Of a stretch of DNA of 64,000 nt, positions 1 through 64,000 are shown piece after piece (position 1 is the stretch's first letter; every line of letters starts with the position of its first letter). The notes under the pieces were generated by a model. That model worked only from the letters and a program-made list of their open reading frames with translations, had not been told where the DNA came from and made no database searches. The position numbers and the translations under genes are program-made. Origin of the DNA: Virgisporangium aurantiacum (GTDB lineage Bacteria > Actinomycetota > Actinomycetes > Mycobacteriales > Micromonosporaceae); contig NZ_BOPG01000072.1 in the NCBI RefSeq assembly GCF_016863635.1, positions 1 to 64,000 on the forward strand. The letters run 5' to 3'.

Positions 1-208
1 GGATCTCGGCCAACCCGGAACGGGCGTGCGAATCACCGGCGGAACGAGCCTGCCAAGCCTCGTTGCCAACCAGCCAGTCGAACGACTCGGTTTGGATGGC
101 GAGGAGGTTGGGTACCTCGAGGTGCTCGGTGATGCGGCCGAAGGAAACCCGGCGTGGAGCGAATGCGCTAGACGAACTGATGGTCTTCGCAGGGCGGGAA
201 GCTGCCAA
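1..208 (-). CDS. rpoB: RNA polymerase beta subunit, N-terminal fragment (cut by window edge)
   Basis: These are the first 69 codons of the RNA polymerase beta subunit; the rest lies outside the window to the left. The reading contains [17 protein letters not shown] followed by [11 protein letters not shown], which is the conserved start of actinobacterial RpoB. A TTG start at 206-208 is chosen because it yields the usual MAASRPAKT opening and because a GGAAGGA ribosome binding site (215-221) lies 6 bases upstream. Gene order rplJ-rplL-rpoB supports the call. The enzyme core makes RNA in the cytoplasm and beta is the rifamycin target, but the rifamycin region is not in the window. The identity is very secure; the start codon is a good inference. 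Confidence 0.95.
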
Positions 209-746
209 GATGCGTCCTTCCGAGGACCGGTGATGCTACGACCGTTTCGCGTGCATACCGACGGCCCCTGATGTGAGCAACCGTTGCTAAACGAATGCAG
301 GCAGGGTTCTAGTCGGAAGACAGCGCAATCTAACACTGTAGCCGCGAAAGCCAGCGGTGTCCAGCCCGCGTGCACAGCGAGTTTGCCCGGACCTCTCAAG
401 AGGCCCGCGGCACGCTCCGCAGAGCACAGAACCGCAGGTGGCGGCCCTGGTGCCTCCCCCCGCGGCAGCGGCTCCGGCTCACCGGCGGGACGCAACTCCG
501 GGGGTCTTCCTCCGGCACCAGGTCTGGTGCCGGCCCCTCGTCGGAGGCGCTCCCGGCGGAGGCGGCTAGGCCGTCTTATCCGCGGCGTGGGTTGCTGTCC
601 ACGGTCGAGAGTAGTGCTGGTTCAGCGTGCCTAACCCGTGGTCACCCCGTCAAGGGTTACCGGCCGACCACGCCGCGCACGATCCGACTCCCGACCCACA
701 AACTACATCAAATCGGACGGGTCGGCCAGGGTCCGCAGATGCACGA
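209..746 (-). promoter_or_regulatory. Long rplL-rpoB intergenic region with leader of rpoB
   Basis: About 540 bases separate the hairpin behind rplL from the rpoB start. No convincing gene is seen; short open frames on the other strand lack ribosome sites and family resemblance. It contains a perfect inverted repeat at 512-533 (arms of 10 bases, CCGGCACCAG). A weak promoter candidate on the minus strand is TTGCTC, 17 bases, TATGCA, ending near 255, which would give a leader of roughly 40 bases for rpoB. In actinobacteria rpoB often has its own promoter here as well as read-through from rplL. The region role is inferred from position; the promoter boxes match the consensus poorly. Confidence 0.5.
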
Positions 747-777
747 GGGGCGGGCAGCCGTACCGGCTGCCCGCCCC
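747..777 (-). terminator. Hairpin terminator or attenuator after rplL
   Basis: A perfect 14-base-pair stem (747-760 with 764-777) with a TAC loop lies 14 bases past the rplL stop. It has no T-run on the minus strand, so it may only attenuate transcription, reducing flow from rplJL into rpoB. Partial termination at this point is known in bacteria generally. Confidence 0.7.
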
Positions 778-790
778 TGACGCGGTATGG

Positions 791-1177
791 CTACTTCAGG
801 GTGACCTTGGCGCCCTCGGCCTCGAGCTTCTCCTTGGCCTTGTCGGCGGTCTCCTTGTTGACCTTCTCCAGGATCGCCTTCGGAGCGGCCTCGACCGTGT
901 CCTTGGCCTCCTTCAGGCCCAGGCCGGTCAGCTCGCGCACGACCTTGATGACCTGGATCTTCTTGCCACCGTCGGACTCCAGGACGACGTCGAACTCGTC
1001 CTTCTCCTCCTCGACCGGGGCAGCGGTGGCACCGCCGCCACCGGCAGCGGCGATCGCAACCGGAGCGGCGGCCTTGACGTCGAACTGCTCCTCGAACGCC
1101 TTGATGAACTCCGAGAGCTCGATCAGCGTCATTTCCTTGAACGCGTCGAGCAGCTCGCTGCTGCTGAGCTTCGCCAT
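791..1177 (-). CDS. rplL: 50S ribosomal protein bL12 (L7/L12)
   Basis: This 128-residue acidic protein is bL12, which forms dimers on the L10 stalk of the large ribosomal subunit and recruits translation factors. The N-terminal dimerisation part ([16 protein letters not shown]) is followed by an Ala/Gly-rich hinge ([18 protein letters not shown], about residues 36-53) and the compact C-terminal domain ([19 protein letters not shown]...). Length is normal for the family. It follows rplJ by 30 bases in the same direction, so the pair is one operon. A strong hairpin follows it. Confidence 0.98.
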
Positions 1178-1207
1178 GATATTTCCTCTTCTCGCGTCTG
1201 GTTCGGC

Positions 1208-1756
1208 TTATTCGGCCGCGGCCTCGGCACCCGCACCCTGCTTTTCCTGCAGAGCCGCGGCCAGCCTGGCCATCTGGGTGAGCGGGGCCTGGAAGGTGGC
1301 CGCCGCCTTGCTCAGGTTCGCCTTCATCGCGCCGGCGAGCTTCGCCAGCAGCACATCGCGGGACTCGAGGTCGGCGAGCTGGCGGACCTCGTCCGCCGAC
1401 ACCGACTTGCCCTCGAAGACACCGCCCTTGATCACCAGCAGCGGGTTTGTCTTCGCGAAGTCGCGCAGACTCTTGGCCGCCTCAACCGGGTCACCGGAGA
1501 CGAAGGCGAGCGCGGTGGGACCAGTGAACAGCGTGTCGAGACCGGCGATGCCCGCCTCCGTTGCCGCACGCTTGGCCAGCGTGTTCTTCGCCACCGCGTA
1601 GGTGGTCTCGCGGCCAAGTGACCGCCTGAGCTCCTTGAGCTGCGCGACCGTGAGGCCGCGGTACTCCGTGATCAGCGCCGCCGACGAGTCGCGGAATTGA
1701 TCGGTGAGCTCGGCAACGGCGGTGGCCTTGTCGGCCCGAACCGGCTTGTCCGTCAT
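1208..1756 (-). CDS. rplJ: 50S ribosomal protein uL10
   Basis: This 182-residue protein is uL10, the base of the ribosomal stalk that binds 23S rRNA and carries the bL12 dimers. The N-terminal rRNA-binding part includes [21 protein letters not shown] and [12 protein letters not shown], both family signatures; the C-terminal helix (about 140-172) binds bL12. The C terminus has an Ala/Glu-rich tail, common in actinobacteria. The ATG start follows a GAGAGGAGGGAC ribosome site. It is first gene of the rplJ-rplL unit and is preceded by a structured leader, consistent with autoregulation by the L10-L12 complex. Confidence 0.98.
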
Positions 1757-1905
1757 GTCCCTCCTCTCTCGTTACCTCGGGGCTGGTCTTCTCGAAAGAC
1801 CCCGGACAAGAGAGACGCCCCGGCGCAGGGCGCACGGAGCATTCAGAGGCATGCGGACCGATGGGAACGCGAGCCGATGACGCTTCCGTCCATCCTGCGC
1901 GGGCC
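1757..1905 (-). ncRNA. Probable L10 leader (autoregulatory 5' leader of rplJ)
   Basis: The bases ahead of rplJ can fold into several stems. One is GGTCTT...AAGACC at 1785-1801 close to the gene; another pairs TGCTCC with GGGGCG around 1823-1845. In many bacteria the L10-L12 complex binds such a leader and shuts down rplJL. The location, length and compact stems fit the L10 leader family, but I judged this by eye and have not scored it with a covariance model, so the boundaries are approximate. Confidence 0.5.
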
Positions 1906-1968
1906 GCCCGCCTCAGCGGGACCTTCGAACAAAGTTGACCAGCGGTCTTCGGGTGGAACTTCGCGGCA

Positions 1969-1998
1969 AGGGTACGTGACGTGGTTGCCTGTCGCCAA
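1969..1998 (-). promoter_or_regulatory. Candidate promoter of rplJ-rplL
   Basis: On the minus strand TTGGCG (1998-1993) is separated by 18 bases from TACCCT (1974-1969), a TAnnnT type -10 box usual in actinobacteria. Transcription would begin near 1961, leaving a leader of about 200 bases, which suits an L10-type leader. It lies just inside the long inverted repeat at 2009-2082. The match is moderate. Confidence 0.35.
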
Positions 1999-2008
1999 AT
2001 CGGTGGTC

Positions 2009-2082
2009 GGTTTTGGGCGGATCAACTTGCTCCGGCAGATTTTGGAGCGGTTATGCCTCCGCAAGTTGATCCGCCCAAAACC
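2009..2082. repeat. Element with 22-bp perfect terminal inverted repeats
   Basis: The arms 2009-2030 and 2061-2082 are exact reverse complements over 22 bases (starting GGTTTTGGGCGGATC), around a 30-base centre. It lies between the rplA terminator and the rplJ promoter, in the only long gap between these operons. An ordinary terminator would not need such long AT-containing arms 30 bases apart, and a separate terminator already follows rplA. It looks like a REP- or MITE-like palindromic unit or a large cruciform; which one cannot be told from a single copy. Confidence 0.75.
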
Positions 2083-2139
2083 TCAGCCGACGGCGTCCGT
2101 TCGGCCAACCCCGTCACGTATGCCGGCTCAAACAGCGGA

Positions 2140-2174
2140 GAGGGGGAGGTCGGCATCGAGCCGACCTCCCCCTC
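2140..2174 (-). terminator. Intrinsic terminator after rplA
   Basis: A perfect 15-base-pair G+C-rich stem (2140-2154 with 2160-2174) with a five-base loop lies 31 bases past the rplA stop. The minus-strand flank then reads TCCGCTGTTTGA, a short T-run. It ends the rplK-rplA unit and separates it from rplJ-rplL. Confidence 0.75.
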
Positions 2175-2205
2175 CCGGTGGTTGCTGCCGCGTTCTTGCT
2201 CGCGG

Positions 2206-2925
2206 TTATGCGGGGGTTTCGTCGCCGCGGAGGTTGCGGGTCTGGTTGGGGTCGACCGGGATGCCGGGGCCCATCGTGGTGGTCAGGAAGACCTTCCGCA
2301 GGTACTTGCCCTTGGCCGCCGACGGCTTGATCCGCAGCACCTCGTCGAGCACCGCGGCGTAGTTGTCGATCAACTGCGTGTCGGTGAAGCTCGCCTTGCC
2401 GATGATCAGGTGCACGTTGGCGTGCTTGTCGTTCCGGAAGGTGATCTTGCCGCCCTTGATGTCGGACACGGCCTTGGTCACGTCCATCGTCACGGTGCCC
2501 GTCTTGGGGTTCGGCATCAGGCCGCGCGGGCCCAGAATCCGCGCGATCCGGCCGATCTTGGCCATCTGGTCGGGCGTGGCGATGGCGGCGTCGAAGTCGA
2601 GCCAGCCCTCCTGGATGCGGGCGACGAGCTCGTCGGTGCCCACGACGTCGGCACCGGCGGCCTCGGCCTCGGCGGCCTTCGCACCGGCGGCGAACACGAT
2701 CACCCGGGCGGTCTTACCCGTGCCGTGCGGCAGGTTGACCGTGCCGCGCACCGTCTGGTCGGCCTTCCGCGGGTCGATGCCCAGCCGGAACGCCACCTCG
2801 ACGGTGGGGTCGAACTTGACGGTGGTGGTGTCCTTGGCCAGCTTCACGGCGTCGGCCGGGCTGTAGAGGGCCGACCGGTCGATCTGCTCGGCGACCTTGC
2901 GGTAGTTCTTGCTGCGTTGCGCCAT
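2206..2925 (-). CDS. rplA: 50S ribosomal protein uL1
   Basis: This 239-residue protein is uL1, which binds 23S rRNA at the mobile L1 stalk and helps release tRNA from the E site; in many bacteria it also represses its own operon. Family signatures are visible: [12 protein letters not shown] near the start, [23 protein letters not shown], the [12 protein letters not shown] segment, and [15 protein letters not shown] around the middle. Length is normal. It lies 58 bases downstream of rplK on the same strand and is followed by a strong terminator. Confidence 0.98.
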
Positions 2926-2983
2926 TCTTCAAGCTCCTGTGGTCACTGGCGGGCGCACGCGCGCCCTCCCACTGTGTGGTGGA

Positions 2984-3415
2984 TCAGTCCTTGATCGTGA
3001 TGCCCATCGAGCGCGCGGTACCCGAGATGATCTTCTCGGCGGCCTCGATGTCGTTGGCGTTGAGGTCGGCCATCTTCTTCTGCGCGATCTCGCGCAGCTG
3101 GTCTTTGCTGATCGCGCCGACCTTGGCCGACTGCGGCGTGCCAGAGCCCTTCTGAACGCCGGCGGCCTTGATCAGCAGCTGCGCTGCCGGCGGCGTCTTC
3201 AGGATGAACTGGAACGAGCGGTCTTCGAACACGCTGATCTGCGCGGGGACGATGTCGCCGCGCATGGACTCCGTCTGGGCGTTGTAGGCCTTGACGAACT
3301 CCATGATGTTCACGCCGTGCTGGCCCAGCGCCGGGCCGACCGGCGGTGCCGGAGTGGCCTGGCCTGCCGGCAGCTGAAGCGTGAAGGTCTTGACGAGCTT
3401 CTTCTTCGGAGGCAT
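2984..3415 (-). CDS. rplK: 50S ribosomal protein uL11
   Basis: This 143-residue protein is uL11, which binds the GTPase-associated centre of 23S rRNA and is the binding partner of thiostrepton-type antibiotics and of RelA. The N-terminal domain contains [22 protein letters not shown], matching the proline-rich hinge of the family, and the C-terminal part contains GTARSMGI, the usual rRNA-binding end. The start MPPKKKLVK is typical for actinobacteria. It lies 80 bases after nusG and heads the rplK-rplA pair. Confidence 0.98.
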
Positions 3416-3449
3416 GGCTGTGTGACGTCTTTCCTTCTGGGCTGTTCAG

Positions 3450-3470
3450 CCCGGCGCGGGACGCGCCGGG
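3450..3470 (-). other. G+C-rich hairpin in the nusG-rplK gap
   Basis: A perfect nine-base-pair stem (3450-3458 with 3462-3470) with a GGA loop sits 26 bases past the nusG stop. There is no T-run. It could attenuate transcription between nusG and rplK or lie in the rplK leader; the sequence does not decide. Confidence 0.4.
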
Positions 3471-3495
3471 CCGATGGAACTGCTGAACTCCAGGA

Positions 3496-4344
3496 TCAGA
3501 TCTTGGAGACCATGTTGAAGGTGAGCTCGACCGGGGTCTCGCGACCGAAGATCGAAACCTGCACCTTGAGCTTCTGCTGGTCGGCGTTGATCTCGGCGAT
3601 CGTGCCGTGCAGCGAGGCGAACGCGCCCTCGGTGACGGTGACCGAGTCGCCCACCTCGAAGTCGAGAACCTTGATCTCGGCCTTCTTGGTGTCCTTCGCC
3701 GGCGCGGCCGGCGCGAGCCACTTGAGCACCTCGTCGAGCGACAGCGGTGCCGGCCGGTCGGCCCGGTCGGTGGCACCGACGAAGCCGGTGACCCCGGGCG
3801 TGTTGCGCACGCAGGAGTAGGACTCCGCGGTGAGCTCCATCCGGACCAGGATGTAGCCCGGGAAGACCTTGTTCTGGACCTGCTGCCGCTTGCCGCCCTT
3901 GACCTCTACCTCTTCCCGGGTGGGGACCTCCACCTGGTAGATGTAGTCCTCCATGTCGAGGCTGGTGATCCGGGTCTCGAGGTTGGTCTTGACCTTGTTC
4001 TCGTACCCCGCGTACGAGTGGATCACATACCAGTCGCCGGGGGCGAACCGCAGTGCCTGGCGCATCTCGGCGACCGGGTCGACCGGGGGCTCGTCGGACG
4101 CCGGCGGCGCCGCTTCGGGCCGTGCCGCTTCGGGCAGGGCCACCTCGACTTCGGGAAGGTCGACTTCGGGAAGGTCGGCCTCGGGGAGGGCGGCTTCCGG
4201 CAGTGTCGACTCGTCGGCGTCGTCGGCCCCGTCGGCCGTGTCAGTGTCACCCGACTCGGCGAGGTCGGCCAGCGGATCGTGGGTGGTGACGCCCGCGGCG
4301 CCGCCCGTTGGACGGTTGTCGTCGAACTCGTTGGTCTGTGTCAT
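3496..4344 (-). CDS. nusG: Transcription termination/antitermination factor NusG with long acidic N-terminal extension
   Basis: NusG binds RNA polymerase, modulates pausing and links it to Rho or to the ribosome. The NGN domain begins near residue 100 ([19 protein letters not shown]) and holds [11 protein letters not shown] and [10 protein letters not shown]; the KOW domain follows near 225 ([19 protein letters not shown]). The protein has 282 residues against about 180 in E. coli, because of about 95 acidic residues at the N terminus including repeated LPEA/LPEV tetrads (about residues 48-75). Such extensions are common in actinobacteria, but the tetrad repeat is unusual. The gene lies six bases after secE on the same strand, the classic pairing. 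Confidence 0.97.
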
Positions 4345-4350
4345 CTATGT

Positions 4351-4881
4351 CTACTCCGCCGCCGCACCACCGTCGCCGAAGACCCACAGCACACCCTTGG
4401 CGAAGACCCAGTCGAGCCCGGCGACGATCGTCAGCATCAATGCGACGAAGACCACGACCACGGCCGTGTACGTCAACAGCTCTTTCCGAGTCGGCCAGAT
4501 GACCTTGCGGAGTTCGGCGACCACTTCCCGGAAAAAGTTAACAAAACGCCCAAAGATGTTCGGGCGGTCGCCCGACTTGGACTTCGTCGACTTCTTGTCG
4601 CCGGGGCGGCTGGACCGCCCCTTTGTTCCGGGCTTGGTGTTGGACTTGGCGTCTACCTTGTCCTTGCTCTTGGTCTTGGTCAGACTTGCGCCCCGGCCAC
4701 GCGCGCCCGAGCGGGCGACGACCGGTTCGTCCTCGTCGTCGTCTTCATCGTCGTCTTCGTCGATGTCGAAGTCGTCGTCGTCATCATCCAGCTCGTCGTC
4801 GGCGAGATCCTCATCGACCGCGGCCTCATCGTCGAACTCGTCGAGGCGGTCGTCTTCGCCGCGCCGCTTCCTGTCGGCCAA
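4351..4881 (-). CDS. secE: Preprotein translocase subunit SecE with acidic N-terminal extension
   Basis: SecE clamps SecY in the membrane protein export channel. The conserved C-terminal part reads FVNFFREVVAELRKVIWPTRK followed by one transmembrane helix (about residues 135-158: TYTAVVVVFVALMLTIVAGL). The first 75 residues are strikingly acidic with a run of Asp and Glu, then come basic Lys/Ser/Thr repeats. I start at TTG 4879-4881 (MADRKRRGE, 176 residues), as GGAGAGG lies five bases upstream; an upstream ATG at 4933 would add 18 residues not typical of the family. It sits between tRNA-Trp and nusG, the usual actinobacterial order. Confidence 0.95.
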   Translation of the reverse strand: MADRKRRGEDDRLDEFDDEAAVDEDLADDELDDDDDDFDIDEDDDEDDDEDEPVVARSGARGRGASLTKTKSKDKVDAKSNTKPGTKGRSSRPGDKKSTKSKSGDRPNIFGRFVNFFREVVAELRKVIWPTRKELLTYTAVVVVFVALMLTIVAGLDWVFAKGVLWVFGDGGAAAE

Positions 4882-4986
4882 TTCAACCTCTCCGTGCCTC
4901 GCAGTGGATGTTCCGCCGGGGACCTCAGCGTGCAACGCAGGCCCGCAGGTTCGAACTTCGCGCAGGACGCGTGTAATTCATCGGCG

Positions 4987-5059
4987 CAGGGGCGACAGGA
5001 CTCGAACCTGCAACCTGCGGTTTTGGAGACCGCTGCGCTGCCAATTGCGCCACACCCCT
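4987..5059 (-). tRNA. tRNA-Trp (CCA anticodon)
   Basis: The minus strand gives a 73-base cloverleaf with acceptor AGGGGTG pairing with CGCCCCT, anticodon loop CTCCAAA (anticodon CCA) and a GGTTCGAGTCC T-arm. No CCA is encoded. It is placed ahead of secE, as in many actinobacteria. Confidence 0.97.
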
Positions 5060-5167
5060 GTGTCGCGGACCGATCCGATCCGACCCCGGGCAGGCCGAGG
5101 AAGGGTCAATCAACCCACGGGCGACAAGTGTACGGGTTACCCCTCCAGATCCCCAACCGGGTCACCG

Positions 5168-5575
5168 TCAGCGATTACGGACGACCGCGCGGGCCGCTCC
5201 CAGCACCTTCTCGCCGCCGCTGATCGCCGTCACGTCGATCTTGAAATGGCCCTCGTCGGTCTCCGCCGTGACCTTCCCGGAGACCGTGACCTCGACGCCG
5301 GTGTCGTCGTCGGGAACGACCACCGGACGGGTGAACCGCACGCTCACGTCGACCACCGCGGCCGGGTCGCCGGTCCAGGTGGTGAGCGCCCGCCCCACCA
5401 GCGCCATCGTGAACATGCCGTGGGCGATGACCCCCGGCAGGCCGGCGCCGGTCGCGAGCCGGTCGCTCCAGTGGATCGGGTTGAAGTCGAGGGACGCGCC
5501 CGCGTACCGGACGAGGTTCGCCCGGGTGACCACGTACGTCTGCGCCGGAAGGCCGGCACCCACCTCCAGCGTCAT
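5168..5575 (-). CDS. MaoC/HadB-like (R)-hydroxyacyl dehydratase subunit
   Basis: This 135-residue hot-dog-fold protein carries the hydratase-2 motif YAGASLDFNPIHWSD (about residues 23-37), whose Asp and His are the catalytic pair of MaoC-type enzymes. It resembles mycobacterial HadB, which pairs with HadA or HadC to dehydrate 3-hydroxyacyl chains in fatty acid elongation. The start ATG (5573-5575) has GGAGAGG six bases upstream; a GTG five codons earlier lies inside that site and is less likely. It begins one base after the stop of the HadA-like gene, so the two should be translated together and form a heterodimer. The exact acyl substrate cannot be read from the sequence. Confidence 0.9.
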   Translation of the reverse strand: MTLEVGAGLPAQTYVVTRANLVRYAGASLDFNPIHWSDRLATGAGLPGVIAHGMFTMALVGRALTTWTGDPAAVVDVSVRFTRPVVVPDDDTGVEVTVSGKVTAETDEGHFKIDVTAISGGEKVLGAARAVVRNR

Positions 5576-5576
5576 C

Positions 5577-6023
5577 TCACGCCTCTCCACGAGCGACCAG
5601 CTTGGACCACGTGGTCACCACGGGCTCCCCGGCGGTGGTCGCGATGTCGGCCCGCAGCGCGATCGAATCGAGGCCGGCCCGGCTGGTCAACTTCTCGATC
5701 ATGGTGACGCAGACCAGCTCGTCGCCGGCGCGGATCGGACGGACGTAGGCGAACCGCTGGTCGCCGTGCACCATGCGGGCGTAGTCGAAGTTCAGCCCGG
5801 GGTCGTCGCTGATCAGGCGGGTGGCCGGCATCGTGATCACGATCGGGAACGTGGGCGGGGCGATCACGTCGGGGTGCCCGAGGGCCTGTGCGGCAGCCGG
5901 GTCGTGGTACGCGGCGTCGGTGACGCCGATCGCCTCGGCGAACTCCCGGATCTTCTCCCGCCCCACCTGGTAGGGCTCGGTGGGAGGGAAGGTTCGGCCC
6001 TCGTAGGCCATGTTCAACGCCAT
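5577..6023 (-). CDS. FAS1-like dehydratase, HadA-like subunit
   Basis: This 148-residue protein has the N-terminal FAS1-type dehydratase half of a MaoC-like enzyme: PYQVGREKIREFAEAIG, then APPTFPIVITMP and GDQRFAYVRPIRAGDELVC. It lacks the catalytic DxxNPxH signature, as expected for the HadA-type partner that helps bind substrate. I choose ATG 6021-6023 because MALNMAYEGRTFPP aligns with the MxLDPSYVGRTYPP start I know from homologues; a GTG two codons upstream almost touches the rpmG terminator. No good ribosome site is visible. The terminator just before it means the pair either depends on read-through from rpmG or has a promoter within that hairpin region. Confidence 0.9.
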   Translation of the reverse strand: MALNMAYEGRTFPPTEPYQVGREKIREFAEAIGVTDAAYHDPAAAQALGHPDVIAPPTFPIVITMPATRLISDDPGLNFDYARMVHGDQRFAYVRPIRAGDELVCVTMIEKLTSRAGLDSIALRADIATTAGEPVVTTWSKLVARGEA

Positions 6024-6029
6024 GGCCAC

Positions 6030-6074
6030 AAAAAGTACCGGCCGGCTCCCCGCTGTTCGCGGGTGGCCGGCCGG
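6030..6074 (-). terminator. Intrinsic terminator after rpmG
   Basis: On the minus strand a two-step hairpin (CCGGCCGGC outer arms, CCCGC/GCGGG inner arms) is followed by TACTTTTTG, a clear intrinsic terminator 16 bases past the rpmG stop. It ends only seven bases before the chosen hadA-like start. Confidence 0.85.
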
Positions 6075-6089
6075 AACGTGATCTGCGGG

Positions 6090-6257
6090 TCAGCGGGTTT
6101 CGCGGTGCGCCGTGTGCTTCCCGCACTTCGGGCAGAACTTCTTCAGCTCCAGCCGGTCGGGATCGTTGCGGCGGTTCTTCTTCGTGATGTAGTTCCGGTT
6201 CTTGCATTCGACACACGCCATCGTGATCTTCGGACGGATGTCAGTCGACTTGGCCAC
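6090..6257 (-). CDS. rpmG: 50S ribosomal protein bL33
   Basis: This short gene encodes 55 residues beginning [15 protein letters not shown]. It is bL33 of the zinc-binding (C+) type: the pairs CVEC (about 15-18) and CPKC (about 42-45) form the ribbon. It belongs to the large ribosomal subunit near the E site. The start is GTG 6255-6257 with GAGAGG upstream. It follows tRNA-Met by 47 bases and probably shares a transcript with tRNA-Thr and tRNA-Met, a common actinobacterial arrangement. The presence of the cysteines suggests this copy is used when zinc is adequate; Zur-regulated copies normally lack them. Confidence 0.97.
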
Positions 6258-6304
6258 GGTGGGGTGCCTCTCTACCTTCTAAACGGAACTGCCACGAATA
6301 CGTG

Positions 6305-6377
6305 TAGCGGTGGCCGGACTTGAACCGGCGACACAGCGATTATGAGCCGCTTGCTCTGCCATCTGAGCTACACCGCC
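6305..6377 (-). tRNA. tRNA-Met (elongator, CAT anticodon)
   Basis: The minus strand folds as a 73-base cloverleaf, acceptor GGCGGTG with CACCGCT, anticodon loop CTCATAA and T-arm GGTTCAAGTCC. The first base pair is G-U, not the C-A mismatch of initiators, so this is the elongator. No CCA is encoded. Confidence 0.96.
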
Positions 6378-6417
6378 GAGCCCGATCATCAGAGCCCAAC
6401 TTCGGGCTTGAACCCGG

Positions 6418-6490
6418 AGCCCCCTTACGGAATCGAACCGTAGACCTTCTCCTTACCATGGAGACGCTCTGCCGACTGAGCTAAGGGGGC
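6418..6490 (-). tRNA. tRNA-Thr (GGT anticodon)
   Basis: The minus strand gives a 73-base cloverleaf with acceptor GCCCCCT/AGGGGGC, anticodon loop ATGGTAA (anticodon GGT) and T-arm ACGGTTCGATTCCGT. It lies 40 bases ahead of tRNA-Met on the same strand. Confidence 0.96.
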
Positions 6491-6524
6491 GTCGTACGAC
6501 CTACCCGGCGCACGCGCACGGGTA

Positions 6525-6554
6525 AGAGTACACGTCCTCCACCCCGGCACGAAA
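6525..6554 (-). promoter_or_regulatory. Candidate promoter for the tRNA-Thr, tRNA-Met, rpmG unit
   Basis: TTTCGT (6554-6549) and TACTCT (6530-6525) are 18 bases apart on the minus strand and lie 35 bases ahead of tRNA-Thr. The TAnnnT box fits actinobacterial promoters; the -35 box is weak. Confidence 0.3.
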
Positions 6555-6570
6555 TCGGCTTACCGGTACC

Positions 6571-9120
6571 TCACGGAACCGCCCGCAACCAGCGCACCTC
6601 GCCGCCCTTGGCGGGCTGCGCCTCGGTGCGCGCGGCCAGCCAGGCATGGAGCCGTTCGTCGGGCAGCGGCCGGCTGAACAGGAAGCCCTGGCCCAGGTCG
6701 CAGCCGATCTCCTCGAGCTTGGCCAGGGTCAACTCGCTCTCCACGCCCTCGGCGACCACGGCCAGGTTGAACCGGCGCGACAGGTCGACCACGGCCCGCA
6801 CGATCGCCAGGTCGCCGGTGTCGGTGGCCATGCCCTGCACGAACAGCTTGTCGATCTTCACCTCGGTGATCGGCAGCCGGCGCAGCAGCGCCAGCGACGA
6901 GTACCCGGTGCCGAAGTCGTCGATCGACAGCCGCACGCCGATGAGACGCAGCCGGCGCAGCGCCTCCAGCGACCGCGTCTGGTCGCCGAGCAGCGCGTCT
7001 TCACCGATCTCCAGGGTCAGCCGGTCGGCGTCGACGCCGTACTCGTGCAGCAGGGCGGCCACCTGGTCGGGCCAGCGGGTGTCGGCGAGGTTGCGCGGCG
7101 AGACGTTCACGGAGACGCCGAGCGCGCGTCCCTCGTCGGCCCACTCCCGGCACCGGCGGAGCGCCTGCCGCAGCACCAGTTCGGTCAGCTGGGCGATCTG
7201 GCCGGTGTGCTCGGCCACCGCCACGAAGTCCTCCGGGCTGACCGGCCCGTACACCGGGTGCTCCCAGCGGGCCAGGCACTCCACCCCCACCACCCGCCGG
7301 TCGGCGAGGGCGACCTTGGGCTGGAAGTAGACCTCGACCTCGTTGTTCGACAGCCCGCGGCGCAGGTCGGCCGCGAGCCCGAGGCGGCGCACCGACCGCG
7401 ACTCCAGGCCGGCGTTGTAGGTCTGCGAGCCGGCGGTGACCTTCGCCGCGTGGGTGGCGACGTCGGCCCGCTGGAGCAGGAGTTCGGGGTCGTCGCCGTG
7501 ATCGGGGTGCACCGCGACGCCGACCGTGGTGTCGATGTCGACCGCCATCGTGTCGAAATGCATCGGCTCGCGCAGGCCGGTGCGGATCTCGTCGGCCAGC
7601 GCGAGCGCCGAGTCGATCCCCTTGACCCGCATGACCACGGCGAACTCGTCGCCGCCCACCCGGGCGACCAGCGCGGCCGCCGGCACGAGCGTGCGCAGCC
7701 GGTTGGCGACCTCGGTGAGCACCTCGTTGCCGGCCTTGTGCCCGAGGGACTCGTTGACGCTGCGCAGGCTGATCACGTCGAACTGGATGACGGCCACCGC
7801 CTCGCCCGGCGTGCGGGAGCTGATCACCTCGTTCAGGCCGCTGATCAGGCGCCGCCGGTTGGGCAGGCCGGTCAACGTGTCGTAGTTGGCGTCGTACCGC
7901 AGCCGGTCGACCAGCCGGGAGTTCTCCACGGCGACGCCGATGTGCGCCGCGAGCGTCTCGACCGCGCGGAGGTCGTCGGGGTTGAAATGCGACATCGTGC
8001 CCAGCCGGCCGGCCACCTCGATCGTGCCGATCACCGCGTTACCGGACCGCAACGGCACCACGATGACGTCCTTGGTGCCGAGGTCGGTCAGCTGGGTGCG
8101 CAGCTCGCGGGTGTCCTCCAGCCTGGGCAGCTTCTCGCCGATCGTCACCGGCTCGCCCGTGTCGAAGGCCCGGCGCCGCACGGCGGCGGGCGTCGGCGCC
8201 GAGTCGAGCAGGCCGCGGTAGTCGAGCGTGGCGGTGAGGAGCACCTCCGGGAACCGACCGCGCGCCGGCAGCCAGAGGGTGGCCGACTCGGCCTGCACCA
8301 TGGCGCGCAGGCGCCCGAGCGCCACGTCGGCGAGGCGGCCCTCGGTGACGCTGGCAGAGGTGGCCCGGGTTATCTCGTGGATCTCGGTGAGGCTGTGATG
8401 CTGAGCCGCAAACCGCGCGTAGACGCGGTACACCATGGCCAGCCCGATGGCCAGGCCGGCGAGGAGCAGCCCGGACCACATCGTCTCGTTGAGCGCCAGC
8501 AGCGTGACCAGGCCGAGTGTGATGTTGACGCCGGTGGCGATCGCGTGCGGCACGAAGACCCGGACCAGCTGCGGCAGGTGCACCGTGCTCTGCACCAGGG
8601 CGGACACCGCCGTGAGGCCGACCGTGTTCATCACCATGTTCGACGCCACCGCCACGGCCAGCACCAGCCAGCCCCGTGGCGTGAGATCCCGCGACGTGCC
8701 GAACGCCGCGACCACCATGTTGGCGCAGGCCGTACCGGCGGCGGCCGACGCGACGTTGAAGGTGCCCTTGGTCCAGCCGAGCCGCCGCGCGTACTGGACG
8801 GCGACGGCGGCGACCACCCGGATCAGCAGAACGCCGAGCGGCGGTAAATAGAACAGGGCCAGGATGAATGGAAGTTCGGTGAGCGCGGCCGTGAAGTTCT
8901 GCCGGCGCACGGTGAGATGCAAAGGCACGAGCGCCGGAAGGAACAGGAGCACGCAGTACAGGCCCGCGACAAACGGGTCTCCGACGATCTCCGGACTTAA
9001 CGGACCATCAAGATCACTCAGAACCGCGAGGGTGAGCGATGCCGCGAAGATGAACAGCGGGACTGTGACAAACCAGGCCCGCGCGGGGGATGCGGGCACG
9101 TCAGAACGAGGACGAGCCAC
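6571..9120 (-). CDS. Membrane GAF-GGDEF-EAL protein (cyclic di-GMP turnover)
   Basis: The 849-residue protein starts with about seven hydrophobic segments (residues 17-235) forming a membrane sensor, then a GAF-like region (about 245-400), a GGDEF domain (DTLTGLPNRRR near 410; VGGDEF at 489-494) and an EAL domain (ECLARWEHP near 612, NVSPRNL, DDFGTGYSS near 733, AEGVE). The GGDEF site is intact. The EAL signature reads ECL, but the metal-binding Glu, Asn and Asp positions and the Lys of KIDKLFV are kept, so both synthesis and breakdown of cyclic di-GMP are possible. No RxxD inhibitory site is visible before GGDEF. The start is GTG with GGGAGGGG upstream. The signal sensed is unknown. Confidence 0.93.
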   Translation of the reverse strand: MARPRSDVPASPARAWFVTVPLFIFAASLTLAVLSDLDGPLSPEIVGDPFVAGLYCVLLFLPALVPLHLTVRRQNFTAALTELPFILALFYLPPLGVLLIRVVAAVAVQYARRLGWTKGTFNVASAAAGTACANMVVAAFGTSRDLTPRGWLVLAVAVASNMVMNTVGLTAVSALVQSTVHLPQLVRVFVPHAIATGVNITLGLVTLLALNETMWSGLLLAGLAIGLAMVYRVYARFAAQHHSLTEIHEITRATSASVTEGRLADVALGRLRAMVQAESATLWLPARGRFPEVLLTATLDYRGLLDSAPTPAAVRRRAFDTGEPVTIGEKLPRLEDTRELRTQLTDLGTKDVIVVPLRSGNAVIGTIEVAGRLGTMSHFNPDDLRAVETLAAHIGVAVENSRLVDRLRYDANYDTLTGLPNRRRLISGLNEVISSRTPGEAVAVIQFDVISLRSVNESLGHKAGNEVLTEVANRLRTLVPAAALVARVGGDEFAVVMRVKGIDSALALADEIRTGLREPMHFDTMAVDIDTTVGVAVHPDHGDDPELLLQRADVATHAAKVTAGSQTYNAGLESRSVRRLGLAADLRRGLSNNEVEVYFQPKVALADRRVVGVECLARWEHPVYGPVSPEDFVAVAEHTGQIAQLTELVLRQALRRCREWADEGRALGVSVNVSPRNLADTRWPDQVAALLHEYGVDADRLTLEIGEDALLGDQTRSLEALRRLRLIGVRLSIDDFGTGYSSLALLRRLPITEVKIDKLFVQGMATDTGDLAIVRAVVDLSRRFNLAVVAEGVESELTLAKLEEIGCDLGQGFLFSRPLPDERLHAWLAARTEAQPAKGGEVRWLRAVP

Positions 9121-9159
9121 CCACCCCTCCCGGAGAAGCCTAAATGCGGCCTAGCCGGG

Positions 9160-9303
9160 TCAGCGGACCACAGTGTGGTTGACCGGCGAGGTCCAATCGA
9201 TGTCGGCGGCGTTCGAGGTCGCCATTGAACCGAAGATTCCGAGCGCTATGGCAGCAGCAGCGAGCCCAGCGACCACCAGCCGACGGATAGTACGTGGCTT
9301 CAT
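9160..9303 (-). CDS. Small secreted peptide, 47 residues
   Basis: The peptide starts MKPRTIRRLVVAGLAAAAIA and has the basic N terminus, hydrophobic core and Ala-x-Ala-type end (SMATSNAADID) of a Sec signal peptide; cleavage would leave only about 15-17 residues (DIDWTSPVNHTVVR). The ATG start at 9301-9303 has CAGGAG at a good distance, whereas the longer frame upstream is improbable. Small proteins of this kind occur often in actinobacteria and I cannot assign a role. It is upstream of the GGDEF-EAL gene with only 39 bases between them, so they may be cotranscribed. Confidence 0.7.
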   Translation of the reverse strand: MKPRTIRRLVVAGLAAAAIALGIFGSMATSNAADIDWTSPVNHTVVR

Positions 9304-9528
9304 ACCGCAACTCCTGTGGCCAAGGTAAGTCCGTGGTAGTGGTATCCCCGATCGTGCCATAGGCAAAACCGCACAGGAAACCCCGGGCCGCGCGCCGACC
9401 GATCGATCCGCACACTTCGGCCTTTCGGTCAATTTGGTGACGGCGAACGGCGGATGTTTTCAACATCTGTGAGTACGGGCGGTGCCTGTGGGTCAGCGCG
9501 GTTCCCGAGTGACAACTTGATCACCGTA

Positions 9529-10026
9529 TCAAGACGGGATCACCAGAAGATCGGGGCGCAGCCGGGCGAGCGACTCGCCCCGGTCGGTGAGCACCGGCCA
9601 ACCACGCTCGGTAGCGAGCAGCACCACCATCGCCGCCAGGCGGTCGCCCGACGCACGGGAGACGAGACGGTCGAAAAGCGGCCCCTGCGCGACCGCGCCG
9701 TCGACCGCGACGACCATCGGCTCGGCCAGCAACGCGGCGAGCCTTGCCCGCGGGTTGAGCGCCGGCCGCCGCTGGGCGGCCGCCGCGAGAGCCGGCAACG
9801 GGACGAGCAACGTGCGACCCGTTCGCTCGGCCATCGCGCGCACGCTGGCGGCGTACTCGTTTCCCTCGACGAACGCGACCAGGGCGCTGATGTCGAGCAC
9901 CCAACCGCCGATCGCCCCTGCTGGCGGCGCTTCCAGCACGCCACCACGAAGTACCAGTGAGATGACCCTGGCCCGACTCGATTGACCCGATGCCTCATTT
10001 ATGGCCCGCCCGGCCCGCGTGTCCAT
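9529..10026 (-). CDS. PIN-domain protein without visible antitoxin
   Basis: This 165-residue protein has a PIN-like nuclease fold: WVLDISALVAFVEG (first Asp, about residue 45), a central acidic stretch SGDRLAAMVVLL, and VLTDRGE near the end (last Asp). These acidic positions bind metal for RNA cleavage in VapC-type toxins. The first 40 residues are not part of the fold. No small antitoxin gene lies on either side: upstream is a divergent histidine kinase, downstream the small secreted peptide. It may be an orphan toxin, a regulatory RNase or an inactive relative. The start ATG has no ribosome site and lies just after an A+T-rich stretch, suggesting a leaderless transcript. Confidence 0.75.
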   Translation of the reverse strand: MDTRAGRAINEASGQSSRARVISLVLRGGVLEAPPAGAIGGWVLDISALVAFVEGNEYAASVRAMAERTGRTLLVPLPALAAAAQRRPALNPRARLAALLAEPMVVAVDGAVAQGPLFDRLVSRASGDRLAAMVVLLATERGWPVLTDRGESLARLRPDLLVIPS

Positions 10027-10036
10027 TTCACTATTA

Positions 10037-10048
10037 GAACACGTGTTC
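10037..10048. promoter_or_regulatory. Palindrome between divergent PIN and kinase genes
   Basis: GAACACGTGTTC is a perfect 12-base palindrome placed 10 bases ahead of the PIN start and 37 bases ahead of the kinase start. It could be a dimeric repressor operator serving both genes. The match is exact but short, and the role is inferred from position. Confidence 0.4.
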
Positions 10049-10084
10049 GATCAGATACGGCATCCTCCGGCCGATGGAAAGGCG

Positions 10085-11968
10085 ATGGCAATCGAGGCGG
10101 CGGGTGCGACCCGGTGGCGTCCCTACGGGGTCGGCGCCGCGCTCCTCGGTGCCGCCGTCGGCGCGGCCGCGCAGGTGGCTCTCCGGCGGCGCCGGCTCAA
10201 CCGGGCCGCCCTCGACGCGGTTACGGACGGTGTTGTCATCGTCGACCGCCACGGCCGGGTGACCCGGACCAACCGGGCCGCCCGCGAACTGCTCGGGCTG
10301 CCCGACACGTCGTTGCGGGTCACCGACCTGCCGGCCGGGCTGGTGGACCCGGCGGTCGGCGAGATCACGGTGGTCGACCGCCAGCTCGGGCTCGCGTCAC
10401 ATCGTCTGCCCGACGGCGCCGGAACCGTCACCGTCATCTCCGACGTGACCGACCGCAAGCGCGCCGACCGGAACCTCGCCGCGCACATCGTGGCGCTCGA
10501 AGGCCAGCTCGCCCTGCTCGACCTGGCCCACGACGCCGTCCTGATCCGCGACGCCGAAGACCGGATCACCTACTGCAACCGGGCGGCCGAGACGCTGTAC
10601 GGCCGCCCGCGCGCGGAGCTGCTCGGCATGCGCGCCGCCGCCCTGTTCGACCCGACCGCCGGCGACCGGAGCGAGGTCGACACCGCGCTGCTCGTCACCG
10701 GCCTGTGGACCGGCGAACTGCGCCACCGCCGGGCCGACGGCGGGACGGTCTTCGTGCACAGCCGGCAGGCGATGCGCCGGGACGCGAACGGCCGGCCGCA
10801 CGCCGTCATCGAGATCAACAGCGACGTCACCGGCCACCGCCTGGCCGAGGCCAAGTTGCGGATGACCGAGGAACAGCAGCGCCTGCTCCTCGACGGCGCC
10901 CGTGACCATGCCGTCGTCAGCCTCGACCCGGATGGCGTCGTCACCAGCTGGAGCCCCAGCGCGGAACGGCTGTTCGGATTCACCGAGAGCGAGATCGTCG
11001 GGCAGCCGGCGACGGCGTTCTTCCGTCCCGAGGACGTCTCCGCCGGTCTGCTCGCCCGCATCCTCGCCGACGCCCGCGAGACCGGCCGCGTCGAGACCGC
11101 GGGACCGCGGGTGCGGCAGGACGGCTCGACGTTCTGGGCCACCACCGTGGTCACCGCGGCCGTCGCCGAGGACGGCACGCTGCGCGGGTTCGTCAACGTG
11201 ATCCGCGACGACACGCCCCGGCGCGAGGTCGAGGAGCAGGCCGTCGTGCTCGACACCGAACTCCGCGAACTCGACCGGATGCGGAACGACCTCATCGCGA
11301 CCGTCTCGCACGAGCTGCGCACCCCGCTCACCAGCATCCGCGGGTACACGGAGCTGCTGCTGGAGGAGGAGGCCGGCGAACTCGGCTCGATCCAGCGCCG
11401 GATGCTCGACGTGATCGACACCAACGGCGCGCGCCTGCTGTCGCTGGTGGAGGACCTGCTGTCGTTCGCGAAGGTCGACACCGGCGAGTTCGCGCTGTCT
11501 CCCGAACTGGTCGACATGGCCGACCTGCTGGCGTCCGTCGACACCACCGTGCGGCCGGCGCTGCCGACCGGGCTGCTGCTCGACCTGGTGATCTCCGCCG
11601 CGGTGCCACCGGTACCGGCCGACCCGACGCACATCAACCGGGCCGTGCTGAGCCTGCTGAGCAACGCGGTGAAGTTCTCCCCCGCCGGCGGGGTCATCAC
11701 ACTGACCGGCGAGTACGACGAGAACGAGGTGCGCCTGTCGGTGCGCGACACCGGCATCGGCATCCCGCCGGAGGAGCAGGCACGGCTGTTCCAGCGCTTC
11801 TTCCGCTCGACGCTGGCCCGCGAAAAGCACATTCAGGGGACCGGGCTGGGGCTCGCCCTGGTGAAGACGATCGCCGAGGCGCACGGCGGGCGGGTCACGC
11901 TGGAGTCGGAGGTCGGCAAGGGCACGTGCGTCACGCTGCACCTCCCCCGCGCTCTTCCACGTGATTGA
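10085..11968 (+). CDS. PAS-domain sensor histidine kinase (orphan)
   Basis: The 627-residue protein has one N-terminal membrane-like segment (GVGAALLGAAVGAAAQVAL), three PAS-like domains (about 35-130, 150-260, 275-390), a HisKA domain with SHELRTPLTSIRGY (His about 409) and a HATPase domain with NAVKFSPAGG, DTGIGIPPEEQARLFQ and GTGLGLALVK. It should autophosphorylate on His and pass phosphate to a response regulator, but no regulator gene lies beside it. I take ATG 10085 as start; an upstream ATG at 10001 would run across the divergent PIN gene. The purine-rich GGAAAGG is only two bases before this ATG, so the start is uncertain. Its end overlaps the next gene tail to tail by 38 bases. Confidence 0.9.
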   Translation: MAIEAAGATRWRPYGVGAALLGAAVGAAAQVALRRRRLNRAALDAVTDGVVIVDRHGRVTRTNRAARELLGLPDTSLRVTDLPAGLVDPAVGEITVVDRQLGLASHRLPDGAGTVTVISDVTDRKRADRNLAAHIVALEGQLALLDLAHDAVLIRDAEDRITYCNRAAETLYGRPRAELLGMRAAALFDPTAGDRSEVDTALLVTGLWTGELRHRRADGGTVFVHSRQAMRRDANGRPHAVIEINSDVTGHRLAEAKLRMTEEQQRLLLDGARDHAVVSLDPDGVVTSWSPSAERLFGFTESEIVGQPATAFFRPEDVSAGLLARILADARETGRVETAGPRVRQDGSTFWATTVVTAAVAEDGTLRGFVNVIRDDTPRREVEEQAVVLDTELRELDRMRNDLIATVSHELRTPLTSIRGYTELLLEEEAGELGSIQRRMLDVIDTNGARLLSLVEDLLSFAKVDTGEFALSPELVDMADLLASVDTTVRPALPTGLLLDLVISAAVPPVPADPTHINRAVLSLLSNAVKFSPAGGVITLTGEYDENEVRLSVRDTGIGIPPEEQARLFQRFFRSTLAREKHIQGTGLGLALVKTIAEAHGGRVTLESEVGKGTCVTLHLPRALPRD

Positions 11969-12614
11969 CGTCCGCGAGGACGCCGTAGTGGTCGCTGAGC
12001 CGGACGCCGTCCACCGGTGCGGTGCCGATTCTCCGCGCCGCCGTCACCTCCAGATCGGGTGACACGAACACGTAGTCGATGCGCCCGGCCGTCCAGGTGT
12101 CGCCCGGGCCGGAACCGGCGCGCTCCCACGCGTCCACAAAGATCTTTCTGATGAGGCGGATGCTCGCGCTGCCCGGCGTGGCGTTGAGATCACCGGCGAC
12201 GATGGTTCTTCCGCTGCCGCGGATGCGCCGGGCCTGGCTCTCGCGGGCGGCGGCCGCGTCCGGCTCCCAGGGCGTGGTCGGTGCGACGATCCGCAGGTCG
12301 TTCGAGGTGACGACGGTGAGCGTCCACCAGTGGAAACGGGCGCCGGGTTCGCTCTCGCTGACCTCCTCGACGGTGTGCGGCCATTTCGTGGCGACGGCGG
12401 TGCCACCGTATTCGTCGGGGCTGTTCGGCAGCACCTGTTGCTGGTGGGTGGCGGTGAGGCCGGTGCCGGCGAGAAGCTGTTGTAACTGGCCGGGAAACCG
12501 GACCTCCTGCAGGGCGACGACGTCGGGGGCCAGGCGGCGGAGTTCCCGGTTGATGAGGCCGGTGCGCCGGGGGTCGCCCTCGTCGTTCTGCACGTTGAAC
12601 GTGAGTATCCGCAT
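11931..12614 (-). CDS. Endonuclease/exonuclease/phosphatase family protein
   Basis: This 227-residue protein belongs to the fold shared by DNase I, exonuclease III and inositol phosphatases. Motifs in order are MRILTFNVQND (metal Asn), VVALQEVR (metal Glu, about residue 37), VAGDLNATPG (catalytic Asp and Asn near 142), and LSDHYGVLA (catalytic Asp-His near 210). There is no signal peptide, so it acts in the cytoplasm. The substrate cannot be inferred. It is convergent with the histidine kinase (38-base overlap) and its start abuts the truncated TerD-HNH gene, so an insertion or deletion breakpoint may lie at its 5' end. Confidence 0.9.
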   Translation of the reverse strand: MRILTFNVQNDEGDPRRTGLINRELRRLAPDVVALQEVRFPGQLQQLLAGTGLTATHQQQVLPNSPDEYGGTAVATKWPHTVEEVSESEPGARFHWWTLTVVTSNDLRIVAPTTPWEPDAAAARESQARRIRGSGRTIVAGDLNATPGSASIRLIRKIFVDAWERAGSGPGDTWTAGRIDYVFVSPDLEVTAARRIGTAPVDGVRLSDHYGVLADVNHVEERGGGAA

Positions 12615-12639
12615 GGGTGGCCCTTACCCGTCCGTCGAT

Positions 12640-13365
12640 CGAAACGATCCATTCGGCGTCGTTACTGACAGTGGCCGCGCGGCCGAGGCGACCTCGGCGG
12701 TGGTCACCGTCGATCTGCCCCGCCTGGCGCCGGACGTGAACCGGGTGCTGGTGGCGGGTTCGCTGGAGAGCGGCACCTTCGACTCGGTGCCCGATCTGCG
12801 GGTTGCGGTGCTGAGCCGGGCTCAGCCGGTGGCCGAGTTCGTCGTCGAAGACGTCGAGCCGGTGACGGCGATGGTCTTCGGAGAGCTGTACCGGCGCGGC
12901 GACGTCTGGAAGTTCCGCGCGGTCGGACAGGGCTGGGCGAGCGGACTCGCCGGCCTGGCCACCGATTACGGAATCAGCGTCGAAGACGGGTCGTCGGTCG
13001 TCTCGCAGGCCGAATCGCTGCGCCATCTGCAGCAGCTGGTCACGTTCGCGTTCGCGGACGACCTGATCGAGCAGCACGAGGTCGACGAGTAGGAGTACGT
13101 CGCCGCGATCCTCACCGGAATCGTGAAGGTCAGCCGCCGGACGGCCACGGTGTCGATCCCCGCCCAACGCGACTCGCGGGCGATCCCGCACCACATCAAG
13201 GTCGAGGTCTGGCGCCGCGACGGTGGAGCCTGCGTCGACTGCAGCGCCTCCGAGTACCTGGAATTCGACCATGTCATCCCGTGGAGCCGGGGCGGTGCCT
13301 CGAGCGTCGGCAATCTGCAATTGCTGTGCCGCAAGTGCAACCTCGCCAAGGGCGCGCGGATCTAG
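12640..13365 (+). pseudogene. Broken TerD-HNH fusion gene
   Basis: One reading frame encodes the C-terminal half of a TerD-type stress protein (VRVL... as VNRVLVAGSLE, then AMVFGELYRRGDVWKFRAVGQG) followed, after a single TAG stop at 13090-13092, by an HNH nuclease domain in the same frame (VEVWRRDGGACVDC, FDHVIPWSRGG, LQLLCRKCNLAKG). The sequence continues without shift across the stop (HEVDE, stop, EYVAAILTG), so the stop breaks what was one protein. The first half of the TerD domain, including its calcium-binding loop, is missing and replaced by the start of the neighbouring nuclease gene. An intact HNH-only product from an internal GTG at 13123 is possible. Loss by decay is most likely; programmed read-through is the alternative. 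Confidence 0.75.
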
Positions 13366-13934
13366 TCTTCGATTGGGACCTCGTAGTCGAGGCCGAGGCG
13401 GTCGGCGCGCAGCACGAACCGGGTGACCTCGAACGGGCGCTTCCAGTCGTCCATGCTGGTGTGGGTCATCTCGATCACGGGGACGCCGGGCGGGATCGCG
13501 AGGCTTTCGGCTTCGGCGGGCGTAGGCATCCGGGCCGTCACCTCTTCCCGGACGACCGCCACCGGCCAGCCGAGCTCCTCGAAGCGGGCGTAGATGCTGC
13601 CGGGGCCGAGGTCCGTTGCGGTCGCGATCTCCGAGTCGCCGGCGATGGTGGCCGGTATATAGGTGACGCCGTGCTGCACCGGCTCGTCGTCGACGAAGTA
13701 GAGGTTCTCGCGCTGGACGACTTCGGTGCCCCGCCGCAGGCCGAGCCGGCGGGCGATGTCGTCGGATGCCTCGGCCCGCGTGACCGAGCGGGTCTCGGTC
13801 GCCGAGGTGCCGCCCTGGCCCGCCACCGCGATGCGGAACGGCGACAGGCCGGTCTCCTCCCGGCGCCGGCGGCTGTACCGGTCGGGGCGGAACCAGGTCC
13901 GGTGTTCTGCGCGCACGTCTTCGGTCCCCTTCAC
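13362..13934 (-). CDS. UTRA-domain protein, GntR-type regulator lacking its DNA-binding domain
   Basis: The 190-residue product is the effector-binding UTRA half of a GntR/HutC-type regulator: RPDRYSRRRREE, VTRAEASDDIARRLGL, EVVQRENLYFVDDEPVQ, ATDLGPGSIYARFEELG and VIEMTHTSMD all fit the family. The winged-helix domain of about 70 residues that should precede it is absent; the sequence begins at the last residues of the usual linker. The start GTG 13932-13934 overlaps the TGA of the upstream TetR gene (GTGA), so it is translated with it. It may be a decayed regulator, or a ligand sensor that acts through another protein. Its tail overlaps the HNH fragment by four bases. Confidence 0.8.
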   Translation of the reverse strand: MKGTEDVRAEHRTWFRPDRYSRRRREETGLSPFRIAVAGQGGTSATETRSVTRAEASDDIARRLGLRRGTEVVQRENLYFVDDEPVQHGVTYIPATIAGDSEIATATDLGPGSIYARFEELGWPVAVVREEVTARMPTPAEAESLAIPPGVPVIEMTHTSMDDWKRPFEVTRFVLRADRLGLDYEVPIED

Positions 13935-14647
13935 GTGCTGGTGATGCCGTCCAGGACGGTGATCAGGTTGTGGTCGAAGGTTTCCTCGGCGTTGAGGTGG
14001 GCGCCGTCGACGACGAGGCGGGCGACGGTGGGGTACCTGCCGGTTTCGAGCATCCGGGTGAGGTAGGGGCCGAGGCTGGCCTGCCAGCCCGCTTCGTCGG
14101 TGCCGGTGGTGCGGGCGGTGCGTCGCTCGGTGATCTCTCTGCGGATCGCCCCGATGAGAAAGGCGTTGAGGACGCCCAGAGCCCGCTGGAGATCGTCGAG
14201 GTTCCGCACGGCGGGGGCCTGGCTCAGCGCTGCCGCGGTCGACTCGCCCACGGCGAGGGCGTGCGGTCCGAGGTGTGGGCGTCCGCCGAGCAGGTCGGAG
14301 AACCACTCGTGATCGAGGGCGGCAGCGCGGGTCGCGTGGGAAATGGCCAGTACGGTCGCACGCCACTCCGGGTGCTTGCCGGCCTCGCCGATCCGGGCAT
14401 AGATGACGTCGACCATCAGGTCGAGCAGTTCGGATCTGTTGATCACATAGTCGTAGAGCCGCATCGGACCGACGCCGAGCTCCTTGGCGATCTTGCGGAT
14501 CGACAGGCCGTCGAGGCCGTGCGCGTCGGCGAGCCGGATCGCCGTGGCGGCGATCTTCTCGCGGCTCAACGGCACCGGCGCCGCCCGCGGCTGAGGTTCG
14601 GGCCGTTCCCAGACCGGCAGCGATGCGCTACCGTACGGCGTATCCAT
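13931..14647 (-). CDS. TetR-family transcriptional regulator
   Basis: The 238-residue protein has an N-terminal helix-turn-helix after a 25-residue tail: LSREKIAATAIRLADAHG, LSIRKIAKELGVGPMRLYDYV (about 45-65). The C-terminal part resembles the TetR class with tetracycline-repressor-like ligand pocket (about 95-238). ATG 14645-14647 is chosen because the longer upstream frame runs through the divergent gene. It is divergent from a TetX-like monooxygenase, with repeated CGTACGG boxes between them, one of which overlaps its own start codon region, so it probably represses both. The inducer is likely the oxygenase substrate, which is unknown. Confidence 0.92.
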   Translation of the reverse strand: MDTPYGSASLPVWERPEPQPRAAPVPLSREKIAATAIRLADAHGLDGLSIRKIAKELGVGPMRLYDYVINRSELLDLMVDVIYARIGEAGKHPEWRATVLAISHATRAAALDHEWFSDLLGGRPHLGPHALAVGESTAAALSQAPAVRNLDDLQRALGVLNAFLIGAIRREITERRTARTTGTDEAGWQASLGPYLTRMLETGRYPTVARLVVDGAHLNAEETFDHNLITVLDGITST

Positions 14648-14665
14648 GAGGTACAGCGTACGGTA
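14629..14665. promoter_or_regulatory. Inverted-repeat operator between TetR gene and monooxygenase
   Basis: TACCGTACG (14629-14637) and CGTACGGTA (14657-14665) are exact inverted copies with 19 bases between. The left arm lies inside the first codons of the TetR gene and the right arm lies 12 bases ahead of the monooxygenase ATG, overlapping a possible TACGGT -10 box. This is well placed for a TetR dimer to block both promoters. Confidence 0.6.
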
Positions 14666-14677
14666 ACGGAGTTGAAG

Positions 14678-15766
14678 ATGCGAATTGCGATCGTCGGCGG
14701 CGGACTCGGCGGGCTGACGCTGGCACGGATCCTGCACCGGCGCGGCGTCGACGCGACGGTGTACGAGCGCGAGGCGAGCCGATCCGCGCGGTCGCAGGGC
14801 GGCTCGCTCGACCTGCACCCGGAGTCCGGGCAGCACGCGTTGGCCGAGGCGGGCCTCGCCGACGGGTTCCGGTCGCTGGCGCGACCCCAGGGCGAGGAAC
14901 ATCGCATTCTCGACCCGACCGGACGGACCCTGATACACCACGAACCGCAACCCGGCTCGTTCTCCGGACGCCCCGAGATCGACCGGAGCGCCCTTCGTGA
15001 CCTTCTGCTCGACTCCCTCCCCGCCGACACGGTCGCGTGGGGACACCGGCTCGCCGCGGCGACCCCGCGACCCGGCGGCGGCTGGGAGCTGACATTCCAC
15101 GGCGGTCACCGGGCCGGGTGCGACATCCTCATCGGCGCGGACGGCGCGCGCTCGGTGGTGCGGCCGCTGCTGATCGACGTCCAATTGTCTTCTGTGGCCA
15201 TGCTCGTGGAGCTGACGATCGAAGACGTCGACCGGCGCCATCCCGATCTCGCCGAGCTGGTCGGCCCCGGGAACCTGTGGTGCGTCGGCGTGAGTCAGAT
15301 CCTGGCGGCGCAACGCCTCGGCGACGGCAACCTACGGGTCGGGATCTCGGTGCCCGCGGGTTCTATCGGCAGCAAGCGCGCTCTGCTGGACCTGTTCGCT
15401 GACTGGAGCCCACGCCTCACCGCACTCATCGAGGCCGGCGACGGCGCACCGACACCGCGTCTCATCGAAACGATGCCCCTCGGGACGCGCTGGGCCACCC
15501 GCCCGGACGTCACCCTCATCGGCGACGCCGCGCACCTCATGCCACCCGTCGGCGAGGGCGCCAACCAGGCCATGCTCGACGCCGCCGAACTCGCCGCCGA
15601 ACTCGCCGCCCACCTTGCCGCCGACCCGGGCTCGGCAATCCGGAAGTACGAGGAGGCGATGTTCGCCAGGATCCACCCGATCGCCGAGATGTCCGCACGG
15701 GTCCAGGCGATGATGCTGTCGCCGACCGCGGCGGACGACATCGTCCGCTTCTTCAGCCGGACTTAG
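14678..15766 (+). CDS. FAD-dependent monooxygenase, TetX-like
   Basis: This 362-residue flavoprotein has the class A hydroxylase motifs: GGGLGGLTLARILHRRG at the start (FAD ADP-binding), DILIGADGARSVVR near 155 (DG motif) and VTLIGDAAHLMPPVGEGANQ near 280 (GD motif for FAD ribityl). The pattern QGGSLDLHPESGQHAL resembles TetX and related enzymes that hydroxylate and inactivate aromatic antibiotics such as tetracyclines and rifamycins. The ATG start has GGAG nearby and lies just after the operator for the divergent TetR gene. True tetracycline activity is not proven; many relatives act in secondary metabolism. Its end overlaps the next gene tail to tail by 14 bases. Confidence 0.9.
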   Translation: MRIAIVGGGLGGLTLARILHRRGVDATVYEREASRSARSQGGSLDLHPESGQHALAEAGLADGFRSLARPQGEEHRILDPTGRTLIHHEPQPGSFSGRPEIDRSALRDLLLDSLPADTVAWGHRLAAATPRPGGGWELTFHGGHRAGCDILIGADGARSVVRPLLIDVQLSSVAMLVELTIEDVDRRHPDLAELVGPGNLWCVGVSQILAAQRLGDGNLRVGISVPAGSIGSKRALLDLFADWSPRLTALIEAGDGAPTPRLIETMPLGTRWATRPDVTLIGDAAHLMPPVGEGANQAMLDAAELAAELAAHLAADPGSAIRKYEEAMFARIHPIAEMSARVQAMMLSPTAADDIVRFFSRT

Positions 15767-16184
15767 CGTAGTCCCGGCTGAGCCAGTGCTCCGGTTCCAT
15801 CCGGACGATCATCATGGTGGCCGCGACGTCTACGGTCGCTTCGAGGTAACGGTCGGCGTCTGGCCCCAGGTAGCGCTCGGCGAGGGCGCGCCGCTCCTCG
15901 GGCGTGGCCGGATCGATCGCGGACACCGGCCCCTCCACGGACACGTACCGGTACGGCGGCTGCTCGGTCTGCGCCAGCAGGCTCACCCGCCCGGCCGCAC
16001 GAATCCGCTCGAGCTTGCGGGTGTCGGCTCCGGTGGAGAACCAGATCTGCCCGCCCGGCCGGTAGCCGTACCAGATCGGAACCGTCAACGGCGCCCGGCC
16101 GTCCCGGTCCGCGACACTCAGCACGCCGATCCTCGGCTCGGCCAGGAACGCCTCCCGCTCGACGGCCGTCATCGTCAATGTCAC
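15753..16184 (-). CDS. Pyridoxamine 5'-phosphate oxidase-fold flavin or F420 protein
   Basis: This 143-residue protein has the split-barrel fold: AVEREAFLAEPRIGVLSV, APLTVPIWYGYRPGGQIWF, then SLLAQTEQPPYRYVSVEGPV and a C-terminal helix region. Members bind FMN or coenzyme F420 and reduce varied substrates, or detoxify; the substrate is not readable here. I use GTG 16182-16184, which has GGGAG five bases upstream, in place of a longer frame with an unlikely Arg/Ala-rich beginning. It stands alone, convergent with the monooxygenase. Confidence 0.88.
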   Translation of the reverse strand: MTLTMTAVEREAFLAEPRIGVLSVADRDGRAPLTVPIWYGYRPGGQIWFSTGADTRKLERIRAAGRVSLLAQTEQPPYRYVSVEGPVSAIDPATPEERRALAERYLGPDADRYLEATVDVAATMMIVRMEPEHWLSRDYAKSG

Positions 16185-16343
16185 GTCGGCTCCCTTCGCC
16201 GTTCCATCTTCGCGCGCGGCCGGATCAGCCGCGCAGGGCCGAGACCGTGCCCGGTAGCGGGCGAGCGCGGCGTTCCGCGGGATCACATCCGCGACGCCGC
16301 CTGATCCTGCCGACTTTCTTGTCCGCGTGTTCTCCGCAGGTGG

Positions 16344-16882
16344 CTACCTGGCGGGGATCGTCCGGGTATCGAGGAAGAAGGGGAACGGCTCATCTGAGGT
16401 CAGCACCTCGCCGCTCTTGGCGACGGCGTGCTCCACGTAGTGCTCGCCGTCGAGGCGGAACAGTCGCAACCCCGGCTGGCCACGCTCCCGCTCTACCGAT
16501 CCGCGCGGCTGCGTAGAGCTGCATCTTCACAGGCCGGTCGGCCGCCGCGTTTGCCAGGCGAGACGACCTCGCCGATCAAGCGACCTCCGCGGCTTCGACG
16601 ACCACACCCTCGTCGTCGATGTCGGCGACGACGAGATTGGGGATGGCGATCCGGCCCGGCCAGCCGCACGTTGACGGCCTCGAAAACCCTGAGCCCCAAC
16701 GGCAGCCGCTGCCGGATCCACAGCATTGGTCAGCCGGCGAGCGAGGTGCCGGTGCCGCTTGCTCGGTGCCGGGCTCACAGCAGGCTCCCATCGAGCAGTT
16801 CGATCCGGTCCATGGTCTCGCCGAGCGCGAAGTAGTCGTCTTCGCTCCACGGACCGACGTGGTCGACGACCTGAACGCTCAT
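16344..16882 (-). pseudogene. Decayed Uma2-family gene
   Basis: Pieces of a Uma2 (DUF820, PD-(D/E)xK fold) protein lie in order in different frames. The start [18 protein letters not shown]...ELLDGSLL is followed by a stop; FEAVNVRLAG and RIAIPNLVVADIDDEGV follow in other frames; and the end [20 protein letters not shown]...FFLDTR is again readable to a TAG at 16344. They match the intact gene at 17115-17669 piece by piece. Several frameshifts and at least one stop disable the gene. It reads as the dead partner of a tandem duplication. Confidence 0.85.
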
Positions 16883-16983
16883 CGGCCTACACCTCCCGGA
16901 ATCCGAAACCACTCCACGCGTGTCTGAGCCCAGCGAGCCTGAGGCCGCTGTGTCGCCCGCGAGCGCCGACACCAGAACGACAG

Positions 16984-17032
16984 TGGCGGGTAGAGGATTC
17001 GAACCTCTGTAGCTTTCGCGACGGATTTACAG
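16984..17032 (-). repeat. 49-bp copy of the 3' part of tRNA-Tyr
   Basis: Positions 16984-17032 equal 17887-17935 base for base: discriminator, 3' acceptor strand, T-arm, variable arm and anticodon strand of tRNA-Tyr, ending at the anticodon. The 5' half of the tRNA is absent, so it cannot be functional. It lies behind the decayed Uma2 gene exactly as the full tRNA lies behind the intact one. It may be a recombination scar such as an attachment site, or the remnant of a tandem duplication. Confidence 0.9.
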
Positions 17033-17114
17033 AGCGAGCGTGGAACTGGCCGTGAGCTGCGGTTTGACGCAGCCAGGCCGCCATCTTCTCCGCGTATCTC
17101 CGGGCCTGCACCGC

Positions 17115-17669
17115 TCAGCGGACGAGTGAACGGGTGTCCAACTTGAACGGAAACGGGCGCTCAGAGGTCAGGACCTCGCCCTGCTTGGCCACGGCGCGCT
17201 CAACGTAGTGCCGGCCGTCGAGTTCGTTGAGGCGCAGGGTGAGCGAGTTGACCGGCTCGTGTTCGATCAGGAGATACCAGCCGATGCCGGCCGCTGCGTA
17301 GAGGTCCATCTTGAGGACCCGATCCATGGCGGCGTTGCTTGGCGAGACGATCTCGCTGATCAGCGGTAGCCGCGAGGCGTCGACGATTACCCCTTCTTGG
17401 TCCACGTCGACCACGGCGATGTCGGGGATCGCGATGCGGCCGGTGTGCAACCGGACGTTGATCGCCTCATAGACGACCAACCCGGCAGACGTTGCGGCCT
17501 CGTCGAGCGCGTTGGCGATGCGGCGGGAGAGGCGCTGGTGACTCCTGCTCCGCGCCGGGCTCACGACAAGGCTCCCATCGATCAACTCGATCCGGTCCGT
17601 CGTCTCGCCCAGCGCCAGGTACTCGTCCTCGCTCCACGGGCCGACGTGGCCGACGACCTGCACGGTCAC
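17115..17669 (-). CDS. Uma2-family putative restriction endonuclease-fold protein
   Basis: The 184-residue protein belongs to the Uma2/DUF820 family, with a PD-(D/E)xK nuclease-like core: [34 protein letters not shown] (Asp about residue 103), ISEIVSPSN (Glu about 121) and [19 protein letters not shown] (Lys about 133). The catalytic acids and Lys are kept. No clear biological role is known for the family, which is expanded in cyanobacteria and actinobacteria. The start GTG 17667-17669 has a perfect AGGAGGT seven bases upstream. It lies between a partial and a complete tRNA-Tyr and beside a decayed paralogue. Confidence 0.88.
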
Positions 17670-17886
17670 GTCTGACACCTCCTGGGGAGCCGGACCAAAA
17701 CGCGCTACATCGCGCTGCAACTCGCTACGCCGAGCCTAGCCAGCCCTGGGCGGTCGTGTCGCCCTCGACGCAGACACCCAAAAGTCATAACTCCGGCGGG
17801 GCGGGTCGATCGTAGGCCAGTGACGCACTAACGAGATCGGCCTCCGACCAGAGTAAGTCCAGGTCAGAGGCCTTGGGTACTGCGTG

Positions 17887-17967
17887 TGGCGGGTAGAGGA
17901 TTCGAACCTCTGTAGCTTTCGCGACGGATTTACAGTCCGCTCCCATTGGCCGCTCGGGCAACCCGCC
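17887..17967 (-). tRNA. tRNA-Tyr (GTA anticodon)
   Basis: The minus strand gives an 81-base class II tRNA with a long variable arm: acceptor GGCGGGT/ACCCGCC, anticodon loop GACTGTAAATC (GTA) and T-arm AGGTTCGAATCCT. No CCA is encoded. Its 3' 49 bases are repeated at 16984-17032. Confidence 0.96.
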
Positions 17968-18136
17968 GGGTTTGCACCGGACGCCCTGCGTCCGGCAGCC
18001 ACGCAAGGATAGCGGTATGACCCCGGCCCCGCGCAAACGGGTACCCTCGGCCGAGCCCATCTTGGCTGGGCCCATACGGGGAACGGGCACCGGGCGCGCA
18101 TGATGGGCCGGTAGGCACATCGCCGCTCGGCGAGCG

Positions 18137-18228
18137 CAGCGGCCACGGCAACAAGCCAGGGCACAGCGGCCACGGCAACAAGCCACGGCGACAAGCTGAG
18201 GCGACAAGCCAAAGCGCAGCGGCCACGC
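18137..18228. repeat. Short imperfect tandem repeats ahead of yajQ
   Basis: CAGCGGCCACGGCAACAAGC occurs at 18137 and again at 18164 (27-base period), followed by shorter GCGACAAGC copies and a final CAGCGGCCACG. The whole 360-base gap between tRNA-Tyr and yajQ (17968-18327) holds no convincing gene; open frames across it give only Val/Ala/Trp-rich readings of these repeats. Its role is unknown; slippage is likely. Confidence 0.6.
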
Positions 18229-18327
18229 GTTGCGGCGCAACCGCCAGGGCCGCGCGACACGCACAACTGCCAGGGCGCGAACCCCGGCACGAAGACCGGA
18301 TCCACAACACGTACAGGAGCGCGAAAC

Positions 18328-18822
18328 ATGGCGTCCGCACCCTCGTTCGACATCGTCAGCAAGGTCGACCGGCAGGAGGTCGACAACGCGGTTCAGCAGA
18401 CCGCCAAGGAGCTTTCGCAGCGGTTCGACTTCCGCGGCACGGGAGCGGAGATCAAGTGGGCCGGCGAGGAAGGGCTCACGTTGCAGGCCGAGACCGAGGA
18501 CCGGGTTCTGGCCGCGCTCGAGGTCTTCAAGGAGAAGCTGATCAAGCGGCAGATCTCACTGAAGGCGCTCGATGCGGGGGAACCGCGGGCCTCGGGCAAG
18601 GTGCATCGGCTCGACTGCAAGATTATCCAGGGCATCGAATCGGACAAGGCGAAAGCTATCAGCAAGAAGATCCGCGATGAGGGGCCTAAAGGTGTCCAGG
18701 CTCAGATTCAAGGGGACCAGCTGCGCGTCACCGGCAAGAAGCGGGACGACCTGCAGGCGGTGATCGCCATGCTCAAGCAGGAGGACTTCGGCGTCGCCCT
18801 GCAGTTCACCAACTACCGGTAA
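18328..18822 (+). CDS. yajQ: YajQ-family nucleotide-binding protein
   Basis: The 164-residue protein is a full-length YajQ (DUF520): [20 protein letters not shown] at the start, [36 protein letters not shown], and [12 protein letters not shown] at the end, all family signatures. It has two RNA-binding-like subdomains and binds nucleotides; in Xanthomonas a relative binds cyclic di-GMP and affects transcription. Given the GGDEF-EAL protein in the window such a link is possible but unproved. It is transcribed alone and followed by a strong hairpin. Confidence 0.96.
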
Positions 18823-18828
18823 CAGATC

Positions 18829-18863
18829 TTGGGGCCTGGCCAACGGTGGCGGCCAGGCCCCAA
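18829..18863 (+). terminator. Terminator hairpin after yajQ
   Basis: Perfect 13-base arms TTGGGGCCTGGCC (18829-18841) and GGCCAGGCCCCAA (18851-18863) flank a nine-base loop, seven bases past the yajQ stop. The following bases AATACG are not a T-run, so efficiency is uncertain. Confidence 0.7.
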
Positions 18864-18872
18864 AATACGGGC

Positions 18873-19574
18873 GTGCCCATCGACCTCACCAAACTGACCG
18901 CCACCGCGCCCGGCCTCGTCAACCTGTACAAGACCGCGCGGGTCAGCCTCGACAAGCACCGGCTGGGCGGCGAGCGGGCCGCCGTGTACCTCGTGATCGA
19001 CCACTCGCGGTCGATGAACCGCTACTTCAAGGACGGCTCGGTGCAGGCGCTGGCCGAGCGCGTGCTCGCCCTCGCCGCGCACTTCGACGACGACGGCACC
19101 GTCCCCGTGATCTTCTTCGACACCACGGCCCGCCCGGCGGTGGAGATCGAGCTGACCAACTACACCGGCTCGATCGACCGCATCAAGGCCACCGCCGGCG
19201 CCATGGGTGCCACCGATTACGCCGCCGCCATGCGGGCAGTGATCGACCATCACCGGGGACGCGGCCCGGCCTTTGTCGTGTTCCAGACCGACGGCGCGCC
19301 CACCTCGAAGCGGGAGACCACCGAGGTCCTCTGCGCGGCCGCGAAGCTGCCCATCTTCTGGCAGTTCATCGGCTTCGGCGACGACGAGTTCGCCTACCTG
19401 CGCCGCCTCGACGACCTGCCGGTGCCGGCCAAGCGGGTCGTCGACAACGCCGGGTTCTTCCCGGCCGGGCCGGAGCCGAAGGCGGTTCCGGACGACGTCC
19501 TCTATGACAATCTGATGTCGGAGTTTCCGTCGTGGTTGGCCGCCGCGCGGGCGGCGGGGATCGTCAGGAGCTGA
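18873..19574 (+). CDS. vWA-domain protein, TerF/tellurium-type
   Basis: The 233-residue protein is a single von Willebrand A domain of the kind found with ter genes. A complete metal-ion-dependent adhesion site is visible: DHSRSM (DxSxS, about residues 39-44), the Thr in GATDYAAAM near 113, and TDGAPTS (Asp near 136). It likely binds a partner protein through a metal ion in the cytoplasm. I start at GTG 18873; a longer frame from 18846 would overlap the yajQ terminator. No ribosome site is visible, which hints at a leaderless message. Its end overlaps nuoN tail to tail by 11 bases. A ter connection is also suggested by the broken TerD gene 6 kb away, but no ter operon is present. Confidence 0.85.
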   Translation: MPIDLTKLTATAPGLVNLYKTARVSLDKHRLGGERAAVYLVIDHSRSMNRYFKDGSVQALAERVLALAAHFDDDGTVPVIFFDTTARPAVEIELTNYTGSIDRIKATAGAMGATDYAAAMRAVIDHHRGRGPAFVVFQTDGAPTSKRETTEVLCAAAKLPIFWQFIGFGDDEFAYLRRLDDLPVPAKRVVDNAGFFPAGPEPKAVPDDVLYDNLMSEFPSWLAAARAAGIVRS

Positions 19575-20973
19575 AGGCGACCGCGTCGAAGACGAGTTGG
19601 GGCGCGAAGCCCAGCGCCAGCGCGACCAGTCCCACCAGGGCGAGCCCCGCGGCAACGGCCCAGTGGGTGCGTGGCCACCTCGCGTCCGGCTCGGGGGCGG
19701 CGAACAGGGCGGCACCGGCCCGGACGTAGTAGGCCAGGCCCACCACGGCGTTGATCGCCACGACCACGGCCAGCCACGTCGCGTTGCTGTCGACCAGCGA
19801 TCGCACCACGGCGACCTTCGCGAACAGGCCGGCGATGCCCGGCGGGAGGCCGGCGAGACCGGCCAGCGCGAGCACCAGCACCGCCGATCGCCACGGCGCG
19901 CCCCGGCCCGCCCCGGCGAAGTCGCCCAACGACCCGCCGTCACCGTCGAAGGATCGGAGGGCGATCACGGCGCCGAACGCGGCCAGCTCCAGGGCCACGA
20001 AGAACACCGCATAGGTCAGGGCGGTCGCCCCGCCGTCGGGCACGGCCAGGGCCGCCAGGATGTACCCGGCCTGCGCGATCGACGACCAGGCCAGCAAGCG
20101 GACCATCCGGCGCTGTCGCAGCGCCACCAGGTTGCCGACCGTCATCGTCAGCAGCGAGAGGACCACGACCGCCGCCACCGCCACGTCGCGCTCCGGCTCG
20201 ACGGCCTGCACCACGTACACCAGGGCGACCAGGCCGCCGAGCTTCGAGGCCGTCGACAGGTACGCGGCCACCGGCAGGGGTGCGCCGTCGTACGTGGCCG
20301 GCGCCCAGGCGTGCAGCGGTACCGCCGCGACCTTGAACGCCAGGCCGGTCAGCAGCACCACGATCCCGACGAGGGCCAGTGGCCGCAGGAGCGACGGAAC
20401 CGCATCCAGGCCGGCGGCGACAGCGGAGAAGTGGACGGCGCCGGTCGCCGAGTACAGGAGCGCCGCGCCGAGGAGCGAGATCGCGGTCGACACCACGCTG
20501 ACGACCAGGAACGTCACCGCTGCGTCGGCCGAGGGCAGGGTGCGGCGCAGGCCGACCAGCACGTACAGCGGCAGCGTCAGCGTCTCCAGGGCCACGATCA
20601 GCGTGATCAGGTCGCCGGCGCCGGCCAGCACCACACCGCCGGTCATCGAGCAGGCCAGCAGGAAGCAGTACTCCCCCATCGGCGCGCGCACGGTGGCCGA
20701 GAACGCCACAACGGCGAAGGTCAACAGCGCGAAGACGCCCATCAGCACGGCCGAGCGCGGCGACACCACGTACGAGCACCCGGTGGAGCAGAAAGCGGAC
20801 CGGGTGGACCCGGTCGCGAGCCAGAACGCACCGACAGCGGTACCGAGAGCGCCGACGGCGGCCACCGCCATCGACACCGGCCGCCGGGCGAGCACGACGT
20901 CGGCCAGCAGGACGAGGACGGCGGTGCCGGCCGCCAGGTAGGCGGGGATCAGCGCCACATGGTCAATTGACAC
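19564..20973 (-). CDS. nuoN: NADH-quinone oxidoreductase subunit N
   Basis: This 469-residue protein has about 14 hydrophobic segments and the antiporter-like core of NuoN/L/M: FKVAAVPLHAWAPATYDG (about residue 220) with the key Lys and His, and RLLAWSSIAQAGYI (about 290). It is one of three antiporter-like subunits that pump protons in respiratory complex I. It starts with GTG and overlaps the end of nuoM by 11 bases, so it is last gene of the I-J-K-L-M-N run. Confidence 0.95.
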   Translation of the reverse strand: MSIDHVALIPAYLAAGTAVLVLLADVVLARRPVSMAVAAVGALGTAVGAFWLATGSTRSAFCSTGCSYVVSPRSAVLMGVFALLTFAVVAFSATVRAPMGEYCFLLACSMTGGVVLAGAGDLITLIVALETLTLPLYVLVGLRRTLPSADAAVTFLVVSVVSTAISLLGAALLYSATGAVHFSAVAAGLDAVPSLLRPLALVGIVVLLTGLAFKVAAVPLHAWAPATYDGAPLPVAAYLSTASKLGGLVALVYVVQAVEPERDVAVAAVVVLSLLTMTVGNLVALRQRRMVRLLAWSSIAQAGYILAALAVPDGGATALTYAVFFVALELAAFGAVIALRSFDGDGGSLGDFAGAGRGAPWRSAVLVLALAGLAGLPPGIAGLFAKVAVVRSLVDSNATWLAVVVAINAVVGLAYYVRAGAALFAAPEPDARWPRTHWAVAAGLALVGLVALALGFAPQLVFDAVAFSS

Positions 20974-22414
20974 CGGCCACCACCAGAAGCAGGTCGCGCA
21001 CGGGCTTGGCCGCCGGGGTCAGCGCCAGGGCCGGTACGAGTCCGAGGGCGATCGTCAGCAGCACCAGGGGCGCCCACGAAACCATCTCGGACCGCTGCAA
21101 CCCGGGCATGGTGCGAACCGATGAGCCATGGGAAACGGACCGCAACAATCGCAGGAAATAGGCCGCCGCCAGCGCGGCGCCGAGAGCGGCGAGCACCGCC
21201 GCGGCCGTCCAGCCCCGTTCGATCGCCGCGACCACCGCGAACGCCTCCCCCCAGAAGCCGGCCAGCCCGGGCAGCCCGAGCGACGCGATCGCGGCGAACC
21301 CGAGCAGCCCGGCCAGCCCCGGCGCGGTCTCCCGCAGCCCGCCCAGCCGGCCGAGGTCGCCCGTGTGCGCGCGGTCCTTGATCGCACCGGCGAGGAAGAA
21401 CAGCAGGCCGGTGATCACGCCGTGGGCCAGGTTCCCGATCAGCGCCGCCTGGAAGCCGGTGGTGGTCAGCGTCGCGATGCCGAGCAGCACGAAGCCCATG
21501 TGCCCGACGGACGAGTACGCGATCAGCCGCTTCAACTCGGTCTGCGCCAGACACACGAGCCCACCGACGATGATCGCCGCGACGGCGAGAACGGCCACGC
21601 CGGGCGACGCCCAGGCGATACCGTCCGGCGTGACGCCGACGCCGATCCGCAGCAGCCCGTACGTGCCCATCTTCAGCAGCACGCCGGCCAGGATCACCGA
21701 GCCCACGGTGGGCGCCTCGGTGTGCGCGTCGGGAAGCCACGTGTGCAGCGGCCACAGCGGACTCTTCACCGCGAAGCCGATCAGCAGCAGCACGAAGGCG
21801 ACCCGCGAGGTACCGGAACCGAGGCGGTAGGAGGTCAACGCGACCAGGTCGGCGGTGCCGGCCGCCGTCACCACGGTGACCAGCCCGACCAGCAGGATCA
21901 CCGATCCGAACAGCGTGTACAGCACGAACTTGCGCGCCGCCGCCCGCCGCGCGGGCCCGCCCCAGCCGGCGATCAGCGCGTACATCGGCAGCAGCACGAG
22001 TTCGAAGAACACGAAGAACAGGATCAGGTCGAGGGCCAGGAACACGCCGATGATCCCGACCTCGATCACCAGCAGCAGCGCGACCAGCTGCCGGCCGTCG
22101 CGGTCGTGCGGCACGTGCCACAGCGTGTAGAGGCAGCACAGGAACGTCAGCAGCGCGGTGAGCACCACCAGCGGGTACGACACCCCGTCGACGCCCAGGT
22201 GGAACCGCAGCGACAGCGCCGGCACCCACGGCAGGTCGATCTCGTGCCACGGGTTCAGCCCGAAACCGGTGCCGACGGCACGGTCGATCGGCAGCAGCGC
22301 CGCGGCCACCAGCGCGAGGAACGCCGCCACCGCACCGGCCAGCCGCCCGAGGAGGAGAGCGGCGAGCGCGCCGAGGGCGGGCAGCGCGAGCGTCGCGATC
22401 AGGAGCCAGGTCAT
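20963..22414 (-). CDS. nuoM: NADH-quinone oxidoreductase subunit M
   Basis: The 483-residue membrane protein carries NuoM signatures: LGVDGVSYPLVVLTALLTF near residue 75, FFELVLLPMYALI (conserved Glu in the channel, about 125), KSPLWPLHTWLPDAHTEAP (Lys about 218, His) and LIAYSSVGHMGFV (about 310). It is a proton-pumping antiporter-like subunit of complex I. The ATG at 22412-22414 overlaps the nuoL stop (ATGA); the in-frame stretch upstream is Arg/Gly-rich noise. Product length is normal. Confidence 0.96.
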   Translation of the reverse strand: MTWLLIATLALPALGALAALLLGRLAGAVAAFLALVAAALLPIDRAVGTGFGLNPWHEIDLPWVPALSLRFHLGVDGVSYPLVVLTALLTFLCCLYTLWHVPHDRDGRQLVALLLVIEVGIIGVFLALDLILFFVFFELVLLPMYALIAGWGGPARRAAARKFVLYTLFGSVILLVGLVTVVTAAGTADLVALTSYRLGSGTSRVAFVLLLIGFAVKSPLWPLHTWLPDAHTEAPTVGSVILAGVLLKMGTYGLLRIGVGVTPDGIAWASPGVAVLAVAAIIVGGLVCLAQTELKRLIAYSSVGHMGFVLLGIATLTTTGFQAALIGNLAHGVITGLLFFLAGAIKDRAHTGDLGRLGGLRETAPGLAGLLGFAAIASLGLPGLAGFWGEAFAVVAAIERGWTAAAVLAALGAALAAAYFLRLLRSVSHGSSVRTMPGLQRSEMVSWAPLVLLTIALGLVPALALTPAAKPVRDLLLVVAGVN

Positions 22415-24351
22415 CGCGTCCACTCCAGTACCGCCGCCACCAGTCCGAGGAGTACCGCTCCGGCCAGCGCCGCGCCGGCCGCCCGCGGCACGCTGGCCCG
22501 GTGCATCAGCGCCAGCAACCCGCCGGCCCGCACCGCCGTCGCGCCGGAGCCGTTGACCGCGCCGTCGACCACGGCCTCGTCGCCCCGCTTCACCCACCGC
22601 GCGAGCGCCAGCACCGGCCGCGTCACCAGCGCGTCCTGCACGGCGTCCAGGTAGAAGGCCGCCGCGAGTGTGTCGCGCGCCGGCAGAAGATCCGCGGGGT
22701 CGGCCCTGGCGCCGGCGTCGCCTGGACTGAGGAGCGCAGGGAGCGGAGCGACTGGAGCGACGAGGGAAGGCGGCGCCTCCGAGGCGCCGGGGCCCGCGCC
22801 CGCGGAGGCGGGCGCATTAGGCACAGCGTCAGTTCGGCGCCACATCAGCGCCGCCAGGCCCGCGCCGGCAAGGGCAAGAAGCAACGGGACCGCGAGAGCG
22901 GCGCCGAAGTGGCCGACCTCCTCGGTTCCCGGGCCCAGGCGGTCGACGAACCCGTCGCTCAGCGCGGCGAACCCGAGCAGGGTGGCCGGCACGGCCAGCA
23001 ACAGCACCGGCCAGCGCATCGCGCCCGGTGGCTCGTGCGCGTTCCGGGCCGCGTCGGTGCGGGGCGCGCCGAGGAAGACCCGCAGCCACAGCCGGGCCGC
23101 GTACCAGCCGGTCAGCAGGACGGTGACCGCGCCCGCGCCGTACACCAGCCAGCCGGCGCCACCGCCCTCGTGCGCGGCCGACGCGAGCACCGCCTCCTTG
23201 CTGAAGAAGCCCGAGAACGGGGGCAGCCCGGCGAGCGCGGCGAGGCCCGCCGTGGTGGCCAGGAACGTCGCCGGCATCGTTCCGCGCAGCCCGCCGGTGA
23301 CCGCGATCAGGTTGCTGCCGACCGCGTGGATCACCGCGCCGGCGGCGAGGAACAGCAGCGCCTTGAACGCGGCGTGGGTGAACAGGTGGAACAGGGCCGT
23401 GCCGGGCGCGTGGACGGCGAGCGCGCCGGTCATGTAGCCGAGCTGGCTCACCGTCGACCAGGCGAGCACCCGCTTGATGTCGGTCTGTGCCAGGGCGGCC
23501 AGCGCGCCGAGCAGCATCGTGATCGCCGCCATCACGGCGAGCACCGTCAGCGCGGTGTCCGAGCCCTCGAACAGCGGGAACAGCTGGGCCACCACGTACA
23601 CGCCGGCGGCCACCATCGTCGCCGCGTGGATCAGCGCCGAGATCGGGGTGGGGCCGGCCATCGCGTCGGGGAGCCAGGTGTGCAGCGGGAACTGGGCGCT
23701 CTTGCCGGCCACGCCGGCGAGCAGCAGCAGGGTCGCCAGGGTCAGGTCTCGCGGGTGGTAGTCGTGGGCGAGCACGACGTCGATGCGGAAGCTGCCGGCG
23801 TGGTAGCCGAGCACCGCGATCCCGAGCAGGAACCCGACATCGCCCACGCGGGTGACGAGGAACGCCTTCACCGCGGCGCCGGGCGCCTCCGGCAGCCGTC
23901 GGTCGTGCGCGATGAGCAGGTACGAGCAGATGCCCATGACCTCCCAGCCGATGAGCAGCTGGATCAGGTCGGGCGCCACGACCACGGTCATCATCGCGGC
24001 GGTGAACAGCGAGACCTGGGCGGCGTAGGGGGCGTAGCGGTCGTCGTCGTGGAGGTAGGCGACCGAGTAGACCTGCACGGCCAGCGCCACCACGCCGACG
24101 GTGACCGCCATCAGCGTCGCCGGCCCGTTGACGCGTACGCCGAAGTCGACCGACAGACCCGCGAAATCGGCCGCTCTGTACGCGTCCACGAAAGGGTTTT
24201 CGAACCGGACGGCGAGCCCGATGGCCGCGACCAACGACACGGACGCCGCGCCGATCGCGAGCGCGGCGGCCGCGCGCCGCGAGCGCAGCAGGAACCCGAC
24301 GAACGCCGCGAGCAGGGGCGCGAGCGGCGCGGCGGCGGCAAGTACCGTCAC
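22411..24351 (-). CDS. nuoL: NADH-quinone oxidoreductase subunit L
   Basis: The 646-residue protein has the NuoL antiporter core: IGWEVMGICSYLLI (channel Glu, about 130), KSAQFPLHTWLPDAMAGPTP (about 215) and KRVLAWSTVSQLGYM (about 300), plus a long C-terminal region with further helices. Between the core and the last helix is an Ala/Pro/Gly-rich linker (about residues 510-560). It starts at GTG, overlapping the nuoK stop (GTGA), and ends overlapping the nuoM start. A start far upstream in the same frame runs over nuoK and is not used. Confidence 0.96.
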   Translation of the reverse strand: MTVLAAAAPLAPLLAAFVGFLLRSRRAAAALAIGAASVSLVAAIGLAVRFENPFVDAYRAADFAGLSVDFGVRVNGPATLMAVTVGVVALAVQVYSVAYLHDDDRYAPYAAQVSLFTAAMMTVVVAPDLIQLLIGWEVMGICSYLLIAHDRRLPEAPGAAVKAFLVTRVGDVGFLLGIAVLGYHAGSFRIDVVLAHDYHPRDLTLATLLLLAGVAGKSAQFPLHTWLPDAMAGPTPISALIHAATMVAAGVYVVAQLFPLFEGSDTALTVLAVMAAITMLLGALAALAQTDIKRVLAWSTVSQLGYMTGALAVHAPGTALFHLFTHAAFKALLFLAAGAVIHAVGSNLIAVTGGLRGTMPATFLATTAGLAALAGLPPFSGFFSKEAVLASAAHEGGGAGWLVYGAGAVTVLLTGWYAARLWLRVFLGAPRTDAARNAHEPPGAMRWPVLLLAVPATLLGFAALSDGFVDRLGPGTEEVGHFGAALAVPLLLALAGAGLAALMWRRTDAVPNAPASAGAGPGASEAPPSLVAPVAPLPALLSPGDAGARADPADLLPARDTLAAAFYLDAVQDALVTRPVLALARWVKRGDEAVVDGAVNGSGATAVRAGGLLALMHRASVPRAAGAALAGAVLLGLVAAVLEWTR

Positions 24352-24665
24352 GCGCTGACCTCTTCTTCCAGCGGCACCTCGTCGACGGCCACGGACTTGC
24401 GCAGGCGGTAGAGCTGCAGCACCACCGCGAGGCCGACGCCGATCTCGGCCGCGGCCAGCACGATCACGAACAGCGCGAACACCTGGCCACTGTGCGGCAG
24501 CACCGCCTGCACCGTGACGTCGGCGGTGACGAACACCAGGTTGACGCCGTTGAGCAGCAGCTCGACGGCCATCAGCACGAGGATCGCGTTGCGGCGGGCG
24601 AGCACGCCGTAGACGCCCAGGCCGATGAGGAGACTCGCGATGAGGTAGGGAATCGTGGCGTGCAT
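24348..24665 (-). CDS. nuoK: NADH-quinone oxidoreductase subunit K
   Basis: The 105-residue protein has three transmembrane helices and the conserved glutamates of NuoK: LLIGLGVYGVLARRNAILVL, LMAVELLLNGVNLVF (Glu about 36) and VLAAAEIGVGLAVVLQLYR (Glu about 73), which belong to the membrane proton path. The ATG start at 24663-24665 overlaps the nuoJ TGA by one base. Length is normal for the family; longer frames upstream overlap nuoJ. Confidence 0.95.
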   Translation of the reverse strand: MHATIPYLIASLLIGLGVYGVLARRNAILVLMAVELLLNGVNLVFVTADVTVQAVLPHSGQVFALFVIVLAAAEIGVGLAVVLQLYRLRKSVAVDEVPLEEEVSA

Positions 24666-25165
24666 CAACGCTTCCCGATGTCTGGGCGGCTGACGACGAT
24701 CGCACCGACCAGCGCCGCCAGCAGGAGCACGCCCACCACCTCGAACGGCAGCACCCACGAGGTGAAGACCTGCGCGCCCAGCCGCTCGGCGGTGCCGGTG
24801 GCCGGTGACGCCACCTCCGTCCACCGGTAGGCCGACGCGAACAGCGCGGCCAGGCCGAGGCCGGCGCCGCCACCGATCAGGATGCCGGGCCAGCGGACCC
24901 GGTCGAGGTCGGTGCTGGCGCCGATCGGTGCCCGGGTGAGCATGACGGCGAACAGCAGGAGGACGACCACCGCGCCGACATACAGGAGGATCTGGACCCA
25001 GGCGAGGAGCTCGGCTCCCAGCACCAGGTAGCAGCCGGCCACCGCAGCGAGCGTGACCACCAGCCAGAGACCCGCCCGGACCAGGTGTTTCGTGGTGACG
25101 ACCAGCACGCCGGAGCCGACGGCCACCGCGCCCAGCGCGACGAGCAGCAGGTCGGCCGCCGTCAC
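24665..25165 (-). CDS. nuoJ: NADH-quinone oxidoreductase subunit J
   Basis: The 166-residue protein has five hydrophobic segments. [20 protein letters not shown] and [17 protein letters not shown] at the end match NuoJ, whose third helix ([20 protein letters not shown]) carries the pi-bulge region. It starts at GTG 25163-25165 overlapping the nuoI TGA (GTGA). It acts in the membrane arm of complex I. Confidence 0.94.
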
Positions 25166-25659
25166 TTCACGACCCGCTGTTCTTCCTTGGACGGTTCGCC
25201 GTTCGGGTCGTGCGCCGGCGGGGGCGGGATGGTCTCCGCCCACTCGTCGAGCCGCTCCTTCTCGTGCATGAGGTCGCGGATGTCGTACTCGGCGTACTCG
25301 AACTCCGGCGTCCAGAACAGGGCGTCGAACGGGCACGCCTCGATGCAGATGCCGCAGTACATGCACAGCGAGAAGTCGATCGCGAACCGGTCGAGCACGT
25401 TGCGCTGGCGGGACCGGGCCGCGCCGGGGACCTGCACCTCCTCCTTGTGGGAGTCGATGTAGATGCACCAGTCGGGACATTCCCGGGCGCACAGCATGCA
25501 CACCGTGCAGTTCTCCTCGACCAGCGCGATCACCCCCCGCGAGCGGGGCGGCAGGTCCGGCTGAACGTCGGGGTACTGCCTGGTGTGTGACCGACGGGTC
25601 ATCGTCTTCAGCGTGACGGCCAAGCCCTTGACAAGCCCACTGCCCGGCAACGAGTCCAC
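25162..25659 (-). CDS. nuoI: NADH-quinone oxidoreductase subunit I (2 x 4Fe-4S)
   Basis: The 165-residue peripheral-arm subunit holds two ferredoxin-type clusters, [15 protein letters not shown] (about 51-65) and [16 protein letters not shown] (about 98-113), which pass electrons toward NuoB and quinone. The N-terminal stretch [17 protein letters not shown] matches NuoI. It starts at GTG 25657-25659. The upstream neighbour nuoH is separated by a gene on the opposite strand, so nuoI-N must have a promoter of its own or depend on transcription through that gene. AGCTACATCCTGCTACATCC just ahead of it is a short direct repeat. Confidence 0.95.
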
Positions 25660-25713
25660 GAGCTACATCCTGCTACATCCGCATGGTTGGGGTGTACCGC
25701 TACCTTCGGCGGC

Positions 25714-26487
25714 GTGGACGTCCTGAAGTTGATCTTCACGATCAGCGCGGGGTGCGGGGGGCTCTTCCTGATCGTGGTCCCGATCGGGGCCGCCGTCGCG
25801 CTGTCCGACGACCTTCGCAGCCGGTTGCTGCGCCGGGTGCCCGCGTGGACGGTGGTCGACCTGCTGAGCGTCAAGGCGCGGCCGCGGCGGGTGGCGGTGC
25901 GCGGCTCGACCGTGGCGGGAGATTCCGTCGTGACGGCGCCGGCGACCGGCACGCCGTGCCTGTGGTTCCGGCTGACGGTGCTCCGGGTCGACAAGGTCAC
26001 CACCGACAGCGGACACCGGTGGGACGAGACGGTGGTCTGGTCACAACTCTCCGGCCACACGGTGTGGTTCCACGACGGCACGGCCCGGGTGCCGGTCGAG
26101 GTGCCGCTGCTGGAGCGGGCGCTGGACGGGAAGGGCGGTCTCGTCGAGCGGTCCCTCCGGACCCGGGTCGAGGACGGCTTTCTCCGGCTCGTGCCGCCGT
26201 CGGTGCTGCGGCGCAACCGCAACACGACGGAGATCGTGCTGGTCGAGGAGCTGGTGCGGGACGACGTCACGGCGACGCTGTTCGTCCGCCCCGTCCACCG
26301 CGACGGGCAACTCGTGCTGACCGGGGGCCGCGGGTACCGCGTCGGCGTCACCGACCTGACCCACGCCGAGGTCGTCGACCGCTACTCCGGCGAGGCGCGC
26401 GAGGGCTGGTGGACCGTGCGGTTCCTGCTGATCCTCGGGGGCGCCTTCTACCTGTGCGGCATGGCCGGGGCGCTGCTGATCAGATGA
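25714..26487 (+). CDS. GIDE-like membrane protein inserted between nuoH and nuoI
   Basis: The 257-residue protein has a membrane helix at the start (LKLIFTISAGCGGLFLIVVPIGAAVAL) and one at the end (VRFLLILGGAFYLCGMAGALL). Between them SVKARPRRVAVRGSTVAG and GTPCLWFRLTVLRV resemble the GIDE domain of bacterial and mitochondrial membrane proteins, where the fold is not catalytic by itself. The start GTG 25714 lies seven bases after TACCTT, so the message is likely leaderless. The gene lies opposite in sense to the nuo genes on both sides and overlaps the nuoH end by eight bases. Its function is unknown; the family assignment is tentative. Confidence 0.6.
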   Translation: MDVLKLIFTISAGCGGLFLIVVPIGAAVALSDDLRSRLLRRVPAWTVVDLLSVKARPRRVAVRGSTVAGDSVVTAPATGTPCLWFRLTVLRVDKVTTDSGHRWDETVVWSQLSGHTVWFHDGTARVPVEVPLLERALDGKGGLVERSLRTRVEDGFLRLVPPSVLRRNRNTTEIVLVEELVRDDVTATLFVRPVHRDGQLVLTGGRGYRVGVTDLTHAEVVDRYSGEAREGWWTVRFLLILGGAFYLCGMAGALLIR

Positions 26488-27442
26488 CCACCTTGACGCC
26501 CACGGTGAGGACCAGTTGGAGCAGCGCCACCGGCACGAGGACCAGCCAGCACAGGCGTTGCAGCTGGTCCTCGCGGAGCCGGGGGTAGGCGACCCGCAGC
26601 CAGATGACCACGAACGACACCGCCGCCACCTTGACCAGCGTCCACAGCCAGCCGAGTTCGGCGTTCAGGAACGGGCCCTTCCAGCCGCCCAGGAACAGCA
26701 CCGTGGTGAGCGCGGCGATCACCACGATGCCGACATACTCGGCCAGCAGGAAGAACGCGAACCGCAGGCCGGTGTACTCGGTCATGTAGCCGAAGACGAG
26801 TTCGGAGTCGGCGATCGGCATGTCGAACGGCGGCCGTCTGATCTCGGCCAGGCCCGCGATGAAGAAGACGGCCAGGGCCGGCGCCTGCCACAGCAGCCAC
26901 CACGGGCGCCACGCGTCGACGATGCCGGGCAGACTCAGCGTGCCGGCGGCCATCGCGACGCTCGCGGCGGCCAGGACGAAGGGGAGTTCGTAGCCCAGGA
27001 GCTGGGCGGCCGCTCTCAATCCGCCGAGGAGGGCGTACTTGTTCGCGGACGCCCACGCGGCCATCAGCACCGCGACGACCCCGACGCCGACCACGGCAAG
27101 CACGAAGAACAGCCCGATGTCGAGCGGCTGGGCGACCAGGCCGCTCGGCCCGAGCGGGATCACCAGCAGCACCACCAGGTACGGCACCAACGAGATCACC
27201 GGTGCCAGCCGGAACACCTGCCGGTCGGCGTCGCGGGGGGTGATGTCCTCCTTCTGCACGAACTTCACGCCGTCGGCGATCAGTTGCGCCCAGCCGTGGA
27301 ACGCACCGGCGTACATCGGGCCGAGCCGGCCCTGCATGTGCGCCATCACCTTGTGCTCGGTCTGGCCGACGAGCAGCGGCAGCGTCAGGAACGCGCCCAC
27401 CACGGCGAGCACCCGGATCGCGAGCTCCAGCCAGATCGGCAT
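26480..27442 (-). CDS. nuoH: NADH-quinone oxidoreductase subunit H
   Basis: The 320-residue protein has eight membrane segments and the NuoH signatures: GQTEHKVMAHMQGRLGPMYAG near residue 25, GWAQLIADGVKFVQKED (about 50-66), ANKYALLGGLRAAAQLLGYE (about 135), AEIRRPPFDMPIADSELVFGY (about 205-225) and GWLWTLVKV. These form part of the quinone chamber. ATG 27440-27442 is used; a GTG three codons upstream overlaps the nuoC stop and is an equally possible start. nuoG would normally precede it; here nuoC does. Confidence 0.95.
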   Translation of the reverse strand: MPIWLELAIRVLAVVGAFLTLPLLVGQTEHKVMAHMQGRLGPMYAGAFHGWAQLIADGVKFVQKEDITPRDADRQVFRLAPVISLVPYLVVLLVIPLGPSGLVAQPLDIGLFFVLAVVGVGVVAVLMAAWASANKYALLGGLRAAAQLLGYELPFVLAAASVAMAAGTLSLPGIVDAWRPWWLLWQAPALAVFFIAGLAEIRRPPFDMPIADSELVFGYMTEYTGLRFAFFLLAEYVGIVVIAALTTVLFLGGWKGPFLNAELGWLWTLVKVAAVSFVVIWLRVAYPRLREDQLQRLCWLVLVPVALLQLVLTVGVKVVI

Positions 27443-27443
27443 G

Positions 27444-28235
27444 TCACTCACCGTCCGTCGGGGCCGTGCCGGGAGGCGGGGCCGGGGATTCGCCGGGAGG
27501 CGGTGCCGCGGCCCCGCCTGGAGGCGGCGGGGTTGCGGCCGGCGGCGGCGCGGCCGCGGCTGGTGGCGGGGTCCGGGGGGTCCGCGGTGGGCGGGCCGGG
27601 CGGTCGGCGGCGGGCCGTCTCGGGCGGTCCTCCTCGGGCTCCGGGGACGCGCCCGCGTTCGGCCCCCATTCGCGGGGATCGGGGACGCCCATCGGGCGCA
27701 TCGGCTGCCGCTTCGCCGGACCGCCGTGGCTGCTCTCGCCCGGCTCCTTCGCGCCCGGCCACGGCTTGGCCACCCGGGTGGCGAGCACGAACTCCTTGCG
27801 CAGCGGGTGGCCCTCGAACTCCTCGGGCAACAGCAAGGGACGGTCGTCGCCGGGGTCGGTGAACGTGATGCCGAACATCTCACGCGTTTCGCGCTCGTGC
27901 CAGGCCGCGCCGGGGTACAGGTCGACGATGGACGGCGCGAGCGGCGCCGCCCGGTCGGTGAGCCGGGTGCGGATGAGCAGCCCGTGCCGCCTGGTCGTGG
28001 ACCAGACGTGGATGACGAGGTCGAAGCCGCCGTCGCCCTCGTCGACGGCGCTCAGCCAGTCGAAGAAGTCGAGGCCGAGTTCGGGGTCGTCGCGGCCGGC
28101 CTGAACGGCGGCCCGCCACCGGCCGAGGGGCACGTCGACGGTGGCCCGGGCGAACGGGCCACCGCCGGACACGGTCGGCGCCGGTGATTCGTCCACCAGC
28201 GCCGCGAGCCTTGCCCCGATCTCCTCCGGCGTCAT
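27444..28235 (-). CDS. nuoC: NADH-quinone oxidoreductase subunit C with Pro-rich tail
   Basis: The first 165 residues are NuoC (30-kDa subunit): FDWLSAVDEGDGGFDLV, LYPGAAWHERETREMFGI (about 115-132) and GHPLRKEFV (about 150). It supports the quinone-site module with NuoB and NuoD. About 95 further residues are low-complexity, rich in Pro, Ala and Arg, including runs of PPP, an unusual extension. The ATG is 13 bases after the DUF2252 stop, so it is probably cotranscribed with that unrelated gene, and the stop is next to the nuoH start. nuoD is not downstream. Confidence 0.9.
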   Translation of the reverse strand: MTPEEIGARLAALVDESPAPTVSGGGPFARATVDVPLGRWRAAVQAGRDDPELGLDFFDWLSAVDEGDGGFDLVIHVWSTTRRHGLLIRTRLTDRAAPLAPSIVDLYPGAAWHERETREMFGITFTDPGDDRPLLLPEEFEGHPLRKEFVLATRVAKPWPGAKEPGESSHGGPAKRQPMRPMGVPDPREWGPNAGASPEPEEDRPRRPAADRPARPPRTPRTPPPAAAAPPPAATPPPPGGAAAPPPGESPAPPPGTAPTDGE

Positions 28236-28248
28236 TCCGGCATCGTAC

Positions 28249-29550
28249 TTACAGGCCCGGCAGTTTCCCGTTGCGGAACAGGTCGACGAACGTCTGGTGG
28301 TCTTCGCGGGCCTGCGCACCGTAGGCGTGGGCGAAGTCGACGAGCATGCGCCGGAAGCCCGGCTCGTCCTTGTCGACGGCCGCGACGATCGCCTCCTCCG
28401 TGGAGTAGTCGACCAGCCCGTGTGCCGACTCGTCGTCGGCGACCGAGTGCATGCGGGCGGTGGCCCGGCCCAGGTCACGGACCACCTTCTCGAGTTCGTC
28501 GGGCTCGTTGACCCCCGACCAGTCGAGGTCGGCCGCGTACGGCGAGACCTCGGCGACGATCTGGCCGACGCCGTCGAGCTCGGTGTAGCCCACCCACGGG
28601 TCGGCATGCGCCTGCAGCGCCTGCTGCGACTCGCACGTGCGGTGACCCTGGTGCTTGAAGTAGGCCTTGACCTTCTCGTCGGTGATCCAGCGGGAGACGG
28701 CCGGCACCTGCGCCTGCTTCATGTAGACGATGATGTCGTTCTCCAGCGCCTGGGTGTGCCCCTCGAGCAGCAGGTTGTACGACGGAAGGCCGGCCGAGCC
28801 GATGCCGACGCCCTTGCGCAGCACCACGTCTTTCACGTTGAACTCGTGCGGCCGGTTGAGCCGGGCCGGCGGCAGCGTGGTGAGGTACTCCTCGAACGCC
28901 GCGCAGACCTTCGCCCTCGTCTTGTCGTCGATTTCGTGAACGCCGTCGCGCATCGTGAAGCGCCGCTCGTAGTCCTCGACCTTCGTCTGCTCGGAGAGCA
29001 TCTCGATGCGGGTGTTGAGGCGGGCCTCCTGCAGCACCTCGTGGATCACACCCTCGGTGTTGTCGAGCGTGAGCGAGCCGATCGCGTCGTCGCCGCGGGC
29101 GGCGACCGCCCGCACCTCCCGCAGGTAGGCGTCGGTGTAGACGCCGACCAGGTCGCCGATGGTCTCGTCGCTCAGCGCCTTGGCGAACCCGACGAGCGCG
29201 ATGCTGGCGGCGAACCGCTTGAGGTCCCAGGTGAACGGGCCGACGTAGGCCTCGTCGAAATCGTTGACGTTGAACACGAGGATGCCCTCGGAGTTCATGT
29301 ACGTACCGAAGTTCTCGGCGTGCAGATCGCCGTGGATCCAGACCCGGCTGGTGCGTTCGTCGAGGAACGGGTCCTTCTCGTTCGTGACGTCGGCGTAGAA
29401 GAGGCACGCGCTGCCACGGTAGAACGCGAACGCGGAGCCGGCCATTTTACGGAACTTGCGCCGGAATGCCGAGGGGTCTCGGGCCATTAACTCGCCGAAT
29501 TCACTCGATAGGACGTCTTTAATGTGGTCGGCGCGAGATTTTTCCGTCAC
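28249..29550 (-). CDS. DUF2252 family protein (kinase-like fold)
   Basis: This 433-residue protein is a DUF2252 member. WIHGDLHAENFGTY (about 95-108) and VFNVNDFDEAYVGPFTWDLKR (about 118-138, DFD) resemble the catalytic loop and metal-binding Asp of aminoglycoside-phosphotransferase-like kinases, so a small-molecule phosphotransferase role is possible, though no substrate is known. GTG 29548-29550 with AGGAGG eight bases upstream is a strong start. It ends 13 bases before nuoC in the same direction, which places it oddly inside the nuo set. Confidence 0.88.
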   Translation of the reverse strand: MTEKSRADHIKDVLSSEFGELMARDPSAFRRKFRKMAGSAFAFYRGSACLFYADVTNEKDPFLDERTSRVWIHGDLHAENFGTYMNSEGILVFNVNDFDEAYVGPFTWDLKRFAASIALVGFAKALSDETIGDLVGVYTDAYLREVRAVAARGDDAIGSLTLDNTEGVIHEVLQEARLNTRIEMLSEQTKVEDYERRFTMRDGVHEIDDKTRAKVCAAFEEYLTTLPPARLNRPHEFNVKDVVLRKGVGIGSAGLPSYNLLLEGHTQALENDIIVYMKQAQVPAVSRWITDEKVKAYFKHQGHRTCESQQALQAHADPWVGYTELDGVGQIVAEVSPYAADLDWSGVNEPDELEKVVRDLGRATARMHSVADDESAHGLVDYSTEEAIVAAVDKDEPGFRRMLVDFAHAYGAQAREDHQTFVDLFRNGKLPGL

Positions 29551-29720
29551 GGTTTTCGCCTCCTGTTGTCGGCCATACGGTAACCGACCAGTGCTTATGT
29601 GTGTCGTCCACCGCCAGGTCCACGGATCATGAGCAAAACCCGAACTTGCCCCAGCACGTTCCCAGACGTCTTGAATTTTGCCAGGCTCGATGGCACAAGA
29701 TCCGACCAAGGGGAGGCACC

Positions 29721-30305
29721 ATGAGTGTTGTGACGGCCGACGATGCAGACGTACACCGCGGCTCCCCTCCGAAGAGGGGGGAGTGGACGGTTGACGACCT
29801 TGCACGCACACCGGAAGACGGGGTTCGGCGCGAGCTCTTCAACGGGGAACTGATCGTGAGCCCGGCACCGATCCTCCTTCACCAGCGGGCGGCCCTGGCG
29901 ATCCGCGATGCACTACAAGCCGCCTGCCCGCCCGACCTGGAGGTCTTCGTCGCACCTGTCGACTACGAGATTGCCTTGGACACGTCATTTCAGCCGGACG
30001 TGGTGGTGCTGCGGCGCGCCGACATCGACATCCTCGACGGAGTGGTGCGAAAACCGGCCGTCGTGGTGGTGGAAGTCCTGTCGAAGAGCACCCGAAAGTT
30101 TGATCTGGAGGACAAGCCGAAGGCATACGGGAACAGCGGCGTGGAGCGCCACTGGACCTTCGACCCGTTGACGGCTCATTTCGTGGCGCGGCGATGGCTC
30201 GGCGCCAAGTACGCGGAGGTGGCCGAGGCAAGGGGCGAGCAGCGGATCCGGCTCGACGAGCCGTACCCCGTCGAGATCTGTCCGGCGGAGATCATCAATG
30301 GATAA
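29721..30305 (+). CDS. Uma2-family protein
   Basis: The 194-residue protein is a complete Uma2 (DUF820) member: WTVDDLARTPEDG, FNGELIVSPAPILLHQRA, TSFQPDVVVLRR (catalytic-type Asp, about 92), VVEVLSKSTRKFD (Glu, about 115) and LEDKPKAYGNSGVERHW (Lys). It has the PD-(D/E)xK residues. GGGGAGG six bases ahead supports ATG 29721. It lies between nuoB and DUF2252 on the opposite strand and overlaps the next Uma2 gene by eight bases. Confidence 0.88.
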   Translation: MSVVTADDADVHRGSPPKRGEWTVDDLARTPEDGVRRELFNGELIVSPAPILLHQRAALAIRDALQAACPPDLEVFVAPVDYEIALDTSFQPDVVVLRRADIDILDGVVRKPAVVVVEVLSKSTRKFDLEDKPKAYGNSGVERHWTFDPLTAHFVARRWLGAKYAEVAEARGEQRIRLDEPYPVEICPAEIING

Positions 30306-30768
30306 CGCCTTCGTGCACGGGCCGTCGCTACTGCACCAGTACGCGGTACGGAACCTGGTGGTCGCTCTGATGAAGCACTGCCCACGTAGCCTCGAAGTGT
30401 TGCCCGGTCCGCTGGTACTGCCGCCGTTCCAGGCTCAGATAGCTCAGCCCGACGTGGTCGTCGTAAAGCGGGCGAGCCTGCCAGCGGGCGATGGACCACT
30501 CGCCACACCACCAGTACTGGTCGCCGAAGTGATCGACGATGACAGCCGCGCATGGGAACGGCAGTTCACACCGATGCTCTACGCAAAGAACGGCATCGAG
30601 CACTTCTGGCACTTCGACCTGGAGAGTTCGGAGTTCGTCGCCTACCGGATGAACGGGAACGCCGCAGAGTACAAGAAAGTCGTCACCGCCCGGAACGATG
30701 AACGGGTCGGATTCGACGCTCCCGTGCTGGTGGAGATCTGCCCGGCACGCTTGCGGTTCAAGGCTTGA
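30298..30768 (+). CDS. Truncated Uma2-family protein, probably inactive
   Basis: The 156-residue protein starts inside the Uma2 fold ([18 protein letters not shown]) and lacks the N-terminal ELxDGELVVSP segment of the family. It keeps [11 protein letters not shown] and [11 protein letters not shown] (Asp and Glu), but the Lys found in relatives is replaced ([10 protein letters not shown] instead of the D-K-x-K-x-Y pattern). It is translated in overlap (ATGGATAA) with the preceding Uma2 gene, so the two may form a dimer in which this one is a pseudo-enzyme. Its tail overlaps nuoB by 11 bases. Confidence 0.78.
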
Positions 30769-31264
30769 TCAGCGGAGCCTGCAACGACAACGGGTCCGGG
30801 CGGTGGACGCCGCCCGGGCCGCTCTGCTCGCCGGCGATCTTCTCCTGCAACCGCAGGATGCCGTGCAGCAGCGCCTCGGGGCGGGGCGGGCAGCCGGGCA
30901 CGTACACGTCGACCGGGATCAACTGGTCGACGCCCTTCGTGACCGAGTACGAATCCCAGTACGGGCCGCCGGAGTTCGAGCAGGCACCGAACGAGATGAC
31001 GTACTTGGGCTCGGGCATCTGGTCGTAGAGGCGCTTGATCGCCGGGGCCATCTTGTCGGTGACGGTGCCCGACACGACCATCAGGTCGGCCTGCCGCGGG
31101 CCGTGCGCGAACGGGATGACGCCCATCCGCATGAAGTCGTGCCGGCCCATCGACGTGGCGATGAACTCGATCGCGCAGCACGCCAACCCGAAGTTGAACA
31201 CCCACAGCGAGTACCGCCGGCCCCAGTTCAGGACGAACTTGATCGGGTCACCGAGCACGCTCAT
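30758..31264 (-). CDS. nuoB: NADH-quinone oxidoreductase subunit B
   Basis: The 168-residue protein is NuoB, holding the N2 4Fe-4S cluster. Its cysteines are in place: GLACCAIEF (two Cys, about 28-29), [17 protein letters not shown] (about 93) and [12 protein letters not shown] (about 123). It is the last electron carrier before quinone. The ATG start lies nine bases after the stop of the PLP lyase gene, in the same direction, so it is at the end of a run of non-respiratory genes. nuoA, which usually precedes it, is not there. Confidence 0.95.
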
Positions 31265-31273
31265 GGGCTCACC

Positions 31274-32692
31274 CTAACGCTGAAGGAGATCGAGCACCGC
31301 TACCAGGAGCTTCTCCCGCACCGGGATCGGTGCTGCGTCGAGCACGGCGTTGATCGTCGCCATGCCGTTCGTGGGGCTGCCCGCGGTGAGGTCGAGGCCG
31401 ACCGCGGCGGCGAGTTCGGCGACGACGTCGGGCGTCAGCGTGGCCGGGTCGAGCGTGTCCAGCCCCTCGAACGGTGCCACCGCGGGACCCTTCCGGCGGG
31501 CCGCGTCGACGGCGGCCACCAGCGCGTCGGCGAACTCCGGGACGTGCGGTTCCACCGCCGCCGTCACGGTGAGGTGGGCGGTGCGGCCGAGCCCGCCGAA
31601 CGACATCTGCGGCTGGATGTGCCAGCCGGCCGCGGCGAGCTCGTCGGCCACCACGAACACGTCCACAGCAGGGTCGTCGGAGCGGAACGCGACCACCGGT
31701 GATTCCGGCGTCACCAGCAATGAGAGCCCGTCCACCGCCGAGACCGCCGACGCGAGGCCCCGCGTCGCGGCCAGCGCCTGAGCGGCGAGGGAGCGGTAGC
31801 CGTTCCGGCCGAGGCGCTGCAGAACCGCCCAGGCCGCCGCGATCGGGCCGCCCGCCCGGGTGGACGCGACCGTGGCGTTCACCAGCCCGTACCCGGGCCA
31901 GCCGGCGTAACCGAAGTACTGCGGCTCCCGAAGTGCCGCCGTCCGGTGCAGCAGTACCGACACGCCCTTCGGGCAGTACGCGTACTTGTGCAGGTCGACC
32001 GACACCGACGTGACGCCGGGAACGGAGAAGTCGAACGGCTCGCCGGCCACGCCCAGGTCGCGCCAGAACGGCAGGATCCACCCGCCGAAGCAGGCGTCGA
32101 CGTGGCACCGCACGCCGCGCTCTTCCGCAAGCGCGGCGATCGCGGGCACCGGGTCGACCACGCCGTGCGGATACGCCGGCGCCGACGCCACCACCAGCAC
32201 GGTGTCGGGTCCGATCGCGGCGTCCATGTCGGCGGGTGAAACGCGGAGCGTCGTCGGTGCGATGTCGACAACGTCGAGCGCCACCCGCAGGTAGGCGCCC
32301 GCCTTCGCGAACGCGGGATGTGCCGACGACGGCAGCACCATCCGCGGCGACGCCACGTCGGGCCGGGCGTCCCGGGCCGCCTTCACCGCCAGCAGCACCG
32401 ACTCGGTGCCACCCGACGTGAGGCTGCCGACCCCGCCACCGAGCAGACCCGCCGCGGCCGCCACGATGTCGTTCTCCATCCGCAGCAGCGAGGGGAACGC
32501 CGTCGGGTCGAGGCCGTTCGTCGACGCCGCCAGGCCGTGCGCCTTCAGCGCAAGATCATCAAGGCCGGGGACGGCCGGGTCGTACACGTAGGCGAACAGC
32601 TTCCCGCCGTGGGTGGGCAGATCGCGGGACCGCAGTGCGGCCACCTCGGCCAGGATCTCGTCCACGGCCCGGCCGCGCTCCGGGAGACTCAT
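31274..32692 (-). CDS. PLP-dependent lyase, sphingosine-1-phosphate lyase-like
   Basis: The 472-residue fold-type I enzyme has LTSGGTESVLLAVKAARD (about 90-107), CHVDACFGGWILPFW (Asp of the cofactor, about 195) and SVDLHKYAYCPKGVSVLLHR (Schiff-base Lys, about 235). The spacing and HKYxxxPKG element resemble sphingosine-1-phosphate lyase and related decarboxylases. Bacterial relatives cleave phosphorylated long-chain bases, though many have unknown substrates. No N-terminal membrane anchor is present, unlike the eukaryotic enzyme. The start overlaps the transporter stop by four bases (ATGA), so the two genes are coupled. Confidence 0.85.
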   Translation of the reverse strand: MSLPERGRAVDEILAEVAALRSRDLPTHGGKLFAYVYDPAVPGLDDLALKAHGLAASTNGLDPTAFPSLLRMENDIVAAAAGLLGGGVGSLTSGGTESVLLAVKAARDARPDVASPRMVLPSSAHPAFAKAGAYLRVALDVVDIAPTTLRVSPADMDAAIGPDTVLVVASAPAYPHGVVDPVPAIAALAEERGVRCHVDACFGGWILPFWRDLGVAGEPFDFSVPGVTSVSVDLHKYAYCPKGVSVLLHRTAALREPQYFGYAGWPGYGLVNATVASTRAGGPIAAAWAVLQRLGRNGYRSLAAQALAATRGLASAVSAVDGLSLLVTPESPVVAFRSDDPAVDVFVVADELAAAGWHIQPQMSFGGLGRTAHLTVTAAVEPHVPEFADALVAAVDAARRKGPAVAPFEGLDTLDPATLTPDVVAELAAAVGLDLTAGSPTNGMATINAVLDAAPIPVREKLLVAVLDLLQR

Positions 32693-34011
32693 GCGCGCAC
32701 CACCGATTCCAGTCGTTCCTCAGTGAGGTCGTAACCGCGCAGCAGCACCAGCGCCCCGGCCACCAGCACCGCCGGCAGCACCGTGAAGCCGAGCAGTACG
32801 CCCAGGCGGGCCGACGAAGACTGCGCGATCGACCCTTCCGTATTCGATACGTACCCGAACACCGCCAGCACCAGCGCGTACAGCCCCGGACCGACGGCCA
32901 GCCCGAGCGTCTCCCCCGCCGTCCACAGCCCGGTGAACACGCCCGCCTGCCGCCGGCCGGTGCGGGCGGCGTCGTAGGCGATGCAGTCCGGCAGCATCGC
33001 GAGCCCGAACACCTGCTGGCCGGCGTACCCGACGCCGATCACGGCCGTCACCAGATAGACGACGACCACCGGGACCACCGTCGCGGCCAGCAGCACGGCG
33101 GCGCCGCCCGCGAACAGCAGCGACGCGATCCAGTAGCCGCGCAGCTTGCCCGAGCGCTGCCCGACCCGCTTCCACAGCGGCATCACCAGCAGGGCCGGGC
33201 CGACGAAGCAGGCGAACAGCACGGTCGGGCCGGTCTCCTCGTCCTTCAGCACGTGCGTCGCGAAGTACTGCACCCCGGCGAGCATCGTCGCGATCCCGGC
33301 CGCCTGTACGACAAAGCAGATCAGGAGACCGCGAAAAGCCTTGTTGGACGCGGCGACGCGCAGTTGGGCGCGCAGCGACGGTTCGCTCTCGCCCGCCATC
33401 CGGTTTTCCGCCCCGGCCGTGCCGAAGTACACGCCGAGCACGCCGATCACGATGATCACGGCGACGAACACGCCCATGAGCCGGTGCCCGGCGATCCCGT
33501 CGCCGCCGGCGTTCACCACGACCGGCGCCACCGCGCCCGACACCAGGATCGCCACGGCGAGCACCGCCACCCGCCAGGTCATCAGGCGGGTCCGCTCGGT
33601 GTAGCTGTCGGTCAGTTCGGCCGGCATCGCCACGTAGGGAACCTGGAAGAACGCGAACGCGGTCGCGGTGGCGAGGAAGGCGAGGGCCACGTACAGGGCC
33701 GCCGGGACGCCCGAGCGGAACGGCCCGGCGAAGATCGCCGCGAACAGGACGGCCAGCGTCAGCCCGCCGCCGAGCAGGAACGGCCGCCGCGTTCCGGCCC
33801 GGTCGGAGATGCGCCCGACGATCGGGTTGAACAGCACGTCCCAGGCCTTCGGCGCCAGCACGAGCACGCCGGCGAGCGCCGCCGCGATGCCCAGCGTGTC
33901 GGTGAGGTACGGCAGGAGCAGCAGCCCCGGCACGGTTCCGAACGCGCCGGTGGCCAGCGAACCCAGCGAATAGCCGGCCGGTACGCGAACGGGTAACGCA
34001 ATGTCGCTCAT
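32689..34011 (-). CDS. GPH/MFS-type cation symporter family transporter
   Basis: The 440-residue protein has about 12 membrane segments and belongs to the glycoside-pentoside-hexuronide/MFSD2-like branch of the major facilitator superfamily: PKAWDVLFNPIVGRISDRAGTRRP (about 55-75), VPYVAMPAELTDSYTERTRL (about 125-145), and a second-half loop MPLWKRVGQRSGK. Members bring in sugars, or lysophospholipids in the MFSD2 branch, with Na+ or H+. Coupled with an S1P-lyase-like enzyme, a lipid-like substrate is attractive but not shown. The start follows the ATL gene by 13 bases without a clear ribosome site. Confidence 0.88.
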   Translation of the reverse strand: MSDIALPVRVPAGYSLGSLATGAFGTVPGLLLLPYLTDTLGIAAALAGVLVLAPKAWDVLFNPIVGRISDRAGTRRPFLLGGGLTLAVLFAAIFAGPFRSGVPAALYVALAFLATATAFAFFQVPYVAMPAELTDSYTERTRLMTWRVAVLAVAILVSGAVAPVVVNAGGDGIAGHRLMGVFVAVIIVIGVLGVYFGTAGAENRMAGESEPSLRAQLRVAASNKAFRGLLICFVVQAAGIATMLAGVQYFATHVLKDEETGPTVLFACFVGPALLVMPLWKRVGQRSGKLRGYWIASLLFAGGAAVLLAATVVPVVVVYLVTAVIGVGYAGQQVFGLAMLPDCIAYDAARTGRRQAGVFTGLWTAGETLGLAVGPGLYALVLAVFGYVSNTEGSIAQSSSARLGVLLGFTVLPAVLVAGALVLLRGYDLTEERLESVVRA

Positions 34012-34024
34012 GGTGGAGCGGATG

Positions 34025-34318
34025 TTAATCCTCGGGCCACCAGAGCGCGACCTTGAGATTGACGCGGTCGCCGCGCAGCGGGGTGCCCTCGTTCCGCAGG
34101 CGGCGCAGCGCCTCCTGCTCGTGGCCGGGCACCACCCGTCCGGACGCGTTCACGACGCGGTGCCACGGCACCGGCCCGCCGTAGTGCGACATCACCGCAC
34201 CGACCTGCCGCGGGCCGCCCGCACCGACGTACTCGGCGATCGCGCCGTACGTCATGACGCGGCCGGGCGGGATCCGCTCCACGACGGACAGGACCGTCTC
34301 CGCAAAGTCCTCGTTCAC
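34025..34318 (-). CDS. Alkyltransferase-like (ATL) DNA repair protein
   Basis: The 97-residue protein is an alkyltransferase-like protein. It matches the DNA-binding part of MGMT (ERIPPGRVMTYGAIAEYVG, about 14-32) but the active-site PCHRVV is PWHRVV (about 52-57), so it has Trp in place of the alkyl-accepting Cys. ATL proteins bind O6-alkylguanine and recruit nucleotide excision repair. The length is right for an ATL. The ATG overlaps the end of proB by four bases (ATGA), so translation is coupled. Confidence 0.92.
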   Translation of the reverse strand: MNEDFAETVLSVVERIPPGRVMTYGAIAEYVGAGGPRQVGAVMSHYGGPVPWHRVVNASGRVVPGHEQEALRRLRNEGTPLRGDRVNLKVALWWPED

Positions 34319-35409
34319 AGGAGCACCAGATCATCCCGGTGCACCACTTCCCGCCCGTACCCCGGGCCCAGGTCGGCGGTCTGCCGGCCCAGCAGCCCGG
34401 GCAGTTCGACGGCGTCGTAGTTGACCAGGCCGCGCGCCACCGGGTGGCCGGCCGGATCGACCAGGTCGACCGGATCCCCGGCCGCGAACCGCCCGTCGAC
34501 CGACACGATGCCGGCCGGCAGCAGCGACGCGCGCCGGTCGACCACCGCGCGGACGGCGCCGGCATCGAGCGTCAGGCGGCCGCGCGGCGCTGTTGCGTGG
34601 GCCAGCCAGAACAGCCGCGCGGCCGGCCGGGCCCGGATCTGGTGGAAGAGCGTGCCGACCTCCGCGCCGCTCAGGGCCGCGGCGGCCTGCGGCGCCGAGG
34701 TCAGCACCACGGGGACGCCCGAGTAGGCGGCGATCCGGGCCGCCTCGATCTTGGTGACCATGCCGCCCGTGCCGATACCCGACCGGGTCTTGCCGATGCT
34801 GATCCCGGCGAGGTCCGCGAAATCCTTGACCTCCGACAGCCGCTCGGCGCCCGGCTTGCTGGGATCGCCGGTGTACAGGCCGTCCACATCGGACAGCAGC
34901 ACCAGCAGGTCGGCCCGCACCAGCGCGGCCACCAGCGCCGCCAGCCGGTCGTTGTCGCCGAACCGGATCTCCTCGGTGGCGACCGTGTCGTTCTCGTTCA
35001 CGATCGGCAGGGCACCGAGGTCGAGCAGCTTCTGCAGCGTCCGGTAGGCGTTGCGGTAGTGGGCGCGCCGGGTCACGTCGTCGACCGTCAGCAGCACCTG
35101 GCCGACGACGCGGCTGTACCGGCCGAACGACTCGGTGTACGCGCGCATCAGCAGGCCCTGGCCGACGCTCGCGGCCGCCTGCTGGGTGGCCAGATCACGC
35201 GGCCGGCGGGGCAGGCCGAGCGGCGCCAGGCCGGCCGCGATCGCACCCGACGACACCAGCACCGTCTCGGCATCGGCTGCCGCGATCGCGTCGACGAGCG
35301 CGTCGACGCGGGCCGGGTCGAGACCGCCGGCCGGCGTCGTCAACGACGACGATCCGACCTTGACCACGATCCGGCGTGCCGTGGTGACCTGTGCCCGCAC
35401 GGAAGCCAT
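34315..35409 (-). CDS. proB: Glutamate 5-kinase
   Basis: This 364-residue enzyme makes the first committed step of proline synthesis, phosphorylating glutamate with ATP. The amino-acid-kinase domain shows RIVVKVGSSSLTTPAGG (about 14-30), VLVSSGAIAAG (about 50), IVNENDTVATEEIRFGDNDRL (about 140-160) and GTGGMVTKIEAARIA (about 212). The C-terminal PUA domain (about 275-360) is present. obg and proA, often next to it, are not beside it here: downstream are ATL, transporter, lyase and nuoB, which may share the transcript. Confidence 0.97.
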   Translation of the reverse strand: MASVRAQVTTARRIVVKVGSSSLTTPAGGLDPARVDALVDAIAAADAETVLVSSGAIAAGLAPLGLPRRPRDLATQQAAASVGQGLLMRAYTESFGRYSRVVGQVLLTVDDVTRRAHYRNAYRTLQKLLDLGALPIVNENDTVATEEIRFGDNDRLAALVAALVRADLLVLLSDVDGLYTGDPSKPGAERLSEVKDFADLAGISIGKTRSGIGTGGMVTKIEAARIAAYSGVPVVLTSAPQAAAALSGAEVGTLFHQIRARPAARLFWLAHATAPRGRLTLDAGAVRAVVDRRASLLPAGIVSVDGRFAAGDPVDLVDPAGHPVARGLVNYDAVELPGLLGRQTADLGPGYGREVVHRDDLVLL

Positions 35410-35468
35410 TCTCGTCTGCGGCCGGCTACCCGCCCACGCCGGTTCCCACTGGGTGATCGGGACCTACG

Positions 35469-36275
35469 TCACTGGAAGGCGCGGATCGCGGTGAGCGTGG
35501 TGTGCACGTCGAACGCGGGGCCGTCGTCGCTCGCCCAGGCGCCGTCGTGGCGCTGGGTGTTGGTGAGGCGCTGACGGGCGGACTGCAACAGCCAGTCCTC
35601 CGCGTTCATGCCGACCCGGCGCAGCGACGCGGCAAGCGACGCGGTGTCGGCCGGCGACATGTCGGGCACCCGCTCGGCGAGGATCACCTGGATCTGCGCC
35701 GACTCGTAGTACGAGCCGAGGTGGAACAGCAGGGCGCAGCCCAGCCAGCCCGCGGCCAGGTACGACGGCCACGCGCCGTTCTGGTTCAGCGTCGACTTGA
35801 ACGCCTCGCCGGCCATCGCCACCTGCTGGTGGTACTCCGGCTGCTGGTCGTAGGCCGGCGGCGGCGGTGCCGAGACGGCTAGCCAGTACGCGGCGTTCAC
35901 GGTCTGGTAGACGGTTGCCTCCGGATCGCCGGGCATCGCCCACGGCGGGGCGACCGCGGCGAGCGACTCGTCTTCCTGCCAGTAGCCCTCGGGATACTGG
36001 CACCGGGCGAGCCAGGCGATGGCCGCCCGGGCCACCGGCCGGTGCATTGCGTTGAGGTCAGCCAGTTCACTCAGCCGGAAGCAGGTGGCGTCGACCGACG
36101 GGACGGCCGAGCTCGACAGGGCCGGAAACCCCCCGTCGGGCAGATCGCCGAACTCGGCCTTCTCCAGTACTTCGACATTGGGCGTGGTGCCGGACCGCAG
36201 GAAGCTCAGACGGGCGCGGTCGACCGAATCGCCGTGCGCCACGACGTACCCGATGGCGGCATCAAGGTCAGCCAT
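35469..36275 (-). CDS. Squalene-cyclase/prenyltransferase-repeat protein
   Basis: The 268-residue protein appears to form an alpha/alpha toroid with repeats seen as DGGFPAL..., GYWQEDESL and DGAWASDDGP, the QW-type motif of terpene cyclases and prenyltransferase beta subunits. It has no DCTAE or DXDD catalytic motif that I can see, so enzymatic activity is doubtful. Relatives in actinobacteria are annotated as prenyltransferase-repeat proteins of unknown role. It lies alone between moeZ and proB on the same strand, without overlap. Confidence 0.65.
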   Translation of the reverse strand: MADLDAAIGYVVAHGDSVDRARLSFLRSGTTPNVEVLEKAEFGDLPDGGFPALSSSAVPSVDATCFRLSELADLNAMHRPVARAAIAWLARCQYPEGYWQEDESLAAVAPPWAMPGDPEATVYQTVNAAYWLAVSAPPPPAYDQQPEYHQQVAMAGEAFKSTLNQNGAWPSYLAAGWLGCALLFHLGSYYESAQIQVILAERVPDMSPADTASLAASLRRVGMNAEDWLLQSARQRLTNTQRHDGAWASDDGPAFDVHTTLTAIRAFQ

Positions 36276-36326
36276 GGCGGCAACGCTAGCCGAGCCGGCC
36301 GCGCCTCACCTGTCACTTAACTAACA

Positions 36327-37514
36327 TCAGTAAATCGGGAGCGACGGGTCGATCTGCTTGACCCAGCCCACGACGCCGCCCTGAACGTGCACCGCGTCCT
36401 TGAATCCGGCGTTCTTCACCGCGGCCAGCGCCTCGGCCGACCGGACGCCGGACTTGCAGTACAGCACCAGCTGGCGGTCCTGCGGCAGGTCGGCGAGCGC
36501 CGACCCGTTGAGGATGTCGCCCTTCGGGATCAGCTTCGAGCCGGGGATCGCGACGATCTCGTACTCGTTCGGCTCGCGCACGTCGATCAGCTCGATCGAC
36601 TTGCCGGCGTCGAGCCAGTCCTTCAGCTCGCGCGGGGTGATCGTGGACCCCTGCGCCGCGTCGGCCGCCTCGTCGGAGACCGCGCCGCAGAAGTCGTCGT
36701 AGTCGATGAGGCCGGTGACCGTCGGGTTCTCGCCGCAGATCGCGCAGTTCGGGTCCTTCCGGACCTTGATCTTGCGGTAGCTCATCTCCAGGGCGTCGTA
36801 GACGACGAGCCTGCCGACCAGCGGCTCGCCGATGCCGGTGAGCAGCTTGATCGCCTCGGTGACCTGGATCGACCCGATCGACGCGCACAGCACGCCGAGC
36901 ACGCCGCCCTCGGCGCACGACGGCACCATGCCGGGCGGCGGGGGCTCCGGGTAGAGGCAGCGGTAGCACGGGCCGTGCTCGGCCCAGAACACGCTGGCCT
37001 GCCCGTCGAACCGGTAGATCGAGCCCCACACGTACGGCTTCTTCAGGAACACCGCCGCGTCGTTGACCATGTAGCGGGTCGCGAAGTTGTCGGTGCCGTC
37101 GACGATCAGGTCGTACCGGGCGAAGATCTCCATGACGTTGTCGTTGGTCAACGCCTCGTTGTGGATGATCACGTTGACCAGCGGGTTGATCTCGCGGATC
37201 GACTCCGCGGCCGACTCGGCCTTCGGCTTACCGATGTCGCTCTGCCCGTGGATGATCTGGCGCTGCAGGTTCGACTCGTCGACCGTGTCGAACTCCACGA
37301 TGCCGAGCGTGCCGACACCGGCGGCGGCGAGGTACATCAGCGCCGGCGACCCGAGCCCGCCGGCGCCCACACAGAGCACCTTGGCGTTCTTCAGCCGTTT
37401 CTGCCCGGCCATTCCCACGTCGGGAATGATCAGGTGACGCGAGTAGCGACGGACCTCGTCGATGGTGAGTTCGGCGGCTGGCTCGACCAGCGGCGGCAAC
37501 GACATGGTGCCCAT
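36327..37514 (-). CDS. moeZ: Adenylyltransferase/sulfurtransferase MoeZ
   Basis: The 395-residue protein joins a ThiF/MoeB E1-like domain to a C-terminal rhodanese domain. GAGGLGSPALMYLAAAGVG (about 51-69) binds ATP, and DGTDNFATRYMVND follows near 137. Zinc-type pairs CYRC (about 185) and CAIC (about 256) are visible. The rhodanese loop is YCKSGVRSAEAL (active Cys about 348). In actinobacteria MoeZ adenylates and thiolates the ubiquitin-like sulfur carriers MoaD, ThiS and CysO, feeding molybdopterin, thiamine and cysteine. The start may be either ATG 37514 or ATG 37505; GAGG precedes the first. Confidence 0.96.
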   Translation of the reverse strand: MGTMSLPPLVEPAAELTIDEVRRYSRHLIIPDVGMAGQKRLKNAKVLCVGAGGLGSPALMYLAAAGVGTLGIVEFDTVDESNLQRQIIHGQSDIGKPKAESAAESIREINPLVNVIIHNEALTNDNVMEIFARYDLIVDGTDNFATRYMVNDAAVFLKKPYVWGSIYRFDGQASVFWAEHGPCYRCLYPEPPPPGMVPSCAEGGVLGVLCASIGSIQVTEAIKLLTGIGEPLVGRLVVYDALEMSYRKIKVRKDPNCAICGENPTVTGLIDYDDFCGAVSDEAADAAQGSTITPRELKDWLDAGKSIELIDVREPNEYEIVAIPGSKLIPKGDILNGSALADLPQDRQLVLYCKSGVRSAEALAAVKNAGFKDAVHVQGGVVGWVKQIDPSLPIY

Positions 37515-37548
37515 TGTGCCTCTTGGTTCCGGCAGGCGGCGGTGACGT

Positions 37549-38367
37549 TCACTTCACCGCGCGTCCGGAATATCTTTTGCCGTTGATGTAGGGCCAGGCG
37601 TTCGCCACGCAGCCGTTCAGGCCATAGGTCTGCTGCTGCATCACCGGCGCCGGGCGGCCCCGGCCCGGGCAGGCCTCGTGGCCGCGCCCGAGTTGGTGAC
37701 CGACCTCGTGGTTCACCAGGTACCGGCGGTACTCGTCGAGCGGGGCGCCGTAGTTCGGGATGGCGGTCAGCCAGCGGGCCAGGTTCAGCACCACCCGTCC
37801 GGGGAGCCGGCAGGACGAGTACCCCTCGGTCTTCAGTCCGCCGGTCGCGCAGATCGCCTCCGACGTCGCCGGGGTCGCCAGCAGCACGGTGAAGTCGGCG
37901 TCGTCGTCGCCGGACACCAGCTGCAGGCGCAGGGAGCCGTTCGCGGTCCAGCTGCGCGGGTCGCCGAGCACCGACTCGATGATCATGGCGACGTCCAGCG
38001 GCTCCTGCCCGGAGCCGACCTCGACCGTCACCTTGTAGCGGTGCAGCGGCCCGGCCGTGCCGCGAACCGGACCGGTCGCGGACGCCGTTGCGAACCGGCC
38101 GGTGCCCGTGCGGGGCACGGTCGCTGCAGCCGTTTTGTCGCCGGGAGAGGCGACGGGCCGGCCGGCGGCCTGCGTCGCCGGTGGCGCTGTTTCGGACGGG
38201 GACGGTGGTGCGGTCGGTCGGAGCGTGCCGGGTGCGACCAGGTACGGGTCAACGGGACCGGGGACGCCGTCGGGCGTGAACCCCGAGCCGAACCGGGATC
38301 CGATGGCGGCGCCCGCGCCGAGCAGCACCGCCGCGGCGATCGCGAATCGAAGCAGAATCGACCCCAT
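37549..38367 (-). CDS. DUF3152 secreted metalloprotease-like protein
   Basis: The 272-residue protein begins with a signal or anchor (LRFAIAAAVLLGAGAAIG) and a Pro/Thr/Ala-rich linker to about residue 105, then a DUF3152 domain. It contains HEVGHQLGRGHEACPGRG (HExxHxxxxxH zinc motif, about 217-234) and a later methionine (PVMQQQ) like the Met-turn of metzincins. So it is probably a zinc protease or a relative outside the membrane. SSCRLPGRVV and EACPGRGR have cysteines that may form a disulphide. It follows the hydrolase gene by 27 bases on the same strand. Confidence 0.85.
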   Translation of the reverse strand: MGSILLRFAIAAAVLLGAGAAIGSRFGSGFTPDGVPGPVDPYLVAPGTLRPTAPPSPSETAPPATQAAGRPVASPGDKTAAATVPRTGTGRFATASATGPVRGTAGPLHRYKVTVEVGSGQEPLDVAMIIESVLGDPRSWTANGSLRLQLVSGDDDADFTVLLATPATSEAICATGGLKTEGYSSCRLPGRVVLNLARWLTAIPNYGAPLDEYRRYLVNHEVGHQLGRGHEACPGRGRPAPVMQQQTYGLNGCVANAWPYINGKRYSGRAVK

Positions 38368-38394
38368 GATGTTCCAGCATGGCTTGCTTTGCCC

Positions 38395-39363
38395 CTATTT
38401 GGGGGTGATTGCCGGCGACCGCTGATCGTCGAGCATGCCCAGGATCGCGCGGGCCACGATCTGCGGACGCTCGATCTGGGCCACGTGACCGGCATCGTCG
38501 AGCATGAGCAGGCGGCTGTCCGGGATCACCTTCGCGACCTGGGCCGGCACCCGGGTGTCGACCAGTTGATCGTGGCTGCCGCCGATCACCAGCGTGGGCG
38601 CCGTGATCCTCTTCGCGATGCGCCACAGCGACCCCGCGCCGGGCAGGTAGGCGCGCAGGAAGCTGGTGACCAGCCCGCGCAGGCACCCGACGTACGCGGC
38701 CGGGTAGTGCGGCACCGAGTACCGCAACTCGATCTCCTTCCGCGCGTCGATCCGGCGCTGCTCCGGCAGCCCCTCGGGGTCGGCGAAACAGGCCTTGACC
38801 ACCATCGCGAACATGTCGTCGACCGACATCGTCGACATGTGCCGGGCGGCGAGACGGTGCGCGTACGGCAGCAGCACGAACGGCGCGAACCGGCCCTGTG
38901 CCGACCGGCGCGGGTCGAGGAACGGCATGGCCGGCGACACCAGCGTGAGCGTGCGGACGAGGTCGGGACGCAGCCCGGCGACCCGCACCGACACCGACCC
39001 GCCGAGCGAGTTGCCCACCAGGTGCACCGGGCCCCGATCGGACCACTCGAGATACCGGATCACCCGGTTGGCCAGCGCGGCGATCGTGTACCGGCGGCCG
39101 GGGTCGCTCAGCCCGAAGCCGGGCAGGTCGATCGCCTCGCCGTCCCAGCGGTCGGCCATGAAGTGCGCGAGGTCGATCCAGTTGTTGGCCGAGCCGCCCA
39201 GTCCGTGGACGTAGAGCGCGGGTTCCGCGGCTTCGCCGCGCGACGGCGTGCGCCGGACGAACGTCTGCGTGCCGTCGATCGTCACCGGGTTGCCCGGCCA
39301 CGGCTCGGGCAGCGTTTCCGGGACGTTCAACTCCGATTCAGGTGCCAGCAGCGCGCGCTTCAC
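38395..39363 (-). CDS. Alpha/beta hydrolase
   Basis: The 322-residue enzyme has an alpha/beta hydrolase fold: LYVHGLGGSANNW (oxyanion loop, about 50-62), VGNSLGGSVSVRVAG (nucleophile Ser, about 118), IGGSHDQLVDTRVPA (acid Asp, about 268) and DDAGHVAQIERP (His, about 295). A lid-like insert around 150-235 suggests hydrophobic esters. Substrate is unknown. GTG 39361-39363 or the TTG just before may be the start; neither has a good ribosome site. It sits between the Pro-rich protein and DUF3152 gene on the same strand. Confidence 0.88.
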   Translation of the reverse strand: MKRALLAPESELNVPETLPEPWPGNPVTIDGTQTFVRRTPSRGEAAEPALYVHGLGGSANNWIDLAHFMADRWDGEAIDLPGFGLSDPGRRYTIAALANRVIRYLEWSDRGPVHLVGNSLGGSVSVRVAGLRPDLVRTLTLVSPAMPFLDPRRSAQGRFAPFVLLPYAHRLAARHMSTMSVDDMFAMVVKACFADPEGLPEQRRIDARKEIELRYSVPHYPAAYVGCLRGLVTSFLRAYLPGAGSLWRIAKRITAPTLVIGGSHDQLVDTRVPAQVAKVIPDSRLLMLDDAGHVAQIERPQIVARAILGMLDDQRSPAITPK

Positions 39364-39400
39364 CAATCAACTGTGCACGATGAGGCCTGTCGCGATCTAC

Positions 39401-42400
39401 CTATGGCAGAAGTGCGTCAAGACGACGGTTCGCGGCCGCGAGCGTCGCCCGGACGACGGCCTGCCGCACGTCACCCGCGACGATGGCCGAACCGCTCAAC
39501 TGCTCCGCGAACCCGCCCGAGACGATGAGCATGACCACCAGGGCGATCTCGCAGTTGCCCAGCGGCACCACGGTGGCGTGCTCGATGTAGCAACGGCCCA
39601 CCCGGGTACCGCTGTCGGGGTCGGTGAGCAGCGCGTCGAGGGCACCCGCCGTGGCAGTGGCGCACAGCCGCAGGATGTACCCGTCGACGGCCGGGCCGAT
39701 TTCGTGACCGACCGCACCGGTGCCGCCGGCCGAGAGCCGCACCTGCACCTCGGCGTCGAGGCCATGGCTGTTGACCTCGACCTGCTCCAGCCGCACCCGG
39801 CCACCGGAGCCGGCAAACTGGAACGCGGGCGCGGTGGGCAGGCCCAGTTCGGGTGCCGGCTCGCCGGCTTCGGGCGTGTCTTCGTCGTCGTCCTCAGTGT
39901 CGTCGTCGGTTGCGGTCGGGTCGCTGAACACCGGGGCCATCGGCATGCCGACCAGGGACTGGTGCTCGTCGGCTTCGGGCTGCGGCGGCTCAGCGACCTC
40001 GACGTGCTGGGACGGCCTGGCCTGGCCCGGCCGGATCGCCTCGAGCCAGTCCTCGAAGCTCAGCTCCGGCTCGATGTCGGCGAGCCGGGTACGCAGCGGC
40101 CGGCTGTCGGCGGGGCGGCTGCCGCCCGGGCGACTTCCGACCCGCGGAGCGGGCAGCCCGCGCCGGGTCGGCACCGAGGCGACCCGCACGATGTCGGACG
40201 AGGTCGGCGGCTCGCCGACGCGGGGCAGACCGGCCAGCCGCGCCGGAACCGGGTCGCTGGTCGGCGTCAACTCCGGCGGCTCCACCAACTCGTCGGAGTC
40301 CGCCAACTCGGGCGGCTCTGTGTGCGTCATCTCTGCTTGTGCATCGATGGCCGGGACCTCTTCGACGGCATTGCCCGCGATGGCGCTGTTCTGTTCTGCG
40401 GGCATGGCATCGACCTCCTCGGCGGCCGGCGGCCGGGTTGGTTCGGCCGAAACGCCCATCTGTTCCTTCAGCAGGCGGGCGACGGCGCGGCTGACCTCGG
40501 CGGGGTCGGCATCATCGGAGAGGTCGAGCCGGAGCGTGTGCCGGCCGTCGATGTTGACGATCTCCGCTTCGCGGACACCGACCACACCCTGAACGGCGTC
40601 GATCACAGCGGGGAAGTCGAACCCGTCCCGGCGTTCCTCGCTGACTTCCTCTTCGCGGAGGTAGTCGCGGATCCGGGAAAGATCGGCCGGTGCGTCGACC
40701 GGGGCATCGAGGCCGTCGTCGCCGGGGACCGGGGGAACGTCGGGCTCCGCGGGGACGCGCTGGGGCAGGTCGGCGAGTTGGGGGTTGTCGAAGGCGCCCG
40801 CGCTGGGGATGGGTGGGGGTGGCGGCGGGAGGGGACTGCTTTCCGGGGCGGCCTGCCAACCCACGGAGGGTGAGGTGCCGGCGGACCAGGCCTCGTCGGA
40901 CCACGGTCCGCTGGCCCATCGGGGATCCGGCGCGGGCGAGACGGGCGGGATCAGCGGAGCCGGCACGAAGGACTGCGGGATCAGCGGGGCGGGGACGATC
41001 GGCTGGTCCTCGGCGGGTTGTTCCTGGGACTCCGGGTCCCCCGGTTGTGCGGTCTGTTGGGGTTCCGGCTGGGCCGGTGCTGCCTCGTCGTGCCGGTTGG
41101 ACGCGGCCGGCGGTGCGCTGGTCGGCCGGGCCGGCGGCGAACTGATCGGCCGGGCGGGCGGTGAACTGGTCGGCCGGACGGATCGCGCGGACCGGCCGAA
41201 GCGCGGGGGGTCGATGGTCGCGCCGTGGCTGCCGCTGTTGCGGTGCATCGGCCGAAACTGGGTGGGCTGTTCCGCACTGGTCGGCGTCGACGGCTCGTCG
41301 GGCGCCGCCCGCCGGGATGTCGGCGGGTCGCCCCGGTACGACGTTTCGCCCGCGCCGAAGGCGGTGGTCGGCTCCCCGGGCATCGCCCGGTACGACGTCT
41401 CGCCCGCACCGAAGGCGGTGGTCGGGTCGCCGGGCATCGCCCGGTACGAGGCGGACGGATCAGCGGGGCCGCCGAAGGCGGTCGTCGGCTCGGCCGGCGT
41501 CGCGCGGTACGGCGGTGGCGGTTCGGCTGGCGTCGCGCGGTACGGCGGTGGTGGTTCGGCCGACTGCCAGGGCGGTGGCTGCGCGGCCGGGCCGCCGAAG
41601 GTGGTGGTCGGGTCGGCCGGCGGTTGCTGGTAGGCCTGGCCCGGTTGCTGGTAGGCCTGGCCGGTTTGCTGGTGAGGGTGGCCGGGTTGCTGGAAGGGCT
41701 CACCCGGTTGCTGGAAGGGCTGCACCGGGCCGCCGAAGGTGGGGGTGTTCGGCGGCGGCCGGTAAGCGGTGGTCGGGTCGGCGTGGTTGCCGAATGCGGC
41801 GTTCGGGTCGGCCGGCGTCGGCGGATGATACTGGGCGGCCGGCTGTTGCGGGGCGTAGGGATCCACCGGGGCCGGGTATTGAGCGGCGGGTTGCTGCGGG
41901 ATGGCGGCCGGCTGTTGCGGGATGTACGGGTCCGCCGGCGGCGGGAAATGGCCGGCGGGGGTGTACGGGTCCGCCGGCGTCGGGTACTGCGCGGCGGGAT
42001 CGAGGGGTGGCGGCGTCGCGAAGGGGATCCGCGGCGGCATCGGAGGGGCGGCGCCGGCTTGCGGGGTCGGCGAGCCGGCCGGTTGGCCGCTCACCGGCGG
42101 CGCGAAATCGGGCGTCGCCCCGAACGGCGGAACGGAATTGGGGGTCCCGAACGGCGGCGCGGCCCCCGACGACTGCGGCGGGCCAGGAGCTCCAAACGAC
42201 GGCGCGGCCCCCGTCGACTGCGGAGGGCCGGGAGTCCCAAACGACGGCGCGGCCCCCGACGACTGCGGCGGGCCGGGAGTCCCAAACGACGGCGCGGCCG
42301 CCGACGGTTGCGGCGGCGCGGGAGCCCCGAACGGTGACGCGGGATCGGCCGACCCGAACGACGGCCCGGCCCCCGACGGTTGCGGCGGCGCGGCCGACCC

Positions 42401-43177
42401 GAAAGGCGGCGCGGGATCGGCCGACCCGAACGACCCTTGTGGAGGCACGGGCGAGCCGAACGGCGGCGTCGCCCCCGTCGGCGGTTGCGGGGGCGCGGGA
42501 TCGGGCGTCACGGCGAACGGTGGAGCGGACGCCACCGGCGGCACGGGCGCGTCCGGCGCGCCGTAGGGAGCCGGCGAGCGGGGGGCGGCACCGGGGCTGT
42601 GGTGGCCGAACTCCGGGCCGGTGTTGCGGTGTTCGGGCTGCCAGGCCTGCCGGGGTTGCTCGGGCGGGCGATACTCCGGCGGGCCGGACTCGACCGGGCC
42701 GAACTGGGCTTCCGCGTGTCCGTGCTGGGGGCCCTCGTCCTGGCGTTGGCGAAACCGGAACGGGCGCTGATAGCGGATCCGCTCGTCGTGGACCTGCCGG
42801 TCGGTGCGGCGCGGGGGCGGCTCGGGCCGGTCGTCGTCGTCAGCGGGCGGGCTCGGGAGATGATGAGCCGACTCTTCGCGGGGCGGTTCTTCGTGACGGG
42901 CCTGAGGTTGCTGCGGAATGAAAGGTACCCGGTTCACGTCTGCCGGGTCGGTGGCGAACGGTGGGCCGGGGACCTCGGCGCGGCCGCGGGCGATGGTGGG
43001 CTCGTCGGTTTCTGAATTGTCTTCGGGTTGTGGACCGGCGACCCGGCGGCGCCATTGGGAGACCATTTCTTCGAGCACCGGATCGGCACCGTTCGACCCG
43101 TTTCGGGCGGCTGCCCGGGCGAGCGCGCCGTTGCCGACGTGGTTGTGCCCGTCGGGTGCCCGCTCTCGATCATCCAC
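39401..43177 (-). CDS. Very large Pro/Ala/Gly-rich repeat protein with conserved C-terminal domains
   Basis: The 1258-residue protein starts with charged sequence (residues 1-150), followed by about 700 residues of low complexity. In this part are repeats such as PSFGTPGPPQSSGAA (about 4 near-copies), PPPYRATPAEP, YRAMPGEPTTAFGAGETS and QQPGxxxQQ. Two conserved modules follow: GFDFPAVIDAVQGVVGVREAE... (about 910-985, helix-strand region) and GGRVRLEQVEVNSHGLDAEV to the end (about 1125-1258). Actinobacterial genomes often have such a protein near a TetR gene and a DUF3107 gene. No signal or membrane helix is seen, so a scaffold-like cytoplasmic role is possible. The start is GTG 43175-43177 with AAGGAG; an upstream ATG adds a Pro/His-rich stretch across the divergent promoter. 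Confidence 0.8.
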   Translation of the reverse strand: MDDRERAPDGHNHVGNGALARAAARNGSNGADPVLEEMVSQWRRRVAGPQPEDNSETDEPTIARGRAEVPGPPFATDPADVNRVPFIPQQPQARHEEPPREESAHHLPSPPADDDDRPEPPPRRTDRQVHDERIRYQRPFRFRQRQDEGPQHGHAEAQFGPVESGPPEYRPPEQPRQAWQPEHRNTGPEFGHHSPGAAPRSPAPYGAPDAPVPPVASAPPFAVTPDPAPPQPPTGATPPFGSPVPPQGSFGSADPAPPFGSAAPPQPSGAGPSFGSADPASPFGAPAPPQPSAAAPSFGTPGPPQSSGAAPSFGTPGPPQSTGAAPSFGAPGPPQSSGAAPPFGTPNSVPPFGATPDFAPPVSGQPAGSPTPQAGAAPPMPPRIPFATPPPLDPAAQYPTPADPYTPAGHFPPPADPYIPQQPAAIPQQPAAQYPAPVDPYAPQQPAAQYHPPTPADPNAAFGNHADPTTAYRPPPNTPTFGGPVQPFQQPGEPFQQPGHPHQQTGQAYQQPGQAYQQPPADPTTTFGGPAAQPPPWQSAEPPPPYRATPAEPPPPYRATPAEPTTAFGGPADPSASYRAMPGDPTTAFGAGETSYRAMPGEPTTAFGAGETSYRGDPPTSRRAAPDEPSTPTSAEQPTQFRPMHRNSGSHGATIDPPRFGRSARSVRPTSSPPARPISSPPARPTSAPPAASNRHDEAAPAQPEPQQTAQPGDPESQEQPAEDQPIVPAPLIPQSFVPAPLIPPVSPAPDPRWASGPWSDEAWSAGTSPSVGWQAAPESSPLPPPPPPIPSAGAFDNPQLADLPQRVPAEPDVPPVPGDDGLDAPVDAPADLSRIRDYLREEEVSEERRDGFDFPAVIDAVQGVVGVREAEIVNIDGRHTLRLDLSDDADPAEVSRAVARLLKEQMGVSAEPTRPPAAEEVDAMPAEQNSAIAGNAVEEVPAIDAQAEMTHTEPPELADSDELVEPPELTPTSDPVPARLAGLPRVGEPPTSSDIVRVASVPTRRGLPAPRVGSRPGGSRPADSRPLRTRLADIEPELSFEDWLEAIRPGQARPSQHVEVAEPPQPEADEHQSLVGMPMAPVFSDPTATDDDTEDDDEDTPEAGEPAPELGLPTAPAFQFAGSGGRVRLEQVEVNSHGLDAEVQVRLSAGGTGAVGHEIGPAVDGYILRLCATATAGALDALLTDPDSGTRVGRCYIEHATVVPLGNCEIALVVMLIVSGGFAEQLSGSAIVAGDVRQAVVRATLAAANRRLDALLP

Positions 43178-43278
43178 CGTGCGCTCCTTGGTCGCCTGCC
43201 GTGAGGCTACCGTGTGCATGGAGAGCGGGTAAGTTGCTACAGCGGCCAACTGGTGCGCTGGCCGATCGGGAGGGTGAC

Positions 43279-43917
43279 ATGGGTTCTGCGACAAGCGGCG
43301 CACAGGCGCCCGGCAGACCGGTTCGATTGCCCCGGTCGGCGCGCCGCAAGCAATTGCTCGCGGCAGCTCAGCAGGTATTTGTGGCGCAGGGCTATCACGC
43401 CGCCGCGATGGACGAGATCGCCGAGAAGGCCGGGGTGTCGAAGCCGGTCCTCTACCAGCACTTCCCGGGGAAGCTGGAACTCTATCTGGCGCTGCTCGAC
43501 ACGCACTGCGACGCGATGTTGGCGCGGATGCACGAGGCGATGGCCGCGACGACCGACAACAAGCAGCGGGTCCGGAACGCGATGGCGGCCTACTTCGACT
43601 TCATCGACCACGAAAGTGAGGCGTTCCGCCTCGTCTTCGAGTCCGACCTGCGCAACGACGACGCGGTCCGTGAGCGGGTCGACCGGGTCGAGAGCGGCTG
43701 CATCGCGGTCATCACCGACACGATCATGGCCGACACCGGCGTCAGCCGGGCGCGGGCCGAGCTACTGGCCGCCGGGCTGGTGGGCGCGGCCGAGACCGCC
43801 GCCCGGTTCTGGCTCTCCGGTGGCCGTCAGGTCGACAAGGCCGAGGCCGAGCGACTGGTCGCGACGCTGGCCTGGCGCGGCATCGCCAGCTTCCCGTTGT
43901 ACGGCGAACAGCCGTAA
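43279..43917 (+). CDS. TetR-family transcriptional regulator
   Basis: The 212-residue protein has a TetR DNA-binding region (SARRKQLLAAAQQVFVAQG, MDEIAEKAGVSKPVLYQHFPGK, about 20-65) and a ligand-binding C-terminal domain. The ATG at 43279 has GGGAGG five bases upstream; longer frames overlap the divergent large protein gene. It lies divergently from the 1258-residue protein, 101 bases apart, and just ahead of the DUF3107 gene, a linkage seen in other actinobacteria. Its ligand is unknown; fatty-acid-type regulators share this arrangement. Confidence 0.92.
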   Translation: MGSATSGAQAPGRPVRLPRSARRKQLLAAAQQVFVAQGYHAAAMDEIAEKAGVSKPVLYQHFPGKLELYLALLDTHCDAMLARMHEAMAATTDNKQRVRNAMAAYFDFIDHESEAFRLVFESDLRNDDAVRERVDRVESGCIAVITDTIMADTGVSRARAELLAAGLVGAAETAARFWLSGGRQVDKAEAERLVATLAWRGIASFPLYGEQP

Positions 43918-43988
43918 CCGGTCGATACCGCGCTAACCTGCTACCGGCAGTTCAATAAGCAAATTACCGCAGCACATAGGAGGAGACC

Positions 43989-44216
43989 TTGGAGGTCAAG
44001 ATCGGCGTCCAGTACGCAGCGCGCGAGCTCGTGCTGGAAAGCGGAGAGACGCCGGCAGAGGTCGAGAAGGCCGTGACCGAGGCGCTCTCCGACGAAAGTG
44101 GGGTCCTCAACCTCGTCGACGAGAAGGGCCGCCGGGTGATCGTGCCCATCAGCAAGGTCGCATACGTCGAGATCGCCGAGGCGGTGACCCGGAAGGTCGG
44201 CTTCACGGTGAGCTGA
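43989..44216 (+). CDS. DUF3107 family small protein
   Basis: The 75-residue protein starts with TTG (MEVKIGVQYAARELVLESG) with TAGGAGGAG eight bases ahead. It contains VEKAVTEALSDESGVLNL and GRRVIVPISKVAYVEI, the DUF3107 signature: a small alpha/beta fold with unknown role, very widely kept in actinobacteria. It follows the TetR gene on the same strand and ends before a symmetric hairpin. Confidence 0.9.
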   Translation: MEVKIGVQYAARELVLESGETPAEVEKAVTEALSDESGVLNLVDEKGRRVIVPISKVAYVEIAEAVTRKVGFTVS

Positions 44217-44234
44217 CCTACCCAGGATCGACGC

Positions 44235-44264
44235 ACGGGCGGTTCCCTCTCGGGAGCCGCCCGT
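44235..44264. terminator. Bidirectional terminator between DUF3107 and ferritin-like genes
   Basis: A 13-base-pair stem (ACGGGCGG...CCGCCCGT, with one G-U) surrounds a TCTC loop. It lies between convergent genes, with TTCTCGTTGT on the plus side. It likely ends both transcripts. Confidence 0.75.
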
Positions 44265-44279
44265 TCTCGTTGTCCCGCT

Positions 44280-44942
44280 CTAGTTGTTCAGCCCCACCGA
44301 GGTCATGCGGGCGGAGTGGGCGGAGGTCAGCCGCTTGAACAGGCTCGCGGCCTGATCGCCGACGCCCACCATGACCAGCGCGACCAGGCCGGCGTGCGCC
44401 ATGGCCACCGCCTGTGCCTGCGACAACGCCTCGCCGGAGAGCCGCCGGGCCCACATCGACAGCCGGTTGGCGACCTTCGGGTCGGCGGCGATCGCCGCCC
44501 GGATCTCCTCGGCCGAGAACTCCTCGAACCGCGATTCGTGCAGGACGTCGAGCACCAGTTCCCGATCGGGTGACTGGAGGAATCCGGCGATCTCCCGGTA
44601 GAAGTCGTCGGCCAGTCCTTCACCGATGTAGGCCTTGGTGAGCGCCTCCAGCCAGTCGTTCGGCTCGGTCTTGGCGTGGTAGTCCTGCAGCGGACCGACG
44701 AACGGCGTCATCGCCTCCTCCGGGTCGGTGCCCAGCTCACGGAGCCGGTCGGCGAGCCGGCGGAAGTTGTCGATCTCCCGGCCGGCCATCTCGCTGAGGA
44801 TGGCGCGGCGGGTGAGGTCAGGTGCCAGGCGGGCGTCGGCGGCCATCCGATCGAAGGCGACGAGTTCGGCGTAGGCGAGCAGGCCGAGCAGTTCGATCAC
44901 GGCGGGTTCGGTCTGCTCGGGCGGGGGTTGGGTGTCGGCCAC
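44280..44942 (-). CDS. Ferritin-like fold protein (MiaE-like helical bundle)
   Basis: The 220-residue all-helical protein resembles the MiaE/ferritin-like group: LLGLLAYAELVAFDRMAADA (Glu about 27), ILSEMAGREIDNFRRLADRL (about 48-67), and a second half with YIGEGLADDFYREIAGFL and HESRFEEFSAEEI. The classical ExxH motif is not present in the expected helix (ExxN appears instead), so a di-iron site may be altered. Similar proteins are common neighbours of DEAD-box helicase and DUF3107 genes in actinobacteria. Start is GTG 44940-44942. It is divergent from the helicase. Confidence 0.78.
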   Translation of the reverse strand: MADTQPPPEQTEPAVIELLGLLAYAELVAFDRMAADARLAPDLTRRAILSEMAGREIDNFRRLADRLRELGTDPEEAMTPFVGPLQDYHAKTEPNDWLEALTKAYIGEGLADDFYREIAGFLQSPDRELVLDVLHESRFEEFSAEEIRAAIAADPKVANRLSMWARRLSGEALSQAQAVAMAHAGLVALVMVGVGDQAASLFKRLTSAHSARMTSVGLNN

Positions 44943-45314
44943 GTGCGCAGGTTACCGCCCGTCCCTCCCGGCCACCCGGGAGAGCGTTTTCTCCGCCGGC
45001 CCGTCGGGCGCGGCAATGCCACGTTGATCGGCTTGGCCAGGTATCATGTTCAGAAATGCTCGTACCGCGCCTGGCTCAGAGGTGAGCTCAGCGCGGTGCC
45101 GCGCGAGAGGGCCCGCATCCGGCGGGAACCCCGCGCCTGTCACCATCCGGGCCGCGCCCGCGGCCCTCCGGCGCAGTGCCGCCCGCATGTGCTGCACAGG
45201 GCAGTGCTACGAGGTGGTGCCGCGTGAAGCAGCGCTTCACAGCGCGCGCCGGCGAAAACCGAGCGCACCGATACTGGTCGGGCGCTCCCGCGAGAGAGAC
45301 GTCCCGACAACTCC
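44943..45314 (+). promoter_or_regulatory. Intergenic region with likely long 5' leader of the helicase gene
   Basis: This 372-base gap holds no convincing gene. A good -10 box TATCAT lies at 45042-45047, with no clear -35, which would leave a leader of about 260 bases ahead of the helicase. The leader contains a hairpin GTGAAGC-AGC-GCTTCAC at 45224-45240 and other G+C-rich stems. Long structured leaders are known for some cold-shock helicases. No proven regulator is recognised. Confidence 0.4.
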
Positions 45315-47039
45315 ATGACGATTGAACCGACCGAAGCCGCCGAAGCGTTGGCGGCTGACGCTCCCGTCCGTTCCGACGATCCCACCTTCGCCGAACTCGG
45401 CGTCCGTCCCGAGACCGTGGCCGCCCTGGCCGCGGCCGGTATCGAGCGCGCGTTCGCGATTCAGCAGTACGCCGTGCCCATCGGCATGCGCGGCGCCGAC
45501 CTCATCGGCCAGGCGCCGACCGGCACCGGCAAGACCCTCGGCTTCGGCATTCCGCTCCTCGAACGGGTGATCTCGCCCGCCGAGGGGGCCACCGGCCGGC
45601 CGCAGGCGCTCGTCGTCGTGCCGACCCGTGAGCTCGGCCTGCAGGTCGCGCGCGACATCGCCGCCGCCGGCGCCACCCGCGGCGTGCGGGTGCTGCCCGT
45701 GTACGGCGGGGTGGCGTACGAGCCGCAGACCGCGGCGCTGGTCCGCGGCGTCGAGATCGTGGTCGGCACCCCCGGCCGCCTGCTCGACCTCGCCAAGGGC
45801 AAGCAGCTCAAGTTCGACGGCATCCAGATGCTGGTGCTCGACGAGGCCGACCGCATGCTCGACCTGGGCTTCCTCGAAGACGTCGAGAAGATCCTGGCGA
45901 TGCTGCCGGCCCAGCGGCAGACCATGCTGTTCTCGGCCACCATGCCCGACCCGATCGTGGCGCTGGCCAGGCGTTTCATGCACCAGCCGATGACGGTGCA
46001 CGCCGGTCACGACGTCAACACCGGCCCGTCGCCGCTCACCGAGCAACTGGCGTACCGCACCCACTCGCTGAACAAGGTCGAGGTGGTCGCGCGCATCCTG
46101 CAGGCACGCGAGCGCGGGCTCACCATGATCTTCACCCGCACCAAGCGGGCCGCCGACCGGCTCCAGGAGGAGCTCGACTTCCGCGGCTTCGCCGTGGCCG
46201 CCGTCCACGGCGACCTGGGCCAGGGCTCCCGCGAGCGGGCCCTGCGCGCGTTCCGGGCCGGCAAGATCGACATCCTGGTCGCCACCGACGTGGCCGCCCG
46301 CGGGCTCGACGTCACCGGCGTCACCCACGTGATCAACTACGACTGCCCCGAAGACGCCGACACGTACGTGCACCGCATCGGGCGCACCGGCCGGGCCGGC
46401 GCCACGGGCGTGGCGGTCACGTTCGTCGACTGGGAAGACCTGCCCCGCTGGCAGCTCATCGACAAGTCGCTCCAGCTCGACAAGGCCGAGCCGCCGGAGA
46501 CCTATCACACGTCGTCGTGGCTGTTCACCGACCTCGACATCCCCGAAGACGCCGGCGCCACCCTGCCCACCGCCGATCGCACCCGCGCCGGGCTCTCCGC
46601 GGAAATTCTGGAAGATGTCGAGGGCAAGGCCGGTCGCGGACGTCGCCGTCCCCGCGCAGTTCGTTCCGGGACGCGGAGAGCAGCCCCCGAATCCGAAGGA
46701 TCTCCGGCAACCGGAGAGGGCGGTGGGCGTAAAAGAAGAAGGCGGAAGATCGACGGCGGCGAGCCCGAGGCCGCAACCACCGGTAGCGCCTCCGCCGCAA
46801 CCACCGACAGCGGCCGCGCCCCGGCGACCGACAGGCGCCGCGCCGCAGCGACCGACAACGCCGCGGCCTCAGCCACCGGCAGCGCCGGGGCCTCAGCGAC
46901 CGATAGCGCCGCGGCCTCAGCGACCGGCAGCGCCCTGGCCTCGGCGGGCGGCAGCGCCGCGGCCGAAGCCGGCGGCGAGGCGTCGGCGCCCCGCGCCCGG
47001 CGGAGGCGGCGGCGCGTGACACCCCCGCCGCAGGGGTGA
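45315..47039 (+). CDS. DEAD-box RNA helicase with Arg/Ala/Ser-rich tail
   Basis: The 574-residue protein is a DEAD-box RNA helicase of the RhlE/CsdA type. In order: TFAELGVRPETVAAL and AIQQYAVPI (Q motif), APTGTGKTL (Walker A, about 67-75), PTRELGLQVA, GTPGRLLDL, VLDEADRMLDLGF (DEAD, about 178), LFSATMP, then domain 2 with IFTRTKRAADRLQ, ATDVAARGLDV and HRIGRTGRAG. The tail (about 440-574) is basic with Arg/Lys-rich blocks and repeats ASATGSA/ASATDSA, probably RNA binding. It likely unwinds mRNA or assists ribosome assembly. Its stop overlaps the next gene's GTG. Confidence 0.96.
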   Translation: MTIEPTEAAEALAADAPVRSDDPTFAELGVRPETVAALAAAGIERAFAIQQYAVPIGMRGADLIGQAPTGTGKTLGFGIPLLERVISPAEGATGRPQALVVVPTRELGLQVARDIAAAGATRGVRVLPVYGGVAYEPQTAALVRGVEIVVGTPGRLLDLAKGKQLKFDGIQMLVLDEADRMLDLGFLEDVEKILAMLPAQRQTMLFSATMPDPIVALARRFMHQPMTVHAGHDVNTGPSPLTEQLAYRTHSLNKVEVVARILQARERGLTMIFTRTKRAADRLQEELDFRGFAVAAVHGDLGQGSRERALRAFRAGKIDILVATDVAARGLDVTGVTHVINYDCPEDADTYVHRIGRTGRAGATGVAVTFVDWEDLPRWQLIDKSLQLDKAEPPETYHTSSWLFTDLDIPEDAGATLPTADRTRAGLSAEILEDVEGKAGRGRRRPRAVRSGTRRAAPESEGSPATGEGGGRKRRRRKIDGGEPEAATTGSASAATTDSGRAPATDRRRAAATDNAAASATGSAGASATDSAAASATGSALASAGGSAAAEAGGEASAPRARRRRRRVTPPPQG

Positions 47040-48007
47040 CCGGCGCGTTTGATCCCCGGCGGGTCGGGCGCGAGCTCGCCCGCCGGCGCCGCACGCACGG
47101 CGGCCGCAACTGGCCGGAGTCCTTCGCCGACCGCCTGACCGAGCCGCTGCCCGGCCTGCCCAAGGTGCTGCGGATGATGCGTGAGCGTCGCCCCTCTCCC
47201 GCGGATGCCCCGCGTATTCCGGTGTCGTCCGGCCCGTTCGTGCCCATGACGGTCGGTGTGACCTGGATCGGGCATGCCACGTACGTGGTGCAGATCGGTG
47301 GAAAGGTGATCCTGACCGACCCGGTGTGGTCGAGGCGGATCCCCGGTGTCGCGCCCAGGCTGACCCCGCCCGGCCTGCCGTGGGAGGCGCTGCCCCGGAT
47401 CGACGCCGTGGTGATCAGCCACAACCACTACGACCACCTCGACGCGCCGACGATCCGGCGCCTCCCCCGCGACACGCCGATGTTCGTGCCGGGGATGCTC
47501 GGGGCGTGGTTCCGCTCGCGCGGCTTCCGCCGGGTGCACGAGATGGACTGGTGGGAGTCACTGTCGCTCGGGTCGGTGTCCGTGGAGTTCGTGCCCGCCC
47601 ACCACTGGAGCCGCCGCGGGCTGACGGATACGTGTAAGACGCTGTGGGGTGGCTGGGTCCTCTCGTCCGGTGACTCCAAGATCTACTTTGCGGGTGACAC
47701 GGGGTACGGGCACTGGTTCCGCGAGATCGGCTCCCGCCATCCGGACGTCGACCTGGCCCTGCTGCCGGTCGGGGCGTACGAGCCCCGCTGGTTCATGCGG
47801 CCCATGCACTGCAACCCGGCCGAGGCGGTGCAGGCCTGTATCGATCTCGGTTCCCCCCGAATGGCGACGATGCACTGGGGGACGTTCGTGTTGTCGGCGG
47901 AGCCGTTGCTGGCCCCGTTGGAGGGGGCTTCGCGCGCGTGGGCCGAGGCGGGTCGTGCGCCGGACGATCTGTGGACGCTGGCGGTGGGCGAGTCGCGGTC
48001 GCTCTGA
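47036..48007 (+). CDS. NAPE-PLD-like metallo-beta-lactamase-fold hydrolase
   Basis: The 323-residue enzyme has the MBL fold with VGVTWIGHATYVVQIGGK, SHNHYDHLDAPTI (HxHxDH, about 127-139), PAHHWSRRG (about 185), AGDTGYGHWFREIG (about 222) and VGAYEPRWFM...HWGTF near the end. These are the hallmarks of the N-acyl-phosphatidylethanolamine phospholipase D group, which cleaves lipid head groups with two metal ions; bacterial members can act on other esters. GTG 47036 overlaps the helicase TGA (GTGA), so translation is coupled. Confidence 0.88.
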   Translation: MTGAFDPRRVGRELARRRRTHGGRNWPESFADRLTEPLPGLPKVLRMMRERRPSPADAPRIPVSSGPFVPMTVGVTWIGHATYVVQIGGKVILTDPVWSRRIPGVAPRLTPPGLPWEALPRIDAVVISHNHYDHLDAPTIRRLPRDTPMFVPGMLGAWFRSRGFRRVHEMDWWESLSLGSVSVEFVPAHHWSRRGLTDTCKTLWGGWVLSSGDSKIYFAGDTGYGHWFREIGSRHPDVDLALLPVGAYEPRWFMRPMHCNPAEAVQACIDLGSPRMATMHWGTFVLSAEPLLAPLEGASRAWAEAGRAPDDLWTLAVGESRSL

Positions 48008-48034
48008 ATCATTTATGTTGTTCTGATCTTTTAT

Positions 48035-48120
48035 GTTCTGGCGGCTCTCTCTGTTCTGGCGGGCTCTCTCCGCGTTCTGGCGGGCTCTCTCCGTTCTGGC
48101 GGGCTCTCTCTGTTCTGGCA
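48035..48120. repeat. Five tandem copies of an 18-21-base unit
   Basis: GTTCTGGCGGGCTCTCTC-type units begin at 48035, 48053, 48074, 48093 and 48112, with lengths of 18, 21, 19 and 19. They fill most of the gap between the MBL hydrolase and the methyltransferase. They do not code for a supported protein. Possible roles are transcriptional spacing or a protein binding array; slippage is likely. Confidence 0.85.
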
Positions 48121-48130
48121 GGCTTGAGCG

Positions 48131-49390
48131 GTGCCCGAAGCTCTCGATACCGCCCTCCTCCGTGTCCGTGATCTTCTGCTCGACCCGGACCACCTGGTCC
48201 GCGCCGTGGCGGCCGGCCGCCGACGCGGGCTGCCGCCGGGGCTGGTGCGGGCGGAGGTCCGGCCGGTGACCCTGAAGTCGGGCCGCCGCGTCCAGGTGAT
48301 GACGAACGACGGCAGCCGGCCGTCGGTCCGCAACATGGAGCCCGGCGACGAACTCACCGCCGCTGTGGACTCCCTGCTGGCGGAGCCGTTCGGCAACTGG
48401 CACGTCGAGACGACCACCGAGACGGTCCAGCTCCGGGTCACCAAGCGTGGCGAGGCGCAGGTTCACTCTGTTGCGTCTTCTGCGTCTCTTCGGTCTTCTG
48501 CGTCTCTTCGGTCTTCTGCCTCTCCCTCGTCTTCTGCCTCTCCGCCGTCTTCTGCCTCTCTTTCGCCTTCTGTGTCTCCCCCGCCTTCAGCCTCTCTTTC
48601 GGTTTCCGAGCCTCATGACCGTGTCAAGGCCCATCTGATCGCGCCCGACGATCCGCTGTTCACGGCCGTCGGGGCGAACGCCGCCAAGCGCCGCCAGGTC
48701 GACGCGTTCCTCCGCGCCCTGAAAGCCACCCTCAACCCACCGTCGTCACCGCTGCGGCTGGTCGACCTCGGCTGCGGCAACGCCTACCTGACGTTCGCCG
48801 CGTACCGCTACCTGTCGGGGCTGGGCCTGGACGTGACGGTCACCGGTGTCGACGTCCGAGCCGACCAACGCGACCGCAACTCCCGACTCGCCGCGGAACT
48901 GGGCTGGGCGGACCGGGTCCAGTTCGTGGCCGGCACGATCCTCGACGCCCCGGTTGACGGAGCCGACCTGGTTCTTGCCTTGCACGCTTGCGACACGGCC
49001 ACCGACGAGGCGTTGGCGCGGGCCGTCGGCTGGGGGGCACGGTGGGTTCTGGCCGCGCCCTGCTGTCATCACGACATTGCCGCTCAGCTCAAATCGCCGT
49101 CGCCGTACGGGCAGTTGACCAGGTACGGAATCCTGCGGGAGCGTTTCGCGGACGTCTTGACTGATACGTTGCGGGCTTCTTTGTTGCGGTTGCACGGGTA
49201 TCGGGTCGACGTGGTCGAGTTTGTGGATTCTGCGCATACGCCGCGGAATTTGCTGCTCAGGGGGTCGTTTACTGGGGCGGTTCCAACGGGTGATCAGGTT
49301 GCGGAGTATGAGGAGTTGACGAGGTACTGGGGGGTGGCGCCTCGGCTGGAGACGCTTCTTGGCTCATCTATTGTTGGCACGTCGGCCTAG
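48131..49390 (+). CDS. SAM-dependent methyltransferase with Ser-rich repeat insert
   Basis: The 419-residue protein has an N-terminal region (1-110) and a class I methyltransferase fold (about 165-390): LRLVDLGCGNAYLTFAAYRY (SAM-binding, about 212-231), TGVDVRADQRDRNS, VLALHACDTATDEAL (about 281-295) and WVLAAPCCHHDIAAQL (about 304-319). The APCC and HACDTATD motifs fit the Methyltransf_32 (RRNAD/GSTCD-like) group, so rRNA or protein is a plausible substrate. Between lies a Ser-rich stretch of about 45 residues made from SSASLR/SSASP repeats (48471-48606). Start GTG 48131. Its end overlaps the mycosin gene by 27 bases. Confidence 0.88.
   Translation: MPEALDTALLRVRDLLLDPDHLVRAVAAGRRRGLPPGLVRAEVRPVTLKSGRRVQVMTNDGSRPSVRNMEPGDELTAAVDSLLAEPFGNWHVETTTETVQLRVTKRGEAQVHSVASSASLRSSASLRSSASPSSSASPPSSASLSPSVSPPPSASLSVSEPHDRVKAHLIAPDDPLFTAVGANAAKRRQVDAFLRALKATLNPPSSPLRLVDLGCGNAYLTFAAYRYLSGLGLDVTVTGVDVRADQRDRNSRLAAELGWADRVQFVAGTILDAPVDGADLVLALHACDTATDEALARAVGWGARWVLAAPCCHHDIAAQLKSPSPYGQLTRYGILRERFADVLTDTLRASLLRLHGYRVDVVEFVDSAHTPRNLLLRGSFTGAVPTGDQVAEYEELTRYWGVAPRLETLLGSSIVGTSA
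48471..48606 (+). repeat. In-frame Ser-rich DNA repeats within the methyltransferase gene
   Basis: Copies of TCTTCTGCGTCTCTTCGG-type and TCTTCTGCCTCTC-type sequence follow each other and read SSASLR, SSASP and the like. They keep the reading frame and link the N-terminal region to the methyltransferase fold. T-rich Ser codons TCT stand out from the usual TCG/TCC/AGC of this genome. Confidence 0.8.
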
Positions 49391-50449
49391 GAGTATGACT
49401 GCTCCTACGACGATGACGAGTCCCGCGACAAGGATGGCGAATCCGATCACCGGGCCGGTGGTGTTGTTCGACGGTGGGCTCGACTTCGCTTTCTCGGATG
49501 GGGTGGGGGCCGAACTGAGACTGGCTCGATTCGGCGGGACGTCGGCGGTGAGTGCTGCTACGGGGTTGACTATTCCGAAGCCGTACTCTTTGTCCCGACC
49601 TGGGTCGCCTTTGTCGATTGCGGTTGCGGTCATTCGGTGAATTACTTCGGTGGCGTTGAGATCGGGAAATTTCGACCGGACTAGAGCAGCGACGCCAGCG
49701 ATGATCGCCGTCGCAGGACTTGTTCCTGTGATCTTGGAGTATCCGCCACCAGGAGCGGTGGACACGACATCTATCGCGGGCGCGGCGAGCATCGCCTCAG
49801 GACCTGATACCGAGATCGCGGCATGATTGCCGTTACGATCAATACCAACTACCACAAGAACACCCGGGTATTTCGCCGGGACCTGTACGCCTACATCTGG
49901 ATAGTTTCCGGCACCAGCTACCACGACGATGTCAGCTTCCTGAGCGCGCCTCACGGCCATTTCCAGCGCACGGTCATCGCTTGTAGTCAACGCCAAACAG
50001 ATTATCTTGACGCCTCTAGTCATCGCCTCATCGATCGCAGCGGCTACAGTCAATGGTCGCTGATTCGGAATCTTCACTGGAATAACGACTGAACCTGATG
50101 CGATTCCCAGGGCTCCGTCTGATGGGGTTCGCCCCCTTGCAGCCACGAGTCCAGCCATTGAGGTTCCGTGCCCGTCCTGATCTGACCGCCCATCTCCAGC
50201 GCTGTTGACCTCCAAGCCAGTTCCGATCGCGTTTCCAAGGTCAGGATGCGATGCATCGACTCCACTATCTATCACAGCAACAGCGACGCCCTCTCCTCGC
50301 GAAGCAAGTTGCGCGTCTCGCATGCCGAGAAAGGACAGATGCCACTGCGCATCACGTACGTTATCAGCGACAGCGATGCCGGGAATCAATATCTGTGCGC
50401 CAACAATGAGTACGAGCCCGAGCGAGAACAAGCCAATCCGTGAAATCAC
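49364..50449 (-). CDS. Mycosin-like type VII secretion-associated serine protease
   Basis: The 361-residue subtilisin-like protease has a signal peptide (IGLFSLGLVLIVGAQILI), catalytic residues in VAVAVIDSGVDASHPDL (Asp, about 60), DGHGTSMAGLVAAR (His, about 95), AGAGN (Asn) and ITGTSPATAIIAGVAAL (Ser, about 266), and a C-terminal membrane helix (VIGFAILVAGLVIVVGAVILL). This is the mycosin architecture: an outward-facing protease anchored in the membrane. GTG 50447-50449 overlaps the stop of the upstream gene. The gene's base composition is clearly lower in G+C than its neighbours (about half at 49981-50040). No EccB, C, D or E gene is nearby. Confidence 0.92.
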   Translation of the reverse strand: MISRIGLFSLGLVLIVGAQILIPGIAVADNVRDAQWHLSFLGMRDAQLASRGEGVAVAVIDSGVDASHPDLGNAIGTGLEVNSAGDGRSDQDGHGTSMAGLVAARGRTPSDGALGIASGSVVIPVKIPNQRPLTVAAAIDEAMTRGVKIICLALTTSDDRALEMAVRRAQEADIVVVAGAGNYPDVGVQVPAKYPGVLVVVGIDRNGNHAAISVSGPEAMLAAPAIDVVSTAPGGGYSKITGTSPATAIIAGVAALVRSKFPDLNATEVIHRMTATAIDKGDPGRDKEYGFGIVNPVAALTADVPPNRASLSSAPTPSEKAKSSPPSNNTTGPVIGFAILVAGLVIVVGAVILLGRRANNR

Positions 50450-51609
50450 CGATCGATTCCGATCACGCCCGGACCGAGCTCGAAAGGTGTCTCCGGACTC
50501 GGTTCAATGACGGGACTAACACCTTGCAGCACGTCCCACTGCAGCGTAAGCGCCGCGGTTGATTCCCGATGACTTTCGGAGGCAGCTCCGGCACGCCCCG
50601 TGAGCGGAAGCGCCGAGGCAGACGACATTGGCCGGCCGGGCTCGATAACTCCGCCAATGGGATTCACCTTTCCCTGCCCACGGCCCGAGCCGATAGCCAC
50701 CGGAGCAGTTGGGGATGCTCCGCCTACAACGCCGGGCGATCCGGCATGGAGGCCACTGGGCCGCGCTAGCCGCCCAGCCTCCCCGACCGATTGCGCACGA
50801 GCGACCAGACCCCCTCCGACCGCGCCCAAGCCGGGGTTTGGTATTCCGACCTCTGGCGCGGGCGAGAGTCCCGAGGCCACCCCGGACGTCGCTGGACCAA
50901 CCGATCCCGGCAGCTTGGACGCAACCGATCCGCCCGCAAGGCCCACTTGGTCGTCAATCGCATCCAATGAACTGACTGATTGAGCAGCCACCCATGAGGT
51001 TGATGAACTCGCTCCTAGCTGCGCGGTGGAAGCACTCCCCGAACCGATGCCGCCCTGGGAGCTCGGGTTCCAAGTCTCCTGCTCCCCAGTCCCTCGTTCC
51101 CGTGTTGGGGCAAGATCGACGAATCGGCGGGAGGATTCCAGAACTTCCTGGTCGTTTTTGGACATTCGTGCGCGGGCCTGCGCGTTCAACGCGTCCGGCG
51201 AATCAGGGCTCCCAGCCGATGACCGCCTGGCCTTCTCGGCCGTCGGCGAGTTTTCGTACGAATCCCAGGCTTGCATGAGCTGGGCCATGTCGGCCTTTGC
51301 CGAGGACAGGCTCGTCAGGACGCCGGCGATCGCGGTGTAGTTGGTAGCGGCGTCGGCGCTGGCGTTCTCGATCGCGGTGCGTAGTTCGGTGATGTAGGCG
51401 ACGAAGGCTTGGGCGGCCGGGCTGCGGCCCGGGGGCCAGGCGTACGCGAGTTCGTCGGCGCAGGCTTTGAGGCGGCCGGCGTGGTGAAGTAGGAGGTCGT
51501 GGGTTCGGCGCCAGGCGTTCACCTGCTGCCATGCGGTTTGAGTGTCGGCGGCTTGGGCGGATGCCCACATTTGGGGCACGCTCTTGCCGGCCCAGTGTGA
51601 CTCACTCAA
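50446..51609 (-). CDS. PPE-like/WXG-fold large secretion-associated protein
   Basis: The 387-residue protein starts with a helical domain (HWAGKSVPQMWASAQAADT through AWRRTHDLLLHHAGRLKACAD and TELRTAIENASADAATNY, about 8-110) resembling PPE and WXG100 proteins, which export through type VII secretion. The rest is Ser/Gly/Ala/Pro-rich and unordered. The TTG start (51607-51609) overlaps the previous gene's stop and has AGGTG upstream. Between WXG-like and mycosin genes, it is a good substrate or partner candidate. Longer upstream starts overlap the WXG gene fully. Confidence 0.75.
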   Translation of the reverse strand: MSESHWAGKSVPQMWASAQAADTQTAWQQVNAWRRTHDLLLHHAGRLKACADELAYAWPPGRSPAAQAFVAYITELRTAIENASADAATNYTAIAGVLTSLSSAKADMAQLMQAWDSYENSPTAEKARRSSAGSPDSPDALNAQARARMSKNDQEVLESSRRFVDLAPTRERGTGEQETWNPSSQGGIGSGSASTAQLGASSSTSWVAAQSVSSLDAIDDQVGLAGGSVASKLPGSVGPATSGVASGLSPAPEVGIPNPGLGAVGGGLVARAQSVGEAGRLARPSGLHAGSPGVVGGASPTAPVAIGSGRGQGKVNPIGGVIEPGRPMSSASALPLTGRAGAASESHRESTAALTLQWDVLQGVSPVIEPSPETPFELGPGVIGIDR

Positions 51610-52075
51610 AGTGCACCTGCCCGGGGCCGGTGGCGAGTGGATCGGCTTTGCCGGTGGCGGCCCGGTCGGCGGCGGAGACCGCGGCAGCGGCTGCCAGCCT
51701 TGCCTGGTCGAGGGCGCCTTGGACTTCCGCGAGGTTGGCGGCCGACAGGGCATCGGTGCCGCGGTAGCGGGCGGCTACGGCGCGGGCGGCCTCGATCAGG
51801 ATCTGTGTGGCGTTGGCGTAGCCGGCCAGTTGGTTGACCGCCGCCTGTAGGCAGGTGGTGTAGCGCGTGCGGGCGGCTTGAACGTCGGGGCTTTCGTGGC
51901 CCATCCCGAAGTAGCTGCCGGTTTGGTAGATGCGCATCAGGCCGATGGCCTGCGGTTCGAAGTTTGCCTGGAGTTCGCCTTCTACGGAGCCGGCGAACGT
52001 GTCCAGACCGCTGACGTCAACGTCGATCGCCGTCAGTCCCGGGACGGAGCTGACCGGATCGTCGATCTCTGGCAT
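51602..52075 (-). CDS. WXG100-like small secreted-type protein
   Basis: The 157-residue helical protein begins MPEIDDPVSSVPGLTAID and then VDVSGLDTFAGSVEGELQ, followed by long Ala-rich helices (about 65-145) typical of WXG100-like folds of type VII secretion in Micromonosporaceae. No signal peptide is present, as is normal for that pathway. GGGAGG precedes ATG 52073-52075. It heads the three-gene run with the PPE-like protein and mycosin, each coupled by overlap. Confidence 0.72.
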   Translation of the reverse strand: MPEIDDPVSSVPGLTAIDVDVSGLDTFAGSVEGELQANFEPQAIGLMRIYQTGSYFGMGHESPDVQAARTRYTTCLQAAVNQLAGYANATQILIEAARAVAARYRGTDALSAANLAEVQGALDQARLAAAAAVSAADRAATGKADPLATGPGQVHFE

Positions 52076-52142
52076 GCGAGCCTCCCCAGATCCGCGGCGA
52101 CCAATGTAGCGGATTCAACGGCCGACCGTAACTAGGTGATTG

Positions 52143-52853
52143 CTAGCTGTGGATAACTCTTGTGCGTACGCGGCGCATCACGGTGGCGATGCCGGGATCT
52201 CGGACCTCGATGTCGGCCAATGGGCGGACGGGAAGGTAGCGACCGGCCACGCCGACGGTGATCGACGCGGGCAGGCGGTCGGCCACTTCCACGCGTAACT
52301 CGTTGGGACCCAGCAACCAGCGCATCGGGCCGGGCAGGCGGGGGTGGACGGGCGCACCGTAGTAATCCAGGAGGCTTTCGTTCCACCGGTCGCACTGGTG
52401 GGATTCGAAGACGCCGGCCAGCCGGTCGAGGTCGGGTTCGGCGACGGCCAGGTCGAGCCGGTACACCCGCAGGGGTGCGCCCTGGAGGAACGCGCCCAGG
52501 CGGCCGGACACCACCCACGGGACCGGGGCCAGTTCGTCGAAGGCCCGACGGAACGTGTCGACCACGGCCAGCCGGTCGTCGTCGGAAAGGGATCGCACCT
52601 CGTCGATCTCTTCGTCGAGTGCGCGCAACCCGGTGCCGGTGGGTTCCACGTCGAGAATCACCTTCAGGTCGAAGATCGCGAAAAGGCGTTCGATGGCGTC
52701 GGTGGTGGGTGCGACTATTCCGCGCTCGACCTGGGATATCCATTGCTGGCTGGCTCCCAGGTGTTGCGCCGCACGGGCCTGGCTCATTTGCCGTTGTGCG
52801 CGTTCATGATTGAACATCCAGCCGACCCTGGATGCCAGGCTCCCCCTCGACAT
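52143..52853 (-). CDS. Helix-turn-helix protein fused to a nucleotidyltransferase-like domain
   Basis: The 236-residue protein starts with an XRE-type helix-turn-helix (NHERAQRQMSQARAAQHLG then ASQQWISQVERGIVAPTTD, about 14-52). The C-terminal part (about 95-236) has WVVSGRLGAFLQGAPLRV and RVYRLDLAVAEPDLD, which resemble nucleotidyltransferase-like folds seen in AbiE and MNT-type toxin-antitoxin proteins; the second Asp pair is not clear. It may be a regulator with an enzymatic or remnant toxin-like domain. ATG 52851 with AGGA eight bases upstream is the chosen start. It lies alone beside the type VII trio. Confidence 0.65.
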   Translation of the reverse strand: MSRGSLASRVGWMFNHERAQRQMSQARAAQHLGASQQWISQVERGIVAPTTDAIERLFAIFDLKVILDVEPTGTGLRALDEEIDEVRSLSDDDRLAVVDTFRRAFDELAPVPWVVSGRLGAFLQGAPLRVYRLDLAVAEPDLDRLAGVFESHQCDRWNESLLDYYGAPVHPRLPGPMRWLLGPNELRVEVADRLPASITVGVAGRYLPVRPLADIEVRDPGIATVMRRVRTRVIHS

Positions 52854-52938
52854 GCGAAGAATCCTGCACCGCCTCCAACCCACCACACCAGAGGCAATTC
52901 AAACCTGTGGATAACAACGCACCACTTGTAAGAGAAGG

Positions 52939-53718
52939 TCAAAGCGTGAATTCGGCCGTTCGCACCACGCCGGCGATTGAAAAATCGAAGAAGGCGCGAT
53001 ACGTTCCCGGTCCGGGCAGCGTGACCCAGAACCGCACCGAACCACCCCGCAGCGCGTCCTCCGGATGCACGTGCACGAACGCCAGGTCGCCGGCCCGCAC
53101 CAGCACGAGATGCCCGTACGCGCCGAGGTATCTGTCCAAGGGTCCCGAAGCAGACACCGTAAATGTCAGAGGTTCGGTCCCGCCCGGCCGAACACGACCG
53201 TCGAGCGTCACCGAAACACCCGAGATGTCCGCGACGGAGCCGGCGGGAGGCAGCGGCGCCGGCGAGAACGCACCACCCACCAGGAGAAATGCCGCGGCGG
53301 TCGCGTCGACTCCGTCGGCGGCGGTGAAGTCGGCGAACACCCGCCAGGTCCCCGGCGCGGTCAGCGTCAACGGCACCGACCAGACGCCGTCGGGGCCGAG
53401 CGTCGGGTGCAGGTGCTGGTATCCGGTGAGGTCCGAGCGGACGACCACCACGTGCATCCGCTTGTCGTGCTTGACCGCGAACTCCGTCACCGGGTCGCCG
53501 AACGCTCCCGCGATCCGGAACCGCAGGTCCCGAGAAACACCCAACGAAAAGTCGGAAGATTCAAGAGCCAAAGAGTATTCGGGACCGGCGTGGGCATGGG
53601 AGGGCGGCGGAGAAGAGGAAGACGACGGTACCGACGCCGTGCCGATGAAGTATCCGCCGATGAGCGCGGCCAGCACGCCGACCACGAACACCGCTCCGCG
53701 CCGCGCGACCGGATCCAT
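52939..53718 (-). CDS. Secreted YtkA-like protein, probable copper homeostasis
   Basis: The 259-residue protein has a membrane anchor (GAVFVVGVLAALIGGYFIG) and two YtkA-like beta domains. They contain VKHDKRMHVVVVRSDLTGYQHLHPT (His/Met-rich) and LGAYGHLVLVRAGDLAFVHVHPE (about 205-225). These His clusters suggest metal binding outside the cell and similar proteins sit near copper transporters in actinobacteria. The ATG start (53716-53718) overlaps the TAA of the RecQ gene by one base. No copper transporter is present in the window. Confidence 0.7.
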   Translation of the reverse strand: MDPVARRGAVFVVGVLAALIGGYFIGTASVPSSSSSPPPSHAHAGPEYSLALESSDFSLGVSRDLRFRIAGAFGDPVTEFAVKHDKRMHVVVVRSDLTGYQHLHPTLGPDGVWSVPLTLTAPGTWRVFADFTAADGVDATAAAFLLVGGAFSPAPLPPAGSVADISGVSVTLDGRVRPGGTEPLTFTVSASGPLDRYLGAYGHLVLVRAGDLAFVHVHPEDALRGGSVRFWVTLPGPGTYRAFFDFSIAGVVRTAEFTL

Positions 53719-55790
53719 TACCCGCTCAGCGCCAGCGCGAACGGCAGCACCATCGGCGCGCCCGCCTGCCGTAGCGCCCGCGCGCACATCGCCATCGTCC
53801 AGCCGCTGTCGACGTAGTCGTCGACCAGAAGCACCGGTCCCTCGAACGACCCGAACGCGGGCAGCGCGATCGAGTCGTACAGGCCCCGCACCCGCTGGGC
53901 GCTGTTGACGCTCGACGCCAGCGGCGCCATGACCTCCACCGACCCCAGCACGGGCAGCCGCCCCACCGAACCGATCCGCGACGCCAGCGACGAAACCAAC
54001 GACGGCCGCGACCGCGACGCGATGAAAACGACACCGGAGGGACGGGACGGCCAGGCGTTGGCACCGCGCGCCCACTCGGCGAGGGCGGAGACGACCCCGG
54101 CGAACACCTCGTCGGACACCGGCGCGTCGGCGTTGACCGCCCGCCGCAACCGGTCTCCCCAGCCGAGGTCGGAGAGGCGCCCGACGGCCCGGCCCGGCGC
54201 GGCCTGCTGCCCCGGCGGGATCCGGCCCGACAGCGGCACGCCCACCGCGCCGAGGCCGGTCGGCCACATCTTGCGGGCCGCGATCTCGACGCCCGTCCGG
54301 CCGAGGTGGGCGGACGCGACATCGAGGGCAGCGGACGACACGTCGACCGGATACCACGGAGAAACACACCCGTCGCACCGGCCACAAGCGGCCGCGCCCG
54401 GATCGTCGAGGCAGCGCCGCAGATACTCCATCCGGCATCCGACGGACCCGCGGGCATAGGACCGCATCGAGTCCTGCTCCGCGACCCGCGCCGCGTCGAT
54501 CCGCGCGTACCGGGTGCTGTCGTGCTCCCACGGAACCCCGGTGGCGACCCAGCCGCCCCGCACCCGTCGGACCGCGCCGTCGACGTCGAGCACCTTGAGC
54601 ATCAGTTCGAGCCGGCTGCGCTTCAGCTCGACCCGGGCCTCCAGCGCCGGCGTCGACAACGGCGTGTCCGACAGCGCGGAGAGAACAGAGAACACCTGAT
54701 CAGCGGGCGGGAACGCCAACGACGCGAAGTATCGCCAGATCGCCTCGTCCTCCGGCCCCGGCAATAACAGGACGTCGGCCGAGGCGACGGCCCGCCCCGC
54801 GCGCCCGACCTGCTGGTAGTACGCGATCGGCGACGCCGGCGCGCCCAGATGGATCACGAACCCCAGGTCGGGCTTGTCGAACCCCATCCCGAGCGCCGAC
54901 GTCGCCACCAGCGCCTTGATGCGGTTGTTCAGCAGGTCGTCTTCGGCGGCCCGGCGTTCGGCGTCGTCGGTCTGTCCGCTGTAGGCGGCTACGGCGATGC
55001 CCCGGCCCCGCAGGAAGCTCGCGGTGTCGAGGGCGGCGGCCACGGTCAGGGTGTAGATGATCCCCGAGCCGGGAAGGTCGCCGAGGTGGTCGGCCAGCCA
55101 ACCCAGGCGATGGGCGGGTGACGGCAGTCGCAGGACGCCCAGCCGCAACGACTCCCGGTCGAGCGCCCCGCGCAGCACCAGCGCGTCACCCAACTGCTCG
55201 GCCACGTCGGCGGTCACCCGGGAGTTCGCCGTGGCGGTGGTCGCCAGCACCGGCGTGTCGGGCGACAGCCCGGCCAGCAGCGACCGCAGCCGCCGGTAGT
55301 CGGGACGGAAGTCGTGCCCCCAGTCCGACACGCAGTGCGCCTCGTCGACGACGAGCAGCCCCACCGACGACGCCAACTTCGGCAGCACGTTGTCGCGGAA
55401 GTCCGGATTGTTCAGCCGTTCCGGGCTGATCAGCAGCACGTCGACCGATCCGGCGGCGACCGACGCCTGAATGTCGTCCCACTCGTCCAGGTTCGCCGAG
55501 TTGATCGTCCGGGCGTGGATACCCGCACGTTCAGCAGCGGAGACCTGGTTCCGCATCAGCGCCAGCAACGGCGAGACGATCACCGTCGGTCCGGAACCGC
55601 GCGCACGGAGCAGAGCGGTGGCGATGAAGTAGACGGCCGACTTACCCCACCCGGTCTTCTGGACGCACAGCACCCGCCGCCGATCGGACACCAGCGCGTC
55701 GATCGCCGTCCACTGGTCCGGTCGCAACGAGGCGGACGGCCCCGCCAGCTTGTGCAGTACGTCCGAAGCAGTGTCACGGAGTGAAGTCAC
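53718..55790 (-). CDS. RecQ-type DNA helicase with C-terminal phosphoribosyltransferase-like domain
   Basis: The 690-residue protein has a superfamily 2 helicase core: RPDQWTAIDALVSDRRRVL, TGWGKSAVYF (Walker A, about 42), VVDEAHCVSDWGHDFRPDYR (DEAH, about 140), ALVATSALGMGFDKPDL and QVGRAGRA. A zinc site CRMEYLRRC...CGRCDGC lies near 455-480. The C-terminal domain has PVLLVDDYVDSGWTMAMCARAL (about 653-674), the PRPP-loop type motif of phosphoribosyltransferases. Fusion of RecQ to that fold is typical in actinobacteria; its activity is unknown. GTG 55790 overlaps the FHA gene stop. Confidence 0.9.
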   Translation of the reverse strand: MTSLRDTASDVLHKLAGPSASLRPDQWTAIDALVSDRRRVLCVQKTGWGKSAVYFIATALLRARGSGPTVIVSPLLALMRNQVSAAERAGIHARTINSANLDEWDDIQASVAAGSVDVLLISPERLNNPDFRDNVLPKLASSVGLLVVDEAHCVSDWGHDFRPDYRRLRSLLAGLSPDTPVLATTATANSRVTADVAEQLGDALVLRGALDRESLRLGVLRLPSPAHRLGWLADHLGDLPGSGIIYTLTVAAALDTASFLRGRGIAVAAYSGQTDDAERRAAEDDLLNNRIKALVATSALGMGFDKPDLGFVIHLGAPASPIAYYQQVGRAGRAVASADVLLLPGPEDEAIWRYFASLAFPPADQVFSVLSALSDTPLSTPALEARVELKRSRLELMLKVLDVDGAVRRVRGGWVATGVPWEHDSTRYARIDAARVAEQDSMRSYARGSVGCRMEYLRRCLDDPGAAACGRCDGCVSPWYPVDVSSAALDVASAHLGRTGVEIAARKMWPTGLGAVGVPLSGRIPPGQQAAPGRAVGRLSDLGWGDRLRRAVNADAPVSDEVFAGVVSALAEWARGANAWPSRPSGVVFIASRSRPSLVSSLASRIGSVGRLPVLGSVEVMAPLASSVNSAQRVRGLYDSIALPAFGSFEGPVLLVDDYVDSGWTMAMCARALRQAGAPMVLPFALALSG

Positions 55791-57025
55791 GAAGACGAGT
55801 GTGCCCGAAGCGCCACCGTCGGCGCGTCGGCAAGCACCGAGAGCACGTCGCGGGCCGACACCGGACCGCCGACGACGCGGCGGTTGCCCGGCACCAGTTC
55901 GACCCCGGTGTACAACTCGATCGTGTCGTGGCGGCCGAGCGCGTACCGCTGACCCTCGTACAGGCGCACCGACTGCGGGGCGTCGCCCGGCCCCGCCCGG
56001 TGCCACACGACGGTGCCGTTCTCGCCGGCGCCGGTGATCACCAGGCCGCCGTCGATGATGTCGAGCCGGAGGTGCCGGTCGGCGATCCACGAGGACGCCG
56101 ACTCGTGCAGCCACAGCCTCAGGGAGATGTCGGCGTCGCGTCCCACGTGGACGGGCGCGGCGGCGGTGACCGGGAACCGGAGCCGCACCGCGTCTTCGAT
56201 CACGACGGCCACCGGGTACTCGGCCGGCCGGGATCCGTTGTCGGTGAGGGGACGCTCGTGCCGCGGGCACGACGGCACGCCCTTCAGCAGCCGCGGCACC
56301 GGCTCACCGATCTCCCGGTCGGGGCCGAAGCTCGGGCACATGTCCTCCGCGCACCGCCACGACCGGGCCAGCAGCGTCGCGCCGAGGCTGCTCGGCTCGG
56401 CGGCCGGCTCGATCGCCCGGGTGCTCACGCGGGTCTCCGCCTGGCGGGCGCGCGGCTGGAAGACCCGCTCGCCCTTCTCGGGTGTCACGGTGCGCTCGGC
56501 GGCGTACCGGCCCACGCTCCGCGATGCACCGGCGGGCGGCGAGTCGGACTCGCCGTCGGGGGTGAGGACGGCCTTGCCGGGCCGGCGGTCGAGCCGCAGC
56601 ACCCGTTCCGGACTCGACGTCAGCCACGGGAACCGGTCGGCGTACTGGCGGTAGCTGCGGCGGGCGATCACCGGCATCCCGGTGAAGTCGGCCACCTCGA
56701 TCACGCGGTCTCCGACCATCGGAACCGCCTCGATCCGGCCGCTGTCGAGCCACCGGCCGAGGACCATGCGCTCCTTGGACGTCAACGACTGATCGGAGAT
56801 CAACTCGCGCCCGGCAACCGGGAACAGCATCGCCGCGCCGTCGAGAAGGTACTGGGCCAACGCGTCGAGGACCATGCCCACGCGGAGCAGATTCACCGGA
56901 CGTCCGCCGTCTAACTCCTGGAACCGCGCGACGTCGGCGAGGTCGACCACTGCCTGCGCCAGCGTGATATCGGTCGTCAGGCGCTGCTCGACCGTGTCCA
57001 TCACCCGACTGACCTCGAACCGCAC
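55787..57025 (-). CDS. FHA-domain protein coupled to RecQ
   Basis: This 412-residue protein has an FHA-like fold in the C-terminal half (about 285-380: VHVGRDADISLRLWLHESASSWIADRH...). In the middle are Cys positions (CAEDMCPSFG and PSCPRHE, about 237-265) that look like a zinc ribbon. The first 120 residues form an alpha-helical domain (AQAVVDLADVARFQELDGG, DQSLTSKERMVLGRWLDSG). FHA binds phosphothreonine peptides; the Ser/Thr kinase upstream could be its partner. GTG 57025 with AGGAG six bases ahead. Its last codon overlaps the RecQ start. Confidence 0.78.
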   Translation of the reverse strand: MRFEVSRVMDTVEQRLTTDITLAQAVVDLADVARFQELDGGRPVNLLRVGMVLDALAQYLLDGAAMLFPVAGRELISDQSLTSKERMVLGRWLDSGRIEAVPMVGDRVIEVADFTGMPVIARRSYRQYADRFPWLTSSPERVLRLDRRPGKAVLTPDGESDSPPAGASRSVGRYAAERTVTPEKGERVFQPRARQAETRVSTRAIEPAAEPSSLGATLLARSWRCAEDMCPSFGPDREIGEPVPRLLKGVPSCPRHERPLTDNGSRPAEYPVAVVIEDAVRLRFPVTAAAPVHVGRDADISLRLWLHESASSWIADRHLRLDIIDGGLVITGAGENGTVVWHRAGPGDAPQSVRLYEGQRYALGRHDTIELYTGVELVPGNRRVVGGPVSARDVLSVLADAPTVALRAHSSS

Positions 57026-57105
57026 GGCTACTCCTCCCGTTGACGCCCTACACCCTAGGCGGTCGACGGTAACGAGGAAACGATCCCCTTCGCGGGGTCG
57101 GACAA

Positions 57106-58701
57106 TCAGTCGTCGTCTTCGCCCTCGTCGTCTTTCTTCTTGCCCTTTCCGGGCCCGGAGTTTGACTTGTCCTCCTTCGGCCCGCCGGCGGCAGGACCGC
57201 CGTTAGCAGGCCCGGCAGGCCCGGCGGCGGGTCCGGCGGGTCCGGCGCCGGGACCGCCGCCACCCGCCACGGTCGGCGGCGGCGCGGCCGCACCGACAAC
57301 CTGTTCCGTGCACTTGTGTCCCGCCAGTTGGAACCCGGTCGGCATCGGGTTGCCCGCCGCGTACGAGCCGACCAGCGACACCGTCGCCATCCCGCCGGCG
57401 GCCAACGGCGTCGAGGCCTCCAGCCGGACCGCTCCACCGTCCTGTGTGGACCGTGCACCGTCGACCGAGAGGATCTTCTGGTCGCTCCCGTAGTCGAACG
57501 CCAGCGCCCACTGCGACAGGGCCGCGGAACCGGTGTTCGCCACCGTCACGTCCACGATGAACTGCCCACCGGTGTCCACCCGCGTCCGGTATTCCACCCG
57601 GCATCCGGGTTGCGGCCCGGGCGACCCGGCCCCACCCGCGCCGGCCGCCGCCTGCGCCCGCACCCCGTCGCCGGCGGGTTCGTCGGGCCCGGCGCACGAC
57701 ACGGCCCCGAACGCCGTCGCCACCGCGGCCACCCCGAGGACACCGACGCCGGCAACGCTCGGGCGGAGGCGCGCGGAAAGCTTCGAAAACAAGGGGACGC
57801 CCACCGCCTGCGTCCGGGTACGGAAATCCGTCTTCGTTCCCGCGTCTGCGTCCGCTCGCGCGGGCAGCGCGCCGACCGGGACCCGCAGGCCGGTCACCGC
57901 CGCGAGCGTCCGGGCGATCTCCGCCGTCGACGGGCGCGCCACCGGTCGCTTCGAGAGGCTGCGCCGGCACAGGTTCGCCACCGTGGCCGGCAGGCCGGGG
58001 ATGCGCGGCAACGGCGTCGGGTCGACGTAGCAGTGCGCCCGCAGCATCTGGGTGGTGGTGTCGGCGTCCCACGGCAGGTCGCCGGCCAGCGCCTTGTACA
58101 GCACGAGCCCGAACGCGTAGACGTCGCTCGCGGCGTCGGCCGGCCCGCCGTCGAGGCGCTCGGGGGCCAGGTAGGCCGGGGTGCCGAAGACCTGGCCGGG
58201 TCCCTCGGAGGTGTCGCCGGCCTCGGCGGAGATGCCGAAGTCGACCAGTTTCGCGCCGATCGCGGTGAGCATGATGTTCGCCGGCTTCACGTCGCGGTGC
58301 ACGAGACCGCGCTCGTGCACGGCCGCGAGCGCGGCCGCCACCTGGGCGCACAGTTCCACGGCCGCCCGCCACGGCATCGGCCCGTCGGCCAGGTGGTCGT
58401 CGAGTTGCACGCCCTCGACGAGTTCCATCACCACGAACGGGACGGTGTGGCCGTCGACCTCCGACTCGCCGTAGTCGTAGACGTCGGTGATGTTGGGGTG
58501 GTTGAGGCGCGCGGCGGCGCGGGCCTCGCTCCGGATGCGCTCGCGCGAGGCGGGATCGGTGGCGTACTTCGGCGCGAGCAGCTTCACGGCGACCGGACGG
58601 CCGAGCACGTCGTCATGGCCGCGCCACACCACGGACATGCCACCGGCGCCGAGGCGGTCGACCAGCCGGTACCGGCCCGCGAGTGACTCCACCCCATCCA
58701 T
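57106..58701 (-). CDS. Ser/Thr protein kinase with outer CBM2-like domain
   Basis: The 531-residue protein has a eukaryote-type kinase domain: LGAGGMSVVWRGHDDV (Gly loop), AVKLLAPKY (Lys), GLVHRDVKPANIML (catalytic Asp, about 135) and VDFGISAEAG (DFG) and GTPAYLAPERL. A membrane segment (about 316-335, VGVLGVAAVATAFGAVS) separates it from an external domain of about 100 residues (CRVEYRTRVDTGGQFIVDVTV to FQLAGHKC). This resembles a type 2 carbohydrate-binding module with Cys at both ends, though the key Trp residues are mostly absent. The C-terminal tail is Gly/Pro-rich and acidic. It may sense a wall polysaccharide. Confidence 0.88.
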   Translation of the reverse strand: MDGVESLAGRYRLVDRLGAGGMSVVWRGHDDVLGRPVAVKLLAPKYATDPASRERIRSEARAAARLNHPNITDVYDYGESEVDGHTVPFVVMELVEGVQLDDHLADGPMPWRAAVELCAQVAAALAAVHERGLVHRDVKPANIMLTAIGAKLVDFGISAEAGDTSEGPGQVFGTPAYLAPERLDGGPADAASDVYAFGLVLYKALAGDLPWDADTTTQMLRAHCYVDPTPLPRIPGLPATVANLCRRSLSKRPVARPSTAEIARTLAAVTGLRVPVGALPARADADAGTKTDFRTRTQAVGVPLFSKLSARLRPSVAGVGVLGVAAVATAFGAVSCAGPDEPAGDGVRAQAAAGAGGAGSPGPQPGCRVEYRTRVDTGGQFIVDVTVANTGSAALSQWALAFDYGSDQKILSVDGARSTQDGGAVRLEASTPLAAGGMATVSLVGSYAAGNPMPTGFQLAGHKCTEQVVGAAAPPPTVAGGGGPGAGPAGPAAGPAGPANGGPAAGGPKEDKSNSGPGKGKKKDDEGEDDD

Positions 58702-58761
58702 AGGGAAGTCCTGCCCGCCGGGCCGGCGACCTACACAACTCCCAGGTCTCGAAACGGAGAC

Positions 58762-61446
58762 TTAAACGTGAGCCACGCTCCGCAAACGGGCAAGTTCCCG
58801 CTGCTGAGTGACGGCGCGTGCGCCGAGCGTGTCGAGAACCTCCAGCATCGGCCCGATCGCCTCGTACATGAGCACGACCACGTCACCCGGGTTCGCCATC
58901 GCGAGCGCGACCGGCACCGCCTCGGCCGCGGTCATCACCGTCGTGGCGACCAGTTCCGGCCGGCGGGCGGCGATCTCGCTGCGGACGATCTCCGGCACCT
59001 CACCGTGCGCGCGGCCGCGCAGGTCGGAGTCCTCGTACAGCACCACCCGGTGGAAACCGTCGGCAACGGCGCGGGCACAGTCGGCGATCAGGTCGTCGCG
59101 CCGGTCACCGGGCAGCGTCACCGCCGCGACCGCGTGCTCGGTGCCCCAGATCGCCTCGACCAGCCCGGCGACGGCCGAGATCGCGGCCGGGTTGTGGGCG
59201 TAGTCGACGAGCAGGTGGACGCCGCCGAGCTCGAACAGCTGGCCCCGGCCCGGGTTCTCGGCCGCCGCGTCGAACGAGCCGAGCGCCGGCCCGATCTCGC
59301 TCGCCGCGAGTCCCATCGCCCGTGCCGCCGCGGCGGCCGCGAGCGCGTTCGCGGCCGCGAACCGCGCGGCGCCGGCGAAACCGCCCGGAACATCGGTGAC
59401 CGGCAGCAACCTCGTCTCGACCGGCCCCGCCCGTTCCATCAGGTACCCCTCGGACAGCACGTACGCGGTGCCGCCGTTCTCCACGTGCCGTTCGACCAGC
59501 GGCGACTTCGAGTCCAGGCTGAACCACAACAGGTTCTTGTGGGCCGCCCGGATCCGGGGCCGCACGATGAGGTCACGCACCAGCGCGTCGTCGGCGTTCA
59601 GCACCAGCGTCCCGCCGTCGCGGACCTTCTCGGCGATCAGCGCCTTGACGTGCACCAGGTCGTCCATGGTGTCGACGCCGTCCTGGCCGAGGTGGTCGGG
59701 CGACAGGTTGGTGATCACGCCGACGTCGGACCGGTCGTAGCCGAGGCCCTGCCGGAGCAGCCCGCCCCGCGCGGTCTCCAGCACGGCGCAGTCGATGCCG
59801 GGATCGCCGAGCACCACCTGGGCCGAGCGGGGACCGGTGGCGTCGGCCTTCTGGGCCAGCCGGCCGTTCAGGTAGATGCCGTCGGTGGTCGTCAGGCCGA
59901 CCCGGTGACCCGACTGCGCCAGCATGTGCGCGGTCAGCCGGGCGATCGTCGTCTTCCCGTTCGTACCCGCGATCGAGACGATCGGGATGCGGCCGGTGCT
60001 CCCGCTCGGGTACAGCGCCTCCATCACCGCCGTCGCGACCGGGCGCGGCGCGCCCTCCGACGGCTCCAGGTGCATGCGCAGGCCCGGCGCCGCGTTCACC
60101 TCGATGACGCCGCACGTGCCGGCGTCCGGCTGGTCCGGCGGCAGCGGCTCGGCGATGTCGGACAGGCGCAGGTCGATGCCGGCGATGTCGAGCCCCATCA
60201 GCCCGGCGACCCGCGTGCAGAGGTCCCGCACGTCCGGATGGACCTCCGGGGTGACGTCGCGGCTGGTGCCGCCGGTGGAGAGGTTCGCGTTCGCGCGCAG
60301 CCACACCGGTTCGCCGTCGGCGGGCACCGCGTCGGACGTGTAGCCGATCCGGCGGAGCTGGGCGTCGTCGATCGTGAGCCGGGTCAGCGACCGGTTGTGC
60401 CCCTCGCCCCGGCGCGGGTCCCGGTTCGCGATGGCGACGAGCTGGCTGATCGAGCTCACGCCGTCACCGATCACGTGCGCCGGAATCCGCTCGGCCGCCG
60501 CCACGACCTGGCCCTGCACCATCAGCACCCGGTAGTCGCGCCCGCTGAACTGCCGCTCGACGATCACCTCGCGCTCACCCGACGAGACGATGCTCTGGAA
60601 CGCCGCCCGCACCATGTCCGGCGTGCGCAGTCCGAGGTGGACCTGGGTGCCCTGGTGCCCATGCCGCGGCTTGACCACGGCCGGCTCGCCGACCGCCCGG
60701 AAGATGTCGAGCGCCTCCTCCGCCGTGCTCGCGAGGCCGCCGGGCGGAACCGGCACGGCCGCGTCGGCGAGCATCCGCCGGGTCAGCTGCTTGTCACCGG
60801 CGATGTCGACGCCGATGGCCGAGGTCGCGTCGGTGAGGGCGGCCCACACGAGCCGCCGGTGTTTGCCGTGGCCGATGCGGAGCAGGCTCAGATCGTCCAT
60901 CCGCTCGACCGGAAGGCCGCGCGTGCGCGCGGCCGCCGCGATGGCCGCGGTGGTCGGGCCCGGCCGGGTGTTCTCCCAGCGCTCGCGGATCGGCACGAGG
61001 CGCTCCGCGATCGCCGGCGACGCCGACCCCTCGATGATCTCCAGGACGATGTCGGCGGCGAGTTGCAGCAGGTCCTCCGCGATCCGGCAGTCCGGTGGCT
61101 CGTCGACCGGGCACTCGATGACGACGTCGTAGCCGGGGAGGTTCGCGACCGTCCGTCCGAAGTTGACCTCGCGACCGATCAGCACCGACAGTTCGATCGC
61201 CACGTGCTCGGTGACGTGCCCGAAGTAGGTCCCGTGGTGCAGCCGGTAGACGAACCCGCCCGGCCCACCGGTGGCACAGTGGTGGTCGGCGAGGCCCGGC
61301 AGGATTTCCAGCAACGTGTGGGTGAAGCCCGGCATCTCGTGGGTCTCGTGCCCGCCGAGATCCTCCAGGTACAGGTGGGCGACCATGACCGGCCGGTCCA
61401 GGTAGACGTTCGGTCCGCGCAGCCGGCGGGTGGATTCGATCCGCAT
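58762..61446 (-). CDS. cphA: Cyanophycin synthetase
   Basis: This 894-residue enzyme makes cyanophycin, a polymer of aspartate with arginine side chains, from ATP. It has an N-terminal region (about 1-160, RRLRGPNVYLDRPVMV), an ATP-grasp domain (about 205-470: GIDIAGDKQLTRRML-type, PAVVKPRHGHQGTQVHLG, REVIVERQFSGRDYRVL) and a Mur-ligase-like domain with GTNGKTTIARLTAHML (about 493) and GVITNLSPDHLGQDG. Full length is normal. ATG 61444-61446. It lies one base downstream of the cyanophycinase gene stop. Confidence 0.95.
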   Translation of the reverse strand: MRIESTRRLRGPNVYLDRPVMVAHLYLEDLGGHETHEMPGFTHTLLEILPGLADHHCATGGPGGFVYRLHHGTYFGHVTEHVAIELSVLIGREVNFGRTVANLPGYDVVIECPVDEPPDCRIAEDLLQLAADIVLEIIEGSASPAIAERLVPIRERWENTRPGPTTAAIAAAARTRGLPVERMDDLSLLRIGHGKHRRLVWAALTDATSAIGVDIAGDKQLTRRMLADAAVPVPPGGLASTAEEALDIFRAVGEPAVVKPRHGHQGTQVHLGLRTPDMVRAAFQSIVSSGEREVIVERQFSGRDYRVLMVQGQVVAAAERIPAHVIGDGVSSISQLVAIANRDPRRGEGHNRSLTRLTIDDAQLRRIGYTSDAVPADGEPVWLRANANLSTGGTSRDVTPEVHPDVRDLCTRVAGLMGLDIAGIDLRLSDIAEPLPPDQPDAGTCGVIEVNAAPGLRMHLEPSEGAPRPVATAVMEALYPSGSTGRIPIVSIAGTNGKTTIARLTAHMLAQSGHRVGLTTTDGIYLNGRLAQKADATGPRSAQVVLGDPGIDCAVLETARGGLLRQGLGYDRSDVGVITNLSPDHLGQDGVDTMDDLVHVKALIAEKVRDGGTLVLNADDALVRDLIVRPRIRAAHKNLLWFSLDSKSPLVERHVENGGTAYVLSEGYLMERAGPVETRLLPVTDVPGGFAGAARFAAANALAAAAAARAMGLAASEIGPALGSFDAAAENPGRGQLFELGGVHLLVDYAHNPAAISAVAGLVEAIWGTEHAVAAVTLPGDRRDDLIADCARAVADGFHRVVLYEDSDLRGRAHGEVPEIVRSEIAARRPELVATTVMTAAEAVPVALAMANPGDVVVLMYEAIGPMLEVLDTLGARAVTQQRELARLRSVAHV

Positions 61447-61447
61447 C

Positions 61448-62662
61448 TCAGGCCCCCTCGGGGTGGACGCCGGGCGGCAGGGGACGTCGCCCGGTCAGGT
61501 GAAACTGGTGACCCACCGGCAGCACGTGCAGTGCCATGCCGTAGACGGCGATCGCTCCGTCGCCGTCGACGGGGGTGCCGATGCGGGCCGCGGGGCCGGC
61601 GTCGATCACGGTGACCGAGCCGGCGCCGAGCACTTCGAACCTGTCGCCGGTGACCAGGATCGCGGTGTCCTCGTCGATGCCGAGGCCGAGCTCGTGCGGG
61701 TACATGGCGACGGCGCTGAGCAGCCGGTTCAGCCGTCCCCGGCTGGCGAAGTGCATGTCGATCAGCACGCCGCGCAGGAACTCGAGCCCGGGCGCGGTGC
61801 GCACGGCGTTGGTGCTCACCGTGGGATCGGTGCCACCGATGATCATCGTCCCGGACATCATCGCGGCGCCGGCGCTCGTGCCGGCGACCACCATGCCCTC
61901 GGCCACCCGGCTGTGCAGCACCGAGTCGACGCGCGACCCGCCCAGCGTGGTGGTGATGCGAAGCTGGTCACCGCCGGTGAAGAAGACGCCGGTCGCGGTC
62001 ATGATCGCGGCGGCCGCTTCCGGGCCGCTGGCGTGCTCGCGGTCGTCGAGGCGCAGCGGCGTCACGCGGCCGGCACCGAGCCGGCTGAACACCCGCTGGT
62101 ACTCGACCTCGCGCTGCTGCGGTTCGCTGCTCGCCGTCGCGATCACCACGATGTGCCCGGACCGGCCGCCGGCCAGCTCCACGAACCTGGCCAGAATCGT
62201 GTCGGACGGCGCCTGCATCTGCTCGGCGCCGCCGATCAGCAGCAGCGGGCCGCCGGTGTTCTCCTCGGCCGTCGCGGGCGCGGGCGCGGCCACGGGCCGC
62301 AACTGCACCGGACGCGCGGCCAGTTGCTGGGCGAGGCTGATCACCTTCTGCGGCGTCCGCGCGGGGCTGGCCGCCGCCGCGTGCGAGGCCGTCTGATAAA
62401 CGCCCGGTTGCGACTGCGGTGCCGGGCCGGGACGCTGCGCCGCGCCTGCGCCGGTACCGGCGCCGATCCCGTGCGGCCCCGGGCGCGCCTGGTCCGGCGT
62501 CTGATCCTGCGGTTGACCCTGGTCCTGCCCCGGCGGCCGGTGCGGCTTTGGCGCGAGACCCGGATTCACCGGCTGCCGTCGCGATGACACCGGAGGTGCA
62601 GGATCGGCGTACAGCGGCCTGACCGAGTCGCCACGACCTCTACCCGGTGTACGTTGTGGCAT
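61448..62662 (-). CDS. cphB: Cyanophycinase with Pro-rich N-terminal extension
   Basis: The 404-residue protein ends with a cyanophycinase (about 135-404): PLLLIGGAEQMQAPSD, VFFTGGDQLRITTTLGG, VVAGTSAGAAMMSG (nucleophile Ser, about 243) and GLGIDEDTAILV. It cleaves cyanophycin to beta-Asp-Arg dipeptides. The first 130 residues are Pro/Gln/Arg-rich and disordered, not present in cyanobacterial enzymes; there is no clear signal peptide. The ATG at 62660 has AAGGAGG nearby. It is followed directly by cphA, so synthesis and breakdown are in one unit. Confidence 0.92.
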   Translation of the reverse strand: MPQRTPGRGRGDSVRPLYADPAPPVSSRRQPVNPGLAPKPHRPPGQDQGQPQDQTPDQARPGPHGIGAGTGAGAAQRPGPAPQSQPGVYQTASHAAAASPARTPQKVISLAQQLAARPVQLRPVAAPAPATAEENTGGPLLLIGGAEQMQAPSDTILARFVELAGGRSGHIVVIATASSEPQQREVEYQRVFSRLGAGRVTPLRLDDREHASGPEAAAAIMTATGVFFTGGDQLRITTTLGGSRVDSVLHSRVAEGMVVAGTSAGAAMMSGTMIIGGTDPTVSTNAVRTAPGLEFLRGVLIDMHFASRGRLNRLLSAVAMYPHELGLGIDEDTAILVTGDRFEVLGAGSVTVIDAGPAARIGTPVDGDGAIAVYGMALHVLPVGHQFHLTGRRPLPPGVHPEGA

Positions 62663-62799
62663 CCGCCCTCCTTGCCCCGCTTTGCCCAATCGTGCTCCGC
62701 GTAGGGCTCTCATGTCTGGCGTTTGCCGAGGGGCGGGTCCGGTGGTGCGGATGTGGCGTGATCCTGCGACGTTGCGACGTTGCGACGTTGCCGCGAACG

Positions 62800-64000
62800 T
62801 CAGCGGGTGGCGCGGGCGGCGGCCAGGGCGCGGGAGATGGCCTCGCGGATCCTGGGGCCCTTGCGGCTGAAGCCGAGTTCGCGCATGACCTCTTCGAGGA
62901 CCTCGTCCTCGGTGCGCAGAAGCGTGTCGGACTCGATCCAGCGGATCAGGGCCACCAGGTCGGCATGCCGGTAGCCGGCGATCGGCAGGCCGACCGGCAC
63001 CGGTGGGCGACCGGTCCGCGGCCGGCCGCTCTCCGCGACGTCAGGCGCCGCAGGGGCCGCAGGCGCCACGGGCGTCGCGGGCGGATCCTCCGGAGCGGCC
63101 ACAGGTTCCGGAACTACCGGGGGTTCCGGAAGAGCCGGGGGTTCCGGAGGTACCGCAGGTTCCGGGACGACGACCGGAGCCGGCTCCGGGGGATCCAGGT
63201 CGAGGATGGCGTCGTGGTAGGCGGAGACGGCCCTGGCCACCTCGGGCTCGGGGTCGGTGAACCAGTCGGTGGACCAGATCCGGTGCACCCGCCAGCCCAG
63301 GCGTTCCAACTGGGTGGGGCGTAGGCGGTCCCGGTCGCGGACGGTGCCGGCCGCGCGGTAGACCGGGCCGTCGGTCTCCACGGCGAGCGCCATCCGGTCG
63401 GGCCGGGTCGGGTGGGCGGCGGCGAACTCGATGTGCTGGCCGCTCAGGCCGTACCGGGGAAGCACCGGCACCCCGGCCGCGGTCAGGCGGTCGAGCACGT
63501 CGCGGTCGAAGGGCGTCAACGGGACCGGGTCGGTGGTGGCGACGGCGGACACTGCGCCGCCAAGAGCGGCGTAGCGGAGGTACTCGCGGAGCAGGGCCAC
63601 ACCGCGGCCGGTGGTTCGGGCGGGGTCCATATCGGCGGCCGAGAACGAGCTGACCACGGTCATGCGTCCGCGGGCTCGGGTGATCGCGACGTTGAGCCGC
63701 CGCTCCCCGCCCGCGGTGAGCAACGGGCCGAACCGGTACAGCAGCCGCCCGTCCGCCGTCTTGCCGTACCCGACGGACAGGATGATCGCGTCGCGCTCGT
63801 CGCCCTGCACCCGCTCCAGGTTCTTGACGAAGAACGGCTCGGCCGTGTTCTCGGCGAAGAACCCGTGCAGTTCCGGCCGCCCGGCCAGCGCCAGCCGCAA
63901 CGCGCGGTCGATGCGGTCGGCGTGGGTGACACCCATCGCGATCACGCCGAGGCTCTCCCGCGGCCGCTCGGAAGCGTGCGCGAGCACCAGCGCCACCACA
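62800..64000 (-). CDS. SF1 (UPF1-like) helicase C-terminal part with nuclease-like domain, cut by window edge
   Basis: About 400 residues of the C-terminal end are visible; the start is to the right of the window. First comes the second half of an SF1 helicase (VKNLERVQGDERDAIILSVGYG, LNVAITRARGRMTVVSSF). A restriction-endonuclease-like domain of the MTES_1575/DUF559 type follows (LPRYGLSGQHIEFAAAHPTR, MALAVETDGPVYRAAGTVRDRD, LGWRVHRIWSTDWF). A Pro/Val/Glu-rich linker with repeats of PEPP-type and a final helical module (YRHADLVALIRWIESDT, EVLEEVMRELGFSRKGPRI) complete it. Such large helicase-nuclease fusions often appear in defence contexts, but here only the end is seen. Confidence 0.85.
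   Translation of the reverse strand, partial: VVALVLAHASERPRESLGVIAMGVTHADRIDRALRLALAGRPELHGFFAENTAEPFFVKNLERVQGDERDAIILSVGYGKTADGRLLYRFGPLLTAGGERRLNVAITRARGRMTVVSSFSAADMDPARTTGRGVALLREYLRYAALGGAVSAVATTDPVPLTPFDRDVLDRLTAAGVPVLPRYGLSGQHIEFAAAHPTRPDRMALAVETDGPVYRAAGTVRDRDRLRPTQLERLGWRVHRIWSTDWFTDPEPEVARAVSAYHDAILDLDPPEPAPVVVPEPAVPPEPPALPEPPVVPEPVAAPEDPPATPVAPAAPAAPDVAESGRPRTGRPPVPVGLPIAGYRHADLVALIRWIESDTLLRTEDEVLEEVMRELGFSRKGPRIREAISRALAAARATR

Follow-up and report, generated by a model that had tools for sequence, protein, structure and literature searches.

Organization of the tRNA-Tyr locus

The window, by which we mean the whole 64,000-nucleotide stretch of the Virgisporangium aurantiacum genome (14.1 Mb, rated 9% contaminated) that was analyzed, contains a complete tRNA-Tyr(gta) gene on the minus strand (17886–17967), identified with ARAGORN. 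The last 50 bp of this gene (17886–17935), spanning the tRNA from the anticodon loop onward, recur exactly on the same strand at 16983–17032, a spacing of 903 bp. When up to three mismatches were allowed, the repeat was found at only these two sites in the window and in none of 100 shuffles. Between the copies lies an intact Uma2 (DUF820) gene of 555 bp encoding 184 amino acids (17115–17669, minus strand; Pfam). On its tRNA side, direct reading revealed a terminator-like hairpin with one stem mismatch (17839–17872, minus strand), and hairpins comparable to it also follow tRNA-Tyr in other genera. On its other side, motif scoring placed an arm-like motif, CAGCTCA (17053–17059, minus strand), starting 27 bp before the displaced copy of the repeat. 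We refer to this interval, hairpin included, as unit A. The displaced tRNA 3' half is its right boundary and at the same time the left boundary of unit B, which carries a second Uma2 gene (about 16344–16882, minus strand). Alignment to the intact relative in Virgisporangium ochraceum showed that this second gene has decayed through several frameshifts and a 14-nt deletion.

The repeat search, Pfam and the alignment thus confirmed a preliminary description in which the tail of tRNA-Tyr recurs exactly beside two Uma2 genes, one intact and one dead. The match was indeed exact, although its length is 50 bp rather than the 49 bp given there. The two Uma2 copies, described as greatly diverged, do differ, and alignment of the two units put their DNA identity at 70% over 550 columns. 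The same description had each Uma2 gene followed by a tRNA part, which needs to be reversed. As the minus strand encodes the tRNA and both Uma2 genes, tRNA-Tyr comes first in the direction of transcription, followed by the intact Uma2 gene, the 50-bp fragment and finally the decayed Uma2 gene, and each Uma2 gene therefore lies downstream of a tRNA 3' end. No recognizable repeat was found on the outer side of unit B.

The Uma2 protein of unit A matched PF05685 with an E-value of 1.6e-22 (80.3 bits against a gathering cut-off of 27). Its predicted model (pLDDT 89.2) matched 6okh, 9y1l, 3ot2 (E 4.4e-8) and 1wdj (E 3.4e-7) in Foldseek, and on this model the protein shares the fold of solved DUF820 nuclease-like structures. 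D83, E106 and K120, which we take to be the catalytic residues, were invariant across 30 Uma2 sequences. PADLOC assigned the protein the label PDC-S03, presumably a single-gene defence candidate; this is a label and not a test. No similarity to the tRNA-Tyr integrase described below was found in the 903-bp interval, in which Pfam identified the Uma2 gene. By Pfam analysis of the Uma2 coding sequence and the integrase comparison, no integrase, replication or FtsK/TraB-type transfer gene was recognized in unit A.

Several further features were noted in this genome. Adjoining the array, at 15753–16286, is a gene for an F420-dependent PPOX-class oxidoreductase (TIGR03618, 79.8 bits against a cut-off of 79.05), which was not found at the tRNA-Tyr locus of V. 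ochraceum. Two more Uma2 matches lie in tandem on the plus strand at 29793–30702, and no tRNA was found within the surrounding 7.9 kb. Elsewhere in the genome (L095, G000:C4:113000-120500), a Uma2 match of another clade lies at 3527–4141 of that locus, ~140 bp downstream of tRNA-Glu(ctc), where no tRNA repeat was found. A second, divergent tRNA-Tyr(gta)-like gene adjoins another tRNA (L235, G000:C12:777722-777868), so the genome may have another tRNA-Tyr besides that of the window. A search of plasmid records gave 40 matching records, and among the matches listed (20 of 40), all match from the tRNA on.

The order of the units is reversed in a sister species

The locus was compared with that of V. 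ochraceum NBRC 16418 (G002; contig NZ_BOPH01000003.1, 85,141 bases), a member of the same genus. In this species the order is tRNA-Tyr, intact Uma2 of the B type, an identical 50-bp fragment (50/50) and decayed Uma2 of the A type, the reverse of the window. Thus, the tRNA-proximal Uma2 gene is intact and the distal one decayed in both species. DNA identity between the species was 89% by blastn and 87% by MAFFT for unit A, and 84% and 87%, respectively, for unit B. The reversed order suggests that the units owe their position to the integration machinery of larger mobile elements and not to copying in place.

The YajQ and VWA genes that flank tRNA-Tyr have a dS of 0.39 between the two species, at which an old fragment without function should have diverged. 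The unchanged fragment in both species suggests that it was part of a working tRNA until recently. The exact identity of the repeat had previously been read as a sign of recombination at the tRNA end. The identity stands, but a tRNA end that remained functional until unit A arrived explains it as well as gene conversion does.

The preliminary description had proposed a search for an empty site; within the genus, no clean one was found at tRNA-Tyr. Neither V. ochraceum nor genome G001 has, beside tRNA-Tyr, a counterpart of the stretch that follows the array in the window. Elsewhere in V. ochraceum (L107, G002:C39, 3614–6108), two intact Uma2 genes and one decayed one lie in tandem, and no tRNA fragments were found there.

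tRNA-Tyr is a probable attachment site of AICE-type elements

A 45-bp tRNA-Tyr pattern matched 215 of 300 sampled genomes of the family; by hand count, 78 of the 215 had at least two matches, a few of the second ones lying far off or on another contig. Behind tRNA-Tyr we found nine elements whose tyrosine integrases are nearly full length and belong to one family, each element ending in a tRNA-Tyr fragment; one is split over two contigs (G024) and another, of 48.7 kb, was read only at its ends (G031). The identity segment in these elements is 50–54 bp long. In Pfam analysis, the G251 element had FtsK over the cut-off together with GntR; the G261 element had DUF3987 and DnaB-N, with an FtsK match below the cut-off; and the G017 element had Prim-Pol, DUF3987 and GntR, with no transfer gene recognized. 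The integrase domain passed the cut-off in G261 and narrowly missed it in G017 and G251. On this gene content, the term AICE-type, after the actinomycete integrative and conjugative elements (AICEs), is well grounded for G251 and likely to apply to the others. None of the seven fully read elements contained Uma2, which indicates that Uma2 is not routine AICE cargo.

An unsupervised search at width 7, run on the 60 bp preceding the fragment at each of the nine AICE-type ends, returned the motif C[AT]G[GC]TCA. It sits 26–27 bp before the core in all nine ends; about seven match in full, and G030, G251 and G107 differ by one or two letters. In ends that had not been used to build the motif, it occurred at the same register in the window (P 0.001) and in V. 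ochraceum (0 of 4000 shuffles), as well as in G145, G159 and G160 (P 0.0003–0.0008). It was weaker in the held-out ends of G088 (P 0.0095) and G001 (P 0.023), and was not found at G315, G307 or the tRNA-Val unit ends. The width-7 result is the most favorable of five, as P values were weaker at the other widths: at width 9 a different motif emerged (window P 0.049, V. ochraceum P 0.004), and at widths 12, 16 and 20 the values were 0.026, 0.036 and 0.18 for the window and 0.024, 0.006 and 0.013 for V. ochraceum.

These results support the second proposal of the preliminary description, that the repeats are attachment sites of an insert of about 900 bp: AICE-type elements are bounded by the same tRNA-Tyr segment, and the unit in the window bears, at width 7 and more weakly at other widths, the motif of their ends at the same distance from the core. 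The only match to the tRNA-Tyr integrase in the window's genome and in V. ochraceum (E 1e-15 or better) has one in-frame stop, and no intact integrase of this type, a possible helper, was seen in either genome. At seven Actinoplanes-type and two Dactylosporangium tRNA-Tyr loci, no tRNA-Tyr fragment above shuffles was found within 2.5 kb after Uma2.

Similar units occur at other tRNAs

The tRNA-Val locus in the window's genome carries a relative of the unit B Uma2 (UmaB), a degraded tRNA-Tyr fragment, a tRNA-Val 3' half, an HNH unit and another tRNA-Val 3' half. The Uma2 and HNH units here are alike at both ends, with 129 identities over 160 bp on the left, core included, and 109 over 150 bp on the right, far above 300 shuffles. 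The right end was found only in this genome (G000) among 300 genomes. At tRNA-Phe, D. vinaceum has two tandem Uma2 units and V. ochraceum has one, and in the window's genome the tRNA-Phe 3' half was matched just once, with no second half. There, the two Virgisporangium genomes are 86.6% identical to just past the tRNA and synteny resumes further on at 82–83%; the unshared part measures ~2.8 kb after the fragment in V. ochraceum versus some 430 bp in the window's genome.

A second motif, TGTAGCAACG, starts 92–94 bp before the core in 9 of the 12 displaced tRNA-Phe/Val halves tested and is found before neither of two complete tRNAs; three of these nine ends carry it in duplicate at 105–106 bp. 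As the nine ends include Uma2, HNH and HicAB units, this end is common to different cargo and to two tRNAs. The motif was lacking at the right end of the ParE unit itself, in G088 and at one end of G118, and was not found in tRNA-Tyr units. The doubled motif with up to three mismatches occurred in 13 of 354 genomes, and a backwards control pattern in 9, so only hits with 0–2 mismatches (G129, G138, G145, G118 and G083) or those beside a tRNA half are meaningful.

In Planosporangium thailandense (L321, G097:C49:1-12000), four tRNA-Val-like 3' halves lie in a row, 1.3–2.6 kb apart, and form a longer array of this type; TGTAGCAACG precedes three of them and follows one, and no complete tRNA was found in this stretch. 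The cargo of this array includes PhzF-like and glyoxalase-like genes, and hence not all such cargo is toxin-like. In a further locus (L324, G067:C99:1-6000, 1552–2937), TGTAGCAACG and a tRNA-Val-like half are followed by a Phd/YefM-ParE pair.

A tree of 69 Uma2 proteins connected the units at different tRNAs. The Uma2 of unit A grouped with Actinoplanes-type Uma2 proteins at tRNA-Tyr and tRNA-Thr (support 100/96), and V. ochraceum UmaB with the tRNA-Val copy of the window's genome (support 100/99; dN/dS between the two 0.088). Single Uma2 lineages therefore sit at different tRNAs, namely Tyr and Val, and Tyr and Thr. For 48 of the 69 proteins, including those of Micromonospora, no tRNA or fragment was assigned within 2 kb; one of these (L182), scored as none, has a tRNA-Cys 1.4 kb downstream.

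Probable accretion of units at tRNA-Tyr and its alternatives

We consider that the locus is probably an accretion array of att-bounded units at a tRNA-Tyr attachment site. This judgment covers the accretion alone and not the size of the units on arrival, and it overlaps with the first alternative discussed below. In our best reading, the units are accreted CIMEs (cis-mobilizable elements), free of integrase and reduced to nuclease or toxin-antitoxin cargo. An AICE-type tyrosine integrase, acting in trans or, together with an adjacent element, in cis, would join the 3' part of tRNA-Tyr, starting at the anticodon loop, to its counterpart on incoming DNA by recombination. The newcomer would bring a new 3' half and displace the old one outward; since it supplies this half, the tRNA would remain whole. 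In the window, unit B may have come first and now be decaying, with unit A arriving later, still intact, and leaving the 50-bp fragment between them. Nuclease or toxin genes would presumably be retained by selection.

A census of unit size and cargo covered 50 intervals that have tRNA 3' halves of the same strand at both ends; they come from 45 hand-chosen loci, a non-random sample picked mostly for short spacing or via Uma2. Among the 21 intervals of up to 2 kb, eight hold an intact Uma2 gene and one is similar to the tRNA-Tyr integrase. Such similarity was found in 14 of the 22 intervals of 2.2–8.2 kb, and all seven intervals above 11 kb showed similarity to both integrase and xis and held no Uma2 (0/7). 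The eight small Uma2 units, at tRNA-Tyr, -Phe and -Val, had no similarity to the tRNA-Tyr integrase, the comparison covering the integrase only; two of them (G107 and Val) came to light via Uma2 rather than a tRNA pattern. The G017-type integrase used as the query misses other integrase types, e.g. those of D. roseum and D. sucinum.

The other 13 small units varied in cargo. One unit paired HicA with HicB, and another a Gp49 protein, which we label HigB-like, with a helix-turn-helix protein. ParE was accompanied in a third by a Phd/YefM match below the cut-off, in a fourth an HNH gene lay together with a partial match to type IV restriction, and a fifth held a MerR regulator. The unit at tRNA-Phe in D. 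roseum contained, besides an unrecognized gene pair, the remnant of an integrase and a RepSA match below the cut-off. In six of the remaining seven, no scanned ORF scored above its Pfam cut-off, and in the seventh (G102) only an integrase trace was seen.

The alternative that survives best is that the units are only relics. Full AICEs with Uma2 or toxin-antitoxin cargo would have integrated and lost the rest by deletion, and the small units would never have moved as such. This reading agrees with ours on accretion and differs on movement, and we regard it as a serious possibility, if one that falls short of even chances. Intermediate-size relics with integrase remnants are common at the tRNA-Tyr site, and an intact Uma2 gene is present in two of the intermediate intervals, one in A. 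italicus and one in P. ferrugineus. An antisense Uma2 gene lies near an integrase remnant at tRNA-Thr in A. philippinensis, and another near a below-cut-off integrase match at tRNA-Pro in D. vinaceum. The integrase remnant and RepSA match in D. roseum likewise favor an origin of that unit by deletion from an AICE. However, the absence of Uma2 from the seven fully read AICE-type elements argues against this scenario, as do the eight small Uma2 units without similarity to the tRNA-Tyr integrase and the presence of UmaB relatives at both tRNA-Tyr and tRNA-Val. Furthermore, the ends shared by tRNA-Val units of different cargo would require separate deletions to similar end points.

Duplication of the unit in place, with the tRNA part kept identical by gene conversion, had also been proposed in the preliminary description. 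A tandem duplication of tRNA 3' half, terminator and Uma2, with gene conversion or repeat recombination maintaining the tRNA part, would fit the presence of the same pair of units in both Virgisporangium species, and homologous recombination among the 50-bp repeats could amplify, lose or reorder units. We nevertheless consider it unlikely. Tandem duplicates should be closest relatives, but a clade of the two Uma2 genes of the window was rejected (p-AU 0.017), as was a sister relationship of the two tRNA-Phe copies in D. vinaceum (p-AU 1e-4). Across loci, a single clade of all tRNA-Tyr copies was rejected (p-AU 5e-61) and one of all tRNA-Phe copies was not (p-AU 0.166). These p-AU values are weakened, as the groups were named after the tree had been seen. 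Duplication is also disfavored by the reversed order in V. ochraceum, and it predicts neither AICE-like ends nor similar units with unrelated cargo at several tRNAs such as tRNA-Phe and tRNA-Val.

Homing, in which Uma2 would cleave its target close to the anticodon loop of the tRNA gene and the unit would be copied beside the tRNA during donor-templated repair, is in keeping with the nuclease-like fold predicted for Uma2, its invariant and putatively catalytic residues and the HNH gene in a similar unit, but is very improbable given single Uma2 lineages at different tRNAs, toxin-antitoxin units of the same architecture, unit ends that match AICE-type ends, and the 48 Uma2 proteins with no tRNA or fragment assigned nearby.

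Returning to accretion, a bolder version would treat the units as 'addiction cassettes' of the Micromonosporaceae: units of 0.8–2 kb, each with one Uma2, one restriction-like nuclease or one toxin-antitoxin module, moved in trans by AICE integrases into integron-like arrays. Their bounds would be tRNA 3' halves plus arm sites, C[AT]G[GC]TCA for tRNA-Tyr and TGTAGCAACG at a fixed distance for tRNA-Val and tRNA-Phe. Taken as a whole, this proposal is tentative and more probably wrong than right. If an integrase does move the units in trans, they would form a cassette system parasitic on AICEs, which would help to account for the spread of Uma2 and toxin-antitoxin genes. The reversed order in two sister species makes the question directly testable in culturable soil bacteria.

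Comparison with known systems

Att-bounded islands that lack an integrase are described as CIMEs in a passage of PMC5704250. Unit A, flanked at both ends by the 50-bp direct repeat of its target segment, resembles them: it is an att-bounded island without recognized integration and transfer genes, in an array probably stacked by successive site-specific insertions. In contrast to CIMEs, units of the type seen in the window are ~0.9 kb long, contain one gene, occur at several tRNAs and often carry a nuclease or toxin-antitoxin module, and their mobilization is putative.

AICEs offer a second parallel. According to a passage of PMC3364876, pACPL, an AICE of Actinoplanes, integrates in the 3' part of a tRNA gene, and its 43-nt identity segment is flanked by arm-type repeats. 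The tRNA-Tyr elements share such a segment in the 3' part of the tRNA, of 50–54 bp compared with the 43 nt given there for pACPL. Unlike AICEs, the units in the window have no recognized gene for an integrase, an excisionase, replication or transfer. That AICEs accrete at a tRNA is already documented in a part of PMC9513070, and tandem AICEs are described in a part of PMC3218068. A passage of PMC2701414 treats Uma2/DUF820 proteins as predicted solo toxins in paralogue cassettes of cyanobacteria and does not mention tRNA boundaries. Judging from that passage, the likeness lies in the same protein family and the tandem paralogues.

The units also resemble integron cassette arrays in being short, single-gene and in tandem, but the repeated site in the window is a tRNA 3' half. 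Integron arrays consist of short single-gene tandem units with a common recombination site, and toxin-antitoxin genes are frequent in them.

In titles and abstract openings, we found no description of such units. As a concrete example, the locus shows the smallest of att-bounded islands carrying mostly nuclease or toxin-antitoxin genes, suggesting that the tRNA 3' ends of actinomycetes gather such genes singly. Compared with known accretion, what is unusual here is the size of the units, their cargo of a single nuclease or toxin-antitoxin module, their recurrence at several tRNAs and their reversed order in a sister species.
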